The position numbers and the translations under genes are program-made. A stretch of DNA of 64,000 nt from Rikenellaceae bacterium (GTDB taxonomy: Bacteria > Bacteroidota > Bacteroidia > Bacteroidales > Rikenellaceae). The notes beneath the pieces were generated by a model. The model saw only the letters and a list, made by a program, of their open reading frames with translations. It was not told the origin of the DNA and did no database searches. The stretch is from the NCBI GenBank assembly GCA_017935625.1, contig JAGBHC010000005.1, positions 1 through 64,000 on the forward strand, read 5' to 3'. Below, in pieces: positions 1 through 64,000 of the stretch (positions are counted from its first letter, which is position 1; each line of letters begins with the position of its first letter).

Positions 1-682
<682 letters not shown>

Positions 683-704
683 CCGATTTTAAATTTATAT
701 CGTC

Positions 705-955
705 ATGCGTCTTGTTATCGTTGCACCCGACGGCGTGTTGCGCCGTACGCAGGTCGGACAGGTCTCGCTTCCGGGAGAGATGGGGGCATTCACCGTGTTG
801 AAAGGGCATGCGCCGCTGATTGCGCACCTGACGGCCGGGGATATCGTATATGTTCCGGAGAACGGGGCCGAAGAGCGGCTCGCCGTGACGGGCGGGTTCG
901 TCAGGGTGTATAAGGACGAGATAGAGGTCTGTGCGGAGATACCGAACGAAAAGCA

Positions 956-959
<4 letters not shown>
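705..959 (+). CDS. atpC: ATP synthase F1 subunit epsilon (short form)
   Basis: Central-stalk epsilon subunit of F1. At 84 residues it covers only the N-terminal beta-sandwich domain (FPGEMG-like SLPGEMGAFTVLKGHAPLI). The C-terminal two-helix inhibitory domain of the roughly 135-residue E. coli protein is absent, as is common in Bacteroidota. Its stop codon overlaps the atpB start (ATGA, 4 bp), so the two are probably translationally coupled. Without the C-terminal hairpin, epsilon-type inhibition of ATP hydrolysis should not operate here; this is inference from family knowledge. Confidence 0.93.
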
Positions 960-2304
<1,345 letters not shown>

Positions 2305-2324
2305 TCCGATAAAAGAGTCGAACC

Positions 2325-2849
2325 ATGGGACTTTTACAACCGGAATCGGGACTGTTGTTCTGGATGCTGATTGCCTTTGTGGTGGTCTTTTTCCTGCTCT
2401 CCAGATTCGGATTCCCGGCTATCCTGCGTACCATCGAGCAGCGGAAGGAGTACATCGACTCGTCGCTCGCCTCCGCCCGCGCAGCCGAGAGCAAACTCGC
2501 TTCGCTGCACGAACAGGGCGAGGCGATAATAGCGGCAGCCGAGGCACGCCGGACCGAGATTCTCGATGCGGCTGCCGCCGCCCGCGAACAGCTGCTCTCC
2601 GCTGCCCGCGAGCGGGCGGAAGAGGAGGAGAAACGCCTGATGGCGGAGGCGCGGCACGAGGCCGAGGCCGAACGCGAGGCTATCCTGAACGATGCGAAGA
2701 ATCAGGTGGTCATGCTTTCCGTGGCCATTGCGGAGAAACTGTTGCGCGGACAGCTGGACGACCGCACGTCGCAGACCGCTCTGGCCGAGCGTCTGCTCGA
2801 CGAGATGGCCGCTCAGCAAAAGAGTTGTAAGTCATGTACACAGGATTGA
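2325..2849 (+). CDS. atpF: ATP synthase Fo subunit b
   Basis: Peripheral-stalk b subunit, 174 residues. It has a single N-terminal membrane helix (about residues 9-28, LLFWMLIAFVVVFFLL) followed by a long Ala/Glu/Arg-rich helix (about 45-150), the expected right-handed coiled coil. It overlaps the start of atpH by 16 bp, an arrangement that suggests translational coupling of two subunits used in a fixed ratio. Identity rests on architecture and position between atpE and atpH. Confidence 0.93.
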   Translation: MGLLQPESGLLFWMLIAFVVVFFLLSRFGFPAILRTIEQRKEYIDSSLASARAAESKLASLHEQGEAIIAAAEARRTEILDAAAAAREQLLSAARERAEEEEKRLMAEARHEAEAEREAILNDAKNQVVMLSVAIAEKLLRGQLDDRTSQTALAERLLDEMAAQQKSCKSCTQD

Positions 2850-3394
2850 TAGCCAAACGTTATGCCCGGGCGCTCGCCGCATTCGCCGGTGCCGGCGGCC
2901 GCGAAGAGGCCGTCTACGAACAGGTACGGCGGCTGGCGGCCTCCTGCGACGGGCATCCGCAGGTGCGGGAGGTGCTTTCCTCGCCCGTGCTCGGAGCCGA
3001 AGTCAAGAACGAGGCGGTGCATGCGCTGCTGGACGAAGAGATGGAGCCTGTGCTCGACCGTTTCGTGCGGCTGGTCATCGACCATCATCGCGAACGTTTC
3101 CTGGGGTTCATGCTGCACTCCTACGTGGAGCTCTACAAGCAGCGCCACGGCATCGTGGACGTCACGGTGACCACGGCCGCCGAGATGGACGAACGGACGG
3201 CCGGGCGGATTTCGGCCGTCGTGGGAGCCTGCAGCCGGGAAGGAAGCCGGCGCGTCGTGCATGAAAAGGTGGACCCCTCCCTCATCGGCGGGTTCGTCTG
3301 CCGCATAGACGACCTGCTGGTCGATGCCAGTCTGTCGGGGCAGCTTGCCCGCCTGAAAAAGGCTTTGAATAAACCGCAAAATCGAATTGTATAA
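2834..3394 (+). CDS. atpH: ATP synthase F1 subunit delta
   Basis: Delta subunit (OSCP homologue), which links the b stalk to the top of F1. It has 186 residues, starts YTGLIAKRYARALAAFA (the conserved N-terminal helix) and ends with the DPSLIGGFVCRIDD motif typical of delta subunits. It begins inside atpF and ends 3 bp before atpA. Length and both motifs match the family. Confidence 0.94.
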   Translation: MYTGLIAKRYARALAAFAGAGGREEAVYEQVRRLAASCDGHPQVREVLSSPVLGAEVKNEAVHALLDEEMEPVLDRFVRLVIDHHRERFLGFMLHSYVELYKQRHGIVDVTVTTAAEMDERTAGRISAVVGACSREGSRRVVHEKVDPSLIGGFVCRIDDLLVDASLSGQLARLKKALNKPQNRIV

Positions 3395-3397
3395 GAG

Positions 3398-4978
3398 ATG
3401 GAAAAAGAGAATATCAAACCGGCCGAAGTTTCGGACATTCTGCTCTCGGAACTGCAGGGCGTGGACCTCGGGGCGCAGTATGCCGAGGTGGGCACGGTGT
3501 TGCAGGTGAGCGACGGCGTGGTGAGAATCTACGGCCTGAGAAATGCCGAGGCGAACGAACTCCTGGAGTTCGACGACGGCATGAAAGCCGTGGTGATGAA
3601 CCTCGAAGAGGACAACGTGGGTGCCGTGCTGCTCGGTCCCACCGACCGGATAGAGGAGGGCGATACGGTCCGCCGCACGGGGCACACCGCTTCGATACGG
3701 GTCAGCGAACAGATGCTGGGGCGCGTAATCAATCCGTTGGGCGAGGCGCTCGACGGACGGGGCGAGATTGCCGGCGAACGGGTCGAAATGCCCCTCGAGC
3801 GCAAGGCGCCCGGCGTCATCTTCCGTCAGCCGGTGAACCAGCCGCTGCAGACGGGGCTCAAGGCGGTGGATGCCATGATTCCCATCGGCCGCGGACAGCG
3901 CGAGCTGATTATCGGCGACCGGCAGACGGGCAAGACGGCCATCGCCATCGACACCATTCTGAACCAGCGCCGCAACTTCGAGGACGGCGACCCCGTCTAC
4001 TGCATCTACGTGGCCATCGGACAGAAGGCCTCGACCGTAGCTTCGCTCGTGGAGACGCTGCGCGCCCACGGCGCCATGGACTACACGGTGGTGGTGGCGG
4101 CCACGGCTGCCGACCCGGCCGCCATGCAGTATTTCGCTCCGTTCGCGGGTGCGGCCATCGGCGAATATTTCCGCGATACGGGCCGTCATGCGCTGGTCGT
4201 GTACGACGACCTCTCGAAACAGGCCGTGGCCTATCGCGAGGTGTCGCTCGTGCTGCGCCGTCCGTCGGGCCGCGAAGCCTATCCGGGCGATATCTTCTAC
4301 CTGCATTCGCGTCTGCTGGAGCGTGCGGCCAAGATTATCGACCAGCCCGAGGTGGCGCGTCAGATGAACGACCTGCCCGATTCGCTGAAAGAGAAGGTGC
4401 GCGGCGGCGGCTCACTGACCGCACTGCCCATCATCGAGACCCAGGCGGGAGATGTGTCGGCCTACATCCCGACCAACGTGATTTCCATTACCGACGGTCA
4501 GATATTCCTCGACACCAACCTCTTCAACCAGGGTAACCGCCCGGCGGTGGACGTGGGTATCTCGGTGTCGCGCGTGGGCGGCAATGCGCAGATTAAGGCG
4601 ATGAAGAAGGTGGCCGGCACGTTGAAAATCGACCAGGCGCAATATCGCGAGCTGGAGGCATTCTCCAAGTTCAGCAGCGATATGGACGCCGTGACGGCCC
4701 AGGTGCTCGACCGGGGACGTAAGAACACCCGCCTGCTGGTACAGCCCCAGTATGCTCCGATGCCCGTGGAGCAGCAGATTGCGATACTCTATTGCGGTAC
4801 GCACGGCCTGATGCGGGATGTGCCGATAGAGCGGGTGCATGAGTTCGAGAAGCGTCTTCTCGGCGAACTCGAAACCACGGATGTCTATCCCTCCCTGCGC
4901 AAGGGCGTGATGGACGAGCAGGTGAGCGGGCAAATCGAAGCGGTGGCCGACCGGGTGGCCGCATCATTGAAAGCATAG
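3398..4978 (+). CDS. atpA: ATP synthase F1 subunit alpha
   Basis: Non-catalytic alpha subunit, 526 residues. The Walker A loop GDRQTGKT lies near residues 172-179, and the alpha family signature [14 protein letters not shown] is present near residue 385. It sits 3 bp after atpH and 7 bp before atpG. Length and gene position are normal for the family. Confidence 0.97.
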
Positions 4979-4985
4979 ATAGGTT

Positions 4986-5858
4986 ATGGCGGCACTCAAA
5001 GAGATAAAGGCGCGTATCGCTTCGGTGAACAATACGCTCAAAATCACTTCGGCCATGAAGATGGTGGCCTCGGCCAAACTCCACCGCGTACAGGCGGCTG
5101 CCGAGGCCCTGAGCGAGTATGAAAAGCGGCTCTCGGGCATCGCTTCGGCCCTTTGCGAGCCGGGGTCGGACGAGAAGAGAAGAGTCTCGCCGCTCGCCCT
5201 GCCTCACCGGAAGATGCAGCGGGTCGCGGTGGTGGCTTTCGCTTCGGACAGTTCGCTTTGCGGCGGATTCAACAACAATGCCGTCCGTGCGCTCTCCGCT
5301 GCGGTGGAGGAGCTGCGGCGGGAGGGGTTCGCACGCATTACGCTCTACCCGGTGGGAGAGAAGATGGTGCAGGCGGTGACCAAGGCCGGGTACGAAGCGA
5401 ATCTCGCCTACCGGGACCTGTCCGGTAAGCCGGATTACGCGCAGGTCGCCCGGCTGGCCGACGAACTGATGGCTGCCTATCTGAAGGAGGATATCGACCG
5501 GGTGTGCGTGGTCTACAACCATTTCCACTCGATGGGGCACCAGGCGCCGCGGCAGGAGCTCTATCTGCCGATGAGCTTCGGACGCTCCGAGGAGCGTTCG
5601 GAGCAGGCGGCCGACGACTATATCTGCGAACCGGAGGCGGAACGCTTGTCGGAGGAGTTGCTGCCCTATGAGTTGCGGACCAAGCTCTATGAGATTCTGC
5701 TCGACCATTCGACATCGGAACATGCGGCACGGATGGTCGCCATGCAGACGGCTACGGACAATGCCCAGGAGTTGCTGGAGGAGTTGTCGCTCACCTATAA
5801 CAAACGCCGCCAGCAGGCAATCACCGACGAGCTGGCCGATATCACGCAGGCCGATTGA
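4986..5858 (+). CDS. atpG: ATP synthase F1 subunit gamma
   Basis: Rotor subunit gamma, 290 residues. The N-terminal helix reads ALKEIKARIASVNNTLKIT followed by SAMKMVASAKL, and the C-terminal helix contains ATDNAQELLEELSLTYNKRRQ, the two strands of the coiled coil that turns inside the alpha3beta3 ring. It is the last gene of the cluster and is followed 21 bp downstream by a strong terminator. Confidence 0.96.
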   Translation: MAALKEIKARIASVNNTLKITSAMKMVASAKLHRVQAAAEALSEYEKRLSGIASALCEPGSDEKRRVSPLALPHRKMQRVAVVAFASDSSLCGGFNNNAVRALSAAVEELRREGFARITLYPVGEKMVQAVTKAGYEANLAYRDLSGKPDYAQVARLADELMAAYLKEDIDRVCVVYNHFHSMGHQAPRQELYLPMSFGRSEERSEQAADDYICEPEAERLSEELLPYELRTKLYEILLDHSTSEHAARMVAMQTATDNAQELLEELSLTYNKRRQQAITDELADITQAD

Positions 5859-5879
5859 CGGAAAGGAAAGGCGATTTGA

Positions 5880-5921
5880 CCCGTCGGTCTTGTGGAGTCA
5901 CAAGACCGACGGGTTGTTTTT
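5880..5921 (+). terminator. Rho-independent terminator of the ATP synthase operon
   Basis: A perfect 15-bp stem (5880-5894 pairing with 5899-5913) with the loop GAGT is followed by TTGTTTTT. It lies 21 bp after the atpG stop and separates the GC-rich operon from the AT-rich patch that follows. Confidence 0.95.
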
Positions 5922-6702
5922 AAGAAAAAGAATAAGATAAAATGAAAAGTTGAGTAGAATTGAGTACTTGATTTATAATGAGTATGTTTTGTGTGTGTTG
6001 GAAAAGTAGTACAGATGCGGGAAACTGGTTGGAAAAGAATATAGAAACAGATGCACTTCCAAATCATTACTCGACATAGGATATACTTTTAACACTAAGA
6101 TTGGCGGAGTATATCAAACAAATGGAACAGGAACACCAAGTTAAGTGTAGTAAGTTCTGCAAATATGAGAATAAGATAAAACGATACTTCCCTGATGTGG
6201 AGAAATTTTGCCTCTGATAGACTTTTGCCGAAATACGCTGCATTTCTCCTAACGGATTATCCAAGAACTATGTGAGTTGAAGAAAGTGAATTTGAGGGGC
6301 GATTTTATTCACCTGAGTTTAATCGTAAATTTCATGCCGAAGGCGTGGTTTTCTCGTAAAAGCAGGACTGGATATTTCCAAGCGTAATGATATTCACATG
6401 TGCACTGGTTCTGGCAGAAAACGCATGAGTAGAGAAATGACTTGGGACTTACTACCCAAAAGTAAAGAAAATCATTCAATGAAAGGGATTTATCAAGGAT
6501 TTTAGCTACTTTTGCAATTGAAGGGTAATCTATTCCAAGATGTACGAAAAAAGAAGAAGCTGTATGCTTATCCTGTAGAACGGAAATATGGAAATAGCAT
6601 AGTGGTTCTCATGCTTATAGTGTAGGCTGCTATTACTACATCTGTATAGAATTTTTTTCAGGCCCTCCGAACTAAGACGTAGCATCGCAGCTCCACGCTT
6701 CG
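5922..6702. other. AT-rich intergenic stretch with decayed coding traces
   Basis: About 780 bp with no gene I can support, and clearly richer in A+T than the operon before it. A 41-codon open stretch on the plus strand at about 6092-6217 (beginning TLRLAEYIKQMEQEHQ) reads like a protein tail, but it has no start signal and no family I recognise. A TACTTTTG promoter-like box occurs near 6507-6514, but nothing convincing follows it. I read the stretch as remnant foreign DNA. Confidence 0.4.
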
Positions 6703-6710
6703 TATTTTTG
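6703..6710 (+). promoter_or_regulatory. Promoter -7 box for the lipoprotein gene
   Basis: TATTTTTG matches the Bacteroidota -7 consensus TAnnTTTG and lies 37 bp before the ATG at 6748. I saw no clear -33 TTTG. Confidence 0.5.
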
Positions 6711-6747
6711 ACAAGTGTCAGTAGTTATCATTAAAATAGCGAATATC

Positions 6748-7419
6748 ATGAAGAAAGTTGTTGCTTTATTATTCTGTGCAGTTGTATTGGTTATGACTTC
6801 TTGTACACTCTCTAACGAGGAAAAAGCTGAGAAATTGGTTAAAGAGACGCTTAAAGATTATCTCTATCATCCAGATTCTTATAAGCCGCTATCAACAAGA
6901 GTTGATAGCATGTTCATTGATGTATCTGCTATTGAGCCTATTATGGAAATCAGCGATAAAATAAAAGATTTGATGTCCAAAATAAACAGCTGTGAAAGAA
7001 AAATTGAATTCGCTGAATCTTCTATGGACATTTGGGCTTCTAGTGGTTATTTTTCTCGATACTCTCGTGGAGAGTATGCACGAGCAAAAAAAGAAAAAAA
7101 AGAAGCCCAATCTGATTTAGATAAATATATCAAGAAACTTTCAGAGCAAATAGCTTCTCTAAAAGAAAATATTGATAAATATTACAAAGGAGTATTTACT
7201 GGTTGGATAGTAAGTCATAGATTTAGGAGTCTTAATGGTGCAGGTTCAATGACCATTCCAGGAGAAGTGATTTTCTTTTGCGATAAAGAGTTTACAACTT
7301 GTAGTGGTTATGACGTTGATAAGTTCGAGAACTTTGCAAAAATCTTGAAAATTGTAGATGAAGCAACTTCTGATGAAGATATAATTGATTATTTTAAAGA
7401 AAATAGTTTTTTACTATAA
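6748..7419 (+). CDS. Predicted lipoprotein with coiled coil, function unknown
   Basis: A 223-residue protein. I chose ATG 6748, not the upstream GTG at 6715, because it gives a clean signal: MKK, a hydrophobic core, then the lipobox MTSC with Cys19. The mature protein has a Lys/Glu-rich region of about residues 80-150 that looks like a coiled coil (SKINSCERKIEFAESS; KEKKEAQSDLDKYIKKL). The C-terminal part (FTGWIVSHRFRSLNG onward) looks globular. Codon use is AT-rich, unlike the neighbours, which suggests recent transfer together with the surrounding patch. No family recognised; the wording recalls small periplasmic lipoproteins of gut Bacteroidales. Confidence 0.75.
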   Translation: MKKVVALLFCAVVLVMTSCTLSNEEKAEKLVKETLKDYLYHPDSYKPLSTRVDSMFIDVSAIEPIMEISDKIKDLMSKINSCERKIEFAESSMDIWASSGYFSRYSRGEYARAKKEKKEAQSDLDKYIKKLSEQIASLKENIDKYYKGVFTGWIVSHRFRSLNGAGSMTIPGEVIFFCDKEFTTCSGYDVDKFENFAKILKIVDEATSDEDIIDYFKENSFLL

Positions 7420-7522
7420 TTCCCGTCTTTTAATAGTATAAAAAGTTAGCTATCGGCAAGATAATAATATCTTACCGATAGCTTCTCTTCTCGGATATGG
7501 AACCTACTTCCAATTGTTCCTG

Positions 7523-8209
7523 TTAGGAACTGTGTTCGAGTTTCATGATGCGGATGGGGCAGGCTGCCACGCATTTGCCGCACTTGATGCAGTCGGTGTG
7601 GAGATAGCCCGTCCGGCTGCCGCGGCAGTCGTAGGGCGTGAGCTGCATGGGGCACACCCGGGCGCAGCTCTTGCACTTCATCTGGCAGGTGGCGGCCACG
7701 CGGATGTTGGTGAAACCGCCGGGCAGCGGGGCCTTTCTGGGCGAAACCCAGGACGAGAGGGTGCCCATGGGGCAGAAGGCGCACCAGGTCCGCGGTGCGT
7801 AGATGAACGAGAGGAGGATGCCTATGACGGTGGTGACCAGTATGATGGTCCAGAAAACCCGTCCCATGGCGTGCCAGTCGCCCCAGGCGAAATACATCTG
7901 CACGCCGAACATCGCGAAGATGAACATCACCATGAACAGACGGAAGCCGAATGTGCGAACGAATTTCGGAATCGGGCGGTGGGGCGAGTATCGGGCCAAC
8001 ACCCGGTCGTAGAAATTGCCGCGCGGGCAGGCGTTCCCGCACCACCACCTTCCGCGTCTGACGGCGAAAGCCACCGGCGCTATCATGCAAATGAGCGCCA
8101 GCAGTCCGATGACGGGGTAGAAGAATCCTATTACGAGGTAGGCCGGCAGTATCCAGTAGAGGGCGTAACCCTTGGTGGGAAAGTGTCTGTGAAATCTTTT
8201 CGTTTCCAT
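7523..8209 (-). CDS. Membrane polyferredoxin (4Fe-4S binding, NapH/YccM-like)
   Basis: A 228-residue inner-membrane iron-sulfur protein. It has hydrophobic segments near residues 18-48, 90-108 and 117-137. Paired cysteine motifs at 57/61 (CGNACPRG) and 143/146 (CAFCPMG) are of the kind seen in NapH, NosR and CcoG relatives. The C-terminus carries two ferredoxin sets: Cys175, 179, 182, 186 and Cys207, 210, 213, 217. It probably passes electrons between the membrane and an unidentified partner. It is transcribed divergently from the OxyR gene with interlocking promoters, which suggests a role in oxidative stress; that part is inference. A specific subfamily cannot be assigned. Confidence 0.85.
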   Translation of the reverse strand: METKRFHRHFPTKGYALYWILPAYLVIGFFYPVIGLLALICMIAPVAFAVRRGRWWCGNACPRGNFYDRVLARYSPHRPIPKFVRTFGFRLFMVMFIFAMFGVQMYFAWGDWHAMGRVFWTIILVTTVIGILLSFIYAPRTWCAFCPMGTLSSWVSPRKAPLPGGFTNIRVAATCQMKCKSCARVCPMQLTPYDCRGSRTGYLHTDCIKCGKCVAACPIRIMKLEHSS

Positions 8210-8231
8210 GTGTATCTGTCTTTTTCTGCTG

Positions 8232-8263
8232 CAAAAGTACCGACACGAAAATCGATTGACAAA
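8232..8263 (-). promoter_or_regulatory. Promoter of the polyferredoxin gene
   Basis: On the minus strand TTTG (8260-8263) lies 20 bp from TACTTTTG (8232-8239), close to the Bacteroidota consensus TTTG-N19/21-TAnnTTTG. The leader to the ATG at 8209 is short. It overlaps the oxyR promoter on the other strand. Confidence 0.7.
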
Positions 8264-8281
8264 CGTTTTTCGCTATCTTTG
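8256..8281 (+). promoter_or_regulatory. Promoter of the oxyR-like gene
   Basis: TTGAC at 8256-8260 and TATCTTTG at 8274-8281, 27 bp before the ATG at 8308. The -33 region overlaps that of the divergent polyferredoxin promoter, so one bound regulator could act on both. Confidence 0.65.
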
Positions 8282-8307
8282 CATTGATTTTATCTATAAT
8301 ATCCGCG

Positions 8308-9234
8308 ATGACACTTCAGCAACTCAAGTACATCATAGCCATCGACAGGCATCGCAGCTTCGTGCGTGCCGCCGACGAACTCGGCATAACCCAGCCCACG
8401 CTGAGCTCGCTTCTCCAGAAACTCGAGAGCGAGCTGGACGTGTGCATATTCGACCGCTCCAACAAGAGTGTCGCTCCCACGGCGGTCGGGCAGAAAATCC
8501 TGCGCCAGGCCCGGCGGGTCGTGAACGAAGCGGAGCGCATGACCGAATTGGTGGCCGAGGAGAAGGGGTCGGTGACCGGCCCGCTCAACCTGTCGGTCGG
8601 ACCGACTATCGCTCCCTACCTTCTCCCCCGGTTCATCAGGACATATACGGAGATGTTCCCGCAGGTCGGGCTCTCCATCGCGGAGATGAAGGCCGAGGCG
8701 ATGCTCGACGCTTTGCGGCTGGGGCAGCTCGACGCCGGAATCGGCATCGGCGGGCATGTGCGCGAGGGGATTCTGGAGATACCGTTGTATACCGAGCCCT
8801 TCTGGGTGTATATCGCCGAGAGCTGCTGGCGCAAACTGCCGGTGTTCAAGCCTGAGAATCTCGAACACGAGCAGATGTGGATAATGAAGGAGTCGCAATG
8901 CCTGCGGGAGAGCGCTTTCAGCTTCTGCAAGGCCCGCGGCGTCGGCAAACGCATCTACGAGGCGGGGAGTGTCGAGACGCTGATACGCATCGTGGACGAG
9001 AACGGAGGCTTCACCATCATTCCCGAGATGCACCTGTCCATGCTCACCGAGAAGCAGCGGCAGAACGTCCGCCGCATCGAGGGCGATTACCTCTCCCAGC
9101 GTCGGGTTTCAATCTACATCCGGGAGGACTTCATCCGGGCGCGGATGCTCGACAGCGTGGTCGGGGCATTGGCTGCGTTCATTCCCAAAAAGATGCTGGC
9201 CGAGCGGATTGCGAAGCACGGCGTCAGGTTGTGA
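8308..9234 (+). CDS. oxyR: LysR-family regulator, OxyR type
   Basis: A 308-residue transcription factor: N-terminal winged helix-turn-helix (about residues 1-60, AADELGITQPTLSSLLQKLE) and a LysR substrate-domain fold. It carries Cys198 and Cys207 in CLRESAFSFC, the same spacing as the redox pair Cys199/Cys208 of E. coli OxyR (CLRDQALGFC type). A glycine-rich turn follows at a comparable distance (NGGFTIIPEM). It should sense peroxide by disulfide formation and control antioxidant genes. The start at ATG 8308 fits the promoter and the usual MTLQQLKY N-terminus. The divergent polyferredoxin gene is the obvious local target. Confidence 0.9.
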   Translation: MTLQQLKYIIAIDRHRSFVRAADELGITQPTLSSLLQKLESELDVCIFDRSNKSVAPTAVGQKILRQARRVVNEAERMTELVAEEKGSVTGPLNLSVGPTIAPYLLPRFIRTYTEMFPQVGLSIAEMKAEAMLDALRLGQLDAGIGIGGHVREGILEIPLYTEPFWVYIAESCWRKLPVFKPENLEHEQMWIMKESQCLRESAFSFCKARGVGKRIYEAGSVETLIRIVDENGGFTIIPEMHLSMLTEKQRQNVRRIEGDYLSQRRVSIYIREDFIRARMLDSVVGALAAFIPKKMLAERIAKHGVRL

Positions 9235-9289
9235 CCGGACGCCGTCGGGCGCTGGGAGGGAGCGCGGCAATCACTGTGCGCGAACGCGC

Positions 9290-9556
9290 TTATCTGCTGT
9301 GGGGCCGACGGGCTATCCGCCGGATTTGTTCCCGGTAAATCAGGCAGGCGGCGGTGAAGTAGACGCCGGTCTGAATCCAGAGGCCGCGCAGCTCGAAGGC
9401 GATGTCGGAGAGCGTCGCGCCCATCGACTGAATGCGGACATAGCCGTTCATGCCGAAGGTGGAGGGGAAGAGGCAGGCGACCCCTTTCCAGAAAGCGGGG
9501 ACGGAAGACCACGGCCACGACACGCCGGAGATGAAGAGTAGCGGCACGGATGCCAC
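9290..9556 (-). pseudogene. ABC-2 type transporter permease, C-terminal remnant
   Basis: About 88 codons read like the last transmembrane part of an ABC-2/DrrB-type export permease: [18 protein letters not shown], then a [20 protein letters not shown] loop, then a final membrane segment and a short basic tail. A full permease has about 370-400 residues, so most of the gene is missing. The homology stops at about 9550, exactly where a truncated phosphofructokinase begins on the opposite strand. I take this as a dead fragment left by a deletion or recombination. Confidence 0.7.
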
Positions 9557-10118
9557 GATAGGTTACGATACGGCCCTCAATACGATTATGGAGGCCATCG
9601 ACCGGCTGCGCGATACGGCGACGAGTCACGAACGTCTCTTCTTCGTGGAGGTCATGGGGCATACGGCGGGTTATCTCGCACTCAACGGAGCCATCGCATC
9701 GGGTGCCGAAGCGGCCATCATCCCCGAGATGGAGACCGAAGTGGACCAGCTGGCCGAGCTCATCAGCAACGGATTCCGCAAGAGCAAGAATTCGGCGATT
9801 GTATTGGTGGCGGAGAATCCGCAGACGGGCGGAGCATTGGGGTTGGCCGAACGTGTCAAAAAGGAATTTCCGCAATACGATGCCCGAGTGACGATTCTGG
9901 GACACCTCCAACGGGGCGGCTCGCCGACTTCGCTGGACCGGATTCTCGCCTCGCGTCTGGGCGAATCCGCCGTCAGAGCGCTCATGGAGGGGCAGCGGAA
10001 CGTGATGATTGGCGTAAGAAACAGCCAAATCGTCTATGTGCCTTTCTCGAAAGCCATTCAGCACGACAAAGGCATCAATCGCGACTACGTGGAACTGGTG
10101 CGGATGCTGTCGATATAA
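9553..10118 (+). pseudogene. pfkA: 6-phosphofructokinase, C-terminal remnant
   Basis: About 188 codons match the C-terminal 60% of ATP-dependent phosphofructokinase: [33 protein letters not shown] (substrate site), [23 protein letters not shown] and the end VRMLSI. The N-terminal half with the ATP loop and the catalytic TxDxD motif is missing. The open frame continues upstream to 9450, but only through DNA antisense to the ABC permease remnant, so no intact enzyme can be made. The frame itself is unbroken, which suggests a fairly recent event. Confidence 0.8.
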
Positions 10119-10136
10119 CTGCGGAATTATCAAAGA

Positions 10137-11846
10137 TTACACACTCAAACACTCTTCGTGCGGTTGTCCGCTTCGTTCTCCTCCACGTAATCTGTTGTCG
10201 ATAAGAGCAGCGATGTCGTCCTCGACCGTCGAGATTGTGCCGATGTTGAACTTCTCCTGAAGGACTTTGAGAATATCGGGAGTGAAGAAAGCCGGTAGTG
10301 TCGGTCCCGTGTGTATGTCCTGCACGCCGAGATAAAGCAGTGCAAGCAGCACGATTACGGCTTTCTGTTCATACCATGCGATATTGTACGCAATCGGCAG
10401 GTCATTCACGCTATCGACCTTGAAAGCCTCTTTGAGTGCCATGGCGATACGCACTAATGAGTACGAATCGTTGCACTGTCCGGCGTCCAAGACGCGGGGG
10501 ACACCCTCGATGTCGCCTAACGGTAGCTTGTTGTAGCGGTATTTCGCACAGCCGGCGGTAAGTATCACACACTCTTCGGGCAATGCCTTTGCGAAGTCCG
10601 TGTAATAGCTTCGGGACGGGAAGCGTCCGTCGCAGCCCGCCATGACCACGAACTTGCGGATTTTGCCCCGGTCGATAAGGTCGATAATCTTCGGAGCGAG
10701 TTCGATTACCTGATGGTGGGCGAAGCCCCCCGTGATTTCACCGTGCTCGATTTCGGTGGGCGGCGGACAACTCTTCGCCTTTTCGATTACCTCGGAGAAG
10801 TCATGATGTCCTGTGGCGTCAGCCTCGATATGGTGCGTGCCGGGCAGACCGACAACTCCGAGAGTATAGACACGGTCGAGATACGTGCAGTTCTTACGCG
10901 GCGGCACGATACAGTTGGATGTGAACACGAAGCAGCCGTTGAATGTCTCGAACTCATCGACCTGTTTCCACCATGCGTTGCCGTAGTTTCCGGCAAAATG
11001 CGGATACTTCTTGAAGAACGGATAGTATTGACCGGGGAGCATTTCGGAGTGGGTGTAGACATCGACACCGGTTCCCGCGGTCTGTTCGAGCAGTTCATGG
11101 AGGTCGTGCAGGTCATGCCCTGAAATGAGTATGCCCGGATTCTTGCGTACACCGATATCCACCTTGGTTATCTCCGGATTGCCGTATGTGCCGGTATTGG
11201 CGGAGTCGAGCAATGCCATCGCCTTTACGCCTCCCCCGCCCATATACAGGACGAGCTTCACGAGTTCATCGACGGTTATGTCCGCACGACTTGCCTCTTT
11301 GAGCGTATGTTCGATGCAGGCATAAACATCATCCTCTTCATAATTGAGATTGGCGGCATGACGGGCGTAAGCCGACGCACCTTTTGCGCCATAGATTGCA
11401 AGCTGTTTCAGTCCGCGTTTGTCCGGGTCCGGTTCGGCAAGCACACTCGTCACGGGTTCAAGCCGCTCGTAGTCTTCCGGAACCGCTTCGAGTGCGACCT
11501 CCGGAAAATCGGGAATCCCGACTCCTGATTCGGTACACTTTGCTTTCAGTTCCCGCTTTACCTGAAATGCACGGCAGATATACCCGTCGAGCATCTCATT
11601 GTCGAAGTTGGCATTGGTGATTGTTGTAAACAGAGCGTTGATTATCAGGTGGTCGGCATCGCGTTGCGGCTTTCCTGTTCCACGCAGGGCGTCATTGAGG
11701 ATGGCGACTCCGCGTGTGGCATAGAGCAGCAGGTCCATACGGGCCGATGTCTCGGGCAGTTTTCCGCATACGCCCCTCTGGGTGCAGCCTGTACCTTTGG
11801 CCGTTTCCTGACACTGGTAACAGAACATTTTTTCATTGGCATCCAT
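10137..11846 (-). CDS. hcp: Hydroxylamine reductase / hybrid-cluster protein
   Basis: A cytoplasmic iron-sulfur enzyme of 569 residues that reduces hydroxylamine in vitro and is thought to act as a nitric oxide reductase or S-nitrosylase under nitrosative stress. The N-terminal cysteines 9, 12, 21 and 27 (CX2CX8CX5C) bind the cubane cluster. Hybrid-cluster ligands are visible in order: SGHDLHDL, THSEMLPG, FTSNCIVPP, MAGCDGRF, LTAGCAKYR, AGQCNDSYS and WYEQKAV. It is 7 bp downstream of the cupin gene, so the two form an operon. It converges on the pfkA remnant. Confidence 0.96.
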   Translation of the reverse strand: MDANEKMFCYQCQETAKGTGCTQRGVCGKLPETSARMDLLLYATRGVAILNDALRGTGKPQRDADHLIINALFTTITNANFDNEMLDGYICRAFQVKRELKAKCTESGVGIPDFPEVALEAVPEDYERLEPVTSVLAEPDPDKRGLKQLAIYGAKGASAYARHAANLNYEEDDVYACIEHTLKEASRADITVDELVKLVLYMGGGGVKAMALLDSANTGTYGNPEITKVDIGVRKNPGILISGHDLHDLHELLEQTAGTGVDVYTHSEMLPGQYYPFFKKYPHFAGNYGNAWWKQVDEFETFNGCFVFTSNCIVPPRKNCTYLDRVYTLGVVGLPGTHHIEADATGHHDFSEVIEKAKSCPPPTEIEHGEITGGFAHHQVIELAPKIIDLIDRGKIRKFVVMAGCDGRFPSRSYYTDFAKALPEECVILTAGCAKYRYNKLPLGDIEGVPRVLDAGQCNDSYSLVRIAMALKEAFKVDSVNDLPIAYNIAWYEQKAVIVLLALLYLGVQDIHTGPTLPAFFTPDILKVLQEKFNIGTISTVEDDIAALIDNRLRGGERSGQPHEECLSV

Positions 11847-11853
11847 ATCCGTT

Positions 11854-12183
11854 TCAACTTTTGATTTTTACAAGCATTACTTTCGCATCGGTATTGGCGA
11901 CCACACTGTGGGCCACCCTTTCGCCCATGAGTAGGAAGCATCCGGTCTTGATGGTGTGCGGCTTATCGAGCATGGTGAACTCGATTTCGCCTTCGGTTAC
12001 ATACACCATCACCTTGGCGGGCGCGAGATGGGTATCGAGTTTTTGGCCGGCCTTGAACGCCAGCAGGGAAACGCCTCCGTTGTCATTCGTGAAGATGTTT
12101 TTGAATTGTATGCGGTCTTCTTCGGCTTTAAGTTGCGAGGCGAGGTCGTGAACCTCGCCAAATTTGTATTCGGTTTTCAACAT
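11854..12183 (-). CDS. Small cupin-domain protein
   Basis: 109 residues. I chose ATG 12183, not the first possible start at 12285, because the extra N-terminus is not cupin-like and overlaps palindromes that look regulatory. The single beta-barrel shows KAGQKLDTHLAPAKVMVYVTEGEIEF (motif 1, with only one His) and a second strand set FLLMGERVAHSVVA. Genes of this type often accompany hcp in anaerobes, and this one is its first operon partner. Ligand unknown; a metal- or heme-related sensing or protective role is only a guess. Confidence 0.82.
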   Translation of the reverse strand: MLKTEYKFGEVHDLASQLKAEEDRIQFKNIFTNDNGGVSLLAFKAGQKLDTHLAPAKVMVYVTEGEIEFTMLDKPHTIKTGCFLLMGERVAHSVVANTDAKVMLVKIKS

Positions 12184-12206
12184 ATCTGTAATATTTATCA
12201 GTCGCA

Positions 12207-12225
12207 TGCCGGCAATATGCCGACA
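12207..12225. promoter_or_regulatory. Inverted repeat before the cupin-hcp operon
   Basis: Arms GCCGGCA and TGCCGAC, separated by ATA, pair with one mismatch, 24 bp upstream of the cupin ATG. It is a plausible operator for a dimeric regulator of the Crp/Fnr (HcpR) kind, or a leader hairpin. No regulator gene is adjacent. Confidence 0.4.
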
Positions 12226-12283
12226 CATCATTAAAACACTTGCACTTCTCCGTATGTTCACAGCCGTCATCACGCCCGCCGGC

Positions 12284-12302
12284 AAATCGGGTCTCCCGAT
12301 TT
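12284..12302. promoter_or_regulatory. Perfect palindrome upstream of the cupin-hcp operon
   Basis: AAATCGGG-TCT-CCCGATTT is a perfect 8-bp inverted repeat about 100 bp upstream of the cupin start. It lacks a good U tract in either direction (TTAG follows on the plus strand), so a protein-binding site is at least as likely as a terminator. Confidence 0.4.
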
Positions 12303-12898
12303 AGTCCATAACAAAAAACACTCCAATCCTGTTTTTTAAATAACAGATTGAGATGTTATAGTGGAAGTCCGTATGTGTCATTTCAATTGAAATGCCCGAT
12401 ATTGAATCGGATAAAGATAAGCCGGGTGTTGGGCTGTCGTACACTTTCGATTCTATTTCTTCTTGGGGTTTGAAGCAACCTGCCCATTGCAGTACGGAGA
12501 AGTTGCGCCTGTTCTTTTTCCGCAGTTCGGCGACGGACATGTTTCTCTTTGAGTTCAAGTAGAAGCTGGTTTTTCTTGAGGTATTCGCTGGGGGCGGATA
12601 TCAAAACTCTGGGGTTCGTTGTTACAGCATCTGTAAGCACCGGTGATGCTGATGAACTGTGGAATGCGGGTGCAACCGGTTTTGTGGAAAATCATTTCCA
12701 GTTTGACCATCTTAGGGCCTGGGGCCTTTGCGGCTTTGAATGTGATAGAACACTACATATCGATGTGAAAATGAAGCGTAAAACGCTAATTATTTGCTTG
12801 CTGTGATGTTTTGCATGTCAGTGGCCGGCTTCGTTGTAAATACGCGGCAATTGATTTTTCGATGGATTTCTGGATGGAATTATTTTCCCGACAGTGTG
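12303..12898. other. Gap between the hcp operon and the helicase gene, no supported gene
   Basis: About 600 bp. Three overlapping frames of 85 codons exist (minus 12301-12558 and 12383-12640, plus 12549-12806), but they compete for the same DNA, have no family I recognise and have poor start sites. A charged run in the minus frame at 12383-12640 (KKNQLLLELKEKHVRRR) could be a relic of a coiled-coil protein. Confidence 0.35.
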
Positions 12899-15676
12899 TT
12901 AATTGATATGTAAAATTTCTTTCAATTTAGTTTCTATTCGTTCCTGTTCGTTGCTTTCGGTAGTCTTCAGTCGCTCGCTGGGGATGCCGTAGAGTTCCAA
13001 TATGCGGTCTTTCATCTTGTCGCGTTTCTTTTGTAAAGAACCCTCCTTGTGATGCTGGTACCCATCGGTCTCGATGACGAGTACGGGCTGCTTGCCGACC
13101 TTGTTGTAAATCAGAAAATCGAGGTGCGTAAGGTGGTTTTCTGCATATCGGCGTTCATTTTCGTCGAGCAGCGAGAAGTCGCGAATCAACATCCGCAAAG
13201 GCAGATGGCATATGACATCGAGATGCCGCATCGTCGCGTTATTGTGAAAAATATCCTCAATCAAAGCATAGGTCAGGTTTTCGGAATCGTATTCTGAAAT
13301 CCTTTTGCGTGTGGCCAGATAAGCCATTCGGGCTTCGGTATATTGCTTGTAGAGGTAGTCGAAAATCGAATGGATTTTGCTTTCGCTAACAGTGAAGTTA
13401 TTATATTCGATGTAGGCCAGCAGGTCGCTGATGTTGCCGCTCTTTTGCTGCTTGTTGCCGGTTAAGACAAGGCAGAATTTCTGTTTGGCTCGCGACATGG
13501 CGACGTTCAACAGATTGGGGTCATCGACGAAGTCGGATATTTGATTTTCGACGGTGCTCATGACGATTGCATCCTTTTCGCGGCCTTGGAATTTATGTAC
13601 TGTCGCGATGTCGATAGGTGTTCCGATTTGTTGCTGCAACGCATTGACCTGGGCGTTGTAAGGAGCTATGATGCCGATATGTTCGGCTTCGTACGAAAGC
13701 GTCGGTAGCACTTCCTTGCGGATGACGTCGATTTCGCGTTGGTTCACATGGTGGCGGTCGTGATTGCCCTCGACCGTTTTAACGGCGCAAACGACATCGG
13801 GTTCGCCGTTGTCGCGGGTCATGATAACGAGGTTGCCGCCGTAGAATTTCCTGTTACAAAAGTCGATGATTTTCGGATGGCAGCGATAGTGCTCTTTCAG
13901 CAGGGTTTGCGGCACGCCGGGAATCGTGTGGCAGACGGATTCCAGAAAACTGTTTCGGGCGCAGTCGCAGGATTGGGGGATGGTAAATTGTCCGGCTATT
14001 TCGTCGAGTTTGAGCCGTGCTTCCGGTGCTACGACATTCGGCAGCTGCATGGAGTCGCCGACGATAACGGCGTTTCGGGCACATGAAAGTGCCAGCGCAC
14101 CAGTCTCGACCGACACCTGCGACGCTTCGTCCATGATGACGTAATCGTAAATCGTTTCGGGCGAGAGACTGCTGCGAGCAGAAAATGTTGTACTCAACAC
14201 GACGGGATATTCGGTCAGCACCTCCTGTGCCTTGAAATAGAGGTCGGAGAATAAAAATATCGGCTTGGGATGGTTAATTCCGTACTTGCGGTAGAGTGCA
14301 TTTTTCAGATACTGCATCGACCATTCGGAAAGATGCTTCGTCTGTTCCTCTGCATTCTGCGATGTAATATATGCTTCCAATTCCGCAATTTCGGTGCGCA
14401 ATACTTTGAGACGGGCATTGTAAATAGCTGCTTGCAAGTCCGATACAATAGCAGATAAGTCGCGCCGGAAGAAACCACGCGATAACCCTTTGAGCATCTG
14501 TCGGCTGCGAACCCGAATAGCAACCCAGCGGAGTTTTTGCCACATATTTCTGAAAAAGTCGGAGTGAAGAACTGTATCTTCGGCGAATTGTTGCAGGTCG
14601 AACCACAATCGGGTCAGACGGGGGATATTGTCGGTTTCCCGCAAGGTGATTTTGTAATCGGAGGTTCCGATTTCCTGCTCGAAATGGCGTTGCTCCGTTT
14701 CCAAAGCCTGCAACTCTTGTTTGGCGATGGCAAGTTGTTCTTGCTTGGCGAACAGTCTGTTCAGTAATTCGATCTGCCGGTCTATCCGTTCGAGAAATTC
14801 GGGACGGTTTGTCTCAGCAGCGCGCCAAGATGCAAGCGTCTTCGGATATTGTTTTTCGCTCTCTTGGTTTTCGATAAAATGCTGTTTGTTGTCCGAATTG
14901 CCGAGCGGTGCAGCGAGAAATCCGAACTCGTATTTGATGAGTTTTTCCAGTACGTTATTGGTCGCCGAGTTGTTGTTCGAGACGACCAGTACCGTTTTCC
15001 CGGCAACGAGGATGTTGGCGATGATGTTCAGTATGGTTTGTGTTTTGCCGGTTCCGGGAGGACCTTGAATGACGCTGACCGAATGCTCGAAAGCCTTTTG
15101 CACGGCTTTCAATTGGCTCGCGTTGCTGCCGAATGGATATATCAATCTCCGTTTCGCATACGTTTGAGGTTTGAAGAGACCGGGATTGAGATAAGTTGCC
15201 AATGCTGTTTCGTCCGACACGAACCGTACTTTGTCGTATTGTTTGGCCAGCAGTGCCGTTCCGTCATCGCCCGATAGGGCATTGGCTGCGGCGACTTGTT
15301 GCAGGTACTGGAAGATATTATTGGCCGCAGGATTGGCCAAACACGAGCTGGCAACCTGCAAATCGGAGCCTTTGTAGCTTTTCTCCGTGCCGTTCTCGAA
15401 CCGGATATGCCAGTAAGTTTGTGTATAGTCGCGAAACTTGAATATCGCCGCGATGTTTGTCAATCGACGCCCGTTGTGGGCCAACTGATAAACCGCTGGG
15501 TCGAGCGATTCCGGATTTTTCAACCATAATATCTTGTCCACTCCATAGAGATATTCTTTCGGGGAGTTGGTAAATACGATGCGATATTTCCCTGTCGTAT
15601 CCTGCCGGCAAATCTCGATTTCCCGGGTGCGGATGCAACCGTTGATAACGATAAGATTCTGCGAGGTGTCGAGCAT
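12899..15676 (-). CDS. SF1 helicase with C-terminal PD-(D/E)XK-like nuclease domain; candidate defence protein
   Basis: A 925-residue single-gene helicase-nuclease. The helicase part has a Q-motif-like NASQLKAVQKAF (185-196), Walker A GPPGTGKT (205-212), a long charged insertion with predicted coiled coil (about 285-450), DEAS (516-519), GDSMQLP (540-546), EHYRCHP (595-601), TVHKFQGREKD (692-702) and LNVAMSRAK (about 723-731). This is the Upf1/DNA2-like SF1B pattern. The C-terminus (about 800-925) has HLDFLIY, VIETDGYQHH and a lysine-rich helix (QKKRDK), as in DUF2726/DUF559 or Vsr-like endonuclease folds (Asp853, Glu869, Asp871, Lys884/887). It stands alone between AT-rich gaps with no housekeeping partner. 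The domain assignment is sound; an anti-phage role is inference. Confidence 0.85.
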   Translation of the reverse strand: MLDTSQNLIVINGCIRTREIEICRQDTTGKYRIVFTNSPKEYLYGVDKILWLKNPESLDPAVYQLAHNGRRLTNIAAIFKFRDYTQTYWHIRFENGTEKSYKGSDLQVASSCLANPAANNIFQYLQQVAAANALSGDDGTALLAKQYDKVRFVSDETALATYLNPGLFKPQTYAKRRLIYPFGSNASQLKAVQKAFEHSVSVIQGPPGTGKTQTILNIIANILVAGKTVLVVSNNNSATNNVLEKLIKYEFGFLAAPLGNSDNKQHFIENQESEKQYPKTLASWRAAETNRPEFLERIDRQIELLNRLFAKQEQLAIAKQELQALETEQRHFEQEIGTSDYKITLRETDNIPRLTRLWFDLQQFAEDTVLHSDFFRNMWQKLRWVAIRVRSRQMLKGLSRGFFRRDLSAIVSDLQAAIYNARLKVLRTEIAELEAYITSQNAEEQTKHLSEWSMQYLKNALYRKYGINHPKPIFLFSDLYFKAQEVLTEYPVVLSTTFSARSSLSPETIYDYVIMDEASQVSVETGALALSCARNAVIVGDSMQLPNVVAPEARLKLDEIAGQFTIPQSCDCARNSFLESVCHTIPGVPQTLLKEHYRCHPKIIDFCNRKFYGGNLVIMTRDNGEPDVVCAVKTVEGNHDRHHVNQREIDVIRKEVLPTLSYEAEHIGIIAPYNAQVNALQQQIGTPIDIATVHKFQGREKDAIVMSTVENQISDFVDDPNLLNVAMSRAKQKFCLVLTGNKQQKSGNISDLLAYIEYNNFTVSESKIHSIFDYLYKQYTEARMAYLATRKRISEYDSENLTYALIEDIFHNNATMRHLDVICHLPLRMLIRDFSLLDENERRYAENHLTHLDFLIYNKVGKQPVLVIETDGYQHHKEGSLQKKRDKMKDRILELYGIPSERLKTTESNEQERIETKLKEILHIN

Positions 15677-15772
15677 GCGGGGTTGGGGGATAGTTTACAA
15701 TGTTTCTCCTATGTTGAGATATGCACGGTAGGTTTCTTCTCCTACTTCTTCAATGTAGTAACTTAATTTGTG

Positions 15773-15796
15773 TATGTAAATATTTGATAATCAATT
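15773..15796. repeat. 24-bp AT-rich motif shared with the 53-kb island
   Basis: The sequence beginning TATGTAAATATTTGAT matches 53129-53152 at 22 of 24 positions. It lies about 100 bp upstream of the helicase gene start, between it and mnmE. It could be an island-edge or attachment-site scar, or a shared binding site. Confidence 0.45.
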
Positions 15797-15876
15797 TATA
15801 AATCTTTATTCTGAAATTTTAGCAACAGAATAGCAACAAATTTCCAATAATGCCTGCAAAAGTCGATTTTTGAGGC

Positions 15877-17277
15877 TCATTTTCCGATGCAGAACTTCGA
15901 AAAGATTTGGCCGAGGATTTCGTCGTTGGTGATTTCACCGGTGATGGTGCCGAGGTGGTAGAGTACGTCGCGGATGTCTTCGGCCAGCAGGTCGGCGGTC
16001 GTGCCGCAGGCCAGGGAATCCAGGGCTCTTCGCAGGGCTTCGTGGGCCCTCTGCAGGGCTTCGTAGTGGCGGATGTTGGAGACGACCGTCTCTCCGTTGT
16101 ATGCCGGGGCGGCGTCGATGCAATCGTGCAGGAAGTCGGTCAGGAGGTCGATGTTCCGATTGTGTTTGGCCGATACGGCCAGGATGCGGTCGCAGGAGGT
16201 GGCCGATGCGAGCGTCTGCCGTATCGCGGAAATGGCCTCCGGTGCAAGTTTGTCTATCTTGTTTAGCAGCAGGCAGAGGCGCTGCTCCTGTTGCAGGTCG
16301 AGGGAGGCGATGGCGCCGAGGGTCTGCTGCAGGTCGAACAAGGAGGCGTCGATAAGCAGAATGACGATGCGGGCCCGGCCGATGGCTGCGAACGTGCGTT
16401 CGATGCCCATTCGTTCGAGCCGGTCGTCGCTGCGTCGGATTCCGGCGGTGTCCGACAACCGGAACCGGATGCCGCCGATGACCAGTGTCTCCTCGATGGT
16501 GTCGCGCGTGGTTCCCGCAATGTCCGACACCATGGCGCGTTCCTCGTTGAGCAGGGTGTTGAGCAGGGTAGACTTGCCGGCGTTGGGATTGCCGACAATC
16601 GCTACGTTCACCCCCTCTTTTATGGCGTTGCCCAGGGAGAAAGAGCGTATCAGACCGAGAATCTTGTCATTCGTCTGGGTCATGATGCGATGGAGCTGCG
16701 AGCGGTCCGCGAATTCGACCTCCTCTTCCGAGAAATCGAGTTCGAGTTCGAGCAGCGACATGAGCGTGACCAGTTCGTCGCGCAGTGTCCCGAGTTCGCG
16801 CGAGTAGCCGCCCCGCATCTGGTTCAGAGCCAGCGCATGGGTTCCCCGGTCGGTGGAGGCTATCATGTCGGCGACGGCTTCGGCCTGGGAGAGGTCGAGT
16901 TTGCCGGCGAGAAAGGCCCGGACGGTGAACTCTCCGGCTTCGGCCGAACGGGCGCCGCAGCGAATGGCCGACCGCAGGATTTCGGACTGAATGTAACGGG
17001 AGCCGTGATGGGATATCTCGATACTGTTTTCTCCTGTGTATGAATGCGATGCGCGAAACACCGAAACCAACACGTCATCGATGGCGCTCCCGGTGTCGGG
17101 GTCGATGATTTCACCGTAAAGAAGGGTGTGGCCGGCTGCGTCGGAGAGCTTTTTCCGGGTTGCGGAGCGAAACAGTCTGTCGCCTATCGCCAGGGCCTGG
17201 GGGCCGCTCATGCGGATGATGCCGAGGGCGCCGCCCGAGGCGGTCGCCGGCGCTACGATGGTGTCGGTGCGATTCAT
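15877..17277 (-). CDS. mnmE: tRNA uridine-5-carboxymethylaminomethyl modification GTPase
   Basis: With MnmG it modifies the wobble uridine (U34) of certain tRNAs. 466 residues: N-terminal formyl-THF-binding domain (begins DTIVAPATASGGALGIIRMSG), helical domain, an inserted G domain with GNPNAGKST (about 227-235), DTAGIRRSDD and the NKID motif, and the C-terminal FCIGK whose cysteine is the family hallmark. It begins 7 bp after the stop of the minus-strand transglycosylase gene, so it is the distal member of that run. Identity certain. Confidence 0.97.
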   Translation of the reverse strand: MNRTDTIVAPATASGGALGIIRMSGPQALAIGDRLFRSATRKKLSDAAGHTLLYGEIIDPDTGSAIDDVLVSVFRASHSYTGENSIEISHHGSRYIQSEILRSAIRCGARSAEAGEFTVRAFLAGKLDLSQAEAVADMIASTDRGTHALALNQMRGGYSRELGTLRDELVTLMSLLELELDFSEEEVEFADRSQLHRIMTQTNDKILGLIRSFSLGNAIKEGVNVAIVGNPNAGKSTLLNTLLNEERAMVSDIAGTTRDTIEETLVIGGIRFRLSDTAGIRRSDDRLERMGIERTFAAIGRARIVILLIDASLFDLQQTLGAIASLDLQQEQRLCLLLNKIDKLAPEAISAIRQTLASATSCDRILAVSAKHNRNIDLLTDFLHDCIDAAPAYNGETVVSNIRHYEALQRAHEALRRALDSLACGTTADLLAEDIRDVLYHLGTITGEITNDEILGQIFSKFCIGK

Positions 17278-17284
17278 CGGGAGC

Positions 17285-18706
17285 TTAGTTTCTGATTTCG
17301 AGTCTTTGGCCGATGCTCAGCCGGTCGGCGTTGCGGAGGTTGTTCCACTTCATGATATTGTTCACCGTGGTTCCGTATTTGCGTGCGATGGCGCCCAGGG
17401 TCTCTCCGCTCCGCACTTTGTGGATACGGTAACCGGAGGTGGCGGCCTGTTTGGTTTTGGAGAGGTTGGCCGGATTGAGATATTGCCCCAGGTAGATGCT
17501 GTCCTTCGCGTGGATTTCCTCTTTCAGTTCGATGTATTTCCCGATGTCCGCACGGGGAAGCACCAGGCTGTAACTCTTGTCGATAGCCGGGATTATGTCC
17601 TTCGTATATTGAGGATTGAGCAGCTGGAGCGTCTCCATCGGGACGCCTATCGTTTCGGCCACTTGTCCCAGGTGGGTCAGGCGGGTCACGGAGACCGTGT
17701 CGGTAGCCAGCGGCATGGGCGGTTCGGTGATTTCGATGCCGTGCTGTTTGTGGTAATTGTAGGCGTAGGTGGCGGCGATGAATGCCGGAACGTAGCCCCG
17801 GGTTTCGGTGGGCAGGTAGTGGTAGATGTCCCAGTAGGTGCGGGCTTTGTCGCCGGCACGCCGCATCGCCTTATTGACGTTGCCCGGGCCGCAGTTGTAG
17901 GCGGCGATAGCCAGAGTCCAGTCCTTGTAAATGCGGTAGAGGTCTTTGAGATACCGGCAGGCGATGACGGTGGACACCACCGGGTCGCAGCGCTGGTCCA
18001 CGAAGGAGGTGATTTCGAATCCGTAGTTCTTGGCTGTCGGATAGATGAACTGCCAGAGTCCCACGGCACCGGCACGCGAACGCACCGCGGGCTGAAGGGC
18101 CGATTCGATGACCGGCAGCATTTTCAGCTCCAGCGGCAACCCTTCGCGGTAGAGAATCTCTTCGATGATGGGGAAGTAATACTGCGACAATCCGAGGATG
18201 CGGCTTATGACTCCGTCTTTGTAGGCGACATAGCGGTCGATGCGCTCCTTGATAATCGAGTTGTAGGGGAGCTGTATGGGGGAGAGCATGGCCTGCAGAC
18301 GGGCGGCGTAGACCGAATCGGGTGTGGTTCCGCCGGTGGTCGCCGTGGAGTCGATGTCGATGAACTCCTTGAAGTATCGCTCGAACGAAACGCTGTTATT
18401 GTATTCCTGCCAGCGTCTTACCAGCGAGTCGAACTCTTCGTGGGTCTGGTCTTCCGACTGGAAAAAGGGAGAAGCCTCGGGTTTGAAGGTGGCGACGTCG
18501 CCCAGATAGTGTCCCGTTTCCGCAGGGACATTCGCCGCGGGGACGGGCACTTCGATGTAGACGGTGTCCCGAATCGTGGCAGGGGTGGCGAGTTGTTCGG
18601 CAGCTGCTTTGCGGTTGCGTTTCTTCTTTTTGAAAATGGCTGCTTCCGAAGGTAAAGTCGCGAGTAATATAAGAGTCGTAAGTGATAGATATATCAGGCG
18701 CTTCAT
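17285..18706 (-). CDS. mltD: Membrane-bound lytic murein transglycosylase with LysM domain
   Basis: 473 residues. A signal peptide (about 1-22, ending SEA) precedes a basic linker. The SLT catalytic domain carries the glutamate in VIESALQP and the structural motif GAVGLWQFIYPTAKNYG, followed by IAAYNCGPGNVNKA. The C-terminus has one clear LysM repeat (about 422-470) that binds peptidoglycan. It cleaves glycan strands to 1,6-anhydromuropeptides in the periplasm. It lies between mnmE and the DUF5683 gene (6-bp gap). Confidence 0.93.
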   Translation of the reverse strand: MKRLIYLSLTTLILLATLPSEAAIFKKKKRNRKAAAEQLATPATIRDTVYIEVPVPAANVPAETGHYLGDVATFKPEASPFFQSEDQTHEEFDSLVRRWQEYNNSVSFERYFKEFIDIDSTATTGGTTPDSVYAARLQAMLSPIQLPYNSIIKERIDRYVAYKDGVISRILGLSQYYFPIIEEILYREGLPLELKMLPVIESALQPAVRSRAGAVGLWQFIYPTAKNYGFEITSFVDQRCDPVVSTVIACRYLKDLYRIYKDWTLAIAAYNCGPGNVNKAMRRAGDKARTYWDIYHYLPTETRGYVPAFIAATYAYNYHKQHGIEITEPPMPLATDTVSVTRLTHLGQVAETIGVPMETLQLLNPQYTKDIIPAIDKSYSLVLPRADIGKYIELKEEIHAKDSIYLGQYLNPANLSKTKQAATSGYRIHKVRSGETLGAIARKYGTTVNNIMKWNNLRNADRLSIGQRLEIRN

Positions 18707-18712
18707 TATAGT

Positions 18713-19966
18713 TTAGAAATTAAATTTCAAGGTCATTCCCACCAAATTGGTGCTTCGGGTCTGGGCTGTGCTGAATGTGGTTATCGTGGGTTCGAGCGTC
18801 ATGGTGAGGTCGTCGCTGACGTCGAAGTCCTTCAGATGGGCATCGACGTGGGCGTCGATTACGTTCAGCAGATAGAAGCCGGCCGTGATGATGATGCTCA
18901 GGTCTCTGTTGCGGCGGTAGTTGTCGCGGAGGTTCTTGATGAAGTCGGGACGGTTGTCGTACAGGCCGTTGAATTCGTCCACCGTGCTGTCGTCGCCGTC
19001 GGTGATGTAGTTGTAGGCCTTCTTGAATCGTTGGTAGCCCCGGTTGTTCCAGTCGATTATGTAGGCCATGGTCGCGAATCCGCCGACCACGAAAGGTACT
19101 TTCCAATAGCTTTTGTTGTAGACCTGGCCGGCTCCGGGGCATATCATCGAGAGCGTGGTGGCTTTTTTGACCGACGAGACGTCGGACTTGTAGTTCACCG
19201 CGCCGTCGCCGATGAAGTAGATGTAGGATGCGATGGCACCTGCCAGCAGCAGCTGGCGGGCGGTGTTGTGCTTTATCATCTGCGACTGGATGCGGTCGAG
19301 CTCCTCGGTGCGGTTGTTGGGGTCTTTGGCCAGCAGCGCGTCGTATTGCTTGCGGTAGGTGGAGTATTTGTGACTCTGGTTGATTCCCAGAGCGAGCGTC
19401 GTGCCGACGGTGGTGTAGAGCACGGGAATCTTCCAGTACTGTTCGTTGTAGAACTGGGCGAATCCGGGTACCACGGCGGAGATGGCCGTCACTTTGGAGA
19501 TGGACATCGAATCGCGGAAAAAGCGGCTGTGCCGCACGAAGGTGGTGTCGGCATCCTGCAGCATGTGCTCCAGTCTGCGCCTCTGGCGTCTGGAGAGCGT
19601 ATCGGCATCTTCGGCGGGGGCGCTGTCGGCCTGCATCACCGCTTGCGCCCGGAGTGCGGCGGCCACGGAGTCCTCTCTGTTGAACTCTTCGAGAGCCGTC
19701 AGCAGCGAGTCGGCCTGCCGGGTGTCGCCGTGGGCGAGCAGGCTGTCCCGCCGGATGGCAACGGCTCGTGTCATGGAGTCCTTGATGCGGGCGCTGCGTA
19801 TCGAATCGGCCTTGGCGATGTCCTCCACCGTGGCGATGCGGCCCGAACTGATGGTGATGCGCTGGCCGCGGTTGCCGGGCCCCACCTGTGCCCGGAGGCC
19901 GAGGGGGAGAAGCAGAGCCGCAGTCAGAAGCAGCGTGCCGAGGATATGTGGACGGATGCGGGTCAT
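18713..19966 (-). CDS. DUF5683-domain membrane protein
   Basis: 417 residues. I chose the start at ATG 19966, which gives a good signal peptide (HILGTLLLTAALLLPLGLRAQ). The longer frame to 20239 would run deep into parB. A Ser/Asp/Ala-rich helical middle (about 40-190) is followed by the DUF5683 domain: VTAISAVVPGFAQFYNEQYWKIPVLY, a repeat-like second half SMICPGAGQVYNKSYWKVPFVVGG, and small membrane segments. In Bacteroidota this gene typically follows parB, as here (17-bp gap). Function unknown; the association suggests a link to chromosome segregation or the envelope. Confidence 0.88.
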   Translation of the reverse strand: MTRIRPHILGTLLLTAALLLPLGLRAQVGPGNRGQRITISSGRIATVEDIAKADSIRSARIKDSMTRAVAIRRDSLLAHGDTRQADSLLTALEEFNREDSVAAALRAQAVMQADSAPAEDADTLSRRQRRRLEHMLQDADTTFVRHSRFFRDSMSISKVTAISAVVPGFAQFYNEQYWKIPVLYTTVGTTLALGINQSHKYSTYRKQYDALLAKDPNNRTEELDRIQSQMIKHNTARQLLLAGAIASYIYFIGDGAVNYKSDVSSVKKATTLSMICPGAGQVYNKSYWKVPFVVGGFATMAYIIDWNNRGYQRFKKAYNYITDGDDSTVDEFNGLYDNRPDFIKNLRDNYRRNRDLSIIITAGFYLLNVIDAHVDAHLKDFDVSDDLTMTLEPTITTFSTAQTRSTNLVGMTLKFNF

Positions 19967-19983
19967 GTTCGGTGGGCGTGATA

Positions 19984-20844
19984 TTATCTTGCGTGGTCGA
20001 ATCGGTCGATGAAGCGGTTGATGTCGGCGTCGCCGTTGAATTCGATGATGATTTTTCCGCCGCCGTTCTTGCCCTTTTTGATGCTGATATCCTGCGAGAA
20101 GAACCTTTCGAGCTGCTCGACCAGGCGGGAGTAGCTTTCGGGATACTCCTCTTCGCCGCCCGTCCGGCGGGCCTGGGGTTCGCCGGCCTTCTTGGCGAGC
20201 TCCTCGGTCTGACGCACGGAGAGTCCTTTCCTTACGCATTTGCGCAGCAGGGAGAGCTGTTCCTTTTCGGGGGCTCCGGCGATGGCTTTGGCGTGTCCCA
20301 TGGAGATGACACCGTCGCGTACCGCGAGCTGTATTTCGACCGGAAGTTTAAGCAGACGCATGTAATTGGCTACGGTCGAGCGCTTCTTGCCTACACGGTC
20401 CGACAGGGCGTCCTGCGTCAGGCCGCACTCGTCGATGAGCCGTTGGAGGCTCAGGGCGATTTCGATTGCATTGAGGTCCTGCCGCTGGATGTTCTCCACC
20501 AGCGCCATTTCATGCAGGGTCTGGTCGCTGACTTCGCGCACATAGGCCGGCACGGTTTCGAGACCTGCCATGCGGGAGGCGCGCCAGCGGCGTTCGCCGC
20601 TGATGATGATGTAGTTGTCGCTGTTCTCCTCTTTTTTGACCGTGATGGGCTGGATGACGCCGAGCGTTTTGATTGATTCGGCCAGCTCCTCCAGGGCTTC
20701 CTGGTCGAACTGCGTACGCGGCTGCTTGGGGTTGGGGATGATTCGTCCGATTTCGATTTCCTGCATCGTGCTGTACGACGGGGTGGCGGAGACTTCCGCT
20801 CCGATGATGGCCCCCAGACCGCGTCCCATTACGTTTTTCTTCAT
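19984..20844 (-). CDS. parB: Chromosome partitioning protein ParB
   Basis: 286 residues. It binds parS sites and, as a CTP-dependent clamp, loads SMC and works with ParA. The N-terminus MGRGLGAIIG is typical. The ParB/Srx box shows NPKQPRTQFD and SGERRWRASRMAGL, then a helix-turn-helix (LTQDALSDRVGKKRSTVANYMRLL), and a C-terminal dimer domain about 60 residues long. It lies 13 bp after parA on the same strand. I did not find a clear parS palindrome in the window. Confidence 0.96.
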   Translation of the reverse strand: MKKNVMGRGLGAIIGAEVSATPSYSTMQEIEIGRIIPNPKQPRTQFDQEALEELAESIKTLGVIQPITVKKEENSDNYIIISGERRWRASRMAGLETVPAYVREVSDQTLHEMALVENIQRQDLNAIEIALSLQRLIDECGLTQDALSDRVGKKRSTVANYMRLLKLPVEIQLAVRDGVISMGHAKAIAGAPEKEQLSLLRKCVRKGLSVRQTEELAKKAGEPQARRTGGEEEYPESYSRLVEQLERFFSQDISIKKGKNGGGKIIIEFNGDADINRFIDRFDHAR

Positions 20845-20857
20845 AGTAGCCGTGTCT

Positions 20858-21616
20858 TTATCTGTTTCTTTTTATGAATTCCTTTGCCAGTGCGAGGTAT
20901 TTGCTGCTGCCCGGAGCCGATGCGTCGTAGAGGATGACGGGTTTGCCGTGGCTCGATGCCTCTACAATACGGATGTTGCGCTGAATTATTGTGTCGTAGA
21001 CGCGGTCGGAGAAATATTCCTTCACTTCGGCCACCACCTGGTTGTGCATGCGGTTGTTGGAGTAGAGGGTGATGAGGAACCCTTCGATTTCGAGCCGGGT
21101 GTTGAGCTTGGTTTTCACCAGCTTGATGGTGTTGAGCAGTTTGCTCAGGCCTTCGAGTGCGAAATATTCCGGCTGCACGGGGATGAGCACGCTGTCCGCC
21201 GCCACCAGGGCATTGACGGTCGTGTAGCCCAGAGAGGGCGAACAGTCGATGAGTACGTAGTCGTAATCCTCTTTCACGCTGTCGAGTATGCCCTTTATGA
21301 TGAAGTGTCCGTTCTCGATATTGGCCAGTTCGGTGTCGGCCCCCACCAGGTTGATGCTCGAAGGGAGCACCCACAGCTTTTTGAGTTCGGGGCTCTGCAC
21401 GATGACCTCCTTCGCCTGCTTGTCGCCGGTCATGCAATCGTAGAGGTTCGGCAGGTTGATGTCGAACTTCAGGCCGGAGGTGGCATTGGCCTGGGGGTCG
21501 GCGTCTACGAGCAGGACCTTTTTGCCGAGCACGGAGAGGCTCGCGGCGAGATTTATCGCCGTAGTGGTCTTGGCCACACCGCCTTTCTGGTTTGCAAGCG
21601 CTACTATTTTACCCAT
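20858..21616 (-). CDS. parA: Chromosome partitioning ATPase ParA/Soj
   Basis: 252 residues with the deviant Walker A box KGGVAKTT (11-18), the VDADPQANAT motif and DYVLIDCSPSLG (Walker B region). It is the ATPase partner of ParB in origin segregation. It is first in a minus-strand run parA-parB-DUF5683-mltD-mnmE, with its own promoter divergent from that of ornithine carbamoyltransferase. Confidence 0.97.
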   Translation of the reverse strand: MGKIVALANQKGGVAKTTTAINLAASLSVLGKKVLLVDADPQANATSGLKFDINLPNLYDCMTGDKQAKEVIVQSPELKKLWVLPSSINLVGADTELANIENGHFIIKGILDSVKEDYDYVLIDCSPSLGYTTVNALVAADSVLIPVQPEYFALEGLSKLLNTIKLVKTKLNTRLEIEGFLITLYSNNRMHNQVVAEVKEYFSDRVYDTIIQRNIRIVEASSHGKPVILYDASAPGSSKYLALAKEFIKRNR

Positions 21617-21637
21617 GTCAGAAAATTATTTATCAGA

Positions 21638-21645
21638 CAAAGGTA
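21638..21645 (-). promoter_or_regulatory. Promoter -7 box of parA
   Basis: TACCTTTG on the minus strand, 22 bp upstream of the parA ATG. Confidence 0.65.
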
Positions 21646-21687
21646 GGTAAAATCTTTGTATTTTTCCGCTTTCTGAAAGAAAATAGC

Positions 21688-21695
21688 TACCTTTG
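21688..21695 (+). promoter_or_regulatory. Promoter -7 box of the ornithine carbamoyltransferase gene
   Basis: TACCTTTG, 32 bp before the ATG at 21727. It is back to back with the parA promoter. Confidence 0.6.
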
Positions 21696-21726
21696 GGGAT
21701 GATTAAATCTTAACTATTCGCAGATT

Positions 21727-22731
21727 ATGGTTCAATTGAAAGGAAGAAGTTTTTTGAAGTTGCTCGATTTCACTCCCGATGAGATTCTGGGATTGGTGGA
21801 GCTGGCCTCGCGGCTCAAGGCGGACAAGAAGGCCGGAACGGAGCGACAGACGCTCATAGGTAAGAATATCGTACTGCTGTTCGAGAAGGACTCCACGCGC
21901 ACGCGGTGTTCGTTCGAGGTGGGGGCTTTCGACCAGGGGGCACGGGTCACCTATCTGGGTCCTTCGGGCTCTCAGATGGGCAAAAAGGAGAGCGCGGCGG
22001 ATACGGCCCGGGTGCTGGGACGCATGTACGACGGAATCGAGTACCGCGGCTATGCGCAGCGGACCGTGGAGACGCTCGCCGAATATGCCGGGGTGCCGGT
22101 GTGGAACGGCCTGACCGACGAGTTCCATCCGACCCAGATGCTGGCCGACCTGCTCACCATGCGCGAACATTCGGCCAAGCCGTTTTCCGCGATGAGCTTC
22201 TGTTTCCTGGGCGATGCGCACAACAACGTGGCCAATTCGCTGATGGTCACGGCGGCCAAGCTGGGCATGGACTATCGGGCCGTGTCGCCCGCGGCCTGCG
22301 CCCCCGACGCGGAACTGGTGGCCGAGTGCCGTCGAATCGCGGCGCAGACCGGTGCACGCATTACGCTGACGGAGAGCGTGGAGGAGGGAGTCCGGGGGTG
22401 CGACTTCGTCTATACCGACGTGTGGGTGTCGATGGGCGAGCCTGACGAGGTGTGGGCCGAACGCATCGCATTGCTCAAACCCTATCAGGTCAATGCGGCG
22501 GTGATGGCCGCCACGGGCAACCCCGAAGCGAAGTTCCTGCACTGCCTGCCGGCTTTCCACGACGAAAAGACGAAGGTGGGGCGGGAGATTCTCGCCAAAT
22601 TCGGCATCTGCGAGATGGAGGTGACCGACGAGGTGTTCGAGAGTGCCGCCAGCGTGGTGTTCGACCAGGCCGAAAACCGCATGCACACGATAAAGGCCGT
22701 GATGGTGGCCACGTTGCATGGCGAATATTGA
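21727..22731 (+). CDS. argF: Ornithine carbamoyltransferase
   Basis: 334 residues. It makes citrulline from ornithine and carbamoyl phosphate, or runs in reverse in arginine catabolism (ArcB). Motifs: carbamoyl phosphate loop STRTR (56-60), HPTQ (134-137), ornithine-binding DVWVSMGE (231-238) and HCLPAFHD (272-279). These are the ornithine-type motifs, not those of the N-succinylornithine enzyme used by many Bacteroides. No other arginine gene is next to it, so biosynthetic and catabolic roles cannot be separated from context; the symbol is therefore tentative between argF and arcB. Confidence 0.93.
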
Positions 22732-22795
22732 GAGGCGGGGTGCGGTTTTTGCACTTCGGAAATCGAATTTCCGGACGATATAATCGAATGTATTC

Positions 22796-23818
22796 ATGAT
22801 TGACGACAAAGGATTTGTAAAGGACGAACCGATTCGCAGTCTGGAGGGCTCCGGGTCGGAAAGGAAGGGGCGTTTGCAGGAAAAAGAGCCGGATGCGCAC
22901 CTGCTCGGCGGAAGCCCGGCGCCCGGCGCCGAGCCCGAAAGGCCGCGCGGGGAGCGTTTCCCCTCGGTGACGGACGGATTGATTGTGGTCGGCATCTTCG
23001 TGCTGGCCGGTCTGCTGATTCCGGTGCTGGTCGGGGGCGTCTATGCTGCGATTCTGATGATGAAGGGAGCCCCGTTCGCCCAGGCCACTTCGGAGGTCTA
23101 CGCCAGTCTGCACAACGGGGCGGCCATGGCACTCAGCTATTTGCTGCAATTCCTGGTGCTGATAGTGCTGACCCTGCGTCTGCGCCGCCGGCGCGGCGAG
23201 ACGGATAACGCCACGCTGCTCCGCTTTTCGATGCGCCGGTTCAACCCCGCGCTTCTGCTGTGGGGCGTCGTGCTGCTCTTTTCGATAGAGCTGCTCATCG
23301 AGCCGCTGCTGTCGGTGTTCCCTGACAAATACATCGAGATGATTGAGAGCGCGGTGAGTACGAGCGGGTGGGGGATTTTCACCGGCGTGCTGCTGGCCCC
23401 GGTGCTGGAGGAGACCTTCTTCCGGGGGGTGCTCCTCGAATCGCTGCGCCGCAAGAGCGGTCCGGTGCGGGGCGTGCTGCTCTCGGCGGCCGCTTTCGGC
23501 CTGATGCACATCATCCCCCAGCAGGTGATTTCCGGCTTTTTCGCCGGCATCGTGCTGGGCTACGTCTACCTCCGCACCGGTTCGCTGGTGCCCGTTATCT
23601 TGCTGCATGCCATCAACAACTGCGCGGCTGTCGTGCTGAGCGCCACCGGCTTGGGTTCCGATGCGACGCTGGCCGACCTGCTGGGAAAAGGAACGCTCTA
23701 TTATGCGGTGTATCTCCTGTGCGCGGTGGTGTGCGTGATGTCGGCCGTCATGATGAACCGCTCGCTGAAAGTCGCGCAGCAGGCGGATTCGTCCGGGGAA
23801 AATGCCGGGCGGGAATAA
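22796..23818 (+). CDS. CPBP-family intramembrane metalloprotease
   Basis: 340 residues of the CAAX protease/bacteriocin-processing family. After a roughly 60-residue hydrophilic N-terminus come several membrane helices. The metal and catalytic motifs are EETFFRG, FGLMHIIPQQ and HAINN, in the normal order and spacing. Substrate unknown. No bacteriocin or prenylated-peptide gene is nearby, so it is probably a stand-alone membrane protease of the common gut-Bacteroidales type. It starts 64 bp after argF. Confidence 0.88.
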   Translation: MIDDKGFVKDEPIRSLEGSGSERKGRLQEKEPDAHLLGGSPAPGAEPERPRGERFPSVTDGLIVVGIFVLAGLLIPVLVGGVYAAILMMKGAPFAQATSEVYASLHNGAAMALSYLLQFLVLIVLTLRLRRRRGETDNATLLRFSMRRFNPALLLWGVVLLFSIELLIEPLLSVFPDKYIEMIESAVSTSGWGIFTGVLLAPVLEETFFRGVLLESLRRKSGPVRGVLLSAAAFGLMHIIPQQVISGFFAGIVLGYVYLRTGSLVPVILLHAINNCAAVVLSATGLGSDATLADLLGKGTLYYAVYLLCAVVCVMSAVMMNRSLKVAQQADSSGENAGRE

Positions 23819-23856
23819 TAATCGGCTATGGCGGTACGTTATAAGAGTTAAAAAGT

Positions 23857-23864
23857 TATCTTTG
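23857..23864 (+). promoter_or_regulatory. Promoter -7 box of the SurA-like operon
   Basis: TATCTTTG, 12 bp before the ATG at 23876, implying a very short leader. If so, translation may begin at 23879 or need little Shine-Dalgarno help. Confidence 0.55.
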
Positions 23865-23875
23865 CACTCGGAAAT

Positions 23876-24739
23876 ATGATGAAGTACGCCAAAATATGTT
23901 TGTCGGTTCTTTTCGCGGCCAGCCTGGCGGGTTGTCGCGAAATGCCGCATATCTTCTCCGGCGATACGGTGCTGGCCAAGGCCAACGGCCACACCCTGCT
24001 GCTGATGGACGTGGAATCCATATTCACGCCGGGCCTGTCGGCCGACGACAGCGTGAAACTGCTCGAATCCTATGTGGACAAATGGGTGAAGCGGGAACTC
24101 AAGCTGGAGGAGGCCGAGCGTCTGTTCGAAGAGAGCGAGCAGGATATCGAGGCGATGGTCCGCGAATACCGCAACTCGCTGCTGACACGCCGTCTGGAGC
24201 AGTATTACGTGGATTCCGCCATCGACACCGTCTTCACCGAATCCGATATCGAGGGCTACTACGCCGAACATAGGAACGATTTCCGGCTCGACCGCAATAT
24301 CGTGCAGGGCAAGATTGTGCGTCTGCCCAAGTCCTACCGGCAGAAGAGCAAGCTCCGCGAACTGATGAAGCAGACCTCCCCGGAGAAGGCGAAGGACCTG
24401 GAGGACTGGTGTACCAAGAACGATTTGGAGATGACTTCGTTCACCACGTGGGTCGATTATGACGAATTTTTGTCGCACCTGCCCATCCGCCGCGATGCCA
24501 ATTACGAATCCTATCTGACAGAGGGCGGGTTGCAGGAGATGTCGGACCGCGAGAACGACTATTTCTTCGTCATAGGCCAGACCATGCGCCGCGGCACCCC
24601 CGCTCCGCTTCCGCGGGTGCGGGAGAGCATCCGCCGGCTGCTGTTCAATCAGCGCAAGGCCGAAATCGTGCGGGCTTACGAGGACAGCCTCTACCGGGTC
24701 GCCCTGGTGAAGGACAAGATAACGGTAAATATCGATTAA
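23876..24739 (+). CDS. Periplasmic SurA-N-like lipoprotein without a clear PPIase domain
   Basis: 287 residues. A lipoprotein signal ends in SLAGC (Cys20). The mature protein begins with a SurA-type segment (LAKANGHTLLLMDVESIF, then a helical region with KWVKRELKLEEAERLFEE), a chaperone-like fold that grips unfolded outer-membrane proteins. I see no parvulin domain with its conserved His and Gly pattern. It precedes a true SurA-like protein by 26 bp and is likely co-transcribed with it. Annotated relatives are usually called peptidyl-prolyl isomerases, which probably overstates this one. Confidence 0.78.
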   Translation: MMKYAKICLSVLFAASLAGCREMPHIFSGDTVLAKANGHTLLLMDVESIFTPGLSADDSVKLLESYVDKWVKRELKLEEAERLFEESEQDIEAMVREYRNSLLTRRLEQYYVDSAIDTVFTESDIEGYYAEHRNDFRLDRNIVQGKIVRLPKSYRQKSKLRELMKQTSPEKAKDLEDWCTKNDLEMTSFTTWVDYDEFLSHLPIRRDANYESYLTEGGLQEMSDRENDYFFVIGQTMRRGTPAPLPRVRESIRRLLFNQRKAEIVRAYEDSLYRVALVKDKITVNID

Positions 24740-24765
24740 AGTATAGAAACAGTTAGTAAAGAGTT

Positions 24766-26163
24766 ATGTTGAAAAAAATATTGTGTCTCGTGTCGGCGGG
24801 GTGGGCCGCTTGCGCAGCCCTCGAAGCCGGTGCCCAGGAGTATCTGGCCGACAAGGTGGTGGCTGTGGTAGGCAACTCGCCGATTCTCTATTCCCAGATT
24901 TACGAACTCGGTCAGCAGCTGGTGCAGCAGCGCAGGGAGCAGGGCTACACCTCGGACCGCGACCCGATGAACGAGGCGCTCGAGACCTTGCTGTTGCGCA
25001 AGCTGCTCTACAATCAGGCCCTGATAGACTCCGTGGAGGTCAATGCGGCGACCATCACCGAGCAGACCGAGACGATGATGAACAACATGATAGAGAGCGC
25101 CGGTTCGATGACGCGGCTGGAAGCCGTGATGCACAAACCGATATTCGAGATAAAGGAGGATATCCGCAAGCAGTACGAGGAGATGGGCTATGCCCAGAGC
25201 ATGCAGTACGAGATTCAGGACAAGATAACGATTACCCCCGGCGAGGTGGACCGCTATTTCAGAACGCTCGACAAGAAGAATCTGCCCATTATCCCGGACC
25301 AGTACGTCTATGCCCAGATAACCAAGCTGCCGGAATCGACCAACGAGGCCAAGCAGCGTACCCGCGAGCGTCTGCTCGACATGCGTGCGCGCATCCTGAA
25401 GGGGACCAAGTTCGAGACGCTGGCCAGTCTCTACTCCATCGACCCGGGGTCGCGTTTCAACGGCGGCGAGTATCCCCCTTCGAGCAAGGACATGTGGACG
25501 CCGCCCTTCGCCGAGGCGCTCGAGAAGTTGCGTCCGGGCCAGATTTCGGAGGTGGTGGAGACCGAATACGGATTCCACATCATTCAGCTGATAGACAAGG
25601 ACAACGGACTCTATCATTTCCGTCACATCCTCATCAAGCCGACCTTCACCGATGACGAGCTCTATGCCACCGACCGCACGCTCGACAGCATCGCCTCGCT
25701 CATCCGGGCCGATTCGCTGAGTTTCGAAAAGGCGGCTTTCCTCCACTCCGACGACTCGTTCTCCAAACTCAACGGGGGTATCGTCACCAACAACGAGTAT
25801 ATGGAGGTGTCGCAGATGTACGACGTGAAGTATTCCAAGACCAAGTTCTTCCGCGAGGAGATTACCATTCCGCAGGACTACGAGGCGCTGCGCCGTCTGA
25901 AGGTGGGCGAAATATCCTCCGCTTTCCAGTCGCAGAACTACAACGGCGACGTGCTCAGCAAGATAATCAAGCTGGTGGAGGTGATTCCCTCCCATCCGGC
26001 CGATTTGAAGAGTGACTATCTGCGGCTCGAGGAGATGGCGCTCGAAGAGAAGAAGAAAGAGGAGTTCGACCGATGGGTGGACAAGAAGATTGAAGCCATG
26101 TACGTCTACATCGCTCCGGAGTTCCGCGAAGGGGAATTCGAGAATAAGAATTGGGTGAAATAA
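24766..26163 (+). CDS. Peptidyl-prolyl cis-trans isomerase, SurA type
   Basis: 465 residues. A signal peptide ends near residue 24 (LEAGAQ). The SurA N-terminal chaperone module starts LADKVVAVVGNSPILYSQIYELGQQ. Two parvulin-like domains follow, the first at about 180-275 (FNGGEYPPSSKDM, PFAEALEKLRPGQISEVVETEYGFHIIQL) and the second, more divergent, at about 280-400 (HFRHILIKP, KLNGGIVTNNEYM). It folds outer-membrane beta-barrels in the periplasm. It sits between the lipoprotein chaperone and the OstA-like gene, an envelope cluster. Confidence 0.92.
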   Translation: MLKKILCLVSAGWAACAALEAGAQEYLADKVVAVVGNSPILYSQIYELGQQLVQQRREQGYTSDRDPMNEALETLLLRKLLYNQALIDSVEVNAATITEQTETMMNNMIESAGSMTRLEAVMHKPIFEIKEDIRKQYEEMGYAQSMQYEIQDKITITPGEVDRYFRTLDKKNLPIIPDQYVYAQITKLPESTNEAKQRTRERLLDMRARILKGTKFETLASLYSIDPGSRFNGGEYPPSSKDMWTPPFAEALEKLRPGQISEVVETEYGFHIIQLIDKDNGLYHFRHILIKPTFTDDELYATDRTLDSIASLIRADSLSFEKAAFLHSDDSFSKLNGGIVTNNEYMEVSQMYDVKYSKTKFFREEITIPQDYEALRRLKVGEISSAFQSQNYNGDVLSKIIKLVEVIPSHPADLKSDYLRLEEMALEEKKKEEFDRWVDKKIEAMYVYIAPEFREGEFENKNWVK

Positions 26164-26253
26164 CGGCTGCGACGGCATCGCATACAGACTGTTGCAAAGG
26201 GGCGAATCGGCAGTGGTTCGCCTTGTCGCATTCGAACGAAACGTGCTACTGAA

Positions 26254-28407
26254 GTGCAAAAGGGATTTTTAGTGTTAGTGACGATGGGGCTGTTGTTTTG
26301 CTCCGTCTTTTCGCGGGCTCAGCAGCAGAGCCGTCGGGCCGATGTCGATTATACGGCCGATGTGGTCTATCCGGTCAAGATAGGACTCGATTCGTCGGTG
26401 GTCTGTCTGGTGGGCAATGTGATGCTGCATCACAACGGTGCGGTGCTGACGTGCGACAGTGCGGTCAGGTACAGTCCCGACTATTTCGAGTTTTTCCATC
26501 GGGTGGTGGTCAATAAGGACAGCATCTATGTCTACGGCGACAAGGCCGACTACAACGGCGCGATAAATACGGCACGCATCTACGCCCCGATAATCAAGGT
26601 GGTGGATGGCGACATCACGATGTACACCTACCGTTTCGCGTTCGACACGCAGCGCAATGCGGGCGAGTTCGGCGGCGGAGCCACCGTGCTGCGCGGAACC
26701 GAACGGCTCGAGTCGCAGCGCGGTTACTATTATGCCGACACGAAAGAGGTGGTCTGCGTGGACGAGGTGGAGATAGAGACCGAAGAGTATCTCATGAAGT
26801 CCGACTCGGTCTGCTACAATATGGATACGGAGCTGGCCCGATTCTTCGACGACACCTATATCTGGAACCGGAAAGGCGAGATTTTCAGCGCGACGTCGGG
26901 CATCTACGAAAAGCCCGAGGCGGTTTACCATTTCACCTCCGATGCCTATATCCTGACCGACAAGCAGGAGATGTGGTCCGACACGCTGGACTATCGCAGC
27001 CGGGAGCGAATCGCCGTGATGCGCAACAACATTCAGGTAAACGACGACGAGCACGAGTCCCAGGCGTTCGGCGATTACGGCCAATATTGGGGCGGCGATT
27101 TCGAAAACGGCCTGCTGACCCGGCTTCCGTCGGTCATCGGCTACGACCGCCAGAACGAGGATACCGTTTACATGCGTTCCGACACCATTACCATCCACTC
27201 GGTCGATAAGTCGTTCTTCGATGCTTATCTGGTTCAGCCCGAGCAGGATAAATCCGCGGAAAATAACGAGGAGGTGCTGTTGGACGACCCGGCGTCCGTC
27301 TCCCGGCGTCCGGACGGCGAAGAGCCGGCCGCGACGGTCGCACCCCAGTCGAATGCGGATGCCAAAAAGCGCAGACGGGCAGAGAAAGAGGCCCGGAAAA
27401 GCCGTAAAAAGGGACGCAGCCAGGTCGTGGCGGAGCCTGCCGCTTCGGCGGACCGGGCGGACGACACTCCTCTGGTGACGCTTGCCGACGGCGGACTGAA
27501 GGTGTCGGTTCCCGACTCCGTGGCGGTCGCCTGGGAGCGGCCGGCCGTTCCTGCCGCCGATTCGGTGACCGGTGTGTTGCAGCCGATTCTCTCGCAGCGA
27601 CCTGTCGCAGTCGATTCGACGGGGCGGGCTACCCTTGCGGCGGCGGAGAAGAGGGCCGACGCGGAGGCGAAGCCCGAACGCATCGTCCGGGCGTACCGCA
27701 ACGTGAAAATCGCGGGCCGGGACTATCAGGCCGTTTGCGATTCCGTTGTGGCCATGACTATCGACTCGACGGCCCACATGTATATCGACCCGGTGCTGTG
27801 GAGCGGGGCCAACCAGATTTCCAGTCAGGTGGTGGACATCTACTCGGTCAATCGCCAGATAGAGCGGGCCGAGTTCACGGGCACTCCCATGATGGTTTCC
27901 GAAGTGGACGGCACCCACTACAATCAGGTGGCGGGCAAGGTGATAATCGCCTATTTCCGCGACAACAAAATTTACCGCACCGACGTGAATGCCAATGCCC
28001 GTACGCTCTACTACCACCAGGAGAAGGGGAAGCGGGGCTTGAGCGGTTTCACGGTTTCGGAGTGCGCCAACATCACTTTCCGAATCGTCGATAATCAGGT
28101 GCGGCAGATTGCCTATTTCGGCAAGCACAATTTCGCGATGTACCCGATGGATAAGATTCCCGAATCCCAGCCTCAGTTCCTCGAAGGGTTCAGATGGGAG
28201 GGCGACCGCCGTCCGACGGTGGAGGAGATTTTCGACCGGCAGATACGGCCTTCGCGCCGTCGGGAGTACGAGACGATGGACAAACCGCGCTTCTCGATTA
28301 CCGAACGCATCGACCGTCATCGGGAGGAACTGGTGCGCAGCGGTTCGTGGCAGGACCGCAACGACCAGCTTCCGGAAGAGGTGCTGGACTATATCCGGTC
28401 ATTGTAG
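26254..28407 (+). CDS. OstA-like LPS transport protein
   Basis: 717 residues. I take GTG 26254 as the start; an ATG lies 10 codons later (26284) and would still give a short signal peptide. The N-terminal OstA/LptA-like domain (about 25-330) shows repeated beta-jellyroll phrases such as VCLVGNVMLHHNGAVLTCDSA and RGTERLESQRGYYYADTKEV. A variable linker rich in Lys, Ala and Asp (about 330-475) precedes a second OstA-like segment (about 480-620) and a charged tail. Proteins of this type in Bacteroidota are thought to bridge LPS from LptC to LptD in the periplasm. It follows the SurA-like gene. Confidence 0.88.
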   Translation: MQKGFLVLVTMGLLFCSVFSRAQQQSRRADVDYTADVVYPVKIGLDSSVVCLVGNVMLHHNGAVLTCDSAVRYSPDYFEFFHRVVVNKDSIYVYGDKADYNGAINTARIYAPIIKVVDGDITMYTYRFAFDTQRNAGEFGGGATVLRGTERLESQRGYYYADTKEVVCVDEVEIETEEYLMKSDSVCYNMDTELARFFDDTYIWNRKGEIFSATSGIYEKPEAVYHFTSDAYILTDKQEMWSDTLDYRSRERIAVMRNNIQVNDDEHESQAFGDYGQYWGGDFENGLLTRLPSVIGYDRQNEDTVYMRSDTITIHSVDKSFFDAYLVQPEQDKSAENNEEVLLDDPASVSRRPDGEEPAATVAPQSNADAKKRRRAEKEARKSRKKGRSQVVAEPAASADRADDTPLVTLADGGLKVSVPDSVAVAWERPAVPAADSVTGVLQPILSQRPVAVDSTGRATLAAAEKRADAEAKPERIVRAYRNVKIAGRDYQAVCDSVVAMTIDSTAHMYIDPVLWSGANQISSQVVDIYSVNRQIERAEFTGTPMMVSEVDGTHYNQVAGKVIIAYFRDNKIYRTDVNANARTLYYHQEKGKRGLSGFTVSECANITFRIVDNQVRQIAYFGKHNFAMYPMDKIPESQPQFLEGFRWEGDRRPTVEEIFDRQIRPSRRREYETMDKPRFSITERIDRHREELVRSGSWQDRNDQLPEEVLDYIRSL

Positions 28408-28632
28408 GGTTGCGAGTTTGTTTGTCGGGCCGAGGTTTTCGAAGAGGAGGAAGCCGGATTGACTCCGTCCGCTCGGGAAATAGGAAGACTGGGGCGTGCA
28501 AAAGCGGATGTGCGGGTGAAGACCTCGCACGCACGCAAGACCGGGAGCGCATCGTTCGGCATGGCGGCTGCGGACTTGGAAAATAACGGGACCCGGGGTG
28601 GGTGCGAAGAACATGGAAGAGACAAGATAATG

Positions 28633-28670
28633 AAAGAGGGCTGTCCGAATGTGTCGTGACAGCCCTCTTT
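28633..28670. terminator. Bidirectional terminator between the OstA-like and lipid kinase genes
   Basis: A 13-bp stem (28633-28645 with 28658-28670) with A-rich and T-rich flanks serves both converging genes. The preceding 225 bp after the OstA-like stop hold no gene I can support. Confidence 0.88.
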
Positions 28671-28712
28671 TCGTTTTCGGGCGGCTTCCGTTTTCGGGAG
28701 CCGGTCCGGGGG

Positions 28713-29714
28713 TTACTTTCCTTGTGCGGAGGCGAGTTGCCGGGTGCTTTCCAGGAAACGTTCGGCGACGATGACCCGCACCGCCTGGTCGATGACCTCG
28801 AATTCGAACGGGGAGTAGCCCAGTGCCTCGCCGTCCACTTCGAGTGCGATTTCCGGGGAGGACTCGATTCGGATTTTGCGTCCGCGGTTCAGCGACACCC
28901 GGTTGATTTTGTAGATTTTCCCGTTGTAGAGGCTGTTGAAGCGCCGGATGACTCCCAGACGGCTGATGCGGCGGATGGTCGTCAGGTCGAACAGACCGTC
29001 GTCGGCCACGGCATCGGGCGTCTGTATCATGCCGCCGCCGTTGTATTTGCCGATGCCGACGGTCGCACTGTACACCAGGTCGTTGATTACAAGCTCGTTG
29101 TCCACCCATATCTTCACGCCCGTCGAACGGTATTTGAGCACCGCCTTGAACGTACTCCAGATGTAGAGCCATTTGCCGCGTTTGCCCTCCTCCTTGAGGT
29201 GGTTGTATTTGCGGTTTACGAATGCGTCGAATCCCACGCCCGCCACGTTGGCCATGTATCGGCTTTGCCGGTAGCTGGCCTTGTAGTAGGAGATGGTTCC
29301 CACGTCCTGCAGGAATGAGTGACCGGCCACGATGGCCTTGATGGCTTCGGAATATTTGCGCGGAATGCCGAACATCCTTATCCAGTCGTTGCCGGTTCCC
29401 ACGGCGATTACCGCCATGAGCACCTCCTGCGTCGGTGTCGCCTTCTGTATGAACAGACCGTTCACCACCTCGTGGATGGTGCCGTCGCCGCCGACCACGA
29501 TGATGTGGCGGAAGCCGTTGTTCACCGCCTCTACGGTGAGCTCCGTAGCGTGGTATTTGTACTCGGTGAAAACGGTTTCGGTCAGAATGCGGTGGTCTCT
29601 GAGCAGTTTGCTTATCAACGGCCAGTCGGCCAATCCCTTGCCGCTTCCGGCAACGGGATTGACGATGACGAACCATTTTACGCTCTCTGTCGGCCCGGAT
29701 TGCTTCTCCTCCAT
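28713..29714 (-). CDS. YegS/BmrU-family diacylglycerol or lipid kinase
   Basis: 333 residues of the DAGK catalytic family: VIVNPVAGSGKG near the N-terminus, the nucleotide motif GGDGT (75-79) followed by IHEVVNGL, the GTGNDWIRMFGIPRKYSEA segment, and the DGLFDL motif in the C-terminal beta-sandwich. It phosphorylates a lipid with ATP; diacylglycerol, phosphatidylglycerol or a sphingoid base are all possible in this phylum. It is 7 bp after pepD on the same strand. Confidence 0.92.
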   Translation of the reverse strand: MEEKQSGPTESVKWFVIVNPVAGSGKGLADWPLISKLLRDHRILTETVFTEYKYHATELTVEAVNNGFRHIIVVGGDGTIHEVVNGLFIQKATPTQEVLMAVIAVGTGNDWIRMFGIPRKYSEAIKAIVAGHSFLQDVGTISYYKASYRQSRYMANVAGVGFDAFVNRKYNHLKEEGKRGKWLYIWSTFKAVLKYRSTGVKIWVDNELVINDLVYSATVGIGKYNGGGMIQTPDAVADDGLFDLTTIRRISRLGVIRRFNSLYNGKIYKINRVSLNRGRKIRIESSPEIALEVDGEALGYSPFEFEVIDQAVRVIVAERFLESTRQLASAQGK

Positions 29715-29721
29715 GGCGGCG

Positions 29722-31185
29722 CTATCGTTTGGGGGCGTTTTTGAGCGTGTGGCAGAGGAAGTCCCAGAACTTGGCCACCGATGCGATGTTCACCTTTTCG
29801 TCGGGCGAGTGGGGGTAGCAGATGGTCGGGCCGAACGATATCATGTCCAGACCGGGATATTTGCCGCCGATGATGCCGCACTCCAGACCGGCGTGTATGG
29901 CCATGACGGCCGGCCGCCGGCCGTAGAGGCTCTCGTAGCTTTCGGTCATGGCCTTGAGGATGGGCGAGTCCATGTCGGGATTCCAGCCGTCGTAGCTGCC
30001 GGTCAGCTCCACTTTGGCTCCGGCCAGTTCGAACACGCTGCGAATCATCACTCCCATATACTCTTTTTCGCTGCGCACCGAACTGCGCATCAGGCATTGA
30101 ATCTTCACCTTGCGTCCGTCGCTCACCACGCGGGCCAGGTTGTTGGAGGTCTGCACCAGGCCCTCCATCGATTGGCTCATGGTGAATACGCCGTTGGGGC
30201 AGCCGTTGATGGCGCGGGTCAGTCTGCCCTGGTATTCGGGGGCCATCGTTTTGGCAGGCATTTCGGTTTCGGCGGCAGTGACGGAGATGCTCTCCTCGAT
30301 GCCCTTGAATTCGGCCGTTACCGTCGCCTGGTAGTCGGCGACCGCCTTGCGCACCCGGGCCGCTTTGTCGGCCGGTATCACCACCACGGCCTGCGCTTCG
30401 CGGGGAATCGCGTTGCGCAAACCGCCGCCGTCCACGCTGGCGAGCGCTGCGCCGAATTTGGCCTCGAGCAGACTCAGCAGCCGGAACATCAGTTTGTTGG
30501 CGTTCGCACGCTGAAGGATGATTTCGATGCCGGAGTGTCCGCCTTTCAATCCCTTGACCTCCAGTTTGAGAGCCATGTTTCCGCGTTTGGCTACCGGCTG
30601 CTGGCGGTAGGGGAAGACGATGTTGGCGTCGGTGCCGCCGGCGCAGCCCACGTAGAGTTCGCCTTCGGTTTCGGAGTCCATGTTGAGCAGAATCTCACCT
30701 TGCAGCACGCCTGCCTTGAGCCCGAAAGCCCCGTCCATGCCGGTCTCCTCGGTGGCGGTGAACAGAGCCTCCAGCGGTCCGTGTTCCAACTCCCGGGACT
30801 CGAGCACCGCCAGAATCGAGGCAGCGCCGATGCCGTTGTCGGCACCCAGCGTGGTCCCGTTGGCCGTGACCCACTCGCCGTCCACGTAGGCCTCGACGGG
30901 GTCTTTCTCGAAATCGAAGGTCTTGTCGCCGTTTTTCTGGGGCACCATATCCAGATGGGCCTGCAAGACGATGCCCTTGCGCCCCTCCATGCCCGGCGTA
31001 GCCGGTTTGCGGACCAGTACGTTGTCGGCCTCGTCCACGTGCACTTCGAGCCCCTGGGCGCGTGCGAAGTCCACTACATATTGACGGATTTTCTCCTCGT
31101 GGTGCGAGGGGTGCGGAATGGCACATATTTCGGAAAAGTGCTTCCATATTGCGGCGGGCTGCAACCCGGTGATATTCTTATCCAT
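29722..31185 (-). CDS. pepD: Aminoacyl-histidine dipeptidase (peptidase D)
   Basis: 487 residues, an M20-family zinc dipeptidase of the cytosol. I chose ATG 31185, not the TTG two codons upstream. Zinc and catalytic motifs in order: LQAHLDMVPQK, GADNGIGAA, FTATEETGMDGAFGL, and a C-terminal HAGLECG. A dimerisation domain interrupts the catalytic domain as in PepD/carnosinase. It is followed by the lipid kinase gene. Confidence 0.94.
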   Translation of the reverse strand: MDKNITGLQPAAIWKHFSEICAIPHPSHHEEKIRQYVVDFARAQGLEVHVDEADNVLVRKPATPGMEGRKGIVLQAHLDMVPQKNGDKTFDFEKDPVEAYVDGEWVTANGTTLGADNGIGAASILAVLESRELEHGPLEALFTATEETGMDGAFGLKAGVLQGEILLNMDSETEGELYVGCAGGTDANIVFPYRQQPVAKRGNMALKLEVKGLKGGHSGIEIILQRANANKLMFRLLSLLEAKFGAALASVDGGGLRNAIPREAQAVVVIPADKAARVRKAVADYQATVTAEFKGIEESISVTAAETEMPAKTMAPEYQGRLTRAINGCPNGVFTMSQSMEGLVQTSNNLARVVSDGRKVKIQCLMRSSVRSEKEYMGVMIRSVFELAGAKVELTGSYDGWNPDMDSPILKAMTESYESLYGRRPAVMAIHAGLECGIIGGKYPGLDMISFGPTICYPHSPDEKVNIASVAKFWDFLCHTLKNAPKR

Positions 31186-31228
31186 AATCAAGACGTTTTA
31201 AAGTTCTTCTTTCGATGTGCGGCGTTGC

Positions 31229-32179
31229 TTACCGGATGCGTGCGAGCATGTTGCGGATGTTGGCTTCCATGTCGCCCAGACGGTCGGTGTTGTCGCCCTT
31301 GTGGAATTTCTCGCCGGTGATGTTTTCGTAGAGTTCGATGTACCGGTCGCTGATGCTTTCCACGATGGGGTCGGTCATTTCGGGCATGACATCCTCTTTC
31401 CGGCCCTGGAAGTCGTTGGCCATCAGCCATTCGCGGACGAACTCCTTGGAGAGCTGCCGCTGCTGTTCGCCCTTGTCGAAGCGCTCCTGATAGGTGTCGG
31501 CGTAGAAGTAGCGCGAGGAGTCGGGGGTGTGGATTTCGTCGATGAGGGTGATTTCGCCGTCGCGTTTGCCGAATTCGTATTTGGTATCGACGAGAATCAG
31601 TCCGCGTTCGGCCGCCATTTCGGTTCCGCGCCGGAAGAGTGCCAGCGCGTATCTCTCCAGCTGTTCGTAGTCCTCTTTCGAGACGAGTCCCCGGGCGATA
31701 ATCTCCTCCTTGCTGATGTTCTGGTCGTGCATGCCGATTTCGGCTTTGGTGGTGGGGGTGACGATGGGGGTTTCGAACTTCTGGTGTTCACGCATGCCGT
31801 CGGGCAGTTTGATGCCGCAGATTTCGCGTGCTCCGGCCTTGTAGTCTCTCCAGGAACTGCCTGTGAGATAGCCGCGGACAATCATCTCCACGGGGAAGGT
31901 CTCGCACTTGTATCCTACGGTGACCATCGGGTCGGGCGAGGCGATTTTCCAGTTGGGGCAGATGTCGGTGGTGGCATCGAGGAATTTCGATGCGATTTGG
32001 TTGAGCACCTGTCCCTTGTAGGGGATTCCCTTGGGAAGGACCACGTCGAAGGCCGAGATGCGGTCGGTGACGACCATCACCAGGAATTTGTCGTCGATGT
32101 CGTATACGTCGCGTACTTTGCCTACGTAGAGGTTTCTTTGTCCGTCGAAACGGAATTGGGTTTTTACGATTGCTGTCAT
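31229..32179 (-). CDS. purC: Phosphoribosylaminoimidazole-succinocarboxamide synthase
   Basis: 316 residues. Step of purine synthesis that joins aspartate to CAIR using ATP. The start is ATG 32179 (MTAIVKTQF); the open frame continues upstream only through the phoH gene. Motifs: [40 protein letters not shown] and [10 protein letters not shown] followed by [14 protein letters not shown]. The length is the longer eukaryote-like form common in Bacteroidota. It is 17 bp after phoH. Confidence 0.96.
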
Positions 32180-32196
32180 AGCGTAATTCACGTTTG

Positions 32197-33171
32197 TTAT
32201 ATTTGTTCTGTCTTTTCGTTTCGGTCGCTGTTCTTTTCGAACGCTTTGACGATGTGTTTCACGAGTTTGTGGCGGATGATGTCGCGGCTGTCGAACCGCA
32301 CGATTCCGATGCCCTCCACTTCGGAGAGCAGCGTGACGGCCTTCATCAGGCCCGAATCCGAGGGCTTGGGCAGGTCGATTTGGGTGACGTCGCCCGTGAC
32401 GATGAATTTGGCATTGCGCCCCATGCGGGTCAGGAACATCTTGATTTGGGGCAGGGTGGTGTTCTGCGCCTCGTCCAGAATGACGAACGCATGGTCGAGC
32501 GTCCGGCCGCGCATGTAGGCCAGCGGGGCTATCTGCACGGTTCCCTCGTCGAGGTATTTGCTCAGCTTGGCCGCCGGAATCATGTCGTTGAGCGCATCGT
32601 ACAGCGGCTGGAGATAGGGGTCGAGCTTTTCCTTCATGTCGCCGGGCAGGAATCCCAGCTTTTCGCCGGCCTCCACGGCCGGACGGGTGAGGATGATGCG
32701 CTTGACCTCTTTCTCTTTCAGCGCTTTGACGGCCAGGGCTATGGCGGTGTAGGTCTTGCCCGACCCGGCCGGTCCCACGGCGAATATCAGGTCGTTCTCG
32801 GCATAGGACGAGACCAGGCTGCGCTGGTGGTCGGTGCGGGCCCTGATTACGGTGCCGTTGTTGCCGTAGAGTATCACGTCGCTTTCGGAGGGCTGCGGCG
32901 AATCGGACGAGGCGTCGAATCCGCGGCTGAAGCACTGTTCGACGACCTCCTTGGAGAGGTGTCCGTATTTGTCGCAATAGCATATCAGTCCGTTGAACTG
33001 GCGTTCGAAACGTTCGATTTCGGCATCGTCGCCGAGGAGTGTGATTGTCGAACCGCGTGCGACGATTTTCAGTTTCGGGAACAGTCCCCGGATGGTCTCC
33101 AGATGGACGTTCGCCGTTCCGTAGAGCTCCCGGGGGTCGATTCCTTCGACTGCGATTTTCTTTTCGGCCAT
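32197..33171 (-). CDS. phoH: PhoH-like ATPase
   Basis: 324 residues from ATG 33171 ([10 protein letters not shown]). A short N-terminal RNA-binding-like region precedes the PhoH domain with Walker A GPAGSGKT (133-140), [16 protein letters not shown] and Walker [10 protein letters not shown] cytoplasmic P-loop ATPase linked in other bacteria to RNA metabolism near ybeY. Located between the outer-membrane protein gene and purC on the same strand. Confidence 0.93.
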
Positions 33172-33187
33172 AGCGAACTCCCTGTTT

Positions 33188-33790
33188 TTAGAAGAGATAA
33201 CCGACACTGAACTGCCAGCTGTTGAATCCCGCCTTCACCGGATACGAGGGACTGGAGCTGTTCACCAGGTCGAGAATCACCTGCTGGGTGCTTTTCGAGA
33301 ACTGGCCGTGGTAGCGGACGTCGAGCGTCACCTTGCGCAGGTCGATGCCGATGCCGGCCATGTAGGTGACGGCGGGACGGGTGGGGACCACCTGGGTGTT
33401 GCGGCTCGAGGAGGCGTCGTCGGAGAGGTTGAAGACGGGGCCCGCGGCCACCCTTATCAGGTTGAACAGCTTGCCCGACACCAGCACCGGCACGTCCCAG
33501 GAGTTGATGCGCGCTTTGGTCGATAGGCGGCTGTTTTTCTCCAGCAGCGTGTAGTTGGTGCGCGAATAGATGAGCTCCGGCTGGATGGTCACCACTCCCA
33601 GGTGCACCCGGCTCTGGAGGCCGAGGTGGAATCCGATGTCGGACGACACGGTCCAGTCTTTCATCTTGGAGGAGAGGTTGGTCGCCTGTGCGGTGACGCC
33701 GCCTTTGACACCGAAGCGTATGGGGCTCTTGGCCTCAGCGCCGGTGATGGCCGCGGCGGCCATCAATATCAGAAGAATCGTTTTTTTCAT
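33188..33790 (-). CDS. Porin-family outer-membrane beta-barrel protein
   Basis: 200 residues. A clean signal peptide (MKKTILLILMAAAAITGAEA) is followed by alternating hydrophobic and polar strands of an OmpX/OmpW-like eight-stranded barrel, beginning IRFGVKGGVTAQATNL, and ending in an aromatic strand (WQFSVGYLF) as the BAM signal requires. ATG 33790 was chosen because it gives the signal peptide and follows a promoter. Role not known; it is the first gene of a run toward phoH and purC. Confidence 0.85.
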   Translation of the reverse strand: MKKTILLILMAAAAITGAEAKSPIRFGVKGGVTAQATNLSSKMKDWTVSSDIGFHLGLQSRVHLGVVTIQPELIYSRTNYTLLEKNSRLSTKARINSWDVPVLVSGKLFNLIRVAAGPVFNLSDDASSSRNTQVVPTRPAVTYMAGIGIDLRKVTLDVRYHGQFSKSTQQVILDLVNSSSPSYPVKAGFNSWQFSVGYLF

Positions 33791-33825
33791 CGTTGCGATT
33801 GTTTTATGTCCGAATCTATCGAATG

Positions 33826-33833
33826 CAAAAATA
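33826..33833 (-). promoter_or_regulatory. Promoter -7 box of the beta-barrel gene
   Basis: TATTTTTG on the minus strand, 36 bp before the ATG at 33790. Confidence 0.6.
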
Positions 33834-33845
33834 GGTAAAAAGTTC

Positions 33846-35006
33846 TTATTTTTCATGAATATTTATGCGGAATGCGTAATATAGGAGGTAACATACGCAG
33901 AGCAGCACCGCGACGACTCCTCCGGCGGAACTCTTCACGGCCTCCGTGAGGCCGTTCATGAGCAGGGGCAGGACGGCTCCGCCGCAGATGGCCATAATCA
34001 TCACGCCCGAAATCTCGTTGCTGCGCTCGGGCAGGTGCCGCATGGCCACGGCATAGACGGTGGAGAAGGTGCACGAGAGCGAGAAGCCGAGCAGGGCGGC
34101 CAGGGTCATTATCGCGGCGTGGGAGGCGGCCGGCAGCAGCAGCGCCGCGGCGCAGAGCGTGAGCAGGATGTTGCCTCTCATGTATTTGACGTCCGACAGC
34201 CGGGCGAGTACGGGGATGCCGATGAGCGCTCCGGCGATGCGGGCGACGAAATAGACCGACGACCCCAGTCCGGCGCTCTCCACGCTCTCGGCGCACCGTT
34301 CGATGAGCAGTTTGGGGATGAGCGTGTTGATGCAGACATCGCAGCCGATGAAACAGAAGATGCCCCCGAAGCTGAGCAGCACGGTGCGGTCTGCGAGTAC
34401 GGACATCGTCCGCCGGAGTCCCGGAGCCGGCGCTCCGCCGCTGCGGTCGGAGGGCACCGACCGTTGCAGCCAGACGAGCGACAACACCGTCAGACCGGCA
34501 TAGGCGGGGAACATGTACTCCCAGTGTCCGGTTTTCGCGGCGAAGAAGGCTGCGACGAAGGGCGAGCAGACCGAGGCGATGTTGCGCATGAGCTGTCCGG
34601 CGGTGAGCGAGCTGGTGGCCCGGGAGGCGGGAACGAGCGTGGTTACCAGCGGGTTGAGCGACACCTGGAGCGCCGTGTTGCCGATGCCTATGAGGGCGAA
34701 TCCGGCCAGACATCCTCCCAGGTCGTACCTGAGCAGCGGGATGAGAAGACCCGCCACCGTGACCAGGTTGCCCGCCTGCACCACGGCTTTGCGGCCGATG
34801 CGGTTCATGAGCATGGCGATGGGTATCGAAAGCACGAGAAACCACGCGAACACCATCATCGGAAGCAGGCTGCTCAGGGTGTCGCCGATGCCGAAGTCGC
34901 GCTGGATGTACGAAGTCCCGAATCCGACCATGTCGCTGAAGCCCACTATCAGAAAGGCGTAGAGCACGGCTGCGAGGGACGATGTTTTGATTTGGGGTGC
35001 GGTCAT
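33846..35006 (-). CDS. Major facilitator superfamily transporter (FucP-like)
   Basis: 386 residues from ATG 35006, which follows a promoter carried by a dispersed repeat. About 12 hydrophobic segments in two halves; the loop between helices 2 and 3 reads LMNRIGRKAVVQAGN (the MFS A-motif region), and the central loop is near residue 190 (SVPSDRSGGAPAPG). The pattern is closest to the sugar/FucP type common in Bacteroidales. Substrate not predictable. No sugar operon adjoins it. Confidence 0.85.
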   Translation of the reverse strand: MTAPQIKTSSLAAVLYAFLIVGFSDMVGFGTSYIQRDFGIGDTLSSLLPMMVFAWFLVLSIPIAMLMNRIGRKAVVQAGNLVTVAGLLIPLLRYDLGGCLAGFALIGIGNTALQVSLNPLVTTLVPASRATSSLTAGQLMRNIASVCSPFVAAFFAAKTGHWEYMFPAYAGLTVLSLVWLQRSVPSDRSGGAPAPGLRRTMSVLADRTVLLSFGGIFCFIGCDVCINTLIPKLLIERCAESVESAGLGSSVYFVARIAGALIGIPVLARLSDVKYMRGNILLTLCAAALLLPAASHAAIMTLAALLGFSLSCTFSTVYAVAMRHLPERSNEISGVMIMAICGGAVLPLLMNGLTEAVKSSAGGVVAVLLCVCYLLYYAFRINIHEK

Positions 35007-35029
35007 GTCGTTTTTCTGTTTGGTCTTGT

Positions 35030-35092
35030 CAAATATACGGAATATTCGGTGAAAAACGAAACCCCGGGGGCGGTTCGGCCGCAAAGCGATTG
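35030..35092 (-). repeat. Promoter-bearing dispersed repeat, copy upstream of the MFS gene
   Basis: On the minus strand this copy runs from AATCGCTTTGCGGCCG through a palindromic AACCGCCCCCGGGGTT to TTTCGTTTTTCACCGAAT and ends in the -7 box TATATTTG (35030-35037), 24 bp before the MFS ATG. The outer part of the unit is diverged. Only one copy is recognisable here. Confidence 0.75.
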
Positions 35093-35187
35093 GGCGTCGG
35101 GCCGCAACGGCGTGTCCGGGTCGGGGCGAAATCCGATAAAAAGCGTGCAAAACCGTCGTGCCGGCCCGCTGTTTCAAAAAATTGAGC

Positions 35188-35195
35188 TATCTTTG
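35188..35195 (+). promoter_or_regulatory. Promoter -7 box of der
   Basis: TATCTTTG, 26 bp before the ATG at 35221. Confidence 0.65.
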
Positions 35196-35220
35196 CAGCG
35201 CTAATTTTAAAGATTGGATT

Positions 35221-36528
35221 ATGAGTTTGGTAGCCATTGTAGGCCGTCCTAATGTCGGCAAGAGCACCTTGTTCAACCGCATGGTGGGAATGAGGCAGGC
35301 CATTGTCGATTCCACGGCAGGAACGACCCGCGACCGCCATTACGGAAAGTCGGACTGGAACGGCCGCGAGTTTTCGGTGATAGACACCGGAGGATATACG
35401 GTCAATGACGACGACGTGTTCGAAGACGAAATACGCAAACAGGTGATGCTGGCCATCGACGAGGCCGATGTCATTCTGTTTCTGGTGGAGGTGGGCACCG
35501 GCATCACCGACCTGGACATGATGATGGCCGACATCCTGCGGCGCACCTCCAAGAAGGTGCTTCTGGTGGTCAATAAGGTCGATAATTACGACCAGATATA
35601 CGGTTCCCACGAGTTCTATTCGTTCGGACTGGGAGAGCCCATCACCATCAGCTCGATGAGCGGCAGCGGCACGGGCGAACTGATGGACGCCATTCTCGAG
35701 GCGCTGCCCCGGGAGGAGAGACCCGCAGAGCAGGAAGAGGAGCTGCCCCGCATTACGGTGGTCGGCCGTCCCAACGTGGGCAAGTCGTCTCTGACCAATG
35801 CGCTGCTGGGCGAGGAGCGCAACATCGTCACCCCGGTGGCCGGCACCACGCGCGACTCCGTGCACACGCGCTACAACAAGTTCGGCATGGATTTCTATCT
35901 GGTCGATACGGCCGGCATGCGCAAGAAGGGCAAGGTGACCGAAGACCTCGAGTTCTATTCGGTGATGCGTTCCATCCGGGCCATCGAGAATTCCGACGTC
36001 TGCATCCTGATGCTCGACGCCTCGCAGGGCATCGAGTCGCAGGACATGAACATATTCAACCTGGCGGTGCGCAACCGCAAGGGGTGCGTGATTGTGGTGA
36101 ACAAGTGGGACCTGGTGGAGAAGGAGAACAACACCATGAAGGAGTGGCGCGAGTTCCTCTCCCAGAAGCTGTCGCCCTTCAACGACATTCCGGTCGTCTT
36201 CACTTCGGTGCTCAACAAGCAGCGCATCTTCGATGTGTTGCAGCAGGCCGTGCGGGTCTATCACTCGCGCCGGCGCCGGATTCCCACTTCGGAGTTCAAC
36301 GACTATATGCTGCCCATCATCGAGCAGACGCCTCCGCCGTCGAACAAGGGAAAATACATCCGCATCAAGTATGCCATGCAGCTGCCGAGTCCGACGCCCG
36401 CCTTCGCGTTCTTCGTCAATCTGCCCCAGTACATCAAGGAGCCCTACCGCCGCTTCATCGAGAACAAGATTCGCGAGCGGTGGGATTTCAGCGGGGTTCC
36501 CGTGCAGATTTATTTCCGGCAGAAATAG
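35221..36528 (+). CDS. der: Ribosome biogenesis GTPase Der (EngA)
   Basis: 435 residues, an essential GTPase of 50S assembly. Two tandem G domains: GRPNVGKST (8-16) with DTGGY and NKVD, then GRPNVGKSS (about 182-190) with [10 protein letters not shown] and NKWD, followed by the C-terminal KH-like domain ending YFRQK. The start at ATG 35221 follows its own promoter; the frame upstream is not coding. A terminator follows at 36558. Confidence 0.97.
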
Positions 36529-36557
36529 CCTGAACAGGCGGCCCTCCGAACAACGGG

Positions 36558-36601
36558 CCCCGTCTCTGCCCGCGATGCGCAGAGACGGGGTCCGTCTTTT
36601 T
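36558..36601 (+). terminator. Rho-independent terminator after der
   Basis: Stem of 12 bp (36558-36569 with 36579-36590), then TCCGTCTTTTT. It lies between the converging der and tcdA genes, where tcdA ends at 36624. Confidence 0.85.
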
Positions 36602-36623
36602 GCGGAGCGGTCGCCCGGGGCGG

Positions 36624-37349
36624 TTACAGCTCCTTGAGCAACCCTCTTATCACCACCGACGCACAGCCGCAGCCGAATACGGCGGGCAGGTAGGAGATGG
36701 TGCCGACGTTCGATTTCTTGTTGGTCTCCTCGCAGAGTATCATGGCCCCTTCGCGGATGGGCTCGGGCGAGAAGACGGCCTGGAAACCGCTGCGAATCCC
36801 CAGCTTGTGGAGCCTTTTGCGCAGCATGTGGGCGAGCGGGCAGTGGTGCGTCCGGGCGATGTCGCGTATCTCCATGAGCGTGGGGTCGGTCTTGGCTCCG
36901 GCGCCCATGCTGCTCACCACCGGAATGCCCCGGTCGAGGCATCCCTTGATGAGATTGACTTTGGGTGAAAGCGTGTCGATGGCATCCACCGCATAGTCGA
37001 AACGGGCCGAGTCGAGCAGCTGGTCGGTGGCCTCGTCCCGGATGTAGCGTTCGAGGACCGTGAGTTCGATTTGCGGATTGATGTCTCTGAGGCGGGCGGC
37101 CAGCACCCGGGCCTTGCTCTGCCCGACGGTCGAGCGGAGGGCCACCAGCTGCCGGTTCAGGTTGCTTTCGGCCACGCAGTCGGCGTCCGCGATGGTCATC
37201 CGGCCCACGCCGCTGCGGCATATCATTTCGGCTGCGTAGGCTCCCACGCCGCCCAGTCCCACCACCAGCACATGGGCGTGCCGTATCGTTTCGAGCTTTT
37301 CGTCTCCCAGCAGCAGCTGCGTGCGGGAGAGCCATTCGGGTGTGGTCAT
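36624..37349 (-). CDS. tcdA: tRNA threonylcarbamoyladenosine dehydratase
   Basis: 241 residues of the ThiF/E1-like family. It cyclises t6A37 of tRNA to ct6A with ATP. The nucleotide-binding region reads VLVVGLGGVGAYAAEMICRSG, then DADCVAESNLNRQ and DAIDTLSPK; the C-terminus is FGCGCASVVIRGLL. It overlaps the tatD-family gene start/stop by 4 bp, so the two are co-translated. A ThiF/MoeB identity is less likely given the C-terminus and the absence of thiamine or molybdopterin genes. Confidence 0.9.
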   Translation of the reverse strand: MTTPEWLSRTQLLLGDEKLETIRHAHVLVVGLGGVGAYAAEMICRSGVGRMTIADADCVAESNLNRQLVALRSTVGQSKARVLAARLRDINPQIELTVLERYIRDEATDQLLDSARFDYAVDAIDTLSPKVNLIKGCLDRGIPVVSSMGAGAKTDPTLMEIRDIARTHHCPLAHMLRKRLHKLGIRSGFQAVFSPEPIREGAMILCEETNKKSNVGTISYLPAVFGCGCASVVIRGLLKEL

Positions 37350-38032
37350 AGTCTTCGTTCCGGGTCGTTTGCGGTTAGCTGCGTATCGTCCGTCGCGGGG
37401 AATATACGCTTGAAATTCCGATACATGTCGATTGCCAGAGCCTCCGGTTCCGTGCCGCGCACCGCGGCGACTCGGGCATACATCGCTTCGATGGTGTCGT
37501 CGTTGTCGTCGGTTTCGGTGAATATCCGCTCGGAGGGCAGGTTGCGCAGGGCCTCGACCGTGCGCGGCGAGCGCAGGCTGCGGGGGCCGAAGGAGAGGCA
37601 GTAGCCCCGTTCCGCGGCCAGCTCCGCCTGCCGGACGCTGCCGATGAAGCCGTGGAACACCACGGCCGGCAGGGAGCGGCGTGCCAGTTCGGCCATGGTC
37701 TCCTCGAAAGCCTTCACACAGTGGAGAATGACCGGAAGGGCCAGCTCTTCGGCCGCATCCAGTTGCGCTGCGAACAGGCGTTTCTGAAGTTCCGCGTCGG
37801 CGCGGGCCATGCGGTCGAGTCCGATTTCGCCCACGGCGAGCACTCCGGGTGCGTGCCGCATCTCTTCGATTAGGGCCTGCGGGTCGGCGATGCGCTCCAC
37901 GCTCCAGGGATGGATGCCTTCGGAATGGGGGTAGGGCGGTCGTTCGTGTCCGATGCCCAGCGCGTGGGAAACCAGGCAGAGAGCTCCTCCGTGCATCGTA
38001 TGTGTGTGAATGTTTACGAGTTTACTGTTCAT
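37346..38032 (-). CDS. TatD-family metal-dependent hydrolase
   Basis: 228 residues, TIM-barrel deoxyribonuclease family. Metal residues are visible in NIHTHTMHGG (HxH), VGEIGLD, VILHCVKAF and VFHGFIG, with the late TETDDND aspartate motif. It is slightly shorter than E. coli TatD (260). First gene of a two-gene unit with tcdA, driven by a promoter inside a dispersed repeat. Confidence 0.9.
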   Translation of the reverse strand: MNSKLVNIHTHTMHGGALCLVSHALGIGHERPPYPHSEGIHPWSVERIADPQALIEEMRHAPGVLAVGEIGLDRMARADAELQKRLFAAQLDAAEELALPVILHCVKAFEETMAELARRSLPAVVFHGFIGSVRQAELAAERGYCLSFGPRSLRSPRTVEALRNLPSERIFTETDDNDDTIEAMYARVAAVRGTEPEALAIDMYRNFKRIFPATDDTQLTANDPERRL

Positions 38033-38061
38033 TTTTACAGTAAGCGTTTCTTATCAATTGA

Positions 38062-38220
38062 CAAATATAGACATATTCGGTGAAAAACGAAAGCGCAGTC
38101 GGCCACCGGCCGGTGTGCGGTCGCTTTGCGATTCGTTTGAGACAAATGTAACTGCTCGCTGAAAAACGGAGACGTGGTCGGCTGCGCCGCCGGTGCAGCC
38201 GTTCTGCGGTTCGTCCGGAG
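38062..38220 (-). repeat. Promoter-bearing dispersed repeat, tandem pair upstream of the TatD gene
   Basis: Two adjoining units: 38062-38142 (81 bp) and 38143-38220 (78 bp, diverged); a third start CAAATG follows at 38221. On the minus strand the proximal unit ends TTTCGTTTTTCACCGAAT then TATATTTG (38062-38069), 30 bp before the ATG. The proximal hairpin core is the palindrome CACCGGCCGGTG; in the distal unit it is GGCTGC...GCAGCC. Confidence 0.8.
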
Positions 38221-38290
38221 CAAATGGGTAAAAATTTTCCGCCGCATGAAAAAAAGGGACGCAGGGCTTTATGTTCCAAAAAAATAAATG

Positions 38291-38298
38291 TAAATTTG
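38291..38298 (+). promoter_or_regulatory. Promoter -7 box of the nqr operon
   Basis: TAAATTTG, 62 bp before the nqrA ATG, in an AT-rich leader. Confidence 0.6.
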
Positions 38299-38359
38299 TG
38301 GCGTCGAAAAATGTTTATAAAAAATTTTAATAATATTCAATACTAATTAACTTAATCCA

Positions 38360-39697
38360 ATGTCGAAAATCATTAAATTGAAGAGAGGTCTCGACATCAA
38401 TCTGGTCGGAAAGGCGGAGGAGAAGATTGCGCAGGCAGCTGCGGCAGGTTCCTATGCCGTCTCTCCGCTCGACTTCGGCGGCGTGGTCCCCAAGCTGCTG
38501 GTCAAAGTCGGCGATGTTGTCAAGGCAGGCTCTCCCTTGTTCTTTGACAAGAACCATGCGGAGGTTATCTTTACTTCTCCCGTCAGCGGCAAGGTCTCGG
38601 CAATCAATCGCGGCGAAAAGCGCAAGTTGCTGAACATCGTCGTGGAGCCCGATTCCGAGCAGAGCTACGAGGAGTTTGACGTTCCGGCCGTGGCCCGGGC
38701 CACGAAACAGGAGGTTACCTCGGTGCTGCTGGCAGCGGGTCTTTGGCCCATGATTATCCAGCGTCCCTACGGCATCATCGCTTCGGCGGCCGATACCCCC
38801 AAGGCCATCTTTATTTCGGGCTTCGATTCGGCGCCTCTGGCTCCCGACATGAACTTCGCGCTGGCCGACCGCCAGAGCGACCTTCAGAAAGGTGTGGAGG
38901 TGCTGGGCAAACTCACCTCGGGCAAGGTGCACCTCTCGCTGGAGGCCGGCCGCAGCGGCGTGCTCGACAAACTGACCGGTGTGGAGGTACACCGTTTCCA
39001 GGGTCCTCACCCCGCGGGCAACGTGGGCGTCCAGATTCACCACATCGACCCGGTGAACAAGGGCGAAGTGGTCTGGACGGTGAACGTGGCGGACGTGGCC
39101 ATCATCGGCCGGCTGTTCAACACCGGCAAGGTGGACATGACCCGCGTGATTGCCGTGTGCGGCTCCGAAGTGAAGAACCCCTGCTACTATCGCGTGGTTG
39201 CGGGCGCTCCCGTCGGGACGTTCTGCAAGGCCGAGGGCGACGTGCGCATCATCAACGGCAACGTGCTGACCGGAACCAAGACCGCTGCCGACGGCTATCT
39301 GGGTTACTACACCAATCAGGTGACGGTGATTCCCGAGGGCGACAAGTTCGAGTTCCTGGGCTGGGCGATGCCCCGTTTCAACAAGTTTTCGGTTTCGCAC
39401 AGCTACTTCTCGTGGCTCTGCCCCAAAAAGGCCTACAATCTCGATACCAATCTCAACGGCGGAAAGCGTGCTTTCATCGTGACGGGACTCTTCGAGAAGT
39501 ACGTGCCCATGGATATCTATCCCATGTATCTGCTCAAGGCCATTCTGGCCGGCGACATCGACAAGATGGAGAATCTGGGAATCTACGAGGTCATCGAAGA
39601 GGACCTGGCCCTGTGCGAGTTCGTGGACCCCTCGAAGACCGATATCCAGGAGATTGTGCGCAATGGTATCAACCTTATGATAAAAGAGCTCAACTAA
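38360..39697 (+). CDS. nqrA: Na+-translocating NADH:quinone reductase subunit A
   Basis: 445 residues, a soluble subunit on the cytoplasmic side of the NQR complex. It starts with the Rnf/Nqr barrel-sandwich signature (KLKRGLDINLVGKAEE, then DFGGVVPKLLVKVGDVVKAGSPLF). NQR oxidises NADH, reduces quinone and exports Na+. First of six genes in the standard A-B-C-D-E-F order, with nqrB 1 bp after its stop. Confidence 0.97.
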   Translation: MSKIIKLKRGLDINLVGKAEEKIAQAAAAGSYAVSPLDFGGVVPKLLVKVGDVVKAGSPLFFDKNHAEVIFTSPVSGKVSAINRGEKRKLLNIVVEPDSEQSYEEFDVPAVARATKQEVTSVLLAAGLWPMIIQRPYGIIASAADTPKAIFISGFDSAPLAPDMNFALADRQSDLQKGVEVLGKLTSGKVHLSLEAGRSGVLDKLTGVEVHRFQGPHPAGNVGVQIHHIDPVNKGEVVWTVNVADVAIIGRLFNTGKVDMTRVIAVCGSEVKNPCYYRVVAGAPVGTFCKAEGDVRIINGNVLTGTKTAADGYLGYYTNQVTVIPEGDKFEFLGWAMPRFNKFSVSHSYFSWLCPKKAYNLDTNLNGGKRAFIVTGLFEKYVPMDIYPMYLLKAILAGDIDKMENLGIYEVIEEDLALCEFVDPSKTDIQEIVRNGINLMIKELN

Positions 39698-39698
39698 G

Positions 39699-40910
39699 AT
39701 GAAAGCATTAAGAAAATATGTAGACAAGATAAAGCCTGCCTTCGAGGAGGGCGGTAAGCTCCATGCGCTTCATTCTACATTCGATGCGTTCGAGACTTTC
39801 CTTTTCGTTCCCGATACGGTGACCCGGAAGGGAGCTCATGTCAGAGACTGTAACGATATTAAGCGTGTGATGATTGTCGTGGTGCTGGCTCTGCTGCCCG
39901 CACTGTTGTTCGGCATGTATAACGTCGGTTTGCAGCACTTCCGCTCGCTGGGCGAGGCTGCCGGCGTGATGCAGTGCTTCTGGTTCGGATTCCTGCGGGT
40001 GCTGCCCATCGTGGTGGTATCCTACGTGGTGGGTCTGGGCATCGAGTTCGCCGCCGCGCAGCTGCGCGGTCACGAAGTGAACGAGGGCTTCCTGGTTACG
40101 GGTATGCTGATTCCGCTGGTGATGCCCGTGGATATTCCTCTGTGGATGGTCGCTCTGGCAACCGCCTTCGCGGTAATCATCGGCAAGGAGGTGCTGGGCG
40201 GAACGGGTATGAACATCTTCAATCCCGCCCTGCTGGCCCGTGCCTTCATCTTCTTCTCCTACACCCCCTGCATCTCCGGCGAAACCGTCTGGACGGCCGG
40301 CCTGGGCAAGGGCGAAGGGGTCATCGACGGATTTTCGGGCGCTACGCCCCTCACCAGCCTCGGCGAGGCGGTGACCTCCTCCGCGGATATCGTCTGGAAC
40401 AACGCCGCTTCGATAAAGGCGGCCGTATCGTCGGCCCCCATGGACTGGTTCCTGGGTACCATCCCCGGCAGCATCGGCGAGACTTCCGTAGTCGCCATCC
40501 TGATAGGAGCCGTCATTTTGCTCTTCACCGGTGTGGCCAGCTGGAGAACCATGTTCAGCGTATTCGCCGGCGGTCTGCTCATGGGCGGCATTTTCAACCT
40601 GGTCGGCGGCAATGCCTATCTCGACATGCCGGCCTACTATCATCTGTTGCTGGGCGGCTTCGCGTTCGGTGCGGTCTTCATGGCCACCGACCCCGTCACC
40701 TCGGCTCAGACCAACACGGGCAAGGTCGTCGTGGGTCTTCTGATTGGTATGATTGCTGTGCTGATTCGCGTGGTCAATCCCGGTTATCCCGAAGGCATGA
40801 TGCTCGCGATTCTGTTCATGAATGCGCTCGCACCGCTGGTAGACCACTATGTGGTGGCGGCCAACATCCGTCGCCGCAACAAGCGTGTCGTCGTGGCTAA
40901 ATCTAAATAA
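39699..40910 (+). CDS. nqrB: Na+-translocating NADH:quinone reductase subunit B
   Basis: 403 residues, a membrane subunit with about 10 helices. The FMN covalently bound through phosphate should attach to the threonine of DGFSGATPLTSL; riboflavin and Na+ paths also run here. Overall layout and length match NqrB. A quinone-facing glycine-rich helix (FGMYNVGLQ region) is present. Confidence 0.97.
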   Translation: MKALRKYVDKIKPAFEEGGKLHALHSTFDAFETFLFVPDTVTRKGAHVRDCNDIKRVMIVVVLALLPALLFGMYNVGLQHFRSLGEAAGVMQCFWFGFLRVLPIVVVSYVVGLGIEFAAAQLRGHEVNEGFLVTGMLIPLVMPVDIPLWMVALATAFAVIIGKEVLGGTGMNIFNPALLARAFIFFSYTPCISGETVWTAGLGKGEGVIDGFSGATPLTSLGEAVTSSADIVWNNAASIKAAVSSAPMDWFLGTIPGSIGETSVVAILIGAVILLFTGVASWRTMFSVFAGGLLMGGIFNLVGGNAYLDMPAYYHLLLGGFAFGAVFMATDPVTSAQTNTGKVVVGLLIGMIAVLIRVVNPGYPEGMMLAILFMNALAPLVDHYVVAANIRRRNKRVVVAKSK

Positions 40911-40919
40911 GGTGAGGTT

Positions 40920-41714
40920 ATGGGTAAGAAACAATTAGAGAATGAGGTTCGCTCCGAAAAGAAGAGCGGCTTCGACAAGAACAGCAATACTTATATTATA
41001 ACCTATTCGGTGATAATGGTGGTCATCGTGGCTGCCGTGCTGGCTTTCGCAGCGCTGTCGCTGCAGCCCAAGCAGGAGGCCAATACGATGAACGAGAAGA
41101 AGATGGCTATCCTGGCCTCGATTGGAATCGAGTCTACGGCCGAGAATGTCGATGCCCAGTATGCCGAAAACATCACCGCCTATGCGGTCGATGCCCGGGG
41201 CGACGTGGTGGAGTCGATATCGGCGGACGAGGTGCTCGACGGGCTCAAAGACCTGCGGGCTTTCCGCGAGAAGGCTTTCCCGGTGTTCGTCAGCAAGGAC
41301 GGCCGCAATATCGTTCCCGTGATAGGCAAGGGCCTGTGGGGCGACATCTGGGGCTACGTGGCGCTGGACGGCAGATGGGAAAAGGTGAAAGGCGTGGTGT
41401 TCGACCACAAGGGCGAGACTCCGGGTCTGGGCGCGGAGATTACCAGCGCCAAGTTCCGTTCTCAGTTCGAGGACAAACGTATTTTCGATAACGGGCAGTT
41501 CGTCTCCGTTGCCGTGCTCAAGGGCGCGGGAGCGAGTGCCGGCAACGACTATGCCGTGGATGCGGTGTCGGGCGGTACCATCACCAGCCGCGGCGTGCAG
41601 GCCATGCTGCGCGACTGCCTCGGCAGCTATGTCCCCTACATCGAAAAACAGTTCGCCGCTCAGTTGCCGTCTGTTGAAAATAACCAAGAATTAAATGAGG
41701 AAAGCAATGAGTAA
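40920..41714 (+). CDS. nqrC: Na+-translocating NADH:quinone reductase subunit C
   Basis: 264 residues. One N-terminal membrane helix (about 21-46) and a periplasmic FMN domain. The flavinylation motif reads [14 protein letters not shown], with Gly where the usual motif has Ala (SGAT); the acceptor threonine is kept. The C-terminus overlaps the nqrD start by 8 bp. FMN attachment needs an ApbE transferase, not seen in this window. Confidence 0.96.
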
Positions 41715-42363
41715 TACGGAAAAGGAGCCTCTGTTTTCGGCTAAGAATTTGAAATGTCTGACCGGGCCGTTGAGCCACAACAACCCGGTAATCGTGCAGG
41801 TACTGGGTATCTGTTCCGCATTGGCGGTGACCGCGGGTCTCAAACCGGCCTTCGTGATGGCGTTGTCGGTTACCACGGTGACGGCGTTCTCCAACCTCAT
41901 CATGTCGCTGCTCCGCAAGGGAATCCCTTCGCGTATACGTATCATCGTGCAGCTCGTGGTGATTGCCTCTTTGGTTATTCTCGTGGACCAGGTGCTCAAG
42001 GCATACGTCTACGACGTCAGCAAGCAGCTTTCGGTCTATGTGGGCCTTATCATCACCAACTGTATCATTATGGGACGTGTGGAAGCGTTCGCGCTGGGCA
42101 ACAAACCCTGGCCCGCATTCCTCGACGGCATCGGTAACGGCATCGGCTACGGCATGATTCTCATCATCATCGCCTTCTTCCGCGAGCTGCTCGGTGCCGG
42201 TACGTTGTGGGGCTACCGAATCATTCCCGAAAGCTGGTATATCCAGAACGGCGGATTCTACTCCAACAACGGTCTGATGCTGCTGCCCCCCATGGCGCTT
42301 GTCATCGTGGGTATCATCATCTGGATTCACAGAAGCAGAAACAAGGACCTTATAGAGAAATAG
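41707..42363 (+). CDS. nqrD: Na+-translocating NADH:quinone reductase subunit D
   Basis: 218 residues, integral membrane subunit with six helices, homologous to NqrE and RnfE. I chose ATG 41707 because GAGGAAAG stands just before it; a second ATG at 41695 is possible. Features: [22 protein letters not shown] near the N-terminus and [12 protein letters not shown] with the iron-ligand cysteine. Confidence 0.95.
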
Positions 42364-42378
42364 AGGAGGAATTAGAGT

Positions 42379-42996
42379 ATGGAAAATATCGTTAATATAT
42401 TTATCAAGTCGATATTCATCGACAACATGGTATTCGCGTTCTTCTTCGGTATGTGTTCCTATATCGCCGTAAGCAAGAGCGTCAAGACCGCCATGGGTCT
42501 GGGTCTGGCGGTAACCTTCGTGATGGTGGCCACCGTGCCCCTGAACTGGTTGCTGAACGAATACGTGCTCAAACCCGGAGCGCTGAGCTGGCTGGGAGAC
42601 CGATTCGCGGATGTGAATCTTCAGTTCCTCAGCTTCATCGTCTTCATTGCCGTTATCGCATCGTTCACCCAGCTGGTGGAGATGGCGGTGGAGAAGTTCT
42701 CCCCGACGCTCTACAACCAGCTCGGCATCTTCCTGCCGCTGATTGCCGTGAACTGTGCCATCATGGGCGGTTCGCTGTTCATGCAGGAGCGCGGTTATGC
42801 GAATCTGGGCGAGGCCACCGCATTCGGCCTGGGTTCGGGTATCGGCTGGTGGCTGGCTATCGTGATGATGGCGGCCGTCCGGGAGAAAATCACCTATTCG
42901 AATGTCCCCGCTCCGCTCAAGGGCGTTGGCATCACCTTCATCCTCACCGGATTGATGGGCATCGCGTTCATGACATTTCTCGGAATACAGTTATAA
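42379..42996 (+). CDS. nqrE: Na+-translocating NADH:quinone reductase subunit E
   Basis: 205 residues, membrane subunit paired with NqrD around the intramembrane 2Fe-2S centre. FFFGMCSYIAVSK carries the first cysteine and VNCAIMGGSLFMQ the second. Preceded by a GAGGAATT-type ribosome site (42364-42371). Confidence 0.96.
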   Translation: MENIVNIFIKSIFIDNMVFAFFFGMCSYIAVSKSVKTAMGLGLAVTFVMVATVPLNWLLNEYVLKPGALSWLGDRFADVNLQFLSFIVFIAVIASFTQLVEMAVEKFSPTLYNQLGIFLPLIAVNCAIMGGSLFMQERGYANLGEATAFGLGSGIGWWLAIVMMAAVREKITYSNVPAPLKGVGITFILTGLMGIAFMTFLGIQL

Positions 42997-43014
42997 TTTA
43001 AAATTGAGTGAACA

Positions 43015-44277
43015 ATGGGATTGTCAATAATAGTTGCAATTGTAGCCTTTCTGGTCGTGACGCTCGTGCTGGTGGCGTTGCTTCTCTATGCGAAGGCGAA
43101 GCTGACTTCTTCCGGAGAAGTTCAGATTGATATCAACGGCGGGGACAAGGTCATCTCCACCGAGTCGGGCAGTTCGCTGCTGGCCACGCTCGCCAACAAC
43201 GGAATCTTCCTTCCGTCGGCTTGCGGCGGAGGCGGCAGCTGCGGCATGTGCCGTTGCCAGGTACTCGAGGGCGGCGGCGACATTCTGCCCACCGAAGTGA
43301 ACTTCTTTACCCGCAAGCAGCAGAAGGACCACTGGCGTCTGGGCTGCCAGGTCAAGGTGAAGGAGAACCTGAAAATCAAGATTCCCGAATCGGTGCTGGG
43401 TGTCAAGAAGTGGGAGTGCACCGTGGTTTCCAACCGCAATATCTCCACCTTCCTCAAGGAGTTCGTGGTGAAACTGCCCGAGGGCGAAACCCTCAATTTC
43501 CGCAGCGGCGGTTACATTCAGATAGATATTCCCAAGTACGACGAGATTAAGTTCTCGGACATGGATGTGGACGAGCAGTTCCGCGCCGACTGGGACAGAA
43601 TGAAGATGTGGGACCTGGTGACCAAGAATCCTGAACCCACCTTCCGCGCCTATTCGATGGCCAATCACCCGGCCGAGGGCAATATCATCATGCTGAATAT
43701 CCGTATCGCGACTCCGCCCTTCGACCGGGCTACGGGAGCTTTCATGCCGGTCAATCCGGGTATCTGCTCCTCGTATATCTTCTCCCGCAAGCCGGGCGAC
43801 AAGGTGACCATCTCCGGTCCTTACGGAGAGTTCTTCCTGCCCGACAATCTGCCGGACGACCAGGAGCTCATCTTCATCGGCGGCGGTGCCGGTATGGCGC
43901 CCATGCGCAGCCACATCATGCACCTGTTCAAGACCGAAAAGACCAAGCGTCCCGTCTCGTTCTGGTACGGTGCCCGTGCGCTCAAGGAGGCTCCCTATCT
44001 GAAAGAGTTCCACGAGATTGAGAAAGATTTCCCCAACTTCAACTTCCATCTTGCACTCGACCGTCAGGACCCCGAGGCCGATGCGGCCGGGGTGCCCTAC
44101 AAAGTCGGATTCGTGCACAACGTGTTGTTGGAGAACTATCTGAAGAATCACGAGGAGCCCGAGGGTTGTCTCTACCTCATGTGCGGACCTCCCATGATGA
44201 TTTCGTCGGTAGTCAAGATGCTCGACAGCCTTGGCGTACCGCCTGAGAATATTCTCTACGATAACTTCGGTTCCTAA
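43015..44277 (+). CDS. nqrF: Na+-translocating NADH:quinone reductase subunit F
   Basis: 420 residues; entry point for NADH electrons. One N-terminal membrane helix, then a 2Fe-2S ferredoxin domain (SACGGGGSCGMCRCQ plus a later Cys in LGCQVKV), then FAD (RAYSMANHP) and NADH (IFIGGGAGMAPMRSHI) domains and the end LYDNFGS. Last gene of the operon; a terminator follows after about 20 bp. Confidence 0.97.
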   Translation: MGLSIIVAIVAFLVVTLVLVALLLYAKAKLTSSGEVQIDINGGDKVISTESGSSLLATLANNGIFLPSACGGGGSCGMCRCQVLEGGGDILPTEVNFFTRKQQKDHWRLGCQVKVKENLKIKIPESVLGVKKWECTVVSNRNISTFLKEFVVKLPEGETLNFRSGGYIQIDIPKYDEIKFSDMDVDEQFRADWDRMKMWDLVTKNPEPTFRAYSMANHPAEGNIIMLNIRIATPPFDRATGAFMPVNPGICSSYIFSRKPGDKVTISGPYGEFFLPDNLPDDQELIFIGGGAGMAPMRSHIMHLFKTEKTKRPVSFWYGARALKEAPYLKEFHEIEKDFPNFNFHLALDRQDPEADAAGVPYKVGFVHNVLLENYLKNHEEPEGCLYLMCGPPMMISSVVKMLDSLGVPPENILYDNFGS

Positions 44278-44299
44278 TCCGACGGTTGTCTGTGAAAGT

Positions 44300-44331
44300 A
44301 AAGCCCTGCATTTGCGGGGCTTTCTTGTTTT
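44300..44331 (+). terminator. Terminator of the nqr operon
   Basis: AAAGCCCTGCA pairs with TGCGGGGCTTT (one wobble) across a 2-nt loop, then CTTGTTTT. Confidence 0.85.
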
Positions 44332-45380
44332 ATTTCAATCGTTACTTCAGGTACGGACGGCGTTTTCCCCGTTGCTTCGAGGAAGAGGCCTTTCTGTTGC
44401 GCTCCTGGAGCGTATATTTCCTTTGTCGCCGGGGAGAGGAGGATTGGTCTCCTCAATTGCAAAGGGTGTCGGGGATTTCGTCGCTGCTTGGGAAGTAGCG
44501 GGAAAATTCGTTTGTTACTCTGCTATTTGGGAAGTGTGTCTCCGGTTGTTGGGAGAGGAGGATTCGTCTCCTCAGTTGCAGGTGTGTCGGGGATTTCGTA
44601 GTTGTGGGAGGTGTCGGGGAAGGTTCGTTTCTCTACTATCAGAAGTGTGTCCTATTTCCGTTGTCGCGCAGAGGTGAGGGGCGAAAATGCTGTTCTGTGC
44701 TTGAAGCGTATTGGAAATTTTATCTTTATCAATTGCTTTAGATGTAGCGCGAAATGCTGTTATTATTTGTGCTTTATGATGTGTAATATATCAGTGTTGC
44801 CTTGTCCGACTCGCTCAGTCTGCCGTTTCCGCTCGCTTTGTCCGGCACACTTGTTTCGATACGGGAGTAGGTCGCTGTCCACTGCCTCGAATAGACTCCC
44901 TCCGTGGCTTGGGATGCGACGGGTCTGAGGAGCTTGGCTTCACAGTTGTTTGAAGCGTGTTGGAAATCTCCATCTTCCGCTATTGCTTTAGGTGTAGTGT
45001 GAAATGATTTCATATTGTGTGTTTTATGATATAAAATATATCCGCCTTGCCCGACTTACTCTGTTCATTTTCTTCTGTCGTTGGTGCATCGTGGAAAACT
45101 GATTTCAATTGTCGCAGGGAGGATGGTGCGGGAATTCGTTCTCTCGGTTGCTTGAAGTGTGCCGTGGAAAATCTGTTCTCTTCGTCGGAGGCATCGGAGA
45201 AATTTTGTCTTCTTTGTGCGTCGGGGATGCAGGCCGGGCGTTTCGAGGGGATGCGGGCCGGACGTTTCGAGGGGATGCGGGGAGGACCGGAGAAAGGGTC
45301 GGGGAGAGCGTTCGAGAGTGGGGCGTGGAACACGTGCGAACTAAAATTAACGAAAGTATTGATTTTTGAGATATTATTGT
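44332..45380. repeat. Repeat-filled non-coding spacer between nqrF and the plug-domain gene
   Basis: About 1 kb without a supported gene. It contains two families of imperfect direct repeats. The first is about 85 bp, at 44431-44515 and 44551-44634, each starting GGGAGAGGAGGATT and carrying GTGTCGGGGATTTCGT. The second is about 110 bp, at 44701-44810 and 44950-45055, each holding TTGAAGCGT, ATTGCTTTAG, GTGTAG-like and TTTTATGAT stretches and ending in CCGAC. A 24-bp tandem repeat follows at 45224-45282. No open frame here looks like a protein family. Confidence 0.6.
45224..45282. repeat. 24-bp tandem repeat
   Basis: Two near-identical 24-bp units (45224-45247 and 45248-45271), of the type GGGATGCGGGCCGGACGTTT, and a third partial unit. 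In one frame it encodes MRAGRFEG repeats, but the frame is not a convincing gene. Confidence 0.75.
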
Positions 45381-45388
45381 TATTTTTG
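45381..45388 (+). promoter_or_regulatory. Promoter -7 box of the plug-domain gene
   Basis: TATTTTTG, 52 bp before the ATG at 45440. Confidence 0.55.
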
Positions 45389-45439
45389 TAGACGGTACGT
45401 TGGCTATCGGAGATTGAAACCATTTAATCGCACACTATA

Positions 45440-46126
45440 ATGAAACATCTATCGCTTTTCGCAGCCGCACTGCTCTGGTGCGGGGCGGCCATGGCCCAGG
45501 AAGTTGAAGTGCCGTTCAACGGCCGGGTGGTGGACTATGAAGGAAAAGGCATCCGGAATGTCAAGGTCTCTCTGCTGAAGGGGGAACAATATACACGAAC
45601 CGACAAACAGGGTTATTTCGCGTTCCTGAATGTCGCACCCGACGATACGGTGCACCTCACCGCCAAGAACAGCCACTTCGACTACGATATTCCGGTCGAT
45701 GGCAAGCTGAGTCTTCAGGTGGTGGTGATGGATGGAATCATCGAGGCGCTCGAAAGCCAGAAGTTGGTCGATATCGGTTACGAACACATTCAGGCGAATA
45801 TGAGACTTACGCCCGGTTCGTCCATTTCGGGCGAGACGCTTCGTCAGATGGGGATTCGTTCCATTGCCGAGGCGCTGGAGCGTTTCGTTCCGGGTGTTCA
45901 GATATCGAGCAGCGGTCGGGACGACGGCTCAGGCATCACCATCCGCGGACAGCGTTCCATCAATTACAGCAACAAACCGCTGTTCCTGCTCGACGGCATG
46001 GAGATATCGGACATCTCGGGCATCTCCATCAATGACGTCGGTTCCATCGAGGTGCTCAAGGACGGTTCCATTTACGGTTCCCGCGGCGCCAACGGAGTCA
46101 TTATCATCAAGTCGCGTAACCGGTAG
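45440..46126 (+). CDS. Stand-alone TonB-receptor plug protein with carboxypeptidase-like domain
   Basis: 228 residues. Signal peptide (MKHLSLFAAALLWCGAAMA), then a CarboxypepD_reg-like beta sandwich (VPFNGRVVDYEGKGIRNVKVSLLKG, ending near residue 95), then a TonB plug domain (IRSIAEALERFVPGVQISSSG, TIRGQRSIN, PLFLLDGMEI, VGSIEVLKDGSIYGSRGANGVIIIKS). The plug ends at its last strand and no beta-barrel follows, so this is SusC without the barrel. The stop is genuine and a terminator follows. It could be a decayed receptor or a periplasmic adaptor; small proteins of this kind occur in Bacteroidales. Confidence 0.85.
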   Translation: MKHLSLFAAALLWCGAAMAQEVEVPFNGRVVDYEGKGIRNVKVSLLKGEQYTRTDKQGYFAFLNVAPDDTVHLTAKNSHFDYDIPVDGKLSLQVVVMDGIIEALESQKLVDIGYEHIQANMRLTPGSSISGETLRQMGIRSIAEALERFVPGVQISSSGRDDGSGITIRGQRSINYSNKPLFLLDGMEISDISGISINDVGSIEVLKDGSIYGSRGANGVIIIKSRNR

Positions 46127-46165
46127 TGTCCGCGTGGGAGGCTGACTCGGCCTCTATGCCAAGAA

Positions 46166-46203
46166 AAACGGGGGTTCCTCGAAAGGAATCCCCGTTTGCT
46201 TTT
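46166..46203 (+). terminator. Terminator after the plug-domain gene
   Basis: A 14-bp stem (46166-46179 with 46184-46197, one G-T pair) and CGAA loop, then GCTTTT. The next 250 bp up to 46460 hold nothing I can support. Confidence 0.85.
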
Positions 46204-46460
46204 CGTCTTTCCCGACCCGGTTTCAGTCCGCTTTTTTCGACTTATCGGTGCGTCTCCTCTCTCCGTCTTGAGTTCTGTCCCGGGGATTCGCTTCAACTCT
46301 CTCTTCAGGGGTGTCGTCGCTCCGGGGCGTTCCGTTCGCTGGTCCGGTCTCGGCTTGTCGTCAGTTCCTCCCCGGAAGTCCCTCCCTGTCGTCGGCTCGT
46401 TCCGTGCCGCCGCACTGAAAATGAGTCCGCCCGGGTGAGCCGCGACAGAAAAGGCGAGGT

Positions 46461-47855
46461 CTAATAACCGAGAATTCGCATCATCGAACGGTAGCTCTGC
46501 TCCTTGGCGAAAAGACGGGTATAGTATTCGTTGTCACCCTTTTCGCGGTCGATGATGATGTGTTTCGGAGCGGGAATCAGGCAGTGCTGTATGCCGCCGA
46601 ATCCGCCTATCGACTCTTGGTAGGCTCCCGTGTGGAAGAAACCGATGTATTGCGTCTCTCCGGGGATGAGTTTGGGCAGGAAGATGGCGTTGGTGTGGGT
46701 CTCGCCGTTGTAGTAGTCTTCGCTGTCGCAGGTCAGGCCGCCGAGGAAGACGCGCTGGTACTCTTTGTCCCAGTTGTTGATGGCCAGCATGATGTAGCGT
46801 TGGTTGATACCCCAGGTGTCGGGCAGGGTGGTGATGAACGAACTGTCTATCATATACCACCACTCGCGGTCGTTCTGTTGCTTCTGATTGACTATCGAGT
46901 AGAGCGAAGCGCCGCTTTCGCCCACGGTGAACGAGCCGAACTCGGTGAATATGTTGGGTTCCTCGATGTCGGCCTGATTGCACAGGTGCTTTATCTGGGC
47001 GACTATCTCTTCGGTCATGTACTCGTAGTCGTAATCGAAGGCGAGCGAGTTTTTAATCGGGAATCCTCCGCCGATGTTCAGCGAGTCGAGCTCGGGGCAT
47101 ATCCGTTTCAGTTCGCAGTAGATGTTGATGCACTTGTTGAGCTCGTTCCAGTAGTAGGCGGTGTCCTTGATGCCGGTGTTGATGAAAAAGTGCAGCATCT
47201 TGAGCTGATAGCGCTTGTTGTTCTTGATTTTCTCCTTGTAGAAATCGACGATGTCGTTGTAGCGAATGCCCAGCCGTGAGGTGTAGAAGTCGAATTTCGG
47301 TTCCTCCTCGCTGGCGATGCGGATGCCGATTTTGCACTTCCTTTCCAGTACTCCCTCGAAGAGGTCTATCTCCTCCTTGTTGTCGATGACGGGGATGGTG
47401 TTTTCGAACCCGCTGTTTATCAGATGGGCTATGTTCTCTACGTACTGAGGACGTTTGAAGCCGTTGCAGATGATGAATATGTCCTTGTCGATGATGCCCT
47501 CCTCGTAGAGTGTGTTGATGATGTGGATGTCGTATGCCGACGAAGTCTCCAGATGGATGTCGTTCTTGAGCGCCTCCTCCAGCACGAACGAGAAGTGCGA
47601 GCTCTTGGTGCAGTAGCAGTAGTTGTAGTTGCCTTTGTAATCGACTTTGGCCATCGCCACGTTGAACATTCGTTTGGCCCGGTTGATTTGCGACGATATC
47701 TTGGGAAGGTATGTAATCTTGAGCGGAGTGCCGTATTGCTTGATTACATCCATCAGCGGTACGTCATGAAAATTGAGTTCGTTGTCGGTGACGGTGAACT
47801 CATCCTGCGGAAATTCGAATGTCTGTTCGATGAGGTCGATGTACTTGTTCTTCAT
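46461..47855 (-). CDS. speA: Arginine decarboxylase-like PLP enzyme (alanine racemase fold)
   Basis: 464 residues from ATG 47855; a TTG three codons upstream is less likely. It is a fold-III PLP enzyme with the lysine region YNYCYCTKSSHFSFVLEEA, the SLNIGGGFPI phosphate-binding turn, FGSFTVGESG, TCDSEDYY and GAYQESIGG near the C-terminus. It is shorter than E. coli SpeA (658) and matches the Bacteroidota group usually named arginine decarboxylase. It probably makes agmatine for polyamine synthesis; diaminopimelate- or ornithine-type substrates cannot be excluded from sequence alone. Confidence 0.82.
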   Translation of the reverse strand: MKNKYIDLIEQTFEFPQDEFTVTDNELNFHDVPLMDVIKQYGTPLKITYLPKISSQINRAKRMFNVAMAKVDYKGNYNYCYCTKSSHFSFVLEEALKNDIHLETSSAYDIHIINTLYEEGIIDKDIFIICNGFKRPQYVENIAHLINSGFENTIPVIDNKEEIDLFEGVLERKCKIGIRIASEEEPKFDFYTSRLGIRYNDIVDFYKEKIKNNKRYQLKMLHFFINTGIKDTAYYWNELNKCINIYCELKRICPELDSLNIGGGFPIKNSLAFDYDYEYMTEEIVAQIKHLCNQADIEEPNIFTEFGSFTVGESGASLYSIVNQKQQNDREWWYMIDSSFITTLPDTWGINQRYIMLAINNWDKEYQRVFLGGLTCDSEDYYNGETHTNAIFLPKLIPGETQYIGFFHTGAYQESIGGFGGIQHCLIPAPKHIIIDREKGDNEYYTRLFAKEQSYRSMMRILGY

Positions 47856-47897
47856 TTCGGTCAATCTCTGTTTTAAAATCCGGCTCGGTTACATTGA

Positions 47898-47905
47898 CAA
47901 AATTA
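47898..47905 (-). promoter_or_regulatory. Promoter -7 box of the decarboxylase gene
   Basis: TAATTTTG on the minus strand, 43 bp before the ATG at 47855. Confidence 0.5.
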
Positions 47906-48028
47906 TGCCAATGTAGCTCGATTACTTTTGGGTTCGAATGAGGATGCAAAGCTGGTGAATATTTTTTTAACAATCAATATTTTGCCCCATTAAAATGCGC
48001 GATTTATGGGATTTTCCGCAAAAATGAG

Positions 48029-48036
48029 TAATTTTG
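48029..48036 (+). promoter_or_regulatory. Promoter -7 box of the HU-like/sigma54/lptE cluster
   Basis: TAATTTTG, 37 bp before the ATG at 48073. Confidence 0.55.
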
Positions 48037-48072
48037 AGGCGTATTAACGCGATGCGTAAGCAAGGAAAGAGA

Positions 48073-48987
48073 ATGATAAATACCATAATCAAAGAATATC
48101 TGACCGACCACAAACGGTTGGTGATACCCTCGTTCGGAGCCTTCGTCAAGAAAGAGGGCGAAGGCATTGTCGTGTTCATGGAGTTCCTGAAGAAGGACGA
48201 CGGCGTGCTGGCCGGCCTGGTCGCTGCCAGGATGTCTGCGGGGATGAACGAAGCCCTCGATGCGATTGACCGCTATGTCGTTTCGGTAAAGGCGGCTGTC
48301 GAGAAGAGCGGCGGATTCGTGATTCCCGGGGTGGGGACCCTGTGCGTGAACGGCGACGGTTTCTATGCGCTCGATTACAAGACCTATGCAGCTCCCGCGC
48401 CCTCCGCGGTGCGTCCTGCGAAGCCGGAAGTGGCCGCTCCGCAGCCGGTCCGGGAAACGTCCGCGGTGAAAGAGCCTGCGGTCGCTCGGCCGACGCCCCG
48501 TCCGGCAGTTCCGCAGGAGAGTCTCTCCGGGACGAAGTCGGGCGCAGCGCAGGCCCAGGCTCCGGCCGTGACTCCGTCGGCAGCGGAAAAGGCTGCGGAG
48601 AGAGTCGTCCGGCCCCGGAGCGAGGCTCCCCGGTCGGAGGTCGGAGGGCAGGCGCCGGTTGCGGCAGGTACCGATGTGCCGGTTTCGAAGCATGAGGGGC
48701 GGGGAACGCTGGATGCGATAATCGACTCGCAGAACAGTCAGTCGGCCGCGAAGTCGTCGGACGGCAGAAGCGAGGTCAAGGGACTGAAATATGCCGGCGA
48801 CGGGGTAAAGACCGTCGGTCGTTCACGGCCCGGACGCAAGGTGGACAAGGTGATGATTGTCGCCGTGTTGGCGGCTCTGGTAGCCATTGCCGCGATGGTC
48901 TATGGCGTAATGAGCGACCCGGGGCCCGAATTCGTGCTCGGTGAAGAGCAGCCGGTGGAGACCGAAATGCAGCAGACGGCGGAGTAG
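48073..48987 (+). CDS. HU-like (CCDC81-type) membrane protein
   Basis: 304 residues from ATG 48073, which is preceded by GGAAAGAG; the frame opens earlier at 48034. The N-terminus (about 1-100) has two HU/IHF-like pieces: INTIIKEYLTDHKRLVIPSFGAFVKK and VEKSGGFVIPGVGTLCVNG. A long Pro/Ala/Glu linker (about 115-230) follows, and one membrane helix near residues 257-280 (MIVAVLAALVAIAAMVYGVM) ends in a short acidic tail. Proteins of this layout in Bacteroidota may tether DNA or septal factors to the membrane. Function unknown. A sigma54 activator follows 14 bp downstream. Confidence 0.8.
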   Translation: MINTIIKEYLTDHKRLVIPSFGAFVKKEGEGIVVFMEFLKKDDGVLAGLVAARMSAGMNEALDAIDRYVVSVKAAVEKSGGFVIPGVGTLCVNGDGFYALDYKTYAAPAPSAVRPAKPEVAAPQPVRETSAVKEPAVARPTPRPAVPQESLSGTKSGAAQAQAPAVTPSAAEKAAERVVRPRSEAPRSEVGGQAPVAAGTDVPVSKHEGRGTLDAIIDSQNSQSAAKSSDGRSEVKGLKYAGDGVKTVGRSRPGRKVDKVMIVAVLAALVAIAAMVYGVMSDPGPEFVLGEEQPVETEMQQTAE

Positions 48988-49001
48988 TTTTTTACGGAGG
49001 A

Positions 49002-50255
49002 ATGATAGGTATGGATGTCGTTTCTGTAAAACAGCGGTTCGGAATAATCGGTAACAGCGAGGCGATGGTGCGCGCACTGGAGATTGCTCTCCGGGTGGCT
49101 TCCACCGACCTGTCGGTGCTGGTTACCGGCGAGAGCGGAGTGGGCAAGGAGTTCTTCCCCCAGATTATACACAGTTACAGTTCGCGCAAGCACGGCAGAT
49201 ACATCGCGGTGAACTGCGGAGCCATTCCCGAAGGAACGATTGATTCGGAGTTGTTCGGTCACGAGAAGGGGGCTTTCACGGGGGCTACCGATTCCCGCAA
49301 AGGCTATTTCGAGGAGGCCGACGGCGGCACTATTTTTCTGGACGAGGTCGCAGAGCTGCCCCTATCGACGCAGGTCCGCTTGCTGCGCGTGTTGCAGTCG
49401 GGCGAATTCATCCGGGTGGGTTCATCGAAGATTCAGAAAACCAATGTCCGCGTGGTCGCGGCGACGAATGTCGATTTGCAGCAGGCCATCTCTTCCGGAC
49501 GCTTTCGGGAAGACCTCTTCTATCGGTTGGCGACGGTGCCCATTCAAGTGCCCCCTCTGCGTAACAGAAAAGAGGATATCTATCTGTTGTTCCGTAAGTT
49601 CGCTACCGACGTGGCGGTGCAGTACCGCATGCCGGCGATTGTGCTGGACGACCAGGCCCGCCATGTGCTGGAGAACTATTACTGGCCCGGAAACATCCGC
49701 CAGCTCAAGAATGTGGCCGAACAGATTTCGGCCATAGAGGAGTCGCGGAACGTGACGGCGGAGATAGTGGCCAAATACTTGCCCGTGATTCATGTCGGGG
49801 CTCCGGCCTTGTTCGGCGGCGACACGAAGGCGGTCGGCGACGAACGCGAGCTATTATATAAGGTGTTGTTCGACATGCGGCACGACATCAATGAGCTGAA
49901 GCGGATGATGTCGGAGGTGATGTCCGGACAGCGGAGCGGCGCTTCGGGCTACTCGGCCGCACCCACGGTGGAGCAGCCGGCGGAACCGGTTATCGGGTTG
50001 TTGCCGGGAAGCAGCTATCCGGTGAGCCGGAAAGCGGAAAATGCGGTCGAGCCGCAGTATGCCGATACCGTGACGGAGGTCGTGGCCGATGAGACTCCTC
50101 GTCAGGAGCTGACCAAGGAGCAGGTGCAGCGCGACGCAATTGTGAAGGCATTGCAGCGTTATAACGGCAGACGCAAGGAGGCGGCCAAGGAGCTGTTCAT
50201 CTCCGAGCGGACGCTGTACCGAAAAATCAAGGAGTTGGGTATAAATGAATTTTGA
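49002..50255 (+). CDS. Sigma54-dependent transcriptional activator without receiver domain
   Basis: 417 residues. The AAA+ domain begins almost at the N-terminus: Walker A GESGVGKE (43-50), GAFTGATD (90-97, sigma54 contact), DGGTIFLDEV (Walker B) and RFREDLFYRL. A Fis-type helix-turn-helix ends the protein (NGRRKEAAKELFISERTLYRKIKEL). No receiver, GAF or PAS domain precedes the AAA+ part, so control must be by level, by another protein or by small ligands. In Bacteroidota this gene usually precedes lptE, as here (6-bp gap), which suggests a link to envelope stress. Confidence 0.93.
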   Translation: MIGMDVVSVKQRFGIIGNSEAMVRALEIALRVASTDLSVLVTGESGVGKEFFPQIIHSYSSRKHGRYIAVNCGAIPEGTIDSELFGHEKGAFTGATDSRKGYFEEADGGTIFLDEVAELPLSTQVRLLRVLQSGEFIRVGSSKIQKTNVRVVAATNVDLQQAISSGRFREDLFYRLATVPIQVPPLRNRKEDIYLLFRKFATDVAVQYRMPAIVLDDQARHVLENYYWPGNIRQLKNVAEQISAIEESRNVTAEIVAKYLPVIHVGAPALFGGDTKAVGDERELLYKVLFDMRHDINELKRMMSEVMSGQRSGASGYSAAPTVEQPAEPVIGLLPGSSYPVSRKAENAVEPQYADTVTEVVADETPRQELTKEQVQRDAIVKALQRYNGRRKEAAKELFISERTLYRKIKELGINEF

Positions 50256-50261
50256 CGGATA

Positions 50262-50780
50262 ATGAAAGCTAAACTTAAGATATGGGCCGTGGCGATTCTG
50301 ATGGTTTCGACGAGTGTCTTCTCGGCTTGTTCGGTTAAGATTTCCCTGTCGGGAGCCTCGATTCCCCCGGGAGCGAAGACCGTGAGCATCGCCTATTTCC
50401 CGAACAATGCGCCGATGGTGGCCCCCATGTTGAGCACGACGCTCACCGAAGCGCTGCAGGACAAGTTCCAGCGGCAGACCCGGCTGGAGCTGGTGAACGA
50501 GAACGGCGATTTGGCTTTCGAGGGCGAGATAACCAACTACACATCGACTCCGGCCTCCATCTCCGCGCAGGAGGTCGCGCAGCGGAACAAGCTGACCATC
50601 ACGGTCAAGGTGCGTTTTACCAATGCCATCGAGCCGGAGTGGAATTACAACAAGACTTTTTCTCAGTTTGCCGAGTACGATGCCTCCATGTTGTTGCAGG
50701 AGGTGGAGACCGGTTTGATAGAGGAGATTGTGGCCATGTTGGTCGAGGACATATTCAATGAGGCGGTAGCGAACTGGTAG
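50262..50780 (+). CDS. lptE: LPS-assembly lipoprotein LptE family
   Basis: 172 residues. Lipobox FSAC with Cys23. The mature part shows the Bacteroidota LptE pattern: VSIAYFPNNAPMVAPMLSTTLTEALQDKF, AFEGEITNY and NKLTITVKVRFTNAI. It plugs the LptD barrel and helps insert LPS in the outer leaflet. It is 1 bp before the next gene. Confidence 0.88.
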   Translation: MKAKLKIWAVAILMVSTSVFSACSVKISLSGASIPPGAKTVSIAYFPNNAPMVAPMLSTTLTEALQDKFQRQTRLELVNENGDLAFEGEITNYTSTPASISAQEVAQRNKLTITVKVRFTNAIEPEWNYNKTFSQFAEYDASMLLQEVETGLIEEIVAMLVEDIFNEAVANW

Positions 50781-50781
50781 T

Positions 50782-51264
50782 ATGGAGCAGCGGGACGAAA
50801 AGAGAATGAGCGAAGTCGATATGCAGGCGGCACTCGAGAAGTACGAGTGGTTCGCGACGGCCCGTTATGCGTCGGGAGCGGTCGATGCCTATCTGCTGCT
50901 GCCGGTTGCGGGTTACGGAGTCGGAAGTTCTTCGCTGAAAGAGATTTCGGCGGAAGAGCTGGTGCGCAGGTCTACGGCCGAGCTCATCGATTCGTTCCTG
51001 AATGCGGGCGACTACAAAGTGGTTCCCCGCGATGACGAAGTCTTCGACAAGAGTCTGCTGGAGGAGGGGGCGGATGCGTCCGCAGCGGCGGAAGACGCTG
51101 AGTTCGTGAGCGAAGATTTGGCTGAAATCTATCGGCAGCAGGGGCTTTTGGAGCAGGCCAGGGAGCTATATGTGAGATTAAGTTTGATAAATCCGAAAAA
51201 AAGTGTTTATTTTGCCGAAATTATATCGGAGATAGACCGTGAATTGAATAGTATAAACAATTAA
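50782..51264 (+). CDS. Small TPR-like protein between lptE and secG
   Basis: 160 residues with no signal peptide. An N-terminal helical part (AALEKYEWFATARYASG) is followed by an acidic linker (about 95-110) and one TPR-like hairpin at the C-terminus (AEIYRQQGLLEQARELYVRLSLINPKKSVYFAEII). Its position between lptE and secG is conserved in Bacteroidales to my knowledge. Role unknown. Confidence 0.75.
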   Translation: MEQRDEKRMSEVDMQAALEKYEWFATARYASGAVDAYLLLPVAGYGVGSSSLKEISAEELVRRSTAELIDSFLNAGDYKVVPRDDEVFDKSLLEEGADASAAAEDAEFVSEDLAEIYRQQGLLEQARELYVRLSLINPKKSVYFAEIISEIDRELNSINN

Positions 51265-51277
51265 TAATTTTTTGAAG

Positions 51278-51628
51278 ATGTATATTTTTTGCATTGTATT
51301 AATTCTGATTGCCAGTGTTTTCATGATTCTGGCTGTATTGGCGCAGAATCCCAAGAGCGGTATGGCAGCCAACTTCGGAGCATCCAATCAGGTGATGGGT
51401 GTACGTCAGACTTCCGACTTTTTGGAGAAAACCACCTGGGGACTTGCCGTTGCAATCGTCGTTCTCAGTCTGGTGGCTACGATGTCCATGCCTAAGGAGA
51501 GCGTCATGTCGAGCAAGAGCGAGTTGGAGCAGGCTATCGAAAAGAGTCTGGACGGAGGCAATACATTGGCGAATCCGATTCAGCTTCCGACACAGGGTGC
51601 GGAAGAGGGCGAGGGTAGCGCCGAATAG
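51278..51628 (+). CDS. secG: Preprotein translocase subunit SecG
   Basis: 116 residues from ATG 51278 (MYIFCIVLILIASVFMILAVL). Two membrane helices (about 3-22 and 52-71) flank the conserved cytosolic loop QNPKSGMAANFGASNQVMGVRQTSDFLEKTTW. The variable C-terminus is Ser/Glu-rich. Accessory part of the SecYEG channel. It is last in the cluster; the first clear terminator is at 51797. Confidence 0.95.
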   Translation: MYIFCIVLILIASVFMILAVLAQNPKSGMAANFGASNQVMGVRQTSDFLEKTTWGLAVAIVVLSLVATMSMPKESVMSSKSELEQAIEKSLDGGNTLANPIQLPTQGAEEGEGSAE

Positions 51629-51796
51629 GGTTCGCGAGTCGGTTCTTCTCGCCGCGAGGCGTGGTCCTCGGTTTCGGTTTCACATTGCAAAAGGTGCTAA
51701 GGTATCGGCAACCGTGAGACATCGGCTTCAGACTTTTGTGAAAAGGATATCGGCGAGAATAATCCTCAGCGAAATTTGACGGCGACCCGTTGAGTC

Positions 51797-51826
51797 AGGC
51801 GGCAGATGATTCTGCCGCCTTTTTTT
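51797..51826 (+). terminator. Strong terminator downstream of secG
   Basis: AGGCGGCAGA pairs perfectly with TCTGCCGCCT across TGAT, then six T. It is about 170 bp after the secG stop. Confidence 0.9.
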
Positions 51827-51830
51827 GTTT

Positions 51831-52079
51831 CTTGTCCGATAGTTGCCAACGAAACCGAAAACATGTTCTTCCGGCATCCCGCCGATACTGCTTTCGATAT
51901 CCAGCACAACCAATCGAAATTCAGTTTCGGAACGCGAGGCAGCAGCGGATTTTGCCGTCCTGTCCGATAGTCGCCAGCGAAATCGAAAACATGTTCATCC
52001 CTGCATCCTGCCGGTACATGCTTTCGATATCCATCCAGTACAATCACTCGGGATTCAATTTCGGGACGCGAGGCAGCGA
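51831..52079 (-). pseudogene. Two tandem decayed fragments of an XRE-regulator gene
   Basis: Copies at 51831-51944 and 51960-52079 read on the minus strand as relatives of the middle of the XRE gene at 53326 (its bases about 53469-53586). Shared protein text: LPRVPKLNFDW for RFPKLNSDW, and KNMFSVSLATIG for KNVSSVSLANG. Both copies have lost the helix-turn-helix and carry shifts, so they cannot encode a working regulator. Confidence 0.75.
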
Positions 52080-52886
52080 AGTTTTTCGATTCATTGTCCG
52101 GTTGCGGATGTTTTTGCTCGGGGAGGCTCGACTCGCATATTCCGGAAAAGTTCCCGGTCGGGGTGCGGGGGCTTGTCGCTTTCCGAGTACTCGGTGGAAC
52201 CTTCCGATTCGCTTCAGCCTTTCGAAAGCGACGTTGCTGGATAGCCGAGATTCGCAGTTGTTTTTGTTTTTCTTTTTTTTTGTTAGTTCCCGGGTGAGTA
52301 TTGGAAGTGACTCCGGTTTCTGCGTTGTCATGCACTGATACGTTGTCCCGGCCCGATTGATTCTGCGGATTCCTTTTTCGGCGGTTTGGGGACTGTGGTT
52401 CTGTTCCCGTTTGCGTGCACTGTTTTATTCTCCGTGTCCTTGTGCGGGGGGCTTTTCGTTGTACGCTGTGGTGCTGTCGTGTTGGTGTTGTCGCCATTCT
52501 GTTGCAGCCTCGCTGCAAGAGTGGCGAAGGTGATTTCATGTGTATTGTTTTTCCGATTTGCGTTTGCGGTGCGGAACGGAGCTTCGTGTATGCGGAGCCT
52601 CCGATGCTCGTGTCCGGACGGCGGCCATCTACCATCTCTACTTGTCGAAGGAGAGTAGTGAATAGTCGAGCGGCCTGCTGTGCCAGCCGGGCCCGGGAAA
52701 AATGACAGCGCATTATTCGGCCGGCATGTGGCTAAACTAAAGTAAAACTTTAAGTGTTCTCGGGGCTGCAATTATTCCGGTCCCGGCTTGAAATTTTGCC
52801 CGGAACTTCTTCGTGATTGAAGAGGAAGCCATTGTTTTAATACTTGTTGGAGGTTGGGGGATAAGTCAGAAGAGTAGGGTAGTTGT

Positions 52887-52902
52887 TTTTACAAATGTAA
52901 AA
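52887..52902. promoter_or_regulatory. Palindromic site TTTTACA-AA-TGTAAAA
   Basis: Seven-base perfect arms about 420 bp upstream of the XRE gene. The arms resemble the TTACAAAA/TTTTGTAA half-sites around that gene's promoter, so the same regulator may bind. Confidence 0.45.
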
Positions 52903-53128
52903 TAATACAGGGGAGAAGAAGCTAATTTCATGTATTTACCATAAATTATTCTTATAGCATATGTAAGCCCGAATTCGGGAGGTTGAAATGTAAATTTAAT
53001 GATTGTATTTTTATGCGTAAATATATAAAAATCAATAGTTTATTTTGTTTATGTAAATCTATTTTTAACCGTTTGTCGGCTTATTGACTGCGGAGCTTTC
53101 AGATAGATGTATTTGCAAGTGTTTTATA

Positions 53129-53152
53129 TATGTAAATATATGATTATCAATT
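53129..53152. repeat. 24-bp AT-rich motif shared with the helicase island
   Basis: Matches 15773-15796 with two mismatches. It lies about 175 bp upstream of the XRE gene. Confidence 0.45.
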
Positions 53153-53270
53153 GTTATTATGTTTATTGTTAAAGTGTTTGTTTTGTTTATTCAGTGAGCT
53201 TTAGACTTGGAATATTATTGCCGGGGAGAGAATATCGGTTCGGCTCTATTTTTGGGGTACGGCTATTGTT

Positions 53271-53345
53271 TTACAAAATTAAAATGTCTATTTTTGTAAA
53301 GTTCTAACGGTTGTTACAAAAGTGTATGAAGAATAGATTACAAAA
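53271..53345 (+). promoter_or_regulatory. XRE gene promoter with repeated TTACAAAA half-sites
   Basis: The -7 box TATTTTTG is at 53289-53296. TTACAAAA occurs at 53271-53278, inverted (TTTTGTAA) at 53292-53299 over the -7 box, and again direct at 53315-53322 and 53338-53345, the last one inside the coding start. This arrangement suggests autorepression. Confidence 0.55.
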
Positions 53346-53817
53346 GTTTATGCAGGCAGAGGGGCTGTCGGCCAGTCGTTTAGCTGATATGCTGGACATA
53401 CAACCGTCGAATGTATCTCATATTTTGTCGGGTCGCAATAAACCCGGTTATGATTTCCTGACAAAAATATTGTCTCGCTTTCCGAAGCTGAATTCCGACT
53501 GGCTGTTGTTGGGTATCGGAAGTATGTATCGGCGGACGGATGCAGGGAAAAACGTATCTTCGGTTTCGTTGGCAAATGGTTTGGACAGCGGCGGGAATTC
53601 GGAGTATAGCGGAACAGCGGATTCCGGACGGAGCGACGAGTCTGTCGGCGAGCCGTCGGGAAATCCGGAATGCGAAGGGGCTTCGATGGCTCCCTCCTCT
53701 GCGTTCGTTGTACCTCCTCCGGCATCCGACGCTGCGGGACGAAAACCGGGGGTCGATGTTTCGCAGGTTATCGTGCTCTATGAAGACGGGACATTTACGG
53801 CGTACCGGCAGCGTTGA
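53326..53817 (+). CDS. XRE-family helix-turn-helix regulator
   Basis: 163 residues from ATG 53326. The N-terminal domain (about 1-65) is a Cro/CI-type helix-turn-helix: LQKFMQAEGLSASRLADML, then QPSNVSHILSGRNKPGYDFLTKIL and RFPKLNSDWLLLGIGSMYR. A low-complexity Ser/Gly/Pro middle (about 80-135) leads to a short conserved tail, VSQVIVLYEDGTFTAYRQR. This form is common in gut Bacteroidales as a house regulator. It lies in a decayed island with no adjacent target and is probably autoregulated through the TTACAAAA sites. Confidence 0.85.
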   Translation: MKNRLQKFMQAEGLSASRLADMLDIQPSNVSHILSGRNKPGYDFLTKILSRFPKLNSDWLLLGIGSMYRRTDAGKNVSSVSLANGLDSGGNSEYSGTADSGRSDESVGEPSGNPECEGASMAPSSAFVVPPPASDAAGRKPGVDVSQVIVLYEDGTFTAYRQR

Positions 53818-54656
53818 TTCGGAGCAGAGGGCGAATGCGAATGCTGCGGATGAATCTCGAGACGGTGGCAGTGCAGAGAGTAAACATACCGTCGATTTTG
53901 GGGCTCTGCTTTGTCTTATCTGGGGGTGGCTGGAATTCGCTACACAGCGATTCGAAAAATTATCCGCTGGAGTCTTCGGTTTCGACCGAAATGTCAGGTG
54001 CTGCTGTCCGTCTCTGTTATCTCGACGTCGGATATTTCAAAGCCGATTTTTAGCGCTTGCGTTGGGGCCCCGAAAAAGCCTTCCATAAATCGGTTGCGCC
54101 TGTTCCATGATTTAGTTGATGTCGGAAGAAAATAGGTTTGCCGCTTTCCTTTTATCCTTTGTCATGAGGCGAACATTCATTCGAGACTCAGCCGCCGTTT
54201 CTGCGAACAAGTCAGTCGGTCGGTGCGGGGCGATAAGATAAGAGTTTGCAACAACGAGGTGGTTTCGCTCGAAATAGATTCGATGTTCGTGGTCGGCACT
54301 TTTTTGAACCGTTCGTGAGTTCATATTATATATATGTATTCGGAATACTGGAGTTCTGGAACGTTTAGAAAAGATTACGACCTGCAGCTACTGTCGTAAC
54401 TTTTCTATGCGCCTGGAGAAAAGCAGAGAGAGATTTGCAACGTGCCGCAGAGCTCCACAGCTGCTCGATTGCGCACAAAAAATCCTTGAAGCACGCGTGC
54501 GATGCCAATGCTGTCAGAGTCGAGCGCGAGTTGGGAAGCTGGAATTGCGCCGAATTATTTTCCATCATGGGTGCGAACGTGTAATCGGACCGGCCGCAGA
54601 CGGTGTTGCAGCAGTTTTAGAGAATGTTACATTAATGAAATAATATTTATATTATG
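53818..54656. other. Non-coding or decayed stretch after the XRE gene
   Basis: About 840 bp with only broken coding traces. A plus-strand tail at about 54205-54318 (EQVSRSVRGDKIRVCNN, then VVSLEIDSMFVVGTFLNRS, stop) reads like the end of a real protein, but no start or family is visible. Short frames on both strands at 54365-54643 overlap each other and are not supported. Confidence 0.35.
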
Positions 54657-54896
54657 TTAAATTATGTATCGGTGGATTTTCCGTATCTCTATTATGCGTC
54701 CACCGGATATCGTTTTGCCACAGGAATTTAAGCATTGGCTCATACCCACCATCCTGTCACATCTGTCGGCTGAAATTCCATACCTTATATAAAAAAGGTG
54801 GATTTCTGTTCTGAAAGCAAAGGATGCGGCGGCAGATTCGAATGCCGACCATTTCGGATATGTTGTCTTCTTTTTCGTCTTTTTTAGCTTGTTCAT
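54657..54896 (-). CDS. Possible small basic protein, unknown
   Basis: 79 codons with a fair ribosome site (AAGAGAG, 5 nt before ATG). The N-terminus is very lysine-rich (MNKLKKTKKKTTYPKW), loosely like the leader of Bacteroidales small secreted peptides, but there is no GG cleavage site and no export or modification gene nearby. An inverted repeat (ATCGGTGGA at 54668 and TCCACCGGAT at 54699) lies over its 3' end. It may be a frame-shifted relic. Low confidence. Confidence 0.3.
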   Translation of the reverse strand: MNKLKKTKKKTTYPKWSAFESAAASFAFRTEIHLFYIRYGISADRCDRMVGMSQCLNSCGKTISGGRIIEIRKIHRYII

Positions 54897-55234
54897 TGTT
54901 TCTCTCTTAATTTTTTACACAACTATTCGGCCATCCCGGATTGTCTCGTTTGATTCTATATGCTGTATAATTGATTGATAATATGCTATATCTGCTTTAA
55001 ACCGGCACAGAACCGTTTATTCCCTTTCGATTCGATATTATAAGCCCAAGGTATCGCGCACCTCTCGATTCGAGTGTGAGGGTTTGGGAACGGCCGTTAC
55101 GGACGTAGCCGGTTTATATCATTTCTTAATTACCGGCTGTTGATTTGTTGAAAATTAGCAATATAGTGATAAGTTACACCTAAGGGAATAGATACCCCAG
55201 AACACACGCGATTCGAATCGACTGTTTGTCATGC
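54897..55234. other. AT-rich gap before the znuA promoter repeat
   Basis: About 340 bp with nothing I can support. Confidence 0.4.
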
Positions 55235-55397
55235 AGGAATTCGGAAATGGCGGCCGCACGCCGACGACTTTCGGCTGACTTCGTTCGTGTTTTTCAGCGA
55301 ACGTCCCGCTTTTTGTCTTGAACGTATTTTGATTGCGACCGCCTTTCCGGCTCGGGCTGGCGGTGTTTTCGTTTTCGTCGAATATTGGCTATCTTTG
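55235..55397 (+). repeat. Promoter-bearing dispersed repeat, tandem pair upstream of znuA
   Basis: The proximal unit is 55316-55397 (82 bp): it starts TCTTGAACG, has an ACCGCC...GGCGGT hairpin, then TTTTCGTTTTCGTCGAATAT, and ends in the -7 box TATCTTTG (55390-55397), 23 bp before the znuA ATG. A diverged distal unit ends at 55315 (TTTTTCAGCGAACG, then a box of the type TTTTTG); its left edge near 55235 is approximate. Confidence 0.7.
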
Positions 55398-55419
55398 TCG
55401 TTGAAATTAAGAGAAGGAC

Positions 55420-56271
55420 ATGCGAAAAATAGTATTAGCGACAGCGGTTTTATTGTCGGGTGTGTGGGGCTGTGTTTCGGAGCGGAATGCGAAGCCTGAA
55501 TTCGTAGCTACGATATTGCCAGTCAAGTACATCGTGGAGACGATTACCGGCGGAGATATGAAGGTGAACGTGCTGGTCCCTCCCGGAGCCGGCCCCGAAA
55601 CCTATGAGCCTACCCCACTTCAGATGGTGGAGTGCGAGCGGGCTGAACTGTTGTTCTCCACCGGTTTGATAGATTTCGAAAAGACGATGACCGAGAGAAT
55701 CGGCGGCAGAGCCGAGGGGGGCGTGGTGAATCTGAGTCAGGGAATCGAGCTGGCGGAAGGTGCATGCGGACATGTTCATGACACGCACCATTCGCACGTG
55801 CACGGGGCGGACCCCCATATATGGCTGTCGGTTCGCAACCTGAAGGTGATGGCGGCCAATGCCTGGCGGGCAATCGAAGCGCGTTATCCCGATTCCACCC
55901 GCTACCGCGAGAATTTCACAGAACTTGTGTCGGTTCTCGATTCGGTTGATAGACAAGTTTCCGCACGTATTACCGAAGGTAAATATTTAATTACGTATCA
56001 CCCTGTACTGACCTACTATGCGCGGGATTACGGATTGCATCAGCTGGCTATCGAGCAGGATGGCAAGGAGCCGTCGGCCGAGCATCTGCGGGCCGTAATA
56101 GATACGGGCAAAATGATGGGCATCGGGACGGTGTTCTTCCAGAGCCAGTTCCCTGCGGCTTCGGTGGAGACGGTGGCGGCGGATTGCGGTGCGGAAGCGG
56201 TGGAAATAGACCCCCTGGCAGAAAATGTGGTCGATAATATATTGAGTATAACCGATTTGATAACACGATAG
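55420..56271 (+). CDS. znuA: Zinc ABC transporter substrate-binding lipoprotein
   Basis: 283 residues. Lipobox VWGC with Cys18. Cluster A-1 fold of TroA/ZnuA: ATILPVKYIVETITGGD near the N-terminus, a His-rich loop at about 118-133 (HVHDTHHSHVHGADPHIW) typical of zinc capture, YLITYHPVLTYYARDYG and EPSAEHLRAVID, and the Asp ligand near the end (VEIDPLAENV). It delivers Zn2+ to ZnuB/ZnuC. znuC follows after 3 bp; the permease lies apart at 63031. Confidence 0.93.
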   Translation: MRKIVLATAVLLSGVWGCVSERNAKPEFVATILPVKYIVETITGGDMKVNVLVPPGAGPETYEPTPLQMVECERAELLFSTGLIDFEKTMTERIGGRAEGGVVNLSQGIELAEGACGHVHDTHHSHVHGADPHIWLSVRNLKVMAANAWRAIEARYPDSTRYRENFTELVSVLDSVDRQVSARITEGKYLITYHPVLTYYARDYGLHQLAIEQDGKEPSAEHLRAVIDTGKMMGIGTVFFQSQFPAASVETVAADCGAEAVEIDPLAENVVDNILSITDLITR

Positions 56272-56274
56272 GAT

Positions 56275-57096
56275 ATGGCAAATGCAATCGTGTCTCTCCG
56301 CAATCTGTCGGTGAGCTATGAAAATACGGTGGCGCTGGAAGGGGTCAATCTCGATATTTATGACGATGACTTCGTCGGCATCATCGGTCCTAACGGCGGG
56401 GGCAAAACCACATTGATAAAGGCGATTATCGGTACGTTGCCTTACAGCGGCGAGATTGTCTATGCGCCTGTCCTGTCGTCAGAAGAGGGACTGGGTATCG
56501 GCTATTTGCCGCAGCTCAACGAATTCGACCGCTCGTTTCCGATATCGGTGCGGGAGGTGGTCGTGTCGGGATTGCAGCGGCGCAAGGGGTTGATGCGGGC
56601 CCGATACCGCAAATGCGACTGGGCCAAGGCCGAAGAGCTGATGGCTCGGATGGGCATCGCCCACTTGGCGGACCGCCCTATCGGCGAAGTTTCCGGCGGC
56701 CAGATGCAGCGGGCGCTGCTATGCCGGGCCGTGATATCCGAACCTAAGCTGTTGATTCTCGACGAGCCGACCAATTTCGTGGACAATCAATTCGAAAAAG
56801 AGCTGTATCGGACGCTTCGCGAGTTGAACGAACGGATGGCGGTGATAATCGTCTCTCACGACATCGGAACGGTGACCAGCGAGGTCAAGAGCATCGTGTG
56901 CGTCAATCGGCATGTGCATCGCCACGATTCGAATCTGATTACGGCCGAGCAGTTGTTGAATTATGACTGTCCCATTCAGATTGTCAGCCACGGTCCGGTG
57001 CCGCATACGGTGCTCGGCTTTCACGACGGAGACTGCTCCTGTCGCTGCTGTTCCTGCTCGGAGGAGAGCTCGAAACGGACTTCCGCTGAAAAATAG
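56275..57096 (+). CDS. znuC: Zinc ABC transporter ATP-binding protein with Cys-rich tail
   Basis: 273 residues. Walker A GPNGGGKTT (38-46), the QLNEFDR Q-loop region, signature EVSGGQMQRALLCRA, Walker B LLILDEPTNFVD and the switch His in VIIVSHD. The family usually ends near residue 240; here an extra tail CSCRCCSCSEESS follows, with five closely spaced cysteines. The tail could bind zinc and gate the ATPase, which is inference. It is coupled to znuA. Confidence 0.92.
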   Translation: MANAIVSLRNLSVSYENTVALEGVNLDIYDDDFVGIIGPNGGGKTTLIKAIIGTLPYSGEIVYAPVLSSEEGLGIGYLPQLNEFDRSFPISVREVVVSGLQRRKGLMRARYRKCDWAKAEELMARMGIAHLADRPIGEVSGGQMQRALLCRAVISEPKLLILDEPTNFVDNQFEKELYRTLRELNERMAVIIVSHDIGTVTSEVKSIVCVNRHVHRHDSNLITAEQLLNYDCPIQIVSHGPVPHTVLGFHDGDCSCRCCSCSEESSKRTSAEK

Positions 57097-57247
57097 GCTC
57101 TTTCCCGGCGGCTGCGCCGTTTCCGGGAGAAGAAGTCTGCGTCTTTTGCCTCGTTCCGTTTTCTCCGTAAGGCGGAATCGCGGGCCGGAGCCTGCATTCG
57201 GGGCGCTCCGTGCTTTCTGACAGCGTGCTATTTAAGAAGGATGAACA

Positions 57248-57284
57248 AAAAAGCGGAGTTCCCGTAAAGGGAATCCCGCTTTTT
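57248..57284. terminator. Bidirectional terminator after znuC
   Basis: AAAGCGGAGTTCCC pairs with GGGAATCCCGCTTT (two imperfect pairs) with A-rich and T-rich flanks. It serves znuC and, from the other side, the small minus-strand gene ending at 57308. Confidence 0.85.
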
Positions 57285-57307
57285 GTTTCGAGAGGATGAG
57301 CACTACC

Positions 57308-57589
57308 CTATTTGTTCAGTGCGCTCAGGGTTTCGAACATGGCGTCCACCTGAGTGAACATTTCCTGACGGATAAATGCGAAGTGCTTCTTCACCAGGCT
57401 CTTGTTGTGCTTTTCTGCCGGGTTGTTCACCTTTTCGAAGAGGTCGTTGCGCAGGGCTACGGCTTTCTGCATGACGGCTACGATTTCCTCCCGCTTTTCG
57501 GGGTGGAAATAGATGGAAAGATAGCAATCCGAAACCACTTCGCCTACGAGGTAGTCGATATCCTTCTTGATTAATCTTAAACTTGCCAT
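57308..57589 (-). CDS. Small conserved protein, function unknown
   Basis: 93 residues, all-helical in look: ASLRLIKKDIDYLVGEVVSDC, then FHPEKREEIVAVMQKAVALRNDL and a Lys-rich C-terminal half. No signal or membrane segment. I believe similar short proteins are widespread in Bacteroidota, with unknown function. It is alone, with its promoter inside a tandem repeat. Confidence 0.8.
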   Translation of the reverse strand: MASLRLIKKDIDYLVGEVVSDCYLSIYFHPEKREEIVAVMQKAVALRNDLFEKVNNPAEKHNKSLVKKHFAFIRQEMFTQVDAMFETLSALNK

Positions 57590-57614
57590 AGTAATTCAGT
57601 TTTTATAATTTGTG

Positions 57615-57776
57615 CAAATATACTAATATTCGATGAAAAACGAAAGTGTCGTCGGCCGCAGGCCGGTGCACGGTCGCAGAGCGATTCGTTCGAGACAAAT
57701 ATACGAATATTCGATGAAAAACGAAAGTGCCGTCGGCCGCAGGCCGGTGCACGGTCGCAAGGCGATTCGTTCGAGA
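57615..57776 (-). repeat. Promoter-bearing dispersed repeat, tandem 81-bp pair
   Basis: Two near-identical 81-bp units (57615-57695 and 57696-57776) with only a few differences. On the minus strand each reads TCTCGAACGAATCGC, a CGGCC-TGC-GGCCG hairpin, TTTCGTTTTTCATCGAATAT and a -7 box TATATTTG (57615-57622 and 57696-57703). The proximal box is 26 bp from the ATG at 57589. This is the best-preserved copy. Confidence 0.88.
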
Positions 57777-57805
57777 CAGATGTAGAAACGACCTCGGGCA
57801 TTTGT

Positions 57806-59290
57806 CTATCCGAGCTGGTTTTGGCTTTCGGCCAGGAAATCGACCAGGTCGCTGCTGTTCATGCCCTCCTCCCCGTAATATTCCGCGGCTTTCTCTCCGG
57901 CCAGTCCGTGGATGTAGACTCCGAGCAGGGCTGCCTGCGGAGCTGCGTAACCTCTGGCAATCAGTCCGGTCAGGTATCCGGTGAGTACGTCGCCGCTGCC
58001 GCCCTTGGCCATGCCGCTACATCCCGTCGAATTGAAGAAGCAGCATCCGTCGGGCAACACGACCATCGTGTGGGCTCCCTTGACCACTACCACGGCGCGG
58101 GTCTGGGCGGCCAGCTCTTTTACGAGTTCGATTTTGTGCTGTTCGTCGTGCCATTCGCCCACCAGTCTGCGCAGTTCGCCCGGATGGGGAGTCAGTATCG
58201 AGCCCGCCGGAATGTGGCGCAGCATTTTCTTGTGGGTGGCCAGTATGTTCAGCGCATCGGCATCTATGACCATCGGAATCTGCTGATACAACAGCTCGCA
58301 GAACGCTTCGGCCGTCTCCTTGCGCTGCCCCGTGCCGCATCCGATGCCGATGGCGTCGTAAGTTTTCGGGTCGGAAGGCATCGCCGAGAAGTACCCGGCG
58401 GCATCGAGGCTGACGATGGCGGAGGGGCAGCTGACCTGCATGGCGGTGCGTTCCGATTCGGGGATGTGGGCCGTGACCAGTCCGCAGCCGCTTCTGAGGG
58501 CTGCACCGACCGACAGAATGGCGGCTCCCATCATCTGCCTCGAGCCGCATACCAGCAGGGCTTGCCCGTAGGTTCCCTTGTGGGCGAATTTGGCTCTCGG
58601 CTCCAGAATCGACTGAATGAAATCCTCTGTTATGTAGTGATATCCGCTTTCTGCCTCATCCAGGAATTCAGGTGAAAGCTCGATGGGGAGAATCTCTATC
58701 TCTCCGCAATATTCTCCGGCTTCGGGCAGAAGCATCGCCAGTTTCGGAAATTCGAGCGTGAGCGTTGCATCGGCCTGCACGATGGTCTGTCCGGCGTTTC
58801 CGAATTCGGTTTTCATACCCGAAGGCAGGTCGATGGAGAGCACCTTGTTGGGCAGCCGGTTGATGGCTTCGATGAGGGACCGGAGCGGTTCCTTAATCTC
58901 TCCGCCGACTCCCGTGCCGAGCAGCGCATCGACGAGCACCGTCTGGTCGTCCACTCCGAACTCCTCTCCCGGAGCGAACCGGTGGATATTCTCCGGCAGA
59001 CGCTCCAGCTCGATACGGCACTCTTCGCTCAGGGCCTCTTCGGGATAGGCGCAGTAGACCGAGCAGCCGTACCCCACGTTGCAGAGCATGCGGGCGACGG
59101 CCAGACCGTCGCCGCCGTTGTTCCCTTTGCCGATGAAGAAGAGCAGCGGGTGTTCCCGTTCGATGTGGTTGCATATCCATTGGGCGATGACCTCCGAAGC
59201 GCGTTCCATCAGTTCGAGCGAGCTGACGGGTTCGTGTTCGATGGTGTAGAGGTCGGCCGCCTTGATGTTTTTGCCGGTGAGAATTTTCAT
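57806..59290 (-). CDS. nnr: Bifunctional NAD(P)H-hydrate epimerase/dehydratase
   Basis: 494 residues. It repairs NADHX and NADPHX formed by damage: the N-terminal YjeF_N epimerase (FFIGKGNNGGDGLAVARMLCNVG) and the C-terminal ADP-dependent dehydratase (AHKGTYGQALLVCGS, SILTPHPGELRRLVG and GMAKGGSGDVLTG). Same order and length as E. coli Nnr (YjeF). It starts 32 bp after fmt on the same strand. Confidence 0.95.
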   Translation of the reverse strand: MKILTGKNIKAADLYTIEHEPVSSLELMERASEVIAQWICNHIEREHPLLFFIGKGNNGGDGLAVARMLCNVGYGCSVYCAYPEEALSEECRIELERLPENIHRFAPGEEFGVDDQTVLVDALLGTGVGGEIKEPLRSLIEAINRLPNKVLSIDLPSGMKTEFGNAGQTIVQADATLTLEFPKLAMLLPEAGEYCGEIEILPIELSPEFLDEAESGYHYITEDFIQSILEPRAKFAHKGTYGQALLVCGSRQMMGAAILSVGAALRSGCGLVTAHIPESERTAMQVSCPSAIVSLDAAGYFSAMPSDPKTYDAIGIGCGTGQRKETAEAFCELLYQQIPMVIDADALNILATHKKMLRHIPAGSILTPHPGELRRLVGEWHDEQHKIELVKELAAQTRAVVVVKGAHTMVVLPDGCCFFNSTGCSGMAKGGSGDVLTGYLTGLIARGYAAPQAALLGVYIHGLAGEKAAEYYGEEGMNSSDLVDFLAESQNQLG

Positions 59291-59322
59291 GATTCGTCAG
59301 GTTGTAGGTTGGTTGTGGGTCT

Positions 59323-60297
59323 TTATGCGAGCGTGTGGTCGCCCAAGGTTTTCAATCCGAGCAGCAACTCTTTGACCGGCATGCGTTTCTTGCCGGCCAT
59401 TTGAAGCTCGTCTATAAATATCCATCCGTCCTTGCAGGCTACCTTCACGTAACTTTTGCCGTCGGTCTGGATACTTCCGGCGGGTGCCGGTCGGGGGGCC
59501 TGGACGAACGAGGTCTTGAAAATCTTCAGGGTGTTGATTTCCGCTCCCCGGTCGTCGCGCAGCGAACTCCAGGCTGCCGGATAGGGCGAAAGCCCCCGCA
59601 CGAAATCGACGATGCGTTTGCCCTCGGCATGCCAGTCGATGCGGCAGTCCTCCTTGAAAATCTTGGGGGCGGGTTTGAGTTCGTGGTCGGGTATGTGACT
59701 CTGAATCACCGGCTCTACCCTGCCCTCGGCCAGCTTTTCGACCGTCTCGCAGACCAGTCCGCTGCCGATGTGCATCAGGCGGTCGTAGAGCTGTCCGACA
59801 TTTTCGTCGGGAGCGATGTCCGTAGCTATCTGACCGATGATATTTCCCTTGTCGATTTCGCTGTTGAGCAGGAAGGTGGTCACCCCGCTCTGTCTCTCTC
59901 CGTTGATGAGAGCCCAGTTGATGGGGGCGGCTCCCCGGTACTGGGGCAGCAGCGAGGCGTGGAGGTTGAATGTTCCCAGGCGCGGCATCGACCAGATTAC
60001 TTCCGGCAGCATGCGGAATGCGATGACGATGGCCAGGTCGGCCTTGAGGGCCCGGAAGGCTTCGACGAACTCCGGGTCCTTGAGCTTGACGGGCTGCAGC
60101 ACGGGCAGCCCCGCCTGCACCGCATAGCGTTTGACATCGCTCTCGTGGAGTTTCTGGCCGCGTCCCGCCGGTTTGTCGGGCGTGGTCACCACCCCCACGA
60201 TGCGGTAGCCCTCTTCGACGAGCCTGCGCAGCGAGGTCACCGCGAATTCGGGGGTTCCCATAAATACGATTCTCAGTTCCTTTCCCTTGCTTTTCAT
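59323..60297 (-). CDS. fmt: Methionyl-tRNA formyltransferase
   Basis: 324 residues. It formylates initiator Met-tRNA using 10-formyl-THF. Motifs: RIVFMGTPEFAV, LHASLLPQYRGAAPINWA (catalytic His and the SLLP site), then the OB-fold C-terminal domain. No def gene is next to it; it lies between nnr and ribBA in a minus-strand run. Confidence 0.95.
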   Translation of the reverse strand: MKSKGKELRIVFMGTPEFAVTSLRRLVEEGYRIVGVVTTPDKPAGRGQKLHESDVKRYAVQAGLPVLQPVKLKDPEFVEAFRALKADLAIVIAFRMLPEVIWSMPRLGTFNLHASLLPQYRGAAPINWALINGERQSGVTTFLLNSEIDKGNIIGQIATDIAPDENVGQLYDRLMHIGSGLVCETVEKLAEGRVEPVIQSHIPDHELKPAPKIFKEDCRIDWHAEGKRIVDFVRGLSPYPAAWSSLRDDRGAEINTLKIFKTSFVQAPRPAPAGSIQTDGKSYVKVACKDGWIFIDELQMAGKKRMPVKELLLGLKTLGDHTLA

Positions 60298-60336
60298 AAT
60301 CGTGGCGAGATGGGCCGACGGGTCGGCGTTAAAATT

Positions 60337-61572
60337 CTATCCCCGGCATTTCTTGCACAGTCCGAGCGTGTGTCCGGTGCGCAGCTCCTTGGTTTCGAGG
60401 TATTTCTGGTTGTAGCGGTTGGGCTGTATCACAATGGGGACGTTCTCCTCGATGGAGAGCCCGTATCCCTCCAGCCCCACTCGCTTGAGCGGGTTGTTGG
60501 TCATCAGGCGCATCTTCGTGATGCCGATTTCGCGCAGGATGCTGGCCCCCACGCCGTAGTCGCGTTCGTCTACTCCGAATCCGAGTTTGAGGTTGGCGTC
60601 CACGGTGTCGTAACCCTCGTCCTGAAGTTTGTAGGCCCTCACCTTGTTGAAGAGTCCGATGCCGCGGCCCTCCTGGCTCAGATAGACGATGGCTCCCTTG
60701 CCCTCTTTTTCGACCATGCTCATCGCTTCGTGGAGTTGGTCGCCGCAATCGCATCTGTACGAGCCGAATATGTCGCCCGTCGCACAGGACGAATGCACGC
60801 GCACCAGAACCGCTTCGCCGGGCGTCCACTCGCCTTTGGTGAGCACCATGTGCTCCAGACCGTTGCTTTTCTGGCGGAAGGCCGTCAGTTTGAAATCGCC
60901 CCATTTGGTGGGGAAATCGACGGTTTCGCCCCGCTCCACCAGCGATTCGTTGCGCAGCCGGTAGGCGATGATATCGGCGATGGAGACGATTTTGAGTCCG
61001 AATTTGGCGGCAATCTCCATCAGTTGCGGCATGCGGGCCATAGTTCCGTCCTCGTTCATGATTTCGATGAGGGCTCCGCCGGGTTTGAGTCCGGCCATGC
61101 GGGCCAGGTCGATGGTCGCCTCGGTGTGTCCCGGACGGCGCAGCACCCCTTTGTCGCGGGCTCTGAGGGGAAATATGTGTCCGGGGCGGCCCAGGTCGGC
61201 CGGCTTGGTGGCGGGGTTCACCAGCGCGCGGATGGTCTTCGTGCGGTCGAGAGCCGAGACGCCCGTGGTGCATCCGTCGCCCAGCAGGTCCACCGCGATG
61301 GTGAACGGGGTGCCGAGCAGCGAGGTGTTGTCTTCGGCCATCATATTCAGTTCGAGCTCCTTGCACCGTTGTTCGGTCAGGGGGGCGCAGAGTACGCCGC
61401 GTCCGTGATGCAACATGAAATTGACTATCTCGGGCGTAATTTTTTCGGCGGCGACGATGAAGTCGCCCTCGTTTTCGCGGTTTTCGTCATCGACCACGAT
61501 AACCACTTTGCCCTGGCGGAAATCTTCGATGACCTCCTCTACGCTATTCAGTCTCGTTTGCTGTTTTTCCAT
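60337..61572 (-). CDS. ribBA: Bifunctional DHBP synthase / GTP cyclohydrolase II
   Basis: 411 residues, first steps of riboflavin synthesis. The N-terminal RibB domain has [13 protein letters not shown] and [11 protein letters not shown]; the C-terminal RibA domain has the zinc site [21 protein letters not shown] and the [10 protein letters not shown] motif. A Cys pair near the end (LCKKCRG) is extra. It overlaps the start of the LptF/G gene by 29 bp. Riboflavin feeds the many flavins of NQR. Confidence 0.96.
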
Positions 61573-63034
61573 GTCGTTCTATTTTTTGTTTCTTATGATT
61601 CGCCGGTCGGGTGAAAAATGCCTTCACCTTTTTGTATCGAGTCTTGTACCAGTCCACGTCGAAGAGGTTGGAGTCGTTGGTGGCCTTGATGGTGAGGAAT
61701 ATGGCAATCGGGGTGAGGATGAACGCCGATATCCACATGCCGAAGAACGAACCGATGGTACCCTCCAGTGCCATCTTTTCGCCGGAGATACTTATGATAT
61801 AGTATATGACGAAGAACGATACCGAGATGATAATCGGCATGCCGAGTCCGCCCTTGCGGATGATGGCGCCGAGCGGGGCTCCGATGAGGAAGAAGATGAT
61901 GATGGAGAACGGCAGGGCCATCTTGCGGTGCCATTCGTTCTTGTATCGGTAGAGCTGGTTGAGCGCCTCCTTGGCGGCGGTTTCGTCGAAGGAGACCATG
62001 CTCCGCGAGTTCTTCGCCAGGCTCGATGCGGTGGCCAGGATGTTGCGGCGGCCGTAGACGTCGAGGCTCTCTATCGAATCGAGCAGCGAAACGGCCGTGC
62101 GCGGATACTCCTTGCGCAGGGAGTCGATTATCAGCGAGTGGTCCTCGCTGAATATGTGCGAGGTGAGCAGCGGCTCGTAGGACTTGACGGAGCGTTCGCT
62201 GGCGGCTATGGACAGCGAGTCGATGCCGCGGTCGAGCTGCACGACGTTCTTGGTCTGGCTGTTGTTGAACAGGTCGCTGTCGGTGCGCTCGAAATCGAAG
62301 CCCGACATGGGGATGGTCAGATTTTCCTCGCTGAAGATGTGGTGCCGCAGTTCGCTTTTGGCATACCAGTTGGTGTTGCGCGTCTCTTCGTACATTTCGC
62401 CGTTGAAGAGCTTCACCAGCAGGAACTTGCGGTCGTCCGAGAGTCGGATGTAGCCCGACTCGGCCATGGTGGTGGTCATGTTACCGCTGCCGTCGCTCGT
62501 GTCGTAAATCAGCACGCCGGTGAGCAGGCCGGTCTGGGGGTCCTGGTGGTCTATGCGGATGACCATGTCGTCCACTCCGTCGAAGAACATGCCGTCCTGG
62601 AACTCGATGGTCTGTTTCTGGTGGCGGATGTCGTAGAGCAGGGCCTGGGACTTCTTGAACGAATAGGGTACGAAGTTGTTGGCCACGAAGAAGCTGCCCA
62701 CCGAGATGAAGAACACCACGACGAGCATCGGCTGCAGGATGCGCGGCAGCGACATGCCGGAGGATTTCATGGCGAGCAGCTCGTAGTTCTCGCCCATGTT
62801 TCCCATGGTCATGATGGCGGCGAAGAGCGTGGAGAGCGGCAGGCCGAGCGAAATCATGTTGGCCGAAGCGTAGAACATGAGTTCGAGGATGACGGTGAGC
62901 CCGAGCCCCTTGCCCACCAGTTCGTCGATATATCGCCACAACACGTTCATCATCAGGACGAACATTACAATAAAGAATGTCAGTACCATGGGGCCCAGAT
63001 AGGACTTGAGTATGAACTTGTGTATGGTCTTCAT
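61544..63034 (-). CDS. LptF/LptG-family LPS export permease
   Basis: 496 residues. YjgP/YjgQ family: membrane helices near residues 12-35, 50-75 and 100-120, a large periplasmic beta-jellyroll part (about 130-370), then three C-terminal helices ([35 protein letters not shown]). It forms the transmembrane core of LptB2FG that lifts LPS from the inner membrane. Only one such gene is present, as usual in Bacteroidota. Its 3' end overlaps the ribBA start by 29 bp, and it shares 4 bp with znuB. Confidence 0.93.
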
Positions 63035-63864
63035 CGGCGGCGCTTGTTCGAAATGCTACGCAAAGTTACTATTTTTACGATAATAAGCGTTATGGTGAGG
63101 ACAAATATTGTGGCCGCTCCGGCCGGAATGTTCATACGGTAGCTGAGTGCCAGACCGATGATGTTTCCGCACACGGCGGTGAGAGCCGACCAGCGCATGA
63201 TGGCGGCGAATCGTTTGCAGCGCGTATTGACGATGACGGCGGGCATGGTGAGCAGCGAGATGAGCATGACGATGCCCACGATGCGTATCGACAGCACGAT
63301 GGTGACGGCGGTCAGCACGGCCATTCCGTAGGAGAGGGCCTCGGTCGGAATGCCCTGGCTGCGGGCGAAGCCGCGGTCGAAGGCCACGTACATGATGCGG
63401 CGGGCGGCGAGTGCGAAGAGCGACACCACGACCAGGGTGAGCACGGCCAGCCAGCGTATGTCGGAATCGGTGACGGTCAGTATGTTTCCGAACAGGAAGC
63501 TCATCAGGTTGGGAGCGTATCCGGGAGTCATGTAGATGAAGATGATGCCCAGGGCCATTCCCACGGACCAGACGATGCCGATGGCCGAGTCTTCCCGCAT
63601 CTTTCCGCGTCCGCTCGCCCACTCGATGCCCAGGGCCGAGAGTACGGCGAAAACCAGGGCGCCCAGGGTCGGATTGAGCCCCAGGTAGTAGGCGATTCCG
63701 ATGCCGCCGAACGACGAATGGGTGATGCCGCCGCTCAGGAACACCAGACGCCGGCAAACGACGTAGGTTCCGACGATGCCGCAGGTGATTCCCGATAATA
63801 CGCATGCAATCAGTGCGTTGGTCAGAAACCGGTATTGGAGTATGTCGGTAATGAAATCCATCAT
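63031..63864 (-). CDS. znuB: Zinc/manganese ABC transporter permease
   Basis: 277 residues from the MM pair at 63864. ABC-3 type permease with about eight helices: FLTNALIACVLSGITCGIVGTYVVCRRLVFLSGGITHSSFGGIGIAYYLG at the start (read in pieces), then AVLTAVTIVLSIRIVGIVMLISLLTMPA. Partner of znuA and znuC, which are about 6 kb away on the other strand. The Zn/Mn choice is inferred from the His-rich ZnuA. Confidence 0.92.
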   Translation of the reverse strand: MMDFITDILQYRFLTNALIACVLSGITCGIVGTYVVCRRLVFLSGGITHSSFGGIGIAYYLGLNPTLGALVFAVLSALGIEWASGRGKMREDSAIGIVWSVGMALGIIFIYMTPGYAPNLMSFLFGNILTVTDSDIRWLAVLTLVVVSLFALAARRIMYVAFDRGFARSQGIPTEALSYGMAVLTAVTIVLSIRIVGIVMLISLLTMPAVIVNTRCKRFAAIMRWSALTAVCGNIIGLALSYRMNIPAGAATIFVLTITLIIVKIVTLRSISNKRRR

Positions 63865-63936
63865 TTCGTTTTGGCGTAAATAGGGTGCAAATTTACGCTT
63901 TTTATGGCAAGATTTCCTGTTCTGTGCCAAAATTTA

Positions 63937-63944
63937 TATCTTTG
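63937..63944 (+). promoter_or_regulatory. Promoter -7 box of the gene at the right edge
   Basis: TATCTTTG, about 22 bp before the ATG at 63967. Confidence 0.5.
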
Positions 63945-63966
63945 GCGCACTTTAGTCGAAAAACAA

Positions 63967-64000
63967 ATGAATAGTGGTCCAATGCGTCGTGTAAGTTTCC
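63967..64000 (+). CDS. Start of a gene cut by the right edge
   Basis: ATG at 63967 (MNSGPMRRVSF) or 63982, following a promoter box, divergent from znuB. Only about 11 codons are visible; no identity can be given. Confidence 0.35.
   Translation, partial: MNSGPMRRVSF

Follow-up and report, generated by a model that had tools for sequence, protein, structure and literature searches.

A UPF1-like helicase fused to a DUF2726 nuclease at the 3′ end of mnmE in a Rikenellaceae bacterium is probably a single-gene anti-phage or anti-mobile-element protein

The pairing of a helicase motor with a nuclease is an already known kind of bacterial defense. Hhe is a DUF4011–helicase–Vsr anti-phage protein with an SF1 AAA_11/AAA_12 helicase and a Vsr-type nuclease, and Mokosh has a UPF1-like helicase and a nuclease of the PLD type. 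Nhi, Hna, Hachiman, and AbpAB likewise pair a motor with a nuclease. According to PMC10732053, both domains of AbpAB are required, AbpAB, Hna, and Nhi are activated by a phage single-stranded DNA (ssDNA)-binding protein, and AbpB is comparable to the DEAD-box protein DDX19B. DUF2726 is described in a passage of PMC3710099 as a DNase of the REase fold, fused elsewhere to AbiJ-NTD3. The main text on DefensePredictor (systems DS-1 to DS-42; PMC13092281) reports a PD-(D/E)XK nuclease in 13 of 31 further validated systems and does not contain the word 'helicase'; overlap of the family described below with these systems, whose member list stands in the supplements, is possible, our comparison covering the main text.

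Here, we describe a gene that combines a UPF1-like helicase with a DUF2726 nuclease in one protein. It lies in a contig of a Rikenellaceae bacterium, of which we analyzed a stretch of 64,000 nucleotides (hereafter, the window). The features of the locus are the following:

15877 to 17277, minus strand: mnmE (trmE), whose 3′ end faces the helicase–nuclease gene and is a putative recurrent integration site in relatives
15677 to 15876, no strand: low-GC gap from mnmE to the helicase–nuclease gene
12899 to 15676, minus strand: helicase–nuclease gene (925 amino acids), a UPF1-like SF1 helicase with a C-terminal DUF2726 nuclease of PD-(D/E)XK type
15338 to 15676, minus strand: all-beta N-terminal region without a Pfam family, residues 1–113 (secondary structure of the model)
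15041 to 15064, minus strand: Walker A motif GPPGTGKT, residues 205–212, invariant in 50 of 50 sequences (alignment)
14237 to 14884, minus strand: large insertion of helices that separates helicase motifs I and II, at residues about 265–480 (model)
14120 to 14131, minus strand: Walker B motif DEAS, residues 516–519, with D516, E517, and S519 invariant (alignment)
13466 to 13951, minus strand: AAA_12, the second RecA-like domain, residues 576–737 (Pfam)
12917 to 13288, minus strand: DUF2726 nuclease domain, residues 797–920 (Pfam and C-terminal model)
13064 to 13120, minus strand: nuclease motif D853 ... E869-T-D871, invariant in 50 of 50 sequences (alignment)
12286 to 12898, no strand: low-GC gap downstream of the helicase–nuclease gene, in which DNA shared with an Alistipes relative extends to 12775

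The open reading frame (ORF) is intact, without internal stops, and the gene is present in a single copy in its own genome (a draft of 2.18 Mb in 54 contigs). Both helicase families exceed their Pfam cut-offs (AAA_11 at residues 184–549, 2e-28; AAA_12 at residues 576–737, 7e-29), as does DUF2726 (PF10881; residues 797–920, 50.7 bits against a cut-off of 24.7, 1.9e-13), whereas DUF559 stays below its own (17.4 bits against 20.6). We aligned the protein with 49 full-length relatives that are 31–87 per cent identical to it (alignment A1, 50 of 57 long rows, with duplicates and distant helicases left out). Invariant in A1 are the helicase motifs G205–T212, D516–E517, G540–D541, Q697–G698, and S728–R729, as well as D853, E869, D871, G872, Q882, R885, and K889 of the nuclease domain, and selection therefore seems to have retained the two activities jointly. 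A preliminary description of this gene had read it as a complete SF1 helicase with a C-terminal nuclease domain and had suggested profile searches of the C-terminus; the Pfam scores and the invariant Walker and D853/E869 residues agree with it on both counts. That the protein is a helicase–nuclease is near certain.

The same description could not place the gene in a named system, and this holds for PADLOC 2.0.0 and NCBIfam 20.0, in which the full architecture has no name. The top PADLOC models (MkoA, MkoC, PDC-S37, and Hhe) match stretches of the helicase only. The Hhe model covers residues 490–676 (6.6e-21), but our protein is half as long as Hhe, has neither DUF4011 nor DUF3320 in a Pfam scan, and scores 90.5 bits with NF042953 against a cut-off of 2000. 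MkoA and MkoC are the best PADLOC matches (1.2e-54 and 6e-47), but they align with the helicase part alone, and in the Pfam scan the nuclease is DUF2726, with no PLD domain. Nhi, Hna, Hachiman, and AbpAB consist of other helicase and nuclease families, to judge from their descriptions; the PADLOC and NCBIfam matches include no Nhi or Hna model, and such models may not be in either library. All other NCBIfam scores likewise fall far short of their cut-offs, among them those for the IGHMBP2 family (TIGR00376; 159.7 bits against 348.9) and for the PLuB helicase-like and ProA families (116.2 and 128.8 bits against 999 and 1500). Compared with known DUF2726 proteins, the fusion partner here is a UPF1-like helicase, and we found no description of such a fusion in the titles and abstract beginnings that we searched, nor any paper under four accession numbers of relatives. 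We judge the protein to be a new variant of the known helicase–nuclease kind of defense.

An AlphaFold2 model of the whole protein (34 sequences) has a mean pLDDT of 88.6, and the C-terminal 171 residues modeled separately have one of 85.1. The core of the model (residues 115–773) is most similar to Ighmbp2 (Z 24.0, rmsd 2.8, 428 residues aligned), followed by UPF1 and Dna2, with Z from 24.0 to 20.4 for matches to the IGHMBP2/UPF1/Dna2 helicase fold. Together with the SF1 motifs and the AAA_11 and AAA_12 domains, this match identifies a UPF1-like SF1 helicase. It differs from IGHMBP2/SMUBP2, UPF1, and Dna2 in having the helical insertion, the N-terminal beta region, and the C-terminal DUF2726. 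UPF1 has only a short subdomain at the position of the insertion, which in the model comprises helices at residues 288–336, 348–367, 374–394, 407–439, and 442–465; the insertion had been noted earlier as coiled-coil-like and about 165 residues long, and its helical nature stands, but it is rather longer than that.

The C-terminal model resembles the homing endonuclease I-Bth0305I (3r3p; Z 10.1, 93 aligned), the putative endonuclease 3hrl (Z 9.4), and Vsr (1vsr; Z 8.1, rmsd 2.6, 93 aligned). Common arrangements reach Z values close to 8, but the assignment is supported here by a list made up mostly of nucleases of one fold and by the concordant Pfam result. In a Foldseek search, the sole match below 0.001 is the restriction enzyme BstEII. 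With the conserved D...E-x-D/K motif, these matches assign the domain to the PD-(D/E)XK/Vsr-like fold, and the concern raised beforehand that the C-terminus might not model as a nuclease can be set aside. A sequence search for solved relatives of the nuclease domain found none, and we discarded 'Upx' (9wuf, Z 7.4) as a candidate relative, it being one among many tied middling matches.

The solved structures nearest to the helicase core are mostly RNA helicases (UPF1, Sen1, Senataxin, and Aquarius), as would be expected if the protein had the same defense role but acted on RNA, its UPF1-type motor surveying phage transcripts and its C-terminus cutting RNA or transcribed DNA. The top profile match by sequence, however, is a DNA enzyme, Dna2 (E 5.8e-39), and most nuclease matches of the C-terminal model cut DNA (homing endonuclease, Vsr, TnsA, BpuSI, and BstEII), although the list also contains mitoribosome chains and a FASTKD4 module. 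We consider an RNA substrate unlikely and DNA the more likely one.

Relatives are widespread but patchy. A scan of GTDB contigs yielded 44 of them (a few being distant helicases only), whose names place them in Bacteroidota and Bacillota, with one in Spirochaetota and a few elsewhere; the closest two are from Alistipes (87 and 85 per cent identity). Within the family of the window's bacterium, 16 of 200 genomes have a match. Four relatives (L029, L033, L034, and L037) are split into two ORFs each, and a fifth, L060, the only one of these included in A1, has one in-frame stop, which points to breakage or misassembly of some copies. The tree of relatives follows phylum and can be explained by few phylum changes; transfer between phyla is thus unsupported. 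Carriage by phages is also unsupported: a phage collection gave four matching records, none with 80 per cent coverage, and the matches listed from a viral scan include four short helicase-motif matches only, both being weak and barely informative tests.

Defense genes are strongly enriched near the relatives. At a threshold of 1e-10, PADLOC matched 185 families among 148 near neighbors (of 169 listed; we excluded one self-relative and 20 neighbors whose loci were split, partial, or on phage contigs), against one match, the surely irrelevant GlgB, among 135 control ORFs (of 149) from 18 arbitrary stretches of genomes of the window's family. Because the 185 families overlap and are not a count of proteins, and because the neighbors come from several phyla and the controls from a single family, we attach no fold value to this enrichment. 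In individual loci, ZacA and ZacB of Azaca (G086) or an McrB-like AAA_5 protein (G053) directly adjoin the helicase–nuclease gene, HsdR and HsdM are nearby (G006), or a type IV enzyme lies immediately upstream together with a PDC-S07 protein (L015); a type IV neighbor is accompanied by NUDIX. TIR proteins recur: L003 has a TPR-S protein as well as a ThsB-type (Thoeris-type) TIR, and TIR neighbors occur in L004 and L047. A Parabacteroides record has TIR, N-6 methylase, and SNF2 genes around the relative. Not all copies reside in defense islands, as the neighbors include an AcrB-type pump (L010), a TonB receptor (L068), a transketolase (L002), and metabolic genes (L046), and a Pfam scan of the neighborhood found no defense gene adjoining the window copy.

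Clustering of the neighbors at 65 loci did not reveal a fixed partner gene, none being common to more than six. The commonest neighbor is a 134-aa protein (the tested member is the PADLOC candidate PDC-S07), found in L015 (6544–9989), L009, L016, L026, L013, and L031; in four of these six loci, which span two phyla, it occurs with a cluster of type IV restriction proteins of 1010–1057 aa. In an Oribacterium locus (L019, 4454–9977), the ORFs directly upstream encode a further SF1 helicase-like protein of 829 aa and a protein of 1005 aa with GajB/UvrD-like matches.

We rejected a housekeeping role in view of the patchy presence and the variable neighbors. Conserved housekeeping surroundings had been named in advance as an observation that would count against defense; the sites are instead variable and often defense-rich or integrase-associated. 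A more specialized cellular role would be that of a bacterial counterpart of Dna2, an accessory enzyme of DNA repair or replication that was transferred incidentally. Dna2 also couples a UPF1-like helicase to a nuclease, and the sequence match to it is the strong one given above. Its nuclease precedes its helicase, however, whereas the order here is the opposite; moreover, the other 184 of the 200 family genomes, some of them incomplete, are without a match, and the neighbors of relatives are rich in defense genes. We regard a repair function as very unlikely.

The gene's position relative to mnmE recurs. Among 29 Bacteroidota loci, mnmE is within the fetched stretch in five (the window, L004, L011, L073, and L077). 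A simple calculation from length predicts 0.21 (P about 2e-6, assuming 2.4-Mb genomes and independent loci, with L013 and L031 being near duplicates). In four of the five loci, the helicase–nuclease gene lies 3′ of mnmE, and in L004 it lies 5′ of it; in genome G021, it is some 12 kb downstream. When we inspected the 3′ flanks of mnmE in 20 genomes of the family, 9 held a member of one gene cluster starting within 1.5 kb. The tested member is a tyrosine integrase (Phage_integrase and Phage_int_SAM_5), and the others were assigned through BLAST clustering. In one of these nine genomes (G046, locus L127), the end of mnmE recurs as an exact 17-bp copy at a point 13 kb downstream of the gene, past the integrase; this copy is longer than any match of 60 random probes in the locus (13 at most). 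In L011, a second version of the final 60 nucleotides of mnmE lies at a distance of 8.4 kb (identical at 50 of 60 positions and still reading KIHSQEVLNNIFSKFCIGK plus stop), and the repeats bracket the helicase–nuclease gene, an Eco57I methylase, and a type IIG enzyme. The direct repeats of L127 and L011 suggest that mnmE serves as an attachment site in Bacteroidales. A parallel is SGI1, whose site in gamma-proteobacteria is given in PMC8409611 as the 3′ end of trmE. In the window, no att repeat is better than chance (downstream, even the best candidate mismatches at 6 of 21 positions) and BLAST found no integrase near the gene; the window copy would therefore be a remnant or a later recombinant. 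We rejected a repeat candidate in L135 (4 of 21 mismatches), which is within chance (2 of 200 random 21-mers).

The flanking DNA fits an acquired gene. In blastn alignments with the two Alistipes relatives, similarity begins 6–8 bp before the start codon and ends 45–124 bp past the stop, and the remaining flanks do not align with the window. The helicase–nuclease product of Alistipes senegalensis is 85 per cent identical to the window protein, compared with 69 per cent for a ParA homolog and 54 per cent for a PpiC/SurA-type homolog from the same genome (both named from sequence); a third comparison protein, named likewise as ArgF-type, gave only an uninformative paralog-like match of 30 per cent. 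The GC content of the gene is 0.45–0.54, against 0.58–0.63 across mnmE and the next gene, and its flanks are AT-rich, as described earlier (0.43 at 12300–12899 and 0.435 at 15300–15899); the contrast is weaker on the other side, where a hydroxylamine-reductase-like gene has 0.53–0.56. The evidence that the gene is mobile cargo is strong.

The preliminary description also set the gene next to a genome scar. The nearest candidate is a phosphofructokinase (PFK) remnant (9450–10118, plus strand), but two intact ORFs and a distance of 2.8 kb separate it from the gene, which makes 'next to' generous. The remnant matches only positions 130–277 of the PFK model, and the genome has two other PFK matches, one of them full-length with a strong score. 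Elsewhere in the window, an AT-rich stretch (6–8 kb, GC 0.41) contains a 234-aa ORF with a lipoprotein-like start (6715–7419, plus strand), for which no Pfam family exceeds its cut-off.

A diverged relative (32 per cent identical in A1) is present in 643 of 5426 complete Escherichia coli genomes, in 637 with at least 80 per cent of the query. All copies in this collection are chromosomal, and a record submitted as a plasmid contains one more. In the three copies that we viewed (L048, L066, and L067), genes for a PAPS reductase and an IbrB-type protein follow the relative, to which a functional link is possible, and one viewed copy is in an island by tRNA-Phe, with an integrase. The listed O157:H7 strains have two annotated features under the match, which is one base shorter, suggesting a broken copy; other strains have intact ones.

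The association with an integration site and the occurrence of the E. coli relatives in genomic islands could also mean that the gene serves the mobile element itself, in its maintenance or in the exclusion of rival elements and plasmids, rather than phage defense in the narrow sense. However, no transfer or integrase gene was seen close to the copies in the window and in L002, and relatives adjoin many different defense systems. We find such a role quite unlikely.

Our preferred reading, which we hold to be likely, is a self-contained, horizontally acquired anti-phage or anti-mobile-element protein, a motor with a DNA-cutting nuclease, at a mobile-element hotspot at the 3′ end of mnmE. A defense role counting the RNA and anti-element variants, which we infer from genomic context, is at least as likely, and the same context supports the one-gene anti-phage system that the preliminary description had proposed. 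By analogy with AbpAB, Hna, and Nhi, the motor is expected to load on exposed phage ssDNA and the tethered nuclease to cut. Most likely, the UPF1-like motor would load on single-stranded or branched nucleic acid exposed during phage DNA replication and would translocate along it, with the long helical insertion perhaps acting as a clamp or regulator. The tethered Vsr/DUF2726-type nuclease would then cut the engaged DNA, and the phage genome would be degraded or the cell killed. Of these elements, the trigger is a guess.

More broadly, we suggest, at somewhat below even confidence, that these proteins constitute a widespread one-protein immune family, separate from all named systems, in which a UPF1-like surveillance motor with its own Vsr-type nuclease senses intermediates of phage replication or transcription; the family would extend across Bacteroidota, Bacillota, and Spirochaetota, with the diverged form in E. 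coli, and would ride mnmE-targeting islands in gut Bacteroidales. If so, proteins that databases call 'AAA domain-containing protein' would include a compact immune protein, and the E. coli relative, with its hundreds of complete genomes, would make the family directly testable. The 3′ end of mnmE would be a landing site for defense genes in Bacteroidales, paralleling the trmE site of SGI1, and UPF1-type motors would serve as nucleic-acid sentinels with a built-in cutter.

Follow-up and report, generated by a model that had tools for sequence, protein, structure and literature searches.

Bacterial MITEs and the Correia/NEMIS, ERIC, and BOX repeats are small and non-autonomous, carry an outward-facing promoter box, and are flanked by direct repeats. 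Integron attC sites keep their structure while their sequence varies, are bounded by the direct repeats of the core site, and occur in tandem arrays. The repeat unit described here would resemble MITEs and the Correia/NEMIS, ERIC, and BOX repeats in the traits listed, a likeness judged by description and not by sequence. It differs from a classical MITE, however, in that it has no conserved terminal inverted repeats and its outer stem (P1) changes in pairs, and from MITEs and promoter-carrying repeats in that its insertion site would itself be a promoter box. With attC it shares conservation of structure over sequence, apparent direct-repeat bounds, and tandem arrays, but it folds as a three-way junction, and no attC consensus boxes were seen in unit ends read by eye. 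Mobile promoters and promoter propagation offer a further parallel, as promoter-bearing DNA would have spread to many genes, although in this case the promoter box would double as the landing site.

Comparison can also be made with the REP/REPIN and RAYT (Y1) system and with IS200/IS605 ends. Like these, the unit is a short, dispersed, intergenic palindrome lying beside a fixed short motif, and a single-strand DNA fold is plausible for it. Unlike them, it comes without a Y1 transposase in five genomes. The Y1 (HuH) family PF01797 was absent from the unit's own genome (a draft, 93% complete) and from all four relatives searched, while the same search found PF01797 in 5 of 14 known genomes; a RAYT/REP partner was therefore rejected. 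Furthermore, the motif adjacent to the unit is a promoter box on both sides, and the unit lies 5' of genes, whereas PMC3733652 places REPs mostly downstream of genes. The same paper describes tagged palindromic repeats, one group of which has no known transposase. A full-text literature search, with most subscription papers outside its coverage, listed nothing that describes an element of this kind in Rikenellaceae.

The repeat units and their distribution

The window, meaning the whole 64,000-nt stretch of Rikenellaceae DNA that was analyzed, holds two units of about 81 bp between a TatD-family gene and the start of an operon that, from its reading frames, we take to be nqr. These and the other units of the window are as follows, the strand of a unit being that of its -7 box.

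37346 to 38032, minus strand, start at 38032: TatD-family gene faced by the box at 38062 (Pfam PF01026)
38062 to 38142, minus strand: proximal, intact unit (covariance model R1, 95.9 bits, the unit being in the seed alignment; nhmmer, 77.5 bits)
38143 to 38220, minus strand: distal, degenerate unit (covariance model R1, 34.2 bits)
57615 to 57695, minus strand: unit 5' of the small gene 57308-57589 (covariance model and array placement)
57696 to 57776, minus strand: tandem unit, followed by the box remnant CAGATGTA at 57777-57784 (covariance model and far-end box count)
35030 to 35084, minus strand: shortened unit 5' of an MFS gene (33846-35006) (31 bits)
55316 to 55397, plus strand: degenerate unit 5' of znuA (55516-56271) (22.6 bits)
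55248 to 55303: weaker degenerate unit, companion of the unit at 55316-55397

The covariance model gave 81 unit matches at E ≤ 0.1 in the 2.18-Mb draft of the genome itself. Copies also occur in Tidjanibacter-type relatives, and the only named records with a match are those of Candidatus Tidjanibacter gallistercoris. The distribution is patchy: units were found in 5 of 268 genomes of the family by covariance model, and the exact left-end pattern was found in 4 of the 268, with no matches for a reversed control pattern. The unit pattern had no matches among viral contigs. A sample of 393 genomes of the order yielded a single copy in another family, with 82% identity over 78 nt to a unit of genome G267. 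Convergent reading frames end on either side of this copy, which is not at a promoter and has CAAATAT on each side. This suggests that the element targets a sequence rather than promoter activity and is able to cross family borders.

A second subfamily in the same genome starts with ATATTCGATGAAAAAAATAG (L034, L035, L010:1712-1748, and the right flank of L003) and, compared with the main type, looks closer to the copies in G267. The assembly breaks within unit arrays at the contig ends C33 (L009)/C14 (L014) and C41 (L016)/C4 (L025). Because the unit types are nearly identical at the end of C33 and the start of C14, and likewise at the end of C41 and the start of C4, these contigs probably join and the array sizes are underestimates. 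Two other tandem repeats lie in the window. One, at 51821-52100, has about two copies of 134 bp and is unrelated to the unit; the other, at 45223-45281, has 2.5 copies of 24 bp with 94% matches.

Covariation of the folded unit

A preliminary description of the window held that a hairpin in the repeat keeps its pairing while its sequence changes, and our analysis bears this out. The strings it quoted are all present: CGGCC-GCA-GGCCG on the plus strand at 57 kb (TGC loop on the minus strand), CACCGGCCGGTG in the proximal and GGCTGC...GCAGCC in the distal unit at 38 kb, ACCGCC...GGCGGT in the 55.3-kb unit, and AACC...GGTT in the 35.0-kb unit. What did not hold was the treatment of these strings as one helix, for CACCGGCCGGTG and GGCTGC...GCAGCC lie off the register of the consensus stem CGGCC/GGCCG, and the unit at 35 kb is a shortened copy. 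In the proximal unit the structure comprises the following parts.

38064 to 38077, no strand assigned: P0, hairpin AATAT/ATATT enclosing the -7 box (single-strand DNA fold; pairing listed over units)
38085 to 38138, no strand assigned: three-way junction (covariation and single-strand DNA fold)
38085-38091 with 38132-38138: P1
38093-38096 with 38115-38118: P2a
38100-38104 with 38108-38112: P2b
38121-38124 with 38128-38131: P3

The first alignment consisted of 53 chosen units aligned with MAFFT by sequence only, in which 20 pairs in four helices were compared with 500 shuffles. The consensus helices are P1 AAACGAA/TTCGTTT, P2 GCGC..CGGCC/GGCCG..GTGC, and P3 TCGC/GCGA. Paired cells made up 90.4% of the total, against 83.8% in shuffles, two-sided changes were seen at 14 of the 20 pairs against 7.6, and the covariation score was 0.261 against 0.137; none of the shuffles attained the observed value for pairing, two-sided changes, or covariation. 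When the partner was slid by one to three columns, only 26-40% of cells remained paired. For the second test, 81 units were used and null columns were simulated on the tree of units. Thirteen of the 20 pairs reached p ≤ 0.014, and canonical cells totaled 1383, whereas the 400 null sets averaged 1231 with a maximum of 1378. The seven pairs that failed are two near-invariant pairs, the loop-closing pair of P2b, two pairs in P1, and two in P3. When the 2,850 column pairs were ranked by APC-corrected mutual information, stem pairs took the first five places. Covariation in this larger set of copies, assessed with programs other than R-scape, therefore exceeds both chance and tree structure. It is also present in the 27 single units, with double changes at 16 of 20 pairs (shuffle mean 9.4, largest 15).

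The same helices were recovered from a single sequence. As single-stranded DNA, 38062-38142 folds into exactly those that covary (z -3.2, with none of 200 shuffles as good), and its DNA fold matches the covarying structure on both strands, with an additional hairpin over the -7 box. P1 varies by pairs among copies (AACGAA/TTCGTT, AATGAA/TTCATT, ACCGAA/TTCGGT, and GGGCG/CGCCC).

A strand-symmetric inverted repeat 5' of a -7 box could also be a regulon operator, with a DNA-binding protein reading the palindrome 5' of the promoter; the units would then be regulatory sites passed on by descent. The sequence of the arms, however, varies with pairing kept, which a sequence-reading protein would hardly permit, and loops and spacers differ in length between units. 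We return to this alternative with the orthologous genes.

Strand symmetry of the changes

The preliminary description further proposed that the hairpin works as RNA, in the leader of a transcript from the distal promoter. Its geometry was right: the units are in tandem, each bears a -7 box pointing at the gene and placed ahead of its hairpin, and the putative distal promoter lies 5' of the proximal hairpin. The covariation, moreover, is real, and RNA folding of the transcribed strand of 57696-57776 (minus) reproduces the covarying structure. A selected RNA, however, would tolerate G·U but not A·C on the transcribed strand. Counted on the tree for the plus strand, changes from Watson-Crick pairs led to G·T in 50 events and to A·C in 56 (p 0.63), and mismatch cells numbered 67 G·T and 84 A·C. 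As a control, 30 TPP riboswitches from the same bacterial family were counted with a similar script, their fold being the same whichever strand it was computed from; here the ratio of G·T to A·C was 9:1 by events and 21:1 by cells, and the difference between the unit and the riboswitch was significant (Fisher p 0.017 by events and 3e-6 by cells).

An RNA on the plus strand had been inferred from 122 G·T against 31 A·C cells, but most of these came from three columns. This candidate was rejected and the excess dropped because those columns either form an internal loop or provide another possible partner for the P1 base; it is with the revised pairs that the event balance becomes 50:56.

Other evidence also stands against an RNA leader. 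Single units, which have no tandem neighbor to transcribe through them, covary as strongly, and their mismatch cells are 28 G·T and 43 A·C. The fold takes in the -7 box, which lies outside the unit's own transcript. RNA folding of 38062-38142 does not reproduce the covarying structure, and that of the transcribed strand of 38143-38220 is no better than shuffles (z -0.05). Rfam gave no match at gathering score across the window, and at four unit loci it returned just a tRNA and one sub-threshold snoRNA match. We consider a function in the RNA leader very unlikely, and conclude that the constraint acts on DNA or arises during DNA copying. Because G·T is the better mismatch in folded single-stranded DNA too, an even count of A·C and G·T tests such DNA imperfectly; it therefore points to a cruciform or two-strand process more than to selection on a single strand. 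More generally, covariation by itself is no proof of RNA, and a tally of G·U against A·C, with a riboswitch control, tells RNA from DNA cases.

Strand symmetry is also expected if covariation arose without selection, through quasi-palindrome correction, in which template switching during replication lets one arm be copied from the other. Changes back to Watson-Crick pairs, 23 from A·C and 8 from G·T, fit such a process, as do copies in which several adjacent pairs change jointly (e.g., GGGCG/CGCCC in L040). On the other hand, the asymmetric internal loop adjoining P2b is retained, uncorrected, in most copies, single mismatches are common, and neither the dispersal of the unit nor its conserved left motif, TATTCGNTGAAA, is explained. 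Template switching is thus an unlikely source of the covariation.

Promoter box, orthologous sites, and probable mobility

The consensus of the Bacteroidetes -7 promoter box is TAnnTTTG, as given in PMC7366714. The unit end CAAATATA on the plus strand reads TATATTTG on the gene strand and matches this consensus, so each such end is a candidate promoter feature of the sigma-ABfr type, with its -7 box facing a gene start. Three boxes lie in the 38-kb array.

38062 to 38069, minus strand: -7 box TATATTTG (CAAATATA on the plus strand), 29 nt before the TatD-family gene (match to TAnnTTTG)
38143 to 38150, minus strand: second box (CAAATGTA on the plus strand), at the start of the distal unit
38221 to 38228, minus strand: box remnant (CAAATGGG on the plus strand), at the far end of the array

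The box is exactly CAAATATA in 69 of the best 98 units. It faces a gene start in 52 of 53 arrays (30 of 31 in the genome itself and 22 of 22 in relatives), a count that omits two L070 rows repeating L046, leaves aside three further arrays without a called neighbor there, and depends on crude gene calls from a codon model for which the nqr genes and TatD served as the seed. The neighbor on the far side is randomly oriented in the genome itself (16 plus and 14 minus), and placement thus follows the -7 box. The sole own copy turned from a gene start, L026:1501-1581, has lost its box (CGGATAGA) and kept its stems. Of 73 terminal units, 36 have a box with at most one mismatch at their far end, each of them at the exact junction, compared with 1.9% of 2,289 control places. 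The box may be part of the element rather than a target duplication. Thirty neighboring genes were scanned without a common function emerging; they include TatD, EF-P, RNase HII, GTP cyclohydrolase I, PurT, HemN-like, znuA, and NhaP genes.

Orthologues were sought in three genomes of the Tidjanibacter group (G227, G228, and G229) with 27 joined N-terminal pieces as the query, and 51 orthologous upstream stretches from 18 genes were compared. A unit was present at a clear score in four of them, all in G229; the META gene of G228 has a 17.8-bit match, which may be a remnant and was tallied among the 47 empty stretches. In 31 of these 47, a native TAnnTTTG lies no more than 150 nt from the start. 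The 57-kb gene has a unit in G229 and none in G227: past the upstream stop codon, the box TACTTTTG of G227 sits where G229 has TATATTTG, followed by the unit and a second TATATTT, a context that points to the native box as the one now repeated. At the PLD gene, likewise, G229 is filled, and G228 and G227 are empty with TATATTTG in place. For holB, MFS, M24, and HemW, a strict TAnnTTTG box was found in no relative. Distances from box to start showed a moderate correlation (rho 0.45, p 0.013, over 29 non-independent pairs). Stepwise growth of arrays predicts proximal units fresher than distal ones; 15 of 24 arrays showed this, short of significance (p 0.13). Units also lie near an EngA/Der-like GTPase gene, in the same neighborhood in two genera (L049, L092 in G228, and window 32197-36528).

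In G229, 18 genes were tested, and four of them (PLD, znuA, the 57-kb gene, and the META gene) carry a unit in both genera. This is suggestive of an excess over random insertion and fits shared ancestry or hot spots, and inherited operators of a regulon would leave such a pattern. Units at shared loci, however, resemble other copies within their genome more closely than they resemble one another, which fits independent insertion and homogenization equally and does not suit inherited sites. Since most orthologues also have no unit and the downstream genes have no function in common, a regulon operator seems quite improbable.

The unit is probably a mobile DNA element, small and non-autonomous, with CAAATAT(A) as its insertion site; it would leave a box on both sides and fold as DNA. 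Its body would be about 73 bp, and its target would be complementary to the Bacteroidetes sigma-ABfr -7 box TATATTTG. A fold-dependent reaction would join the element at CAAATAT(A), and each insertion would leave a copy of the box on either side. Because the target is asymmetric and lies at promoters, copies would be placed 5' of genes in one orientation with a -7 box facing the gene, and because further copies could land at either box, tandem arrays would form. The covarying three-way junction would be kept as DNA, either as a folded single strand or as a cruciform, and would most likely be the substrate of a putative recombinase or transposase acting in trans.

Guide pairing is the means by which IS608 recognizes its target. 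A comparable, rather improbable version of the mobile element is one that lands in the transcription bubble, where the single strand bearing the three-way junction would recognize the melted -7 box, join there, and rebuild the promoter each time; the ATATT beside the element's body would pair with the AATAT of the box, as in hairpin P0. If so, RNA polymerase would create the sites for insertion, and the element, in effect a promoter renewing itself, would spread with no REP-type transposase. The main account, that of a mobile element inserting at CAAATAT(A), would mean, if true, that within one bacterial family housekeeping genes such as those for EF-P, RNase HII, and GTP cyclohydrolase I have had their promoters rewired by a DNA element in which structure is kept and sequence is flexible, with the promoter box as its landing site and no REP-kind transposase.

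Follow-up and report, generated by a model that had tools for sequence, protein, structure and literature searches.

Integron cassette arrays are assembled head to tail in a single orientation, with short fixed core sequences as bounds and folded DNA sites of variable sequence. Non-autonomous relatives of IS200/IS605 insert directly 3′ of a fixed tetranucleotide, rely on a folded DNA strand and have no inverted repeats. REP sequences and REPINs are palindromes of 20–40 bp with GTAG/CGTC tags, which the Y1 transposase TnpA-REP processes in folded, single-stranded form (PMC8266576, PMC3116915). In Porphyromonas gingivalis, the BrickBuilt MITE is dispersed between genes, contains internal tandem repeats and has promoter activity, and a putative role as a mobile promoter has been raised for it (PMC4596501). 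Its 23-nt internal repeats lie between a leader and a tail, its ends are inverted repeats, its promoter activity is bidirectional, it is located 49–591 nt from genes, and filled and empty sites differ by a 4-bp duplication (PMC4596501). The promoter consensus of Bacteroides consists of TAnnTTTG at −7 and TTTG at −33 (PMC7366714).

Within the Bacteroidales, BrickBuilt is the described repeat nearest to the one presented here, which, judged by its sequence, is likewise dispersed, tandem and predicted to carry a promoter. The two differ in ends, size and target, and neither insertion at a −7 box nor a three-way junction has been described for BrickBuilt (PMC4596501). As in REP and REPIN sequences, the repeat is short, intergenic, structured and without coding capacity, but its unit measures 81–86 bp and combines a three-way junction with a putative promoter, and the carriers tested have no Y1 transposase. 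This lack of Y1 speaks against membership of the REP/REPIN-RAYT systems, as does the absence of a palindrome of 20–40 bp carrying a tetranucleotide tag at its base, and mobilisation by RAYT or IS200 was rejected on the Y1 result. Y1 (PF01797) was absent from the genome under study (G000), from a second carrier (G036) and from eight relatives, with control genomes positive; Y2 (PF04986) gave nothing above the cut-off in six genomes, and nothing above it in the control genomes either. In its apparent insertion 3′ of a fixed tetranucleotide, TTTG, the repeat resembles the IS200/IS605 relatives, while its target, a promoter core, and the missing Y1 enzyme set it apart. The head-to-tail units of one orientation, bounded by TTTG and folded, are reminiscent of integron arrays; unlike integron cassettes, however, they would carry a promoter instead of a gene, and no attC consensus boxes were seen by eye. 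The literature searched, with most subscription journals outside its scope, contained no account of this repeat.

Tandem units in the window

The window is the whole stretch of DNA that was analysed, 64,000 nucleotides of contig JAGBHC010000005.1 of a Rikenellaceae bacterium. A first-pass annotation had claimed two 81-bp units in direct tandem that end in a TAnnTTTG box with TTTC 19 nt upstream and point at a gene for a 93-aa protein. Both units are there, on the minus strand at 57615–57695 (100.4 bits in our covariance model) and 57696–57776 (104.4 bits), and are 95% identical (TRF score 300). Each has the −7 box TATATTTG at its 3′ end (57615–57622 and 57696–57703) and TTTC 19 nt upstream of it, and 25 nt separate the last box from the start codon of the 93-aa gene (57308–57589, minus strand). 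This gene has an orthologue in 137 of the 150 family genomes and no Pfam match. On the far side, the first unit of the array adjoins a probable resident (ancestral) −7 box at 57777–57784 of the same strand, now reading TACATCTG; relatives without the element have an intact TAnnTTTG here. The upstream gene (57806–59290, minus strand; YjeF_N and Carb_kinase domains) encodes an NAD(P)H-hydrate repair enzyme, and a search for loci related via this gene found none.

Related copies had also been claimed upstream of three other genes of the window. The array of the TatD-family gene does consist of two units on the minus strand, one at 38062–38142 (99.3 bits) and a second, diverged one at 38143–38220 (34.8 bits) that follows CCCATTTG. 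The copy at the MFS gene (35030–35084, minus strand, 26.8 bits) is truncated at its 5′ side, so that the fold is lost and the promoter half retained. Upstream of znuA, a diverged unit at 55316–55397 on the plus strand (25.3 bits) follows CTTTTTG; the stretch before it, 55235–55315, which the annotation had included, contains no unit recognisable to the covariance model. All copies in the window face their gene, with 22–29 nt between box and ATG. Elsewhere in the window, a diverged tandem repeat with a period of ~134 bp is present in two copies at 51821–52100.

A repeat family facing gene starts

As the annotation had proposed, a profile of the units was searched against the genome and its relatives. 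We aligned 26 copies, derived a covariance model from them and searched the 2.18-Mb genome, which gave 85 matches with E ≤ 1, the best having E = 1.7e-23. After removal of one overlapping match on the opposite strand, and with the stretches around the matches rescanned, we counted 84 units in 43 places, a family size far above chance genome-wide. Gene context was read in these stretches from codon-model gene calls that took general amino-acid frequencies as their start.

In 39 of the 41 places that have a next gene on the stretch, the units face its start. Copies within genes or pointing away from starts, the arrangement that the annotation had named as speaking against its reading, are thus confined to two exceptions: a copy with a degraded box that faces a gene end (L080), and a doubtful 22-bit match within a called gene (L078). 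In addition, the far end of one array (L087) overlaps the end of the called upstream gene. The tight spacing of 23–30 nt that had been emphasised holds in the window but not genome-wide, where the box-to-ATG distance ranges from 7 to 275 nt with a median of 53. No common function links the 39 downstream genes, which include those for EF-P, RNase HII, DNA polymerase III delta′, GTP cyclohydrolase I and PurT, a ManC-like gene, glycosidases, transporters and a NusG-like factor, among others. Divergent and co-directional upstream neighbours occur with about equal frequency, so the units do not serve as end signals for the gene upstream. These frequent divergent neighbours, along with the fact that no terminator was called, rule out the unit as a terminator of that gene.

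Units share 81% identity within arrays and 65% between arrays, which indicates that arrays also grow locally. Several contigs of the genome end in or beside repeat arrays (C33:64608-64944, at the contig end; C14:1-150; C4:1-320; and C41:4243-4456, at the contig end). The assembly therefore breaks at arrays, and our counts probably understate the real array lengths. One weak copy (L093, C30:5295-5356 of the same genome) is located ahead of a gene with the protein start MKRILGLDLGSTSIGWAVVEEN; we take this start to resemble a type II-C Cas9, and the protein had no Pfam match at the threshold used.

Putative promoter half and three-way junction

Each unit begins with a fold of ~57 nt and closes with a promoter half of ~25 nt. 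The latter has the layout TTTC-N19-TATATTTG, plus CGAATA. The exact TAnnTTTG is present in 31 of 43 gene-proximal units. CGAAT stands just upstream of the box in 30 of 36 element boxes before genes versus 2 of 47 other TAnnTTTG boxes before genes, and the −33 place is occupied by TTTC in 27 of 36 versus 2 of 47, and by TTTG in three of the 36 element boxes. The predicted element promoter is thus stereotyped and distinct from the other TAnnTTTG promoters of the genome. With the sigma-ABfr promoter of Bacteroides it shares the −7 TAnnTTTG and a T-rich motif ~19 nt upstream, but that motif is TTTC rather than TTTG, CGAATA is an extra conserved sequence, and the whole travels with a fold (PMC7366714). 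From these sequence features we infer that the boxes at the unit ends start transcription. In Tidjanibacter gallistercoris, a unit stands directly before what is presumably a TPP-riboswitch leader, named by eye, and this position would fit a transcription start downstream of the unit. In diverged copies, the promoter half matches the consensus better than the fold half (0.86 versus 0.66); this better conservation is equal in gene-proximal and distal units, and the comparison is confounded by subfamilies with other stems.

The fold consists of an outer stem (AACGAA/TTCGTT) enclosing two hairpins, that is, a three-way junction. We assessed it in two copy sets with no copies in common, A2 (26 copies of the same genome, aligned with MAFFT on sequence alone) and A4 (38 matches from other genomes). 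In A2, 95.5% of cells were paired, seven pairs had changed on both sides, and there were 27 double-change cells versus 10.3 in shuffles. In A4, double changes occurred in 16 of 19 pairs, a value reached in 0 of 500 shuffles, and amounted to 109 cells versus 37.2. The whole own-genome set (A3) gave the same picture, though it is not a third independent set because it includes the A2 copies. These statistics lean towards the fold, since A3 and A4 were fitted to the model and the shuffles ignore relatedness. When the pairing was slid along the alignment as a control, it dropped to 32–55% in every set. Moreover, the stems of subfamilies differ and still pair (AACGAA/TTCGTT, AATGAA/TTCATT, ACCGAA/TTCGGT, ATCGAA/TTCGAT and ACAAAAT/ATTTTGT). 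The fold is therefore supported by compensatory changes in two independent copy sets.

Counts of G-U to A-C in the inner helices were 5:15 in A2, 46:33 in A3 and 31:15 in A4, the last two from alignments fitted to an RNA model; the excess goes in opposite directions across the sets, and the counts give no consistent sign of RNA polarity. Rfam gave no match for the unit at its gathering score. The region has no inverted repeat pairs of at least 14 nt and the unit no terminal inverted repeats, its ends TCTC... and ...TATATTTG being non-complementary. The annotation had missed the covarying junction, the TTTG boundaries and the apparent insertion at resident −7 boxes.

Probable insertion sites and distribution

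Tandem units meet at TTTG|TCTC, and TTTG borders units on both sides, which fits a target duplication and a fixed target equally. Directly before the first unit, TTTG was found in 18 of 41 arrays of the genome and in 17 of 26 arrays of other genomes (35 of 67), whereas other positions of these flanks have it in 22 of 3484 cases (0.6% per position). The complete box TAnnTTTG directly precedes the first unit in 20 of 67 arrays versus 0 of 3216 positions elsewhere in the flanks. About half of the first units have no exact TTTG before them, which decay or unrecognised older units might explain. Some of the preceding boxes may themselves be the ends of older units that the model does not recognise, rather than resident promoters, and for this reason the comparison with relatives matters.

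At the locus of the 93-aa gene, six element-free genomes (G002, G017, G018, G035, G329 and G492) show the upstream stop codon, a TAnnTTTG, ~25–45 nt and the start codon. In G036, one unit is located exactly 3′ of the TAnnTTTG box, and in our genome two units follow the decayed TACATCTG. At the other genes that carry the element in G036, its congeners G018 and G329 mostly show just a box ahead of the start codon; in the case of cls, both are empty where G036 is filled, and the flank is recognisably similar. In our genome, the 5′ flank of the array L083 resembles G002 up to the box (GTCAAAAGTACGAATTTTTCCTGCTATTTG, at the unit boundary, versus GGCAAATGTACGAATTTTTCATACTTTTA), and the flank at the ManC-like gene (L068) does so more loosely. 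Based on these comparisons of empty and filled sites, taken from other genera or congeners whose intergenic DNA has largely diverged, a unit appears to have been added directly 3′ of a resident −7 box, bringing its own box along.

Matches were found in six of 268 Rikenellaceae genomes, namely our own, G036, G458, G454, G446 and G653, the last two with one weak match each; the G458 coordinates coincide with T. gallistercoris contigs. Most congeners of G036 gave no matches, and samples at the level of the order added only G421. A pattern scan of named genomes revealed T. gallistercoris and Xylanibacter caecicola, with tandem units of 86–87 bp that also follow a box. Related sets are thus patchily distributed, in Rikenellaceae, Xylanibacter and one further family; absence is to be taken as soft, because the stricter filters applied to searches of more than 40 genomes lose weak matches. 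Different species mostly have the element at different genes, and our genome and G036 are known to have it in common only at znuA, cls and the 93-aa gene. PLSDB yielded no plasmid match for the repeat. Carriage by phages was rejected as well: the pattern of the promoter half was matched by a single viral contig, in an AT-rich stretch that on reading lacked the fold half, so that the match is probably due to chance.

A second, sequence-unrelated promoter repeat of ~72 bp, ACTTCGTC..GATACTTCCGCTCGGCAAAA..TTTTGCTCTCGCTTATTCGTATCTTTG, has the same TTTG-to-TTTG layout and occurs in tandem as well as directly before or after units of the first class. Its sites are L081 (G000:C44; − strand, ~2801 and ~2873 of L081), L064 (−3470), L072 (+2555), L098 of Xylanibacter and L213 (G454).

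Discussion

The repeat appears to have spread to some 40 unrelated genes via insertion at existing promoter cores. We consider it probable that we are dealing with a miniature mobile element that codes for no protein and carries a promoter as cargo, and which inserts at the −7 box, regenerates this box and amplifies in tandem. Insertion would take place immediately 3′ of the TTTG in a resident −7 box and leave the unit oriented towards the gene. Because every unit brings a TAnnTTTG at its own end, the −7 box of the gene would be preserved in its position, the orientation would be set, and the regenerated box would be a new target, on which units could stack head to tail; the arrays would afterwards also change their copy number locally. 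Insertion at an asymmetric box would thus explain orientation, position and stacking alike. By analogy with REP sequences and TnpA-REP (PMC8266576), a putative moving enzyme probably recognises the fold, in the form of a single DNA strand, as its mobility signal. The annotation's suggestion of a promoter-bearing element that spread is well supported by the orientation towards gene starts at 39 of 41 places, by the stereotyped and distinct promoter, by the mostly different genes occupied across species, and by the empty sites. Counting against the proposed mechanism are the negative Y1 and Y2 searches and the roughly one half of first units that lack an exact TTTG ahead of them.

Since the fold covaries, we also weighed a transcribed structured RNA, in which the preceding box transcribes the unit and the junction serves as a 5′ leader, insulator or terminator RNA. 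To judge by the sigma-ABfr promoter, transcription initiated at the box ahead of a unit would begin close to the 5′ base of its fold. However, no excess of G-U over A-C holds across the sets, there is neither an Rfam match nor a called terminator, and divergent upstream neighbours mean that there is often no read-through to stop; we regard this explanation as unlikely. A further alternative takes up the annotation's idea of a sigma- or regulator-specific promoter family that may define a regulon: the repeats would be promoters used by a single sigma factor, or sites bound by a single regulator, maintained through selection and multiplied through ordinary recombination. This could draw on the single stereotyped promoter, unlike others of the genome, and on the superior conservation of the promoter half. 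It is nevertheless quite improbable, because the downstream genes have no common theme and membership is not conserved, with only three genes known in common between the two species; the patchy distribution in the family also argues against it, and a regulon would not account for units inserted precisely at −7 boxes already in place.

About equally improbable is a DDE-type MITE with TTTG as its 4-bp target duplication and a transposase elsewhere in the genome. Such a duplication would give TTTG at both ends, as observed, but the element lacks terminal inverted repeats, and head-to-tail stacking in one orientation would be unexpected. Least probable of all is an ancient promoter type that merely duplicated in tandem by slippage between TTTG motifs and decayed, its dispersed copies being inherited vertically. 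The higher identity within arrays does show that local duplication happens, and three genes carry the element in two genera. Yet most loci differ between species, most congeners of G036 are without the family, relatives have simple promoters at the same places, and slippage cannot put homologous sequence at 43 loci.

If the interpretation as a mobile promoter element is right, 81 bp would suffice to rewire transcription without breaking genes, by delivering a standard promoter to any gene through insertion at the core of its promoter, and tandem stacking would act as a copy-number dial. It would become testable whether promoters behave as selfish elements. Ready-made promoters for gut Bacteroidota would be at hand, along with a handle on a recombination enzyme that targets promoter DNA. 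More tentatively, there might be a wider group of transposable promoter cassettes that home to −7 boxes, perhaps as a folded strand entering the open transcription bubble, and restore the box; at least two sequence-unrelated classes with the TTTG-to-TTTG layout would stack on each other, moved by a putative enzyme.

Finally, in Alistipes muris (L097) and an Alistipes sp. (L104), TTTCACCTTTCACCGAATAAAAGTATCTTTG is found after GTGAAAAGT runs, upstream of an apparent der/EngA gene, and is possibly another promoter-linked repeat.
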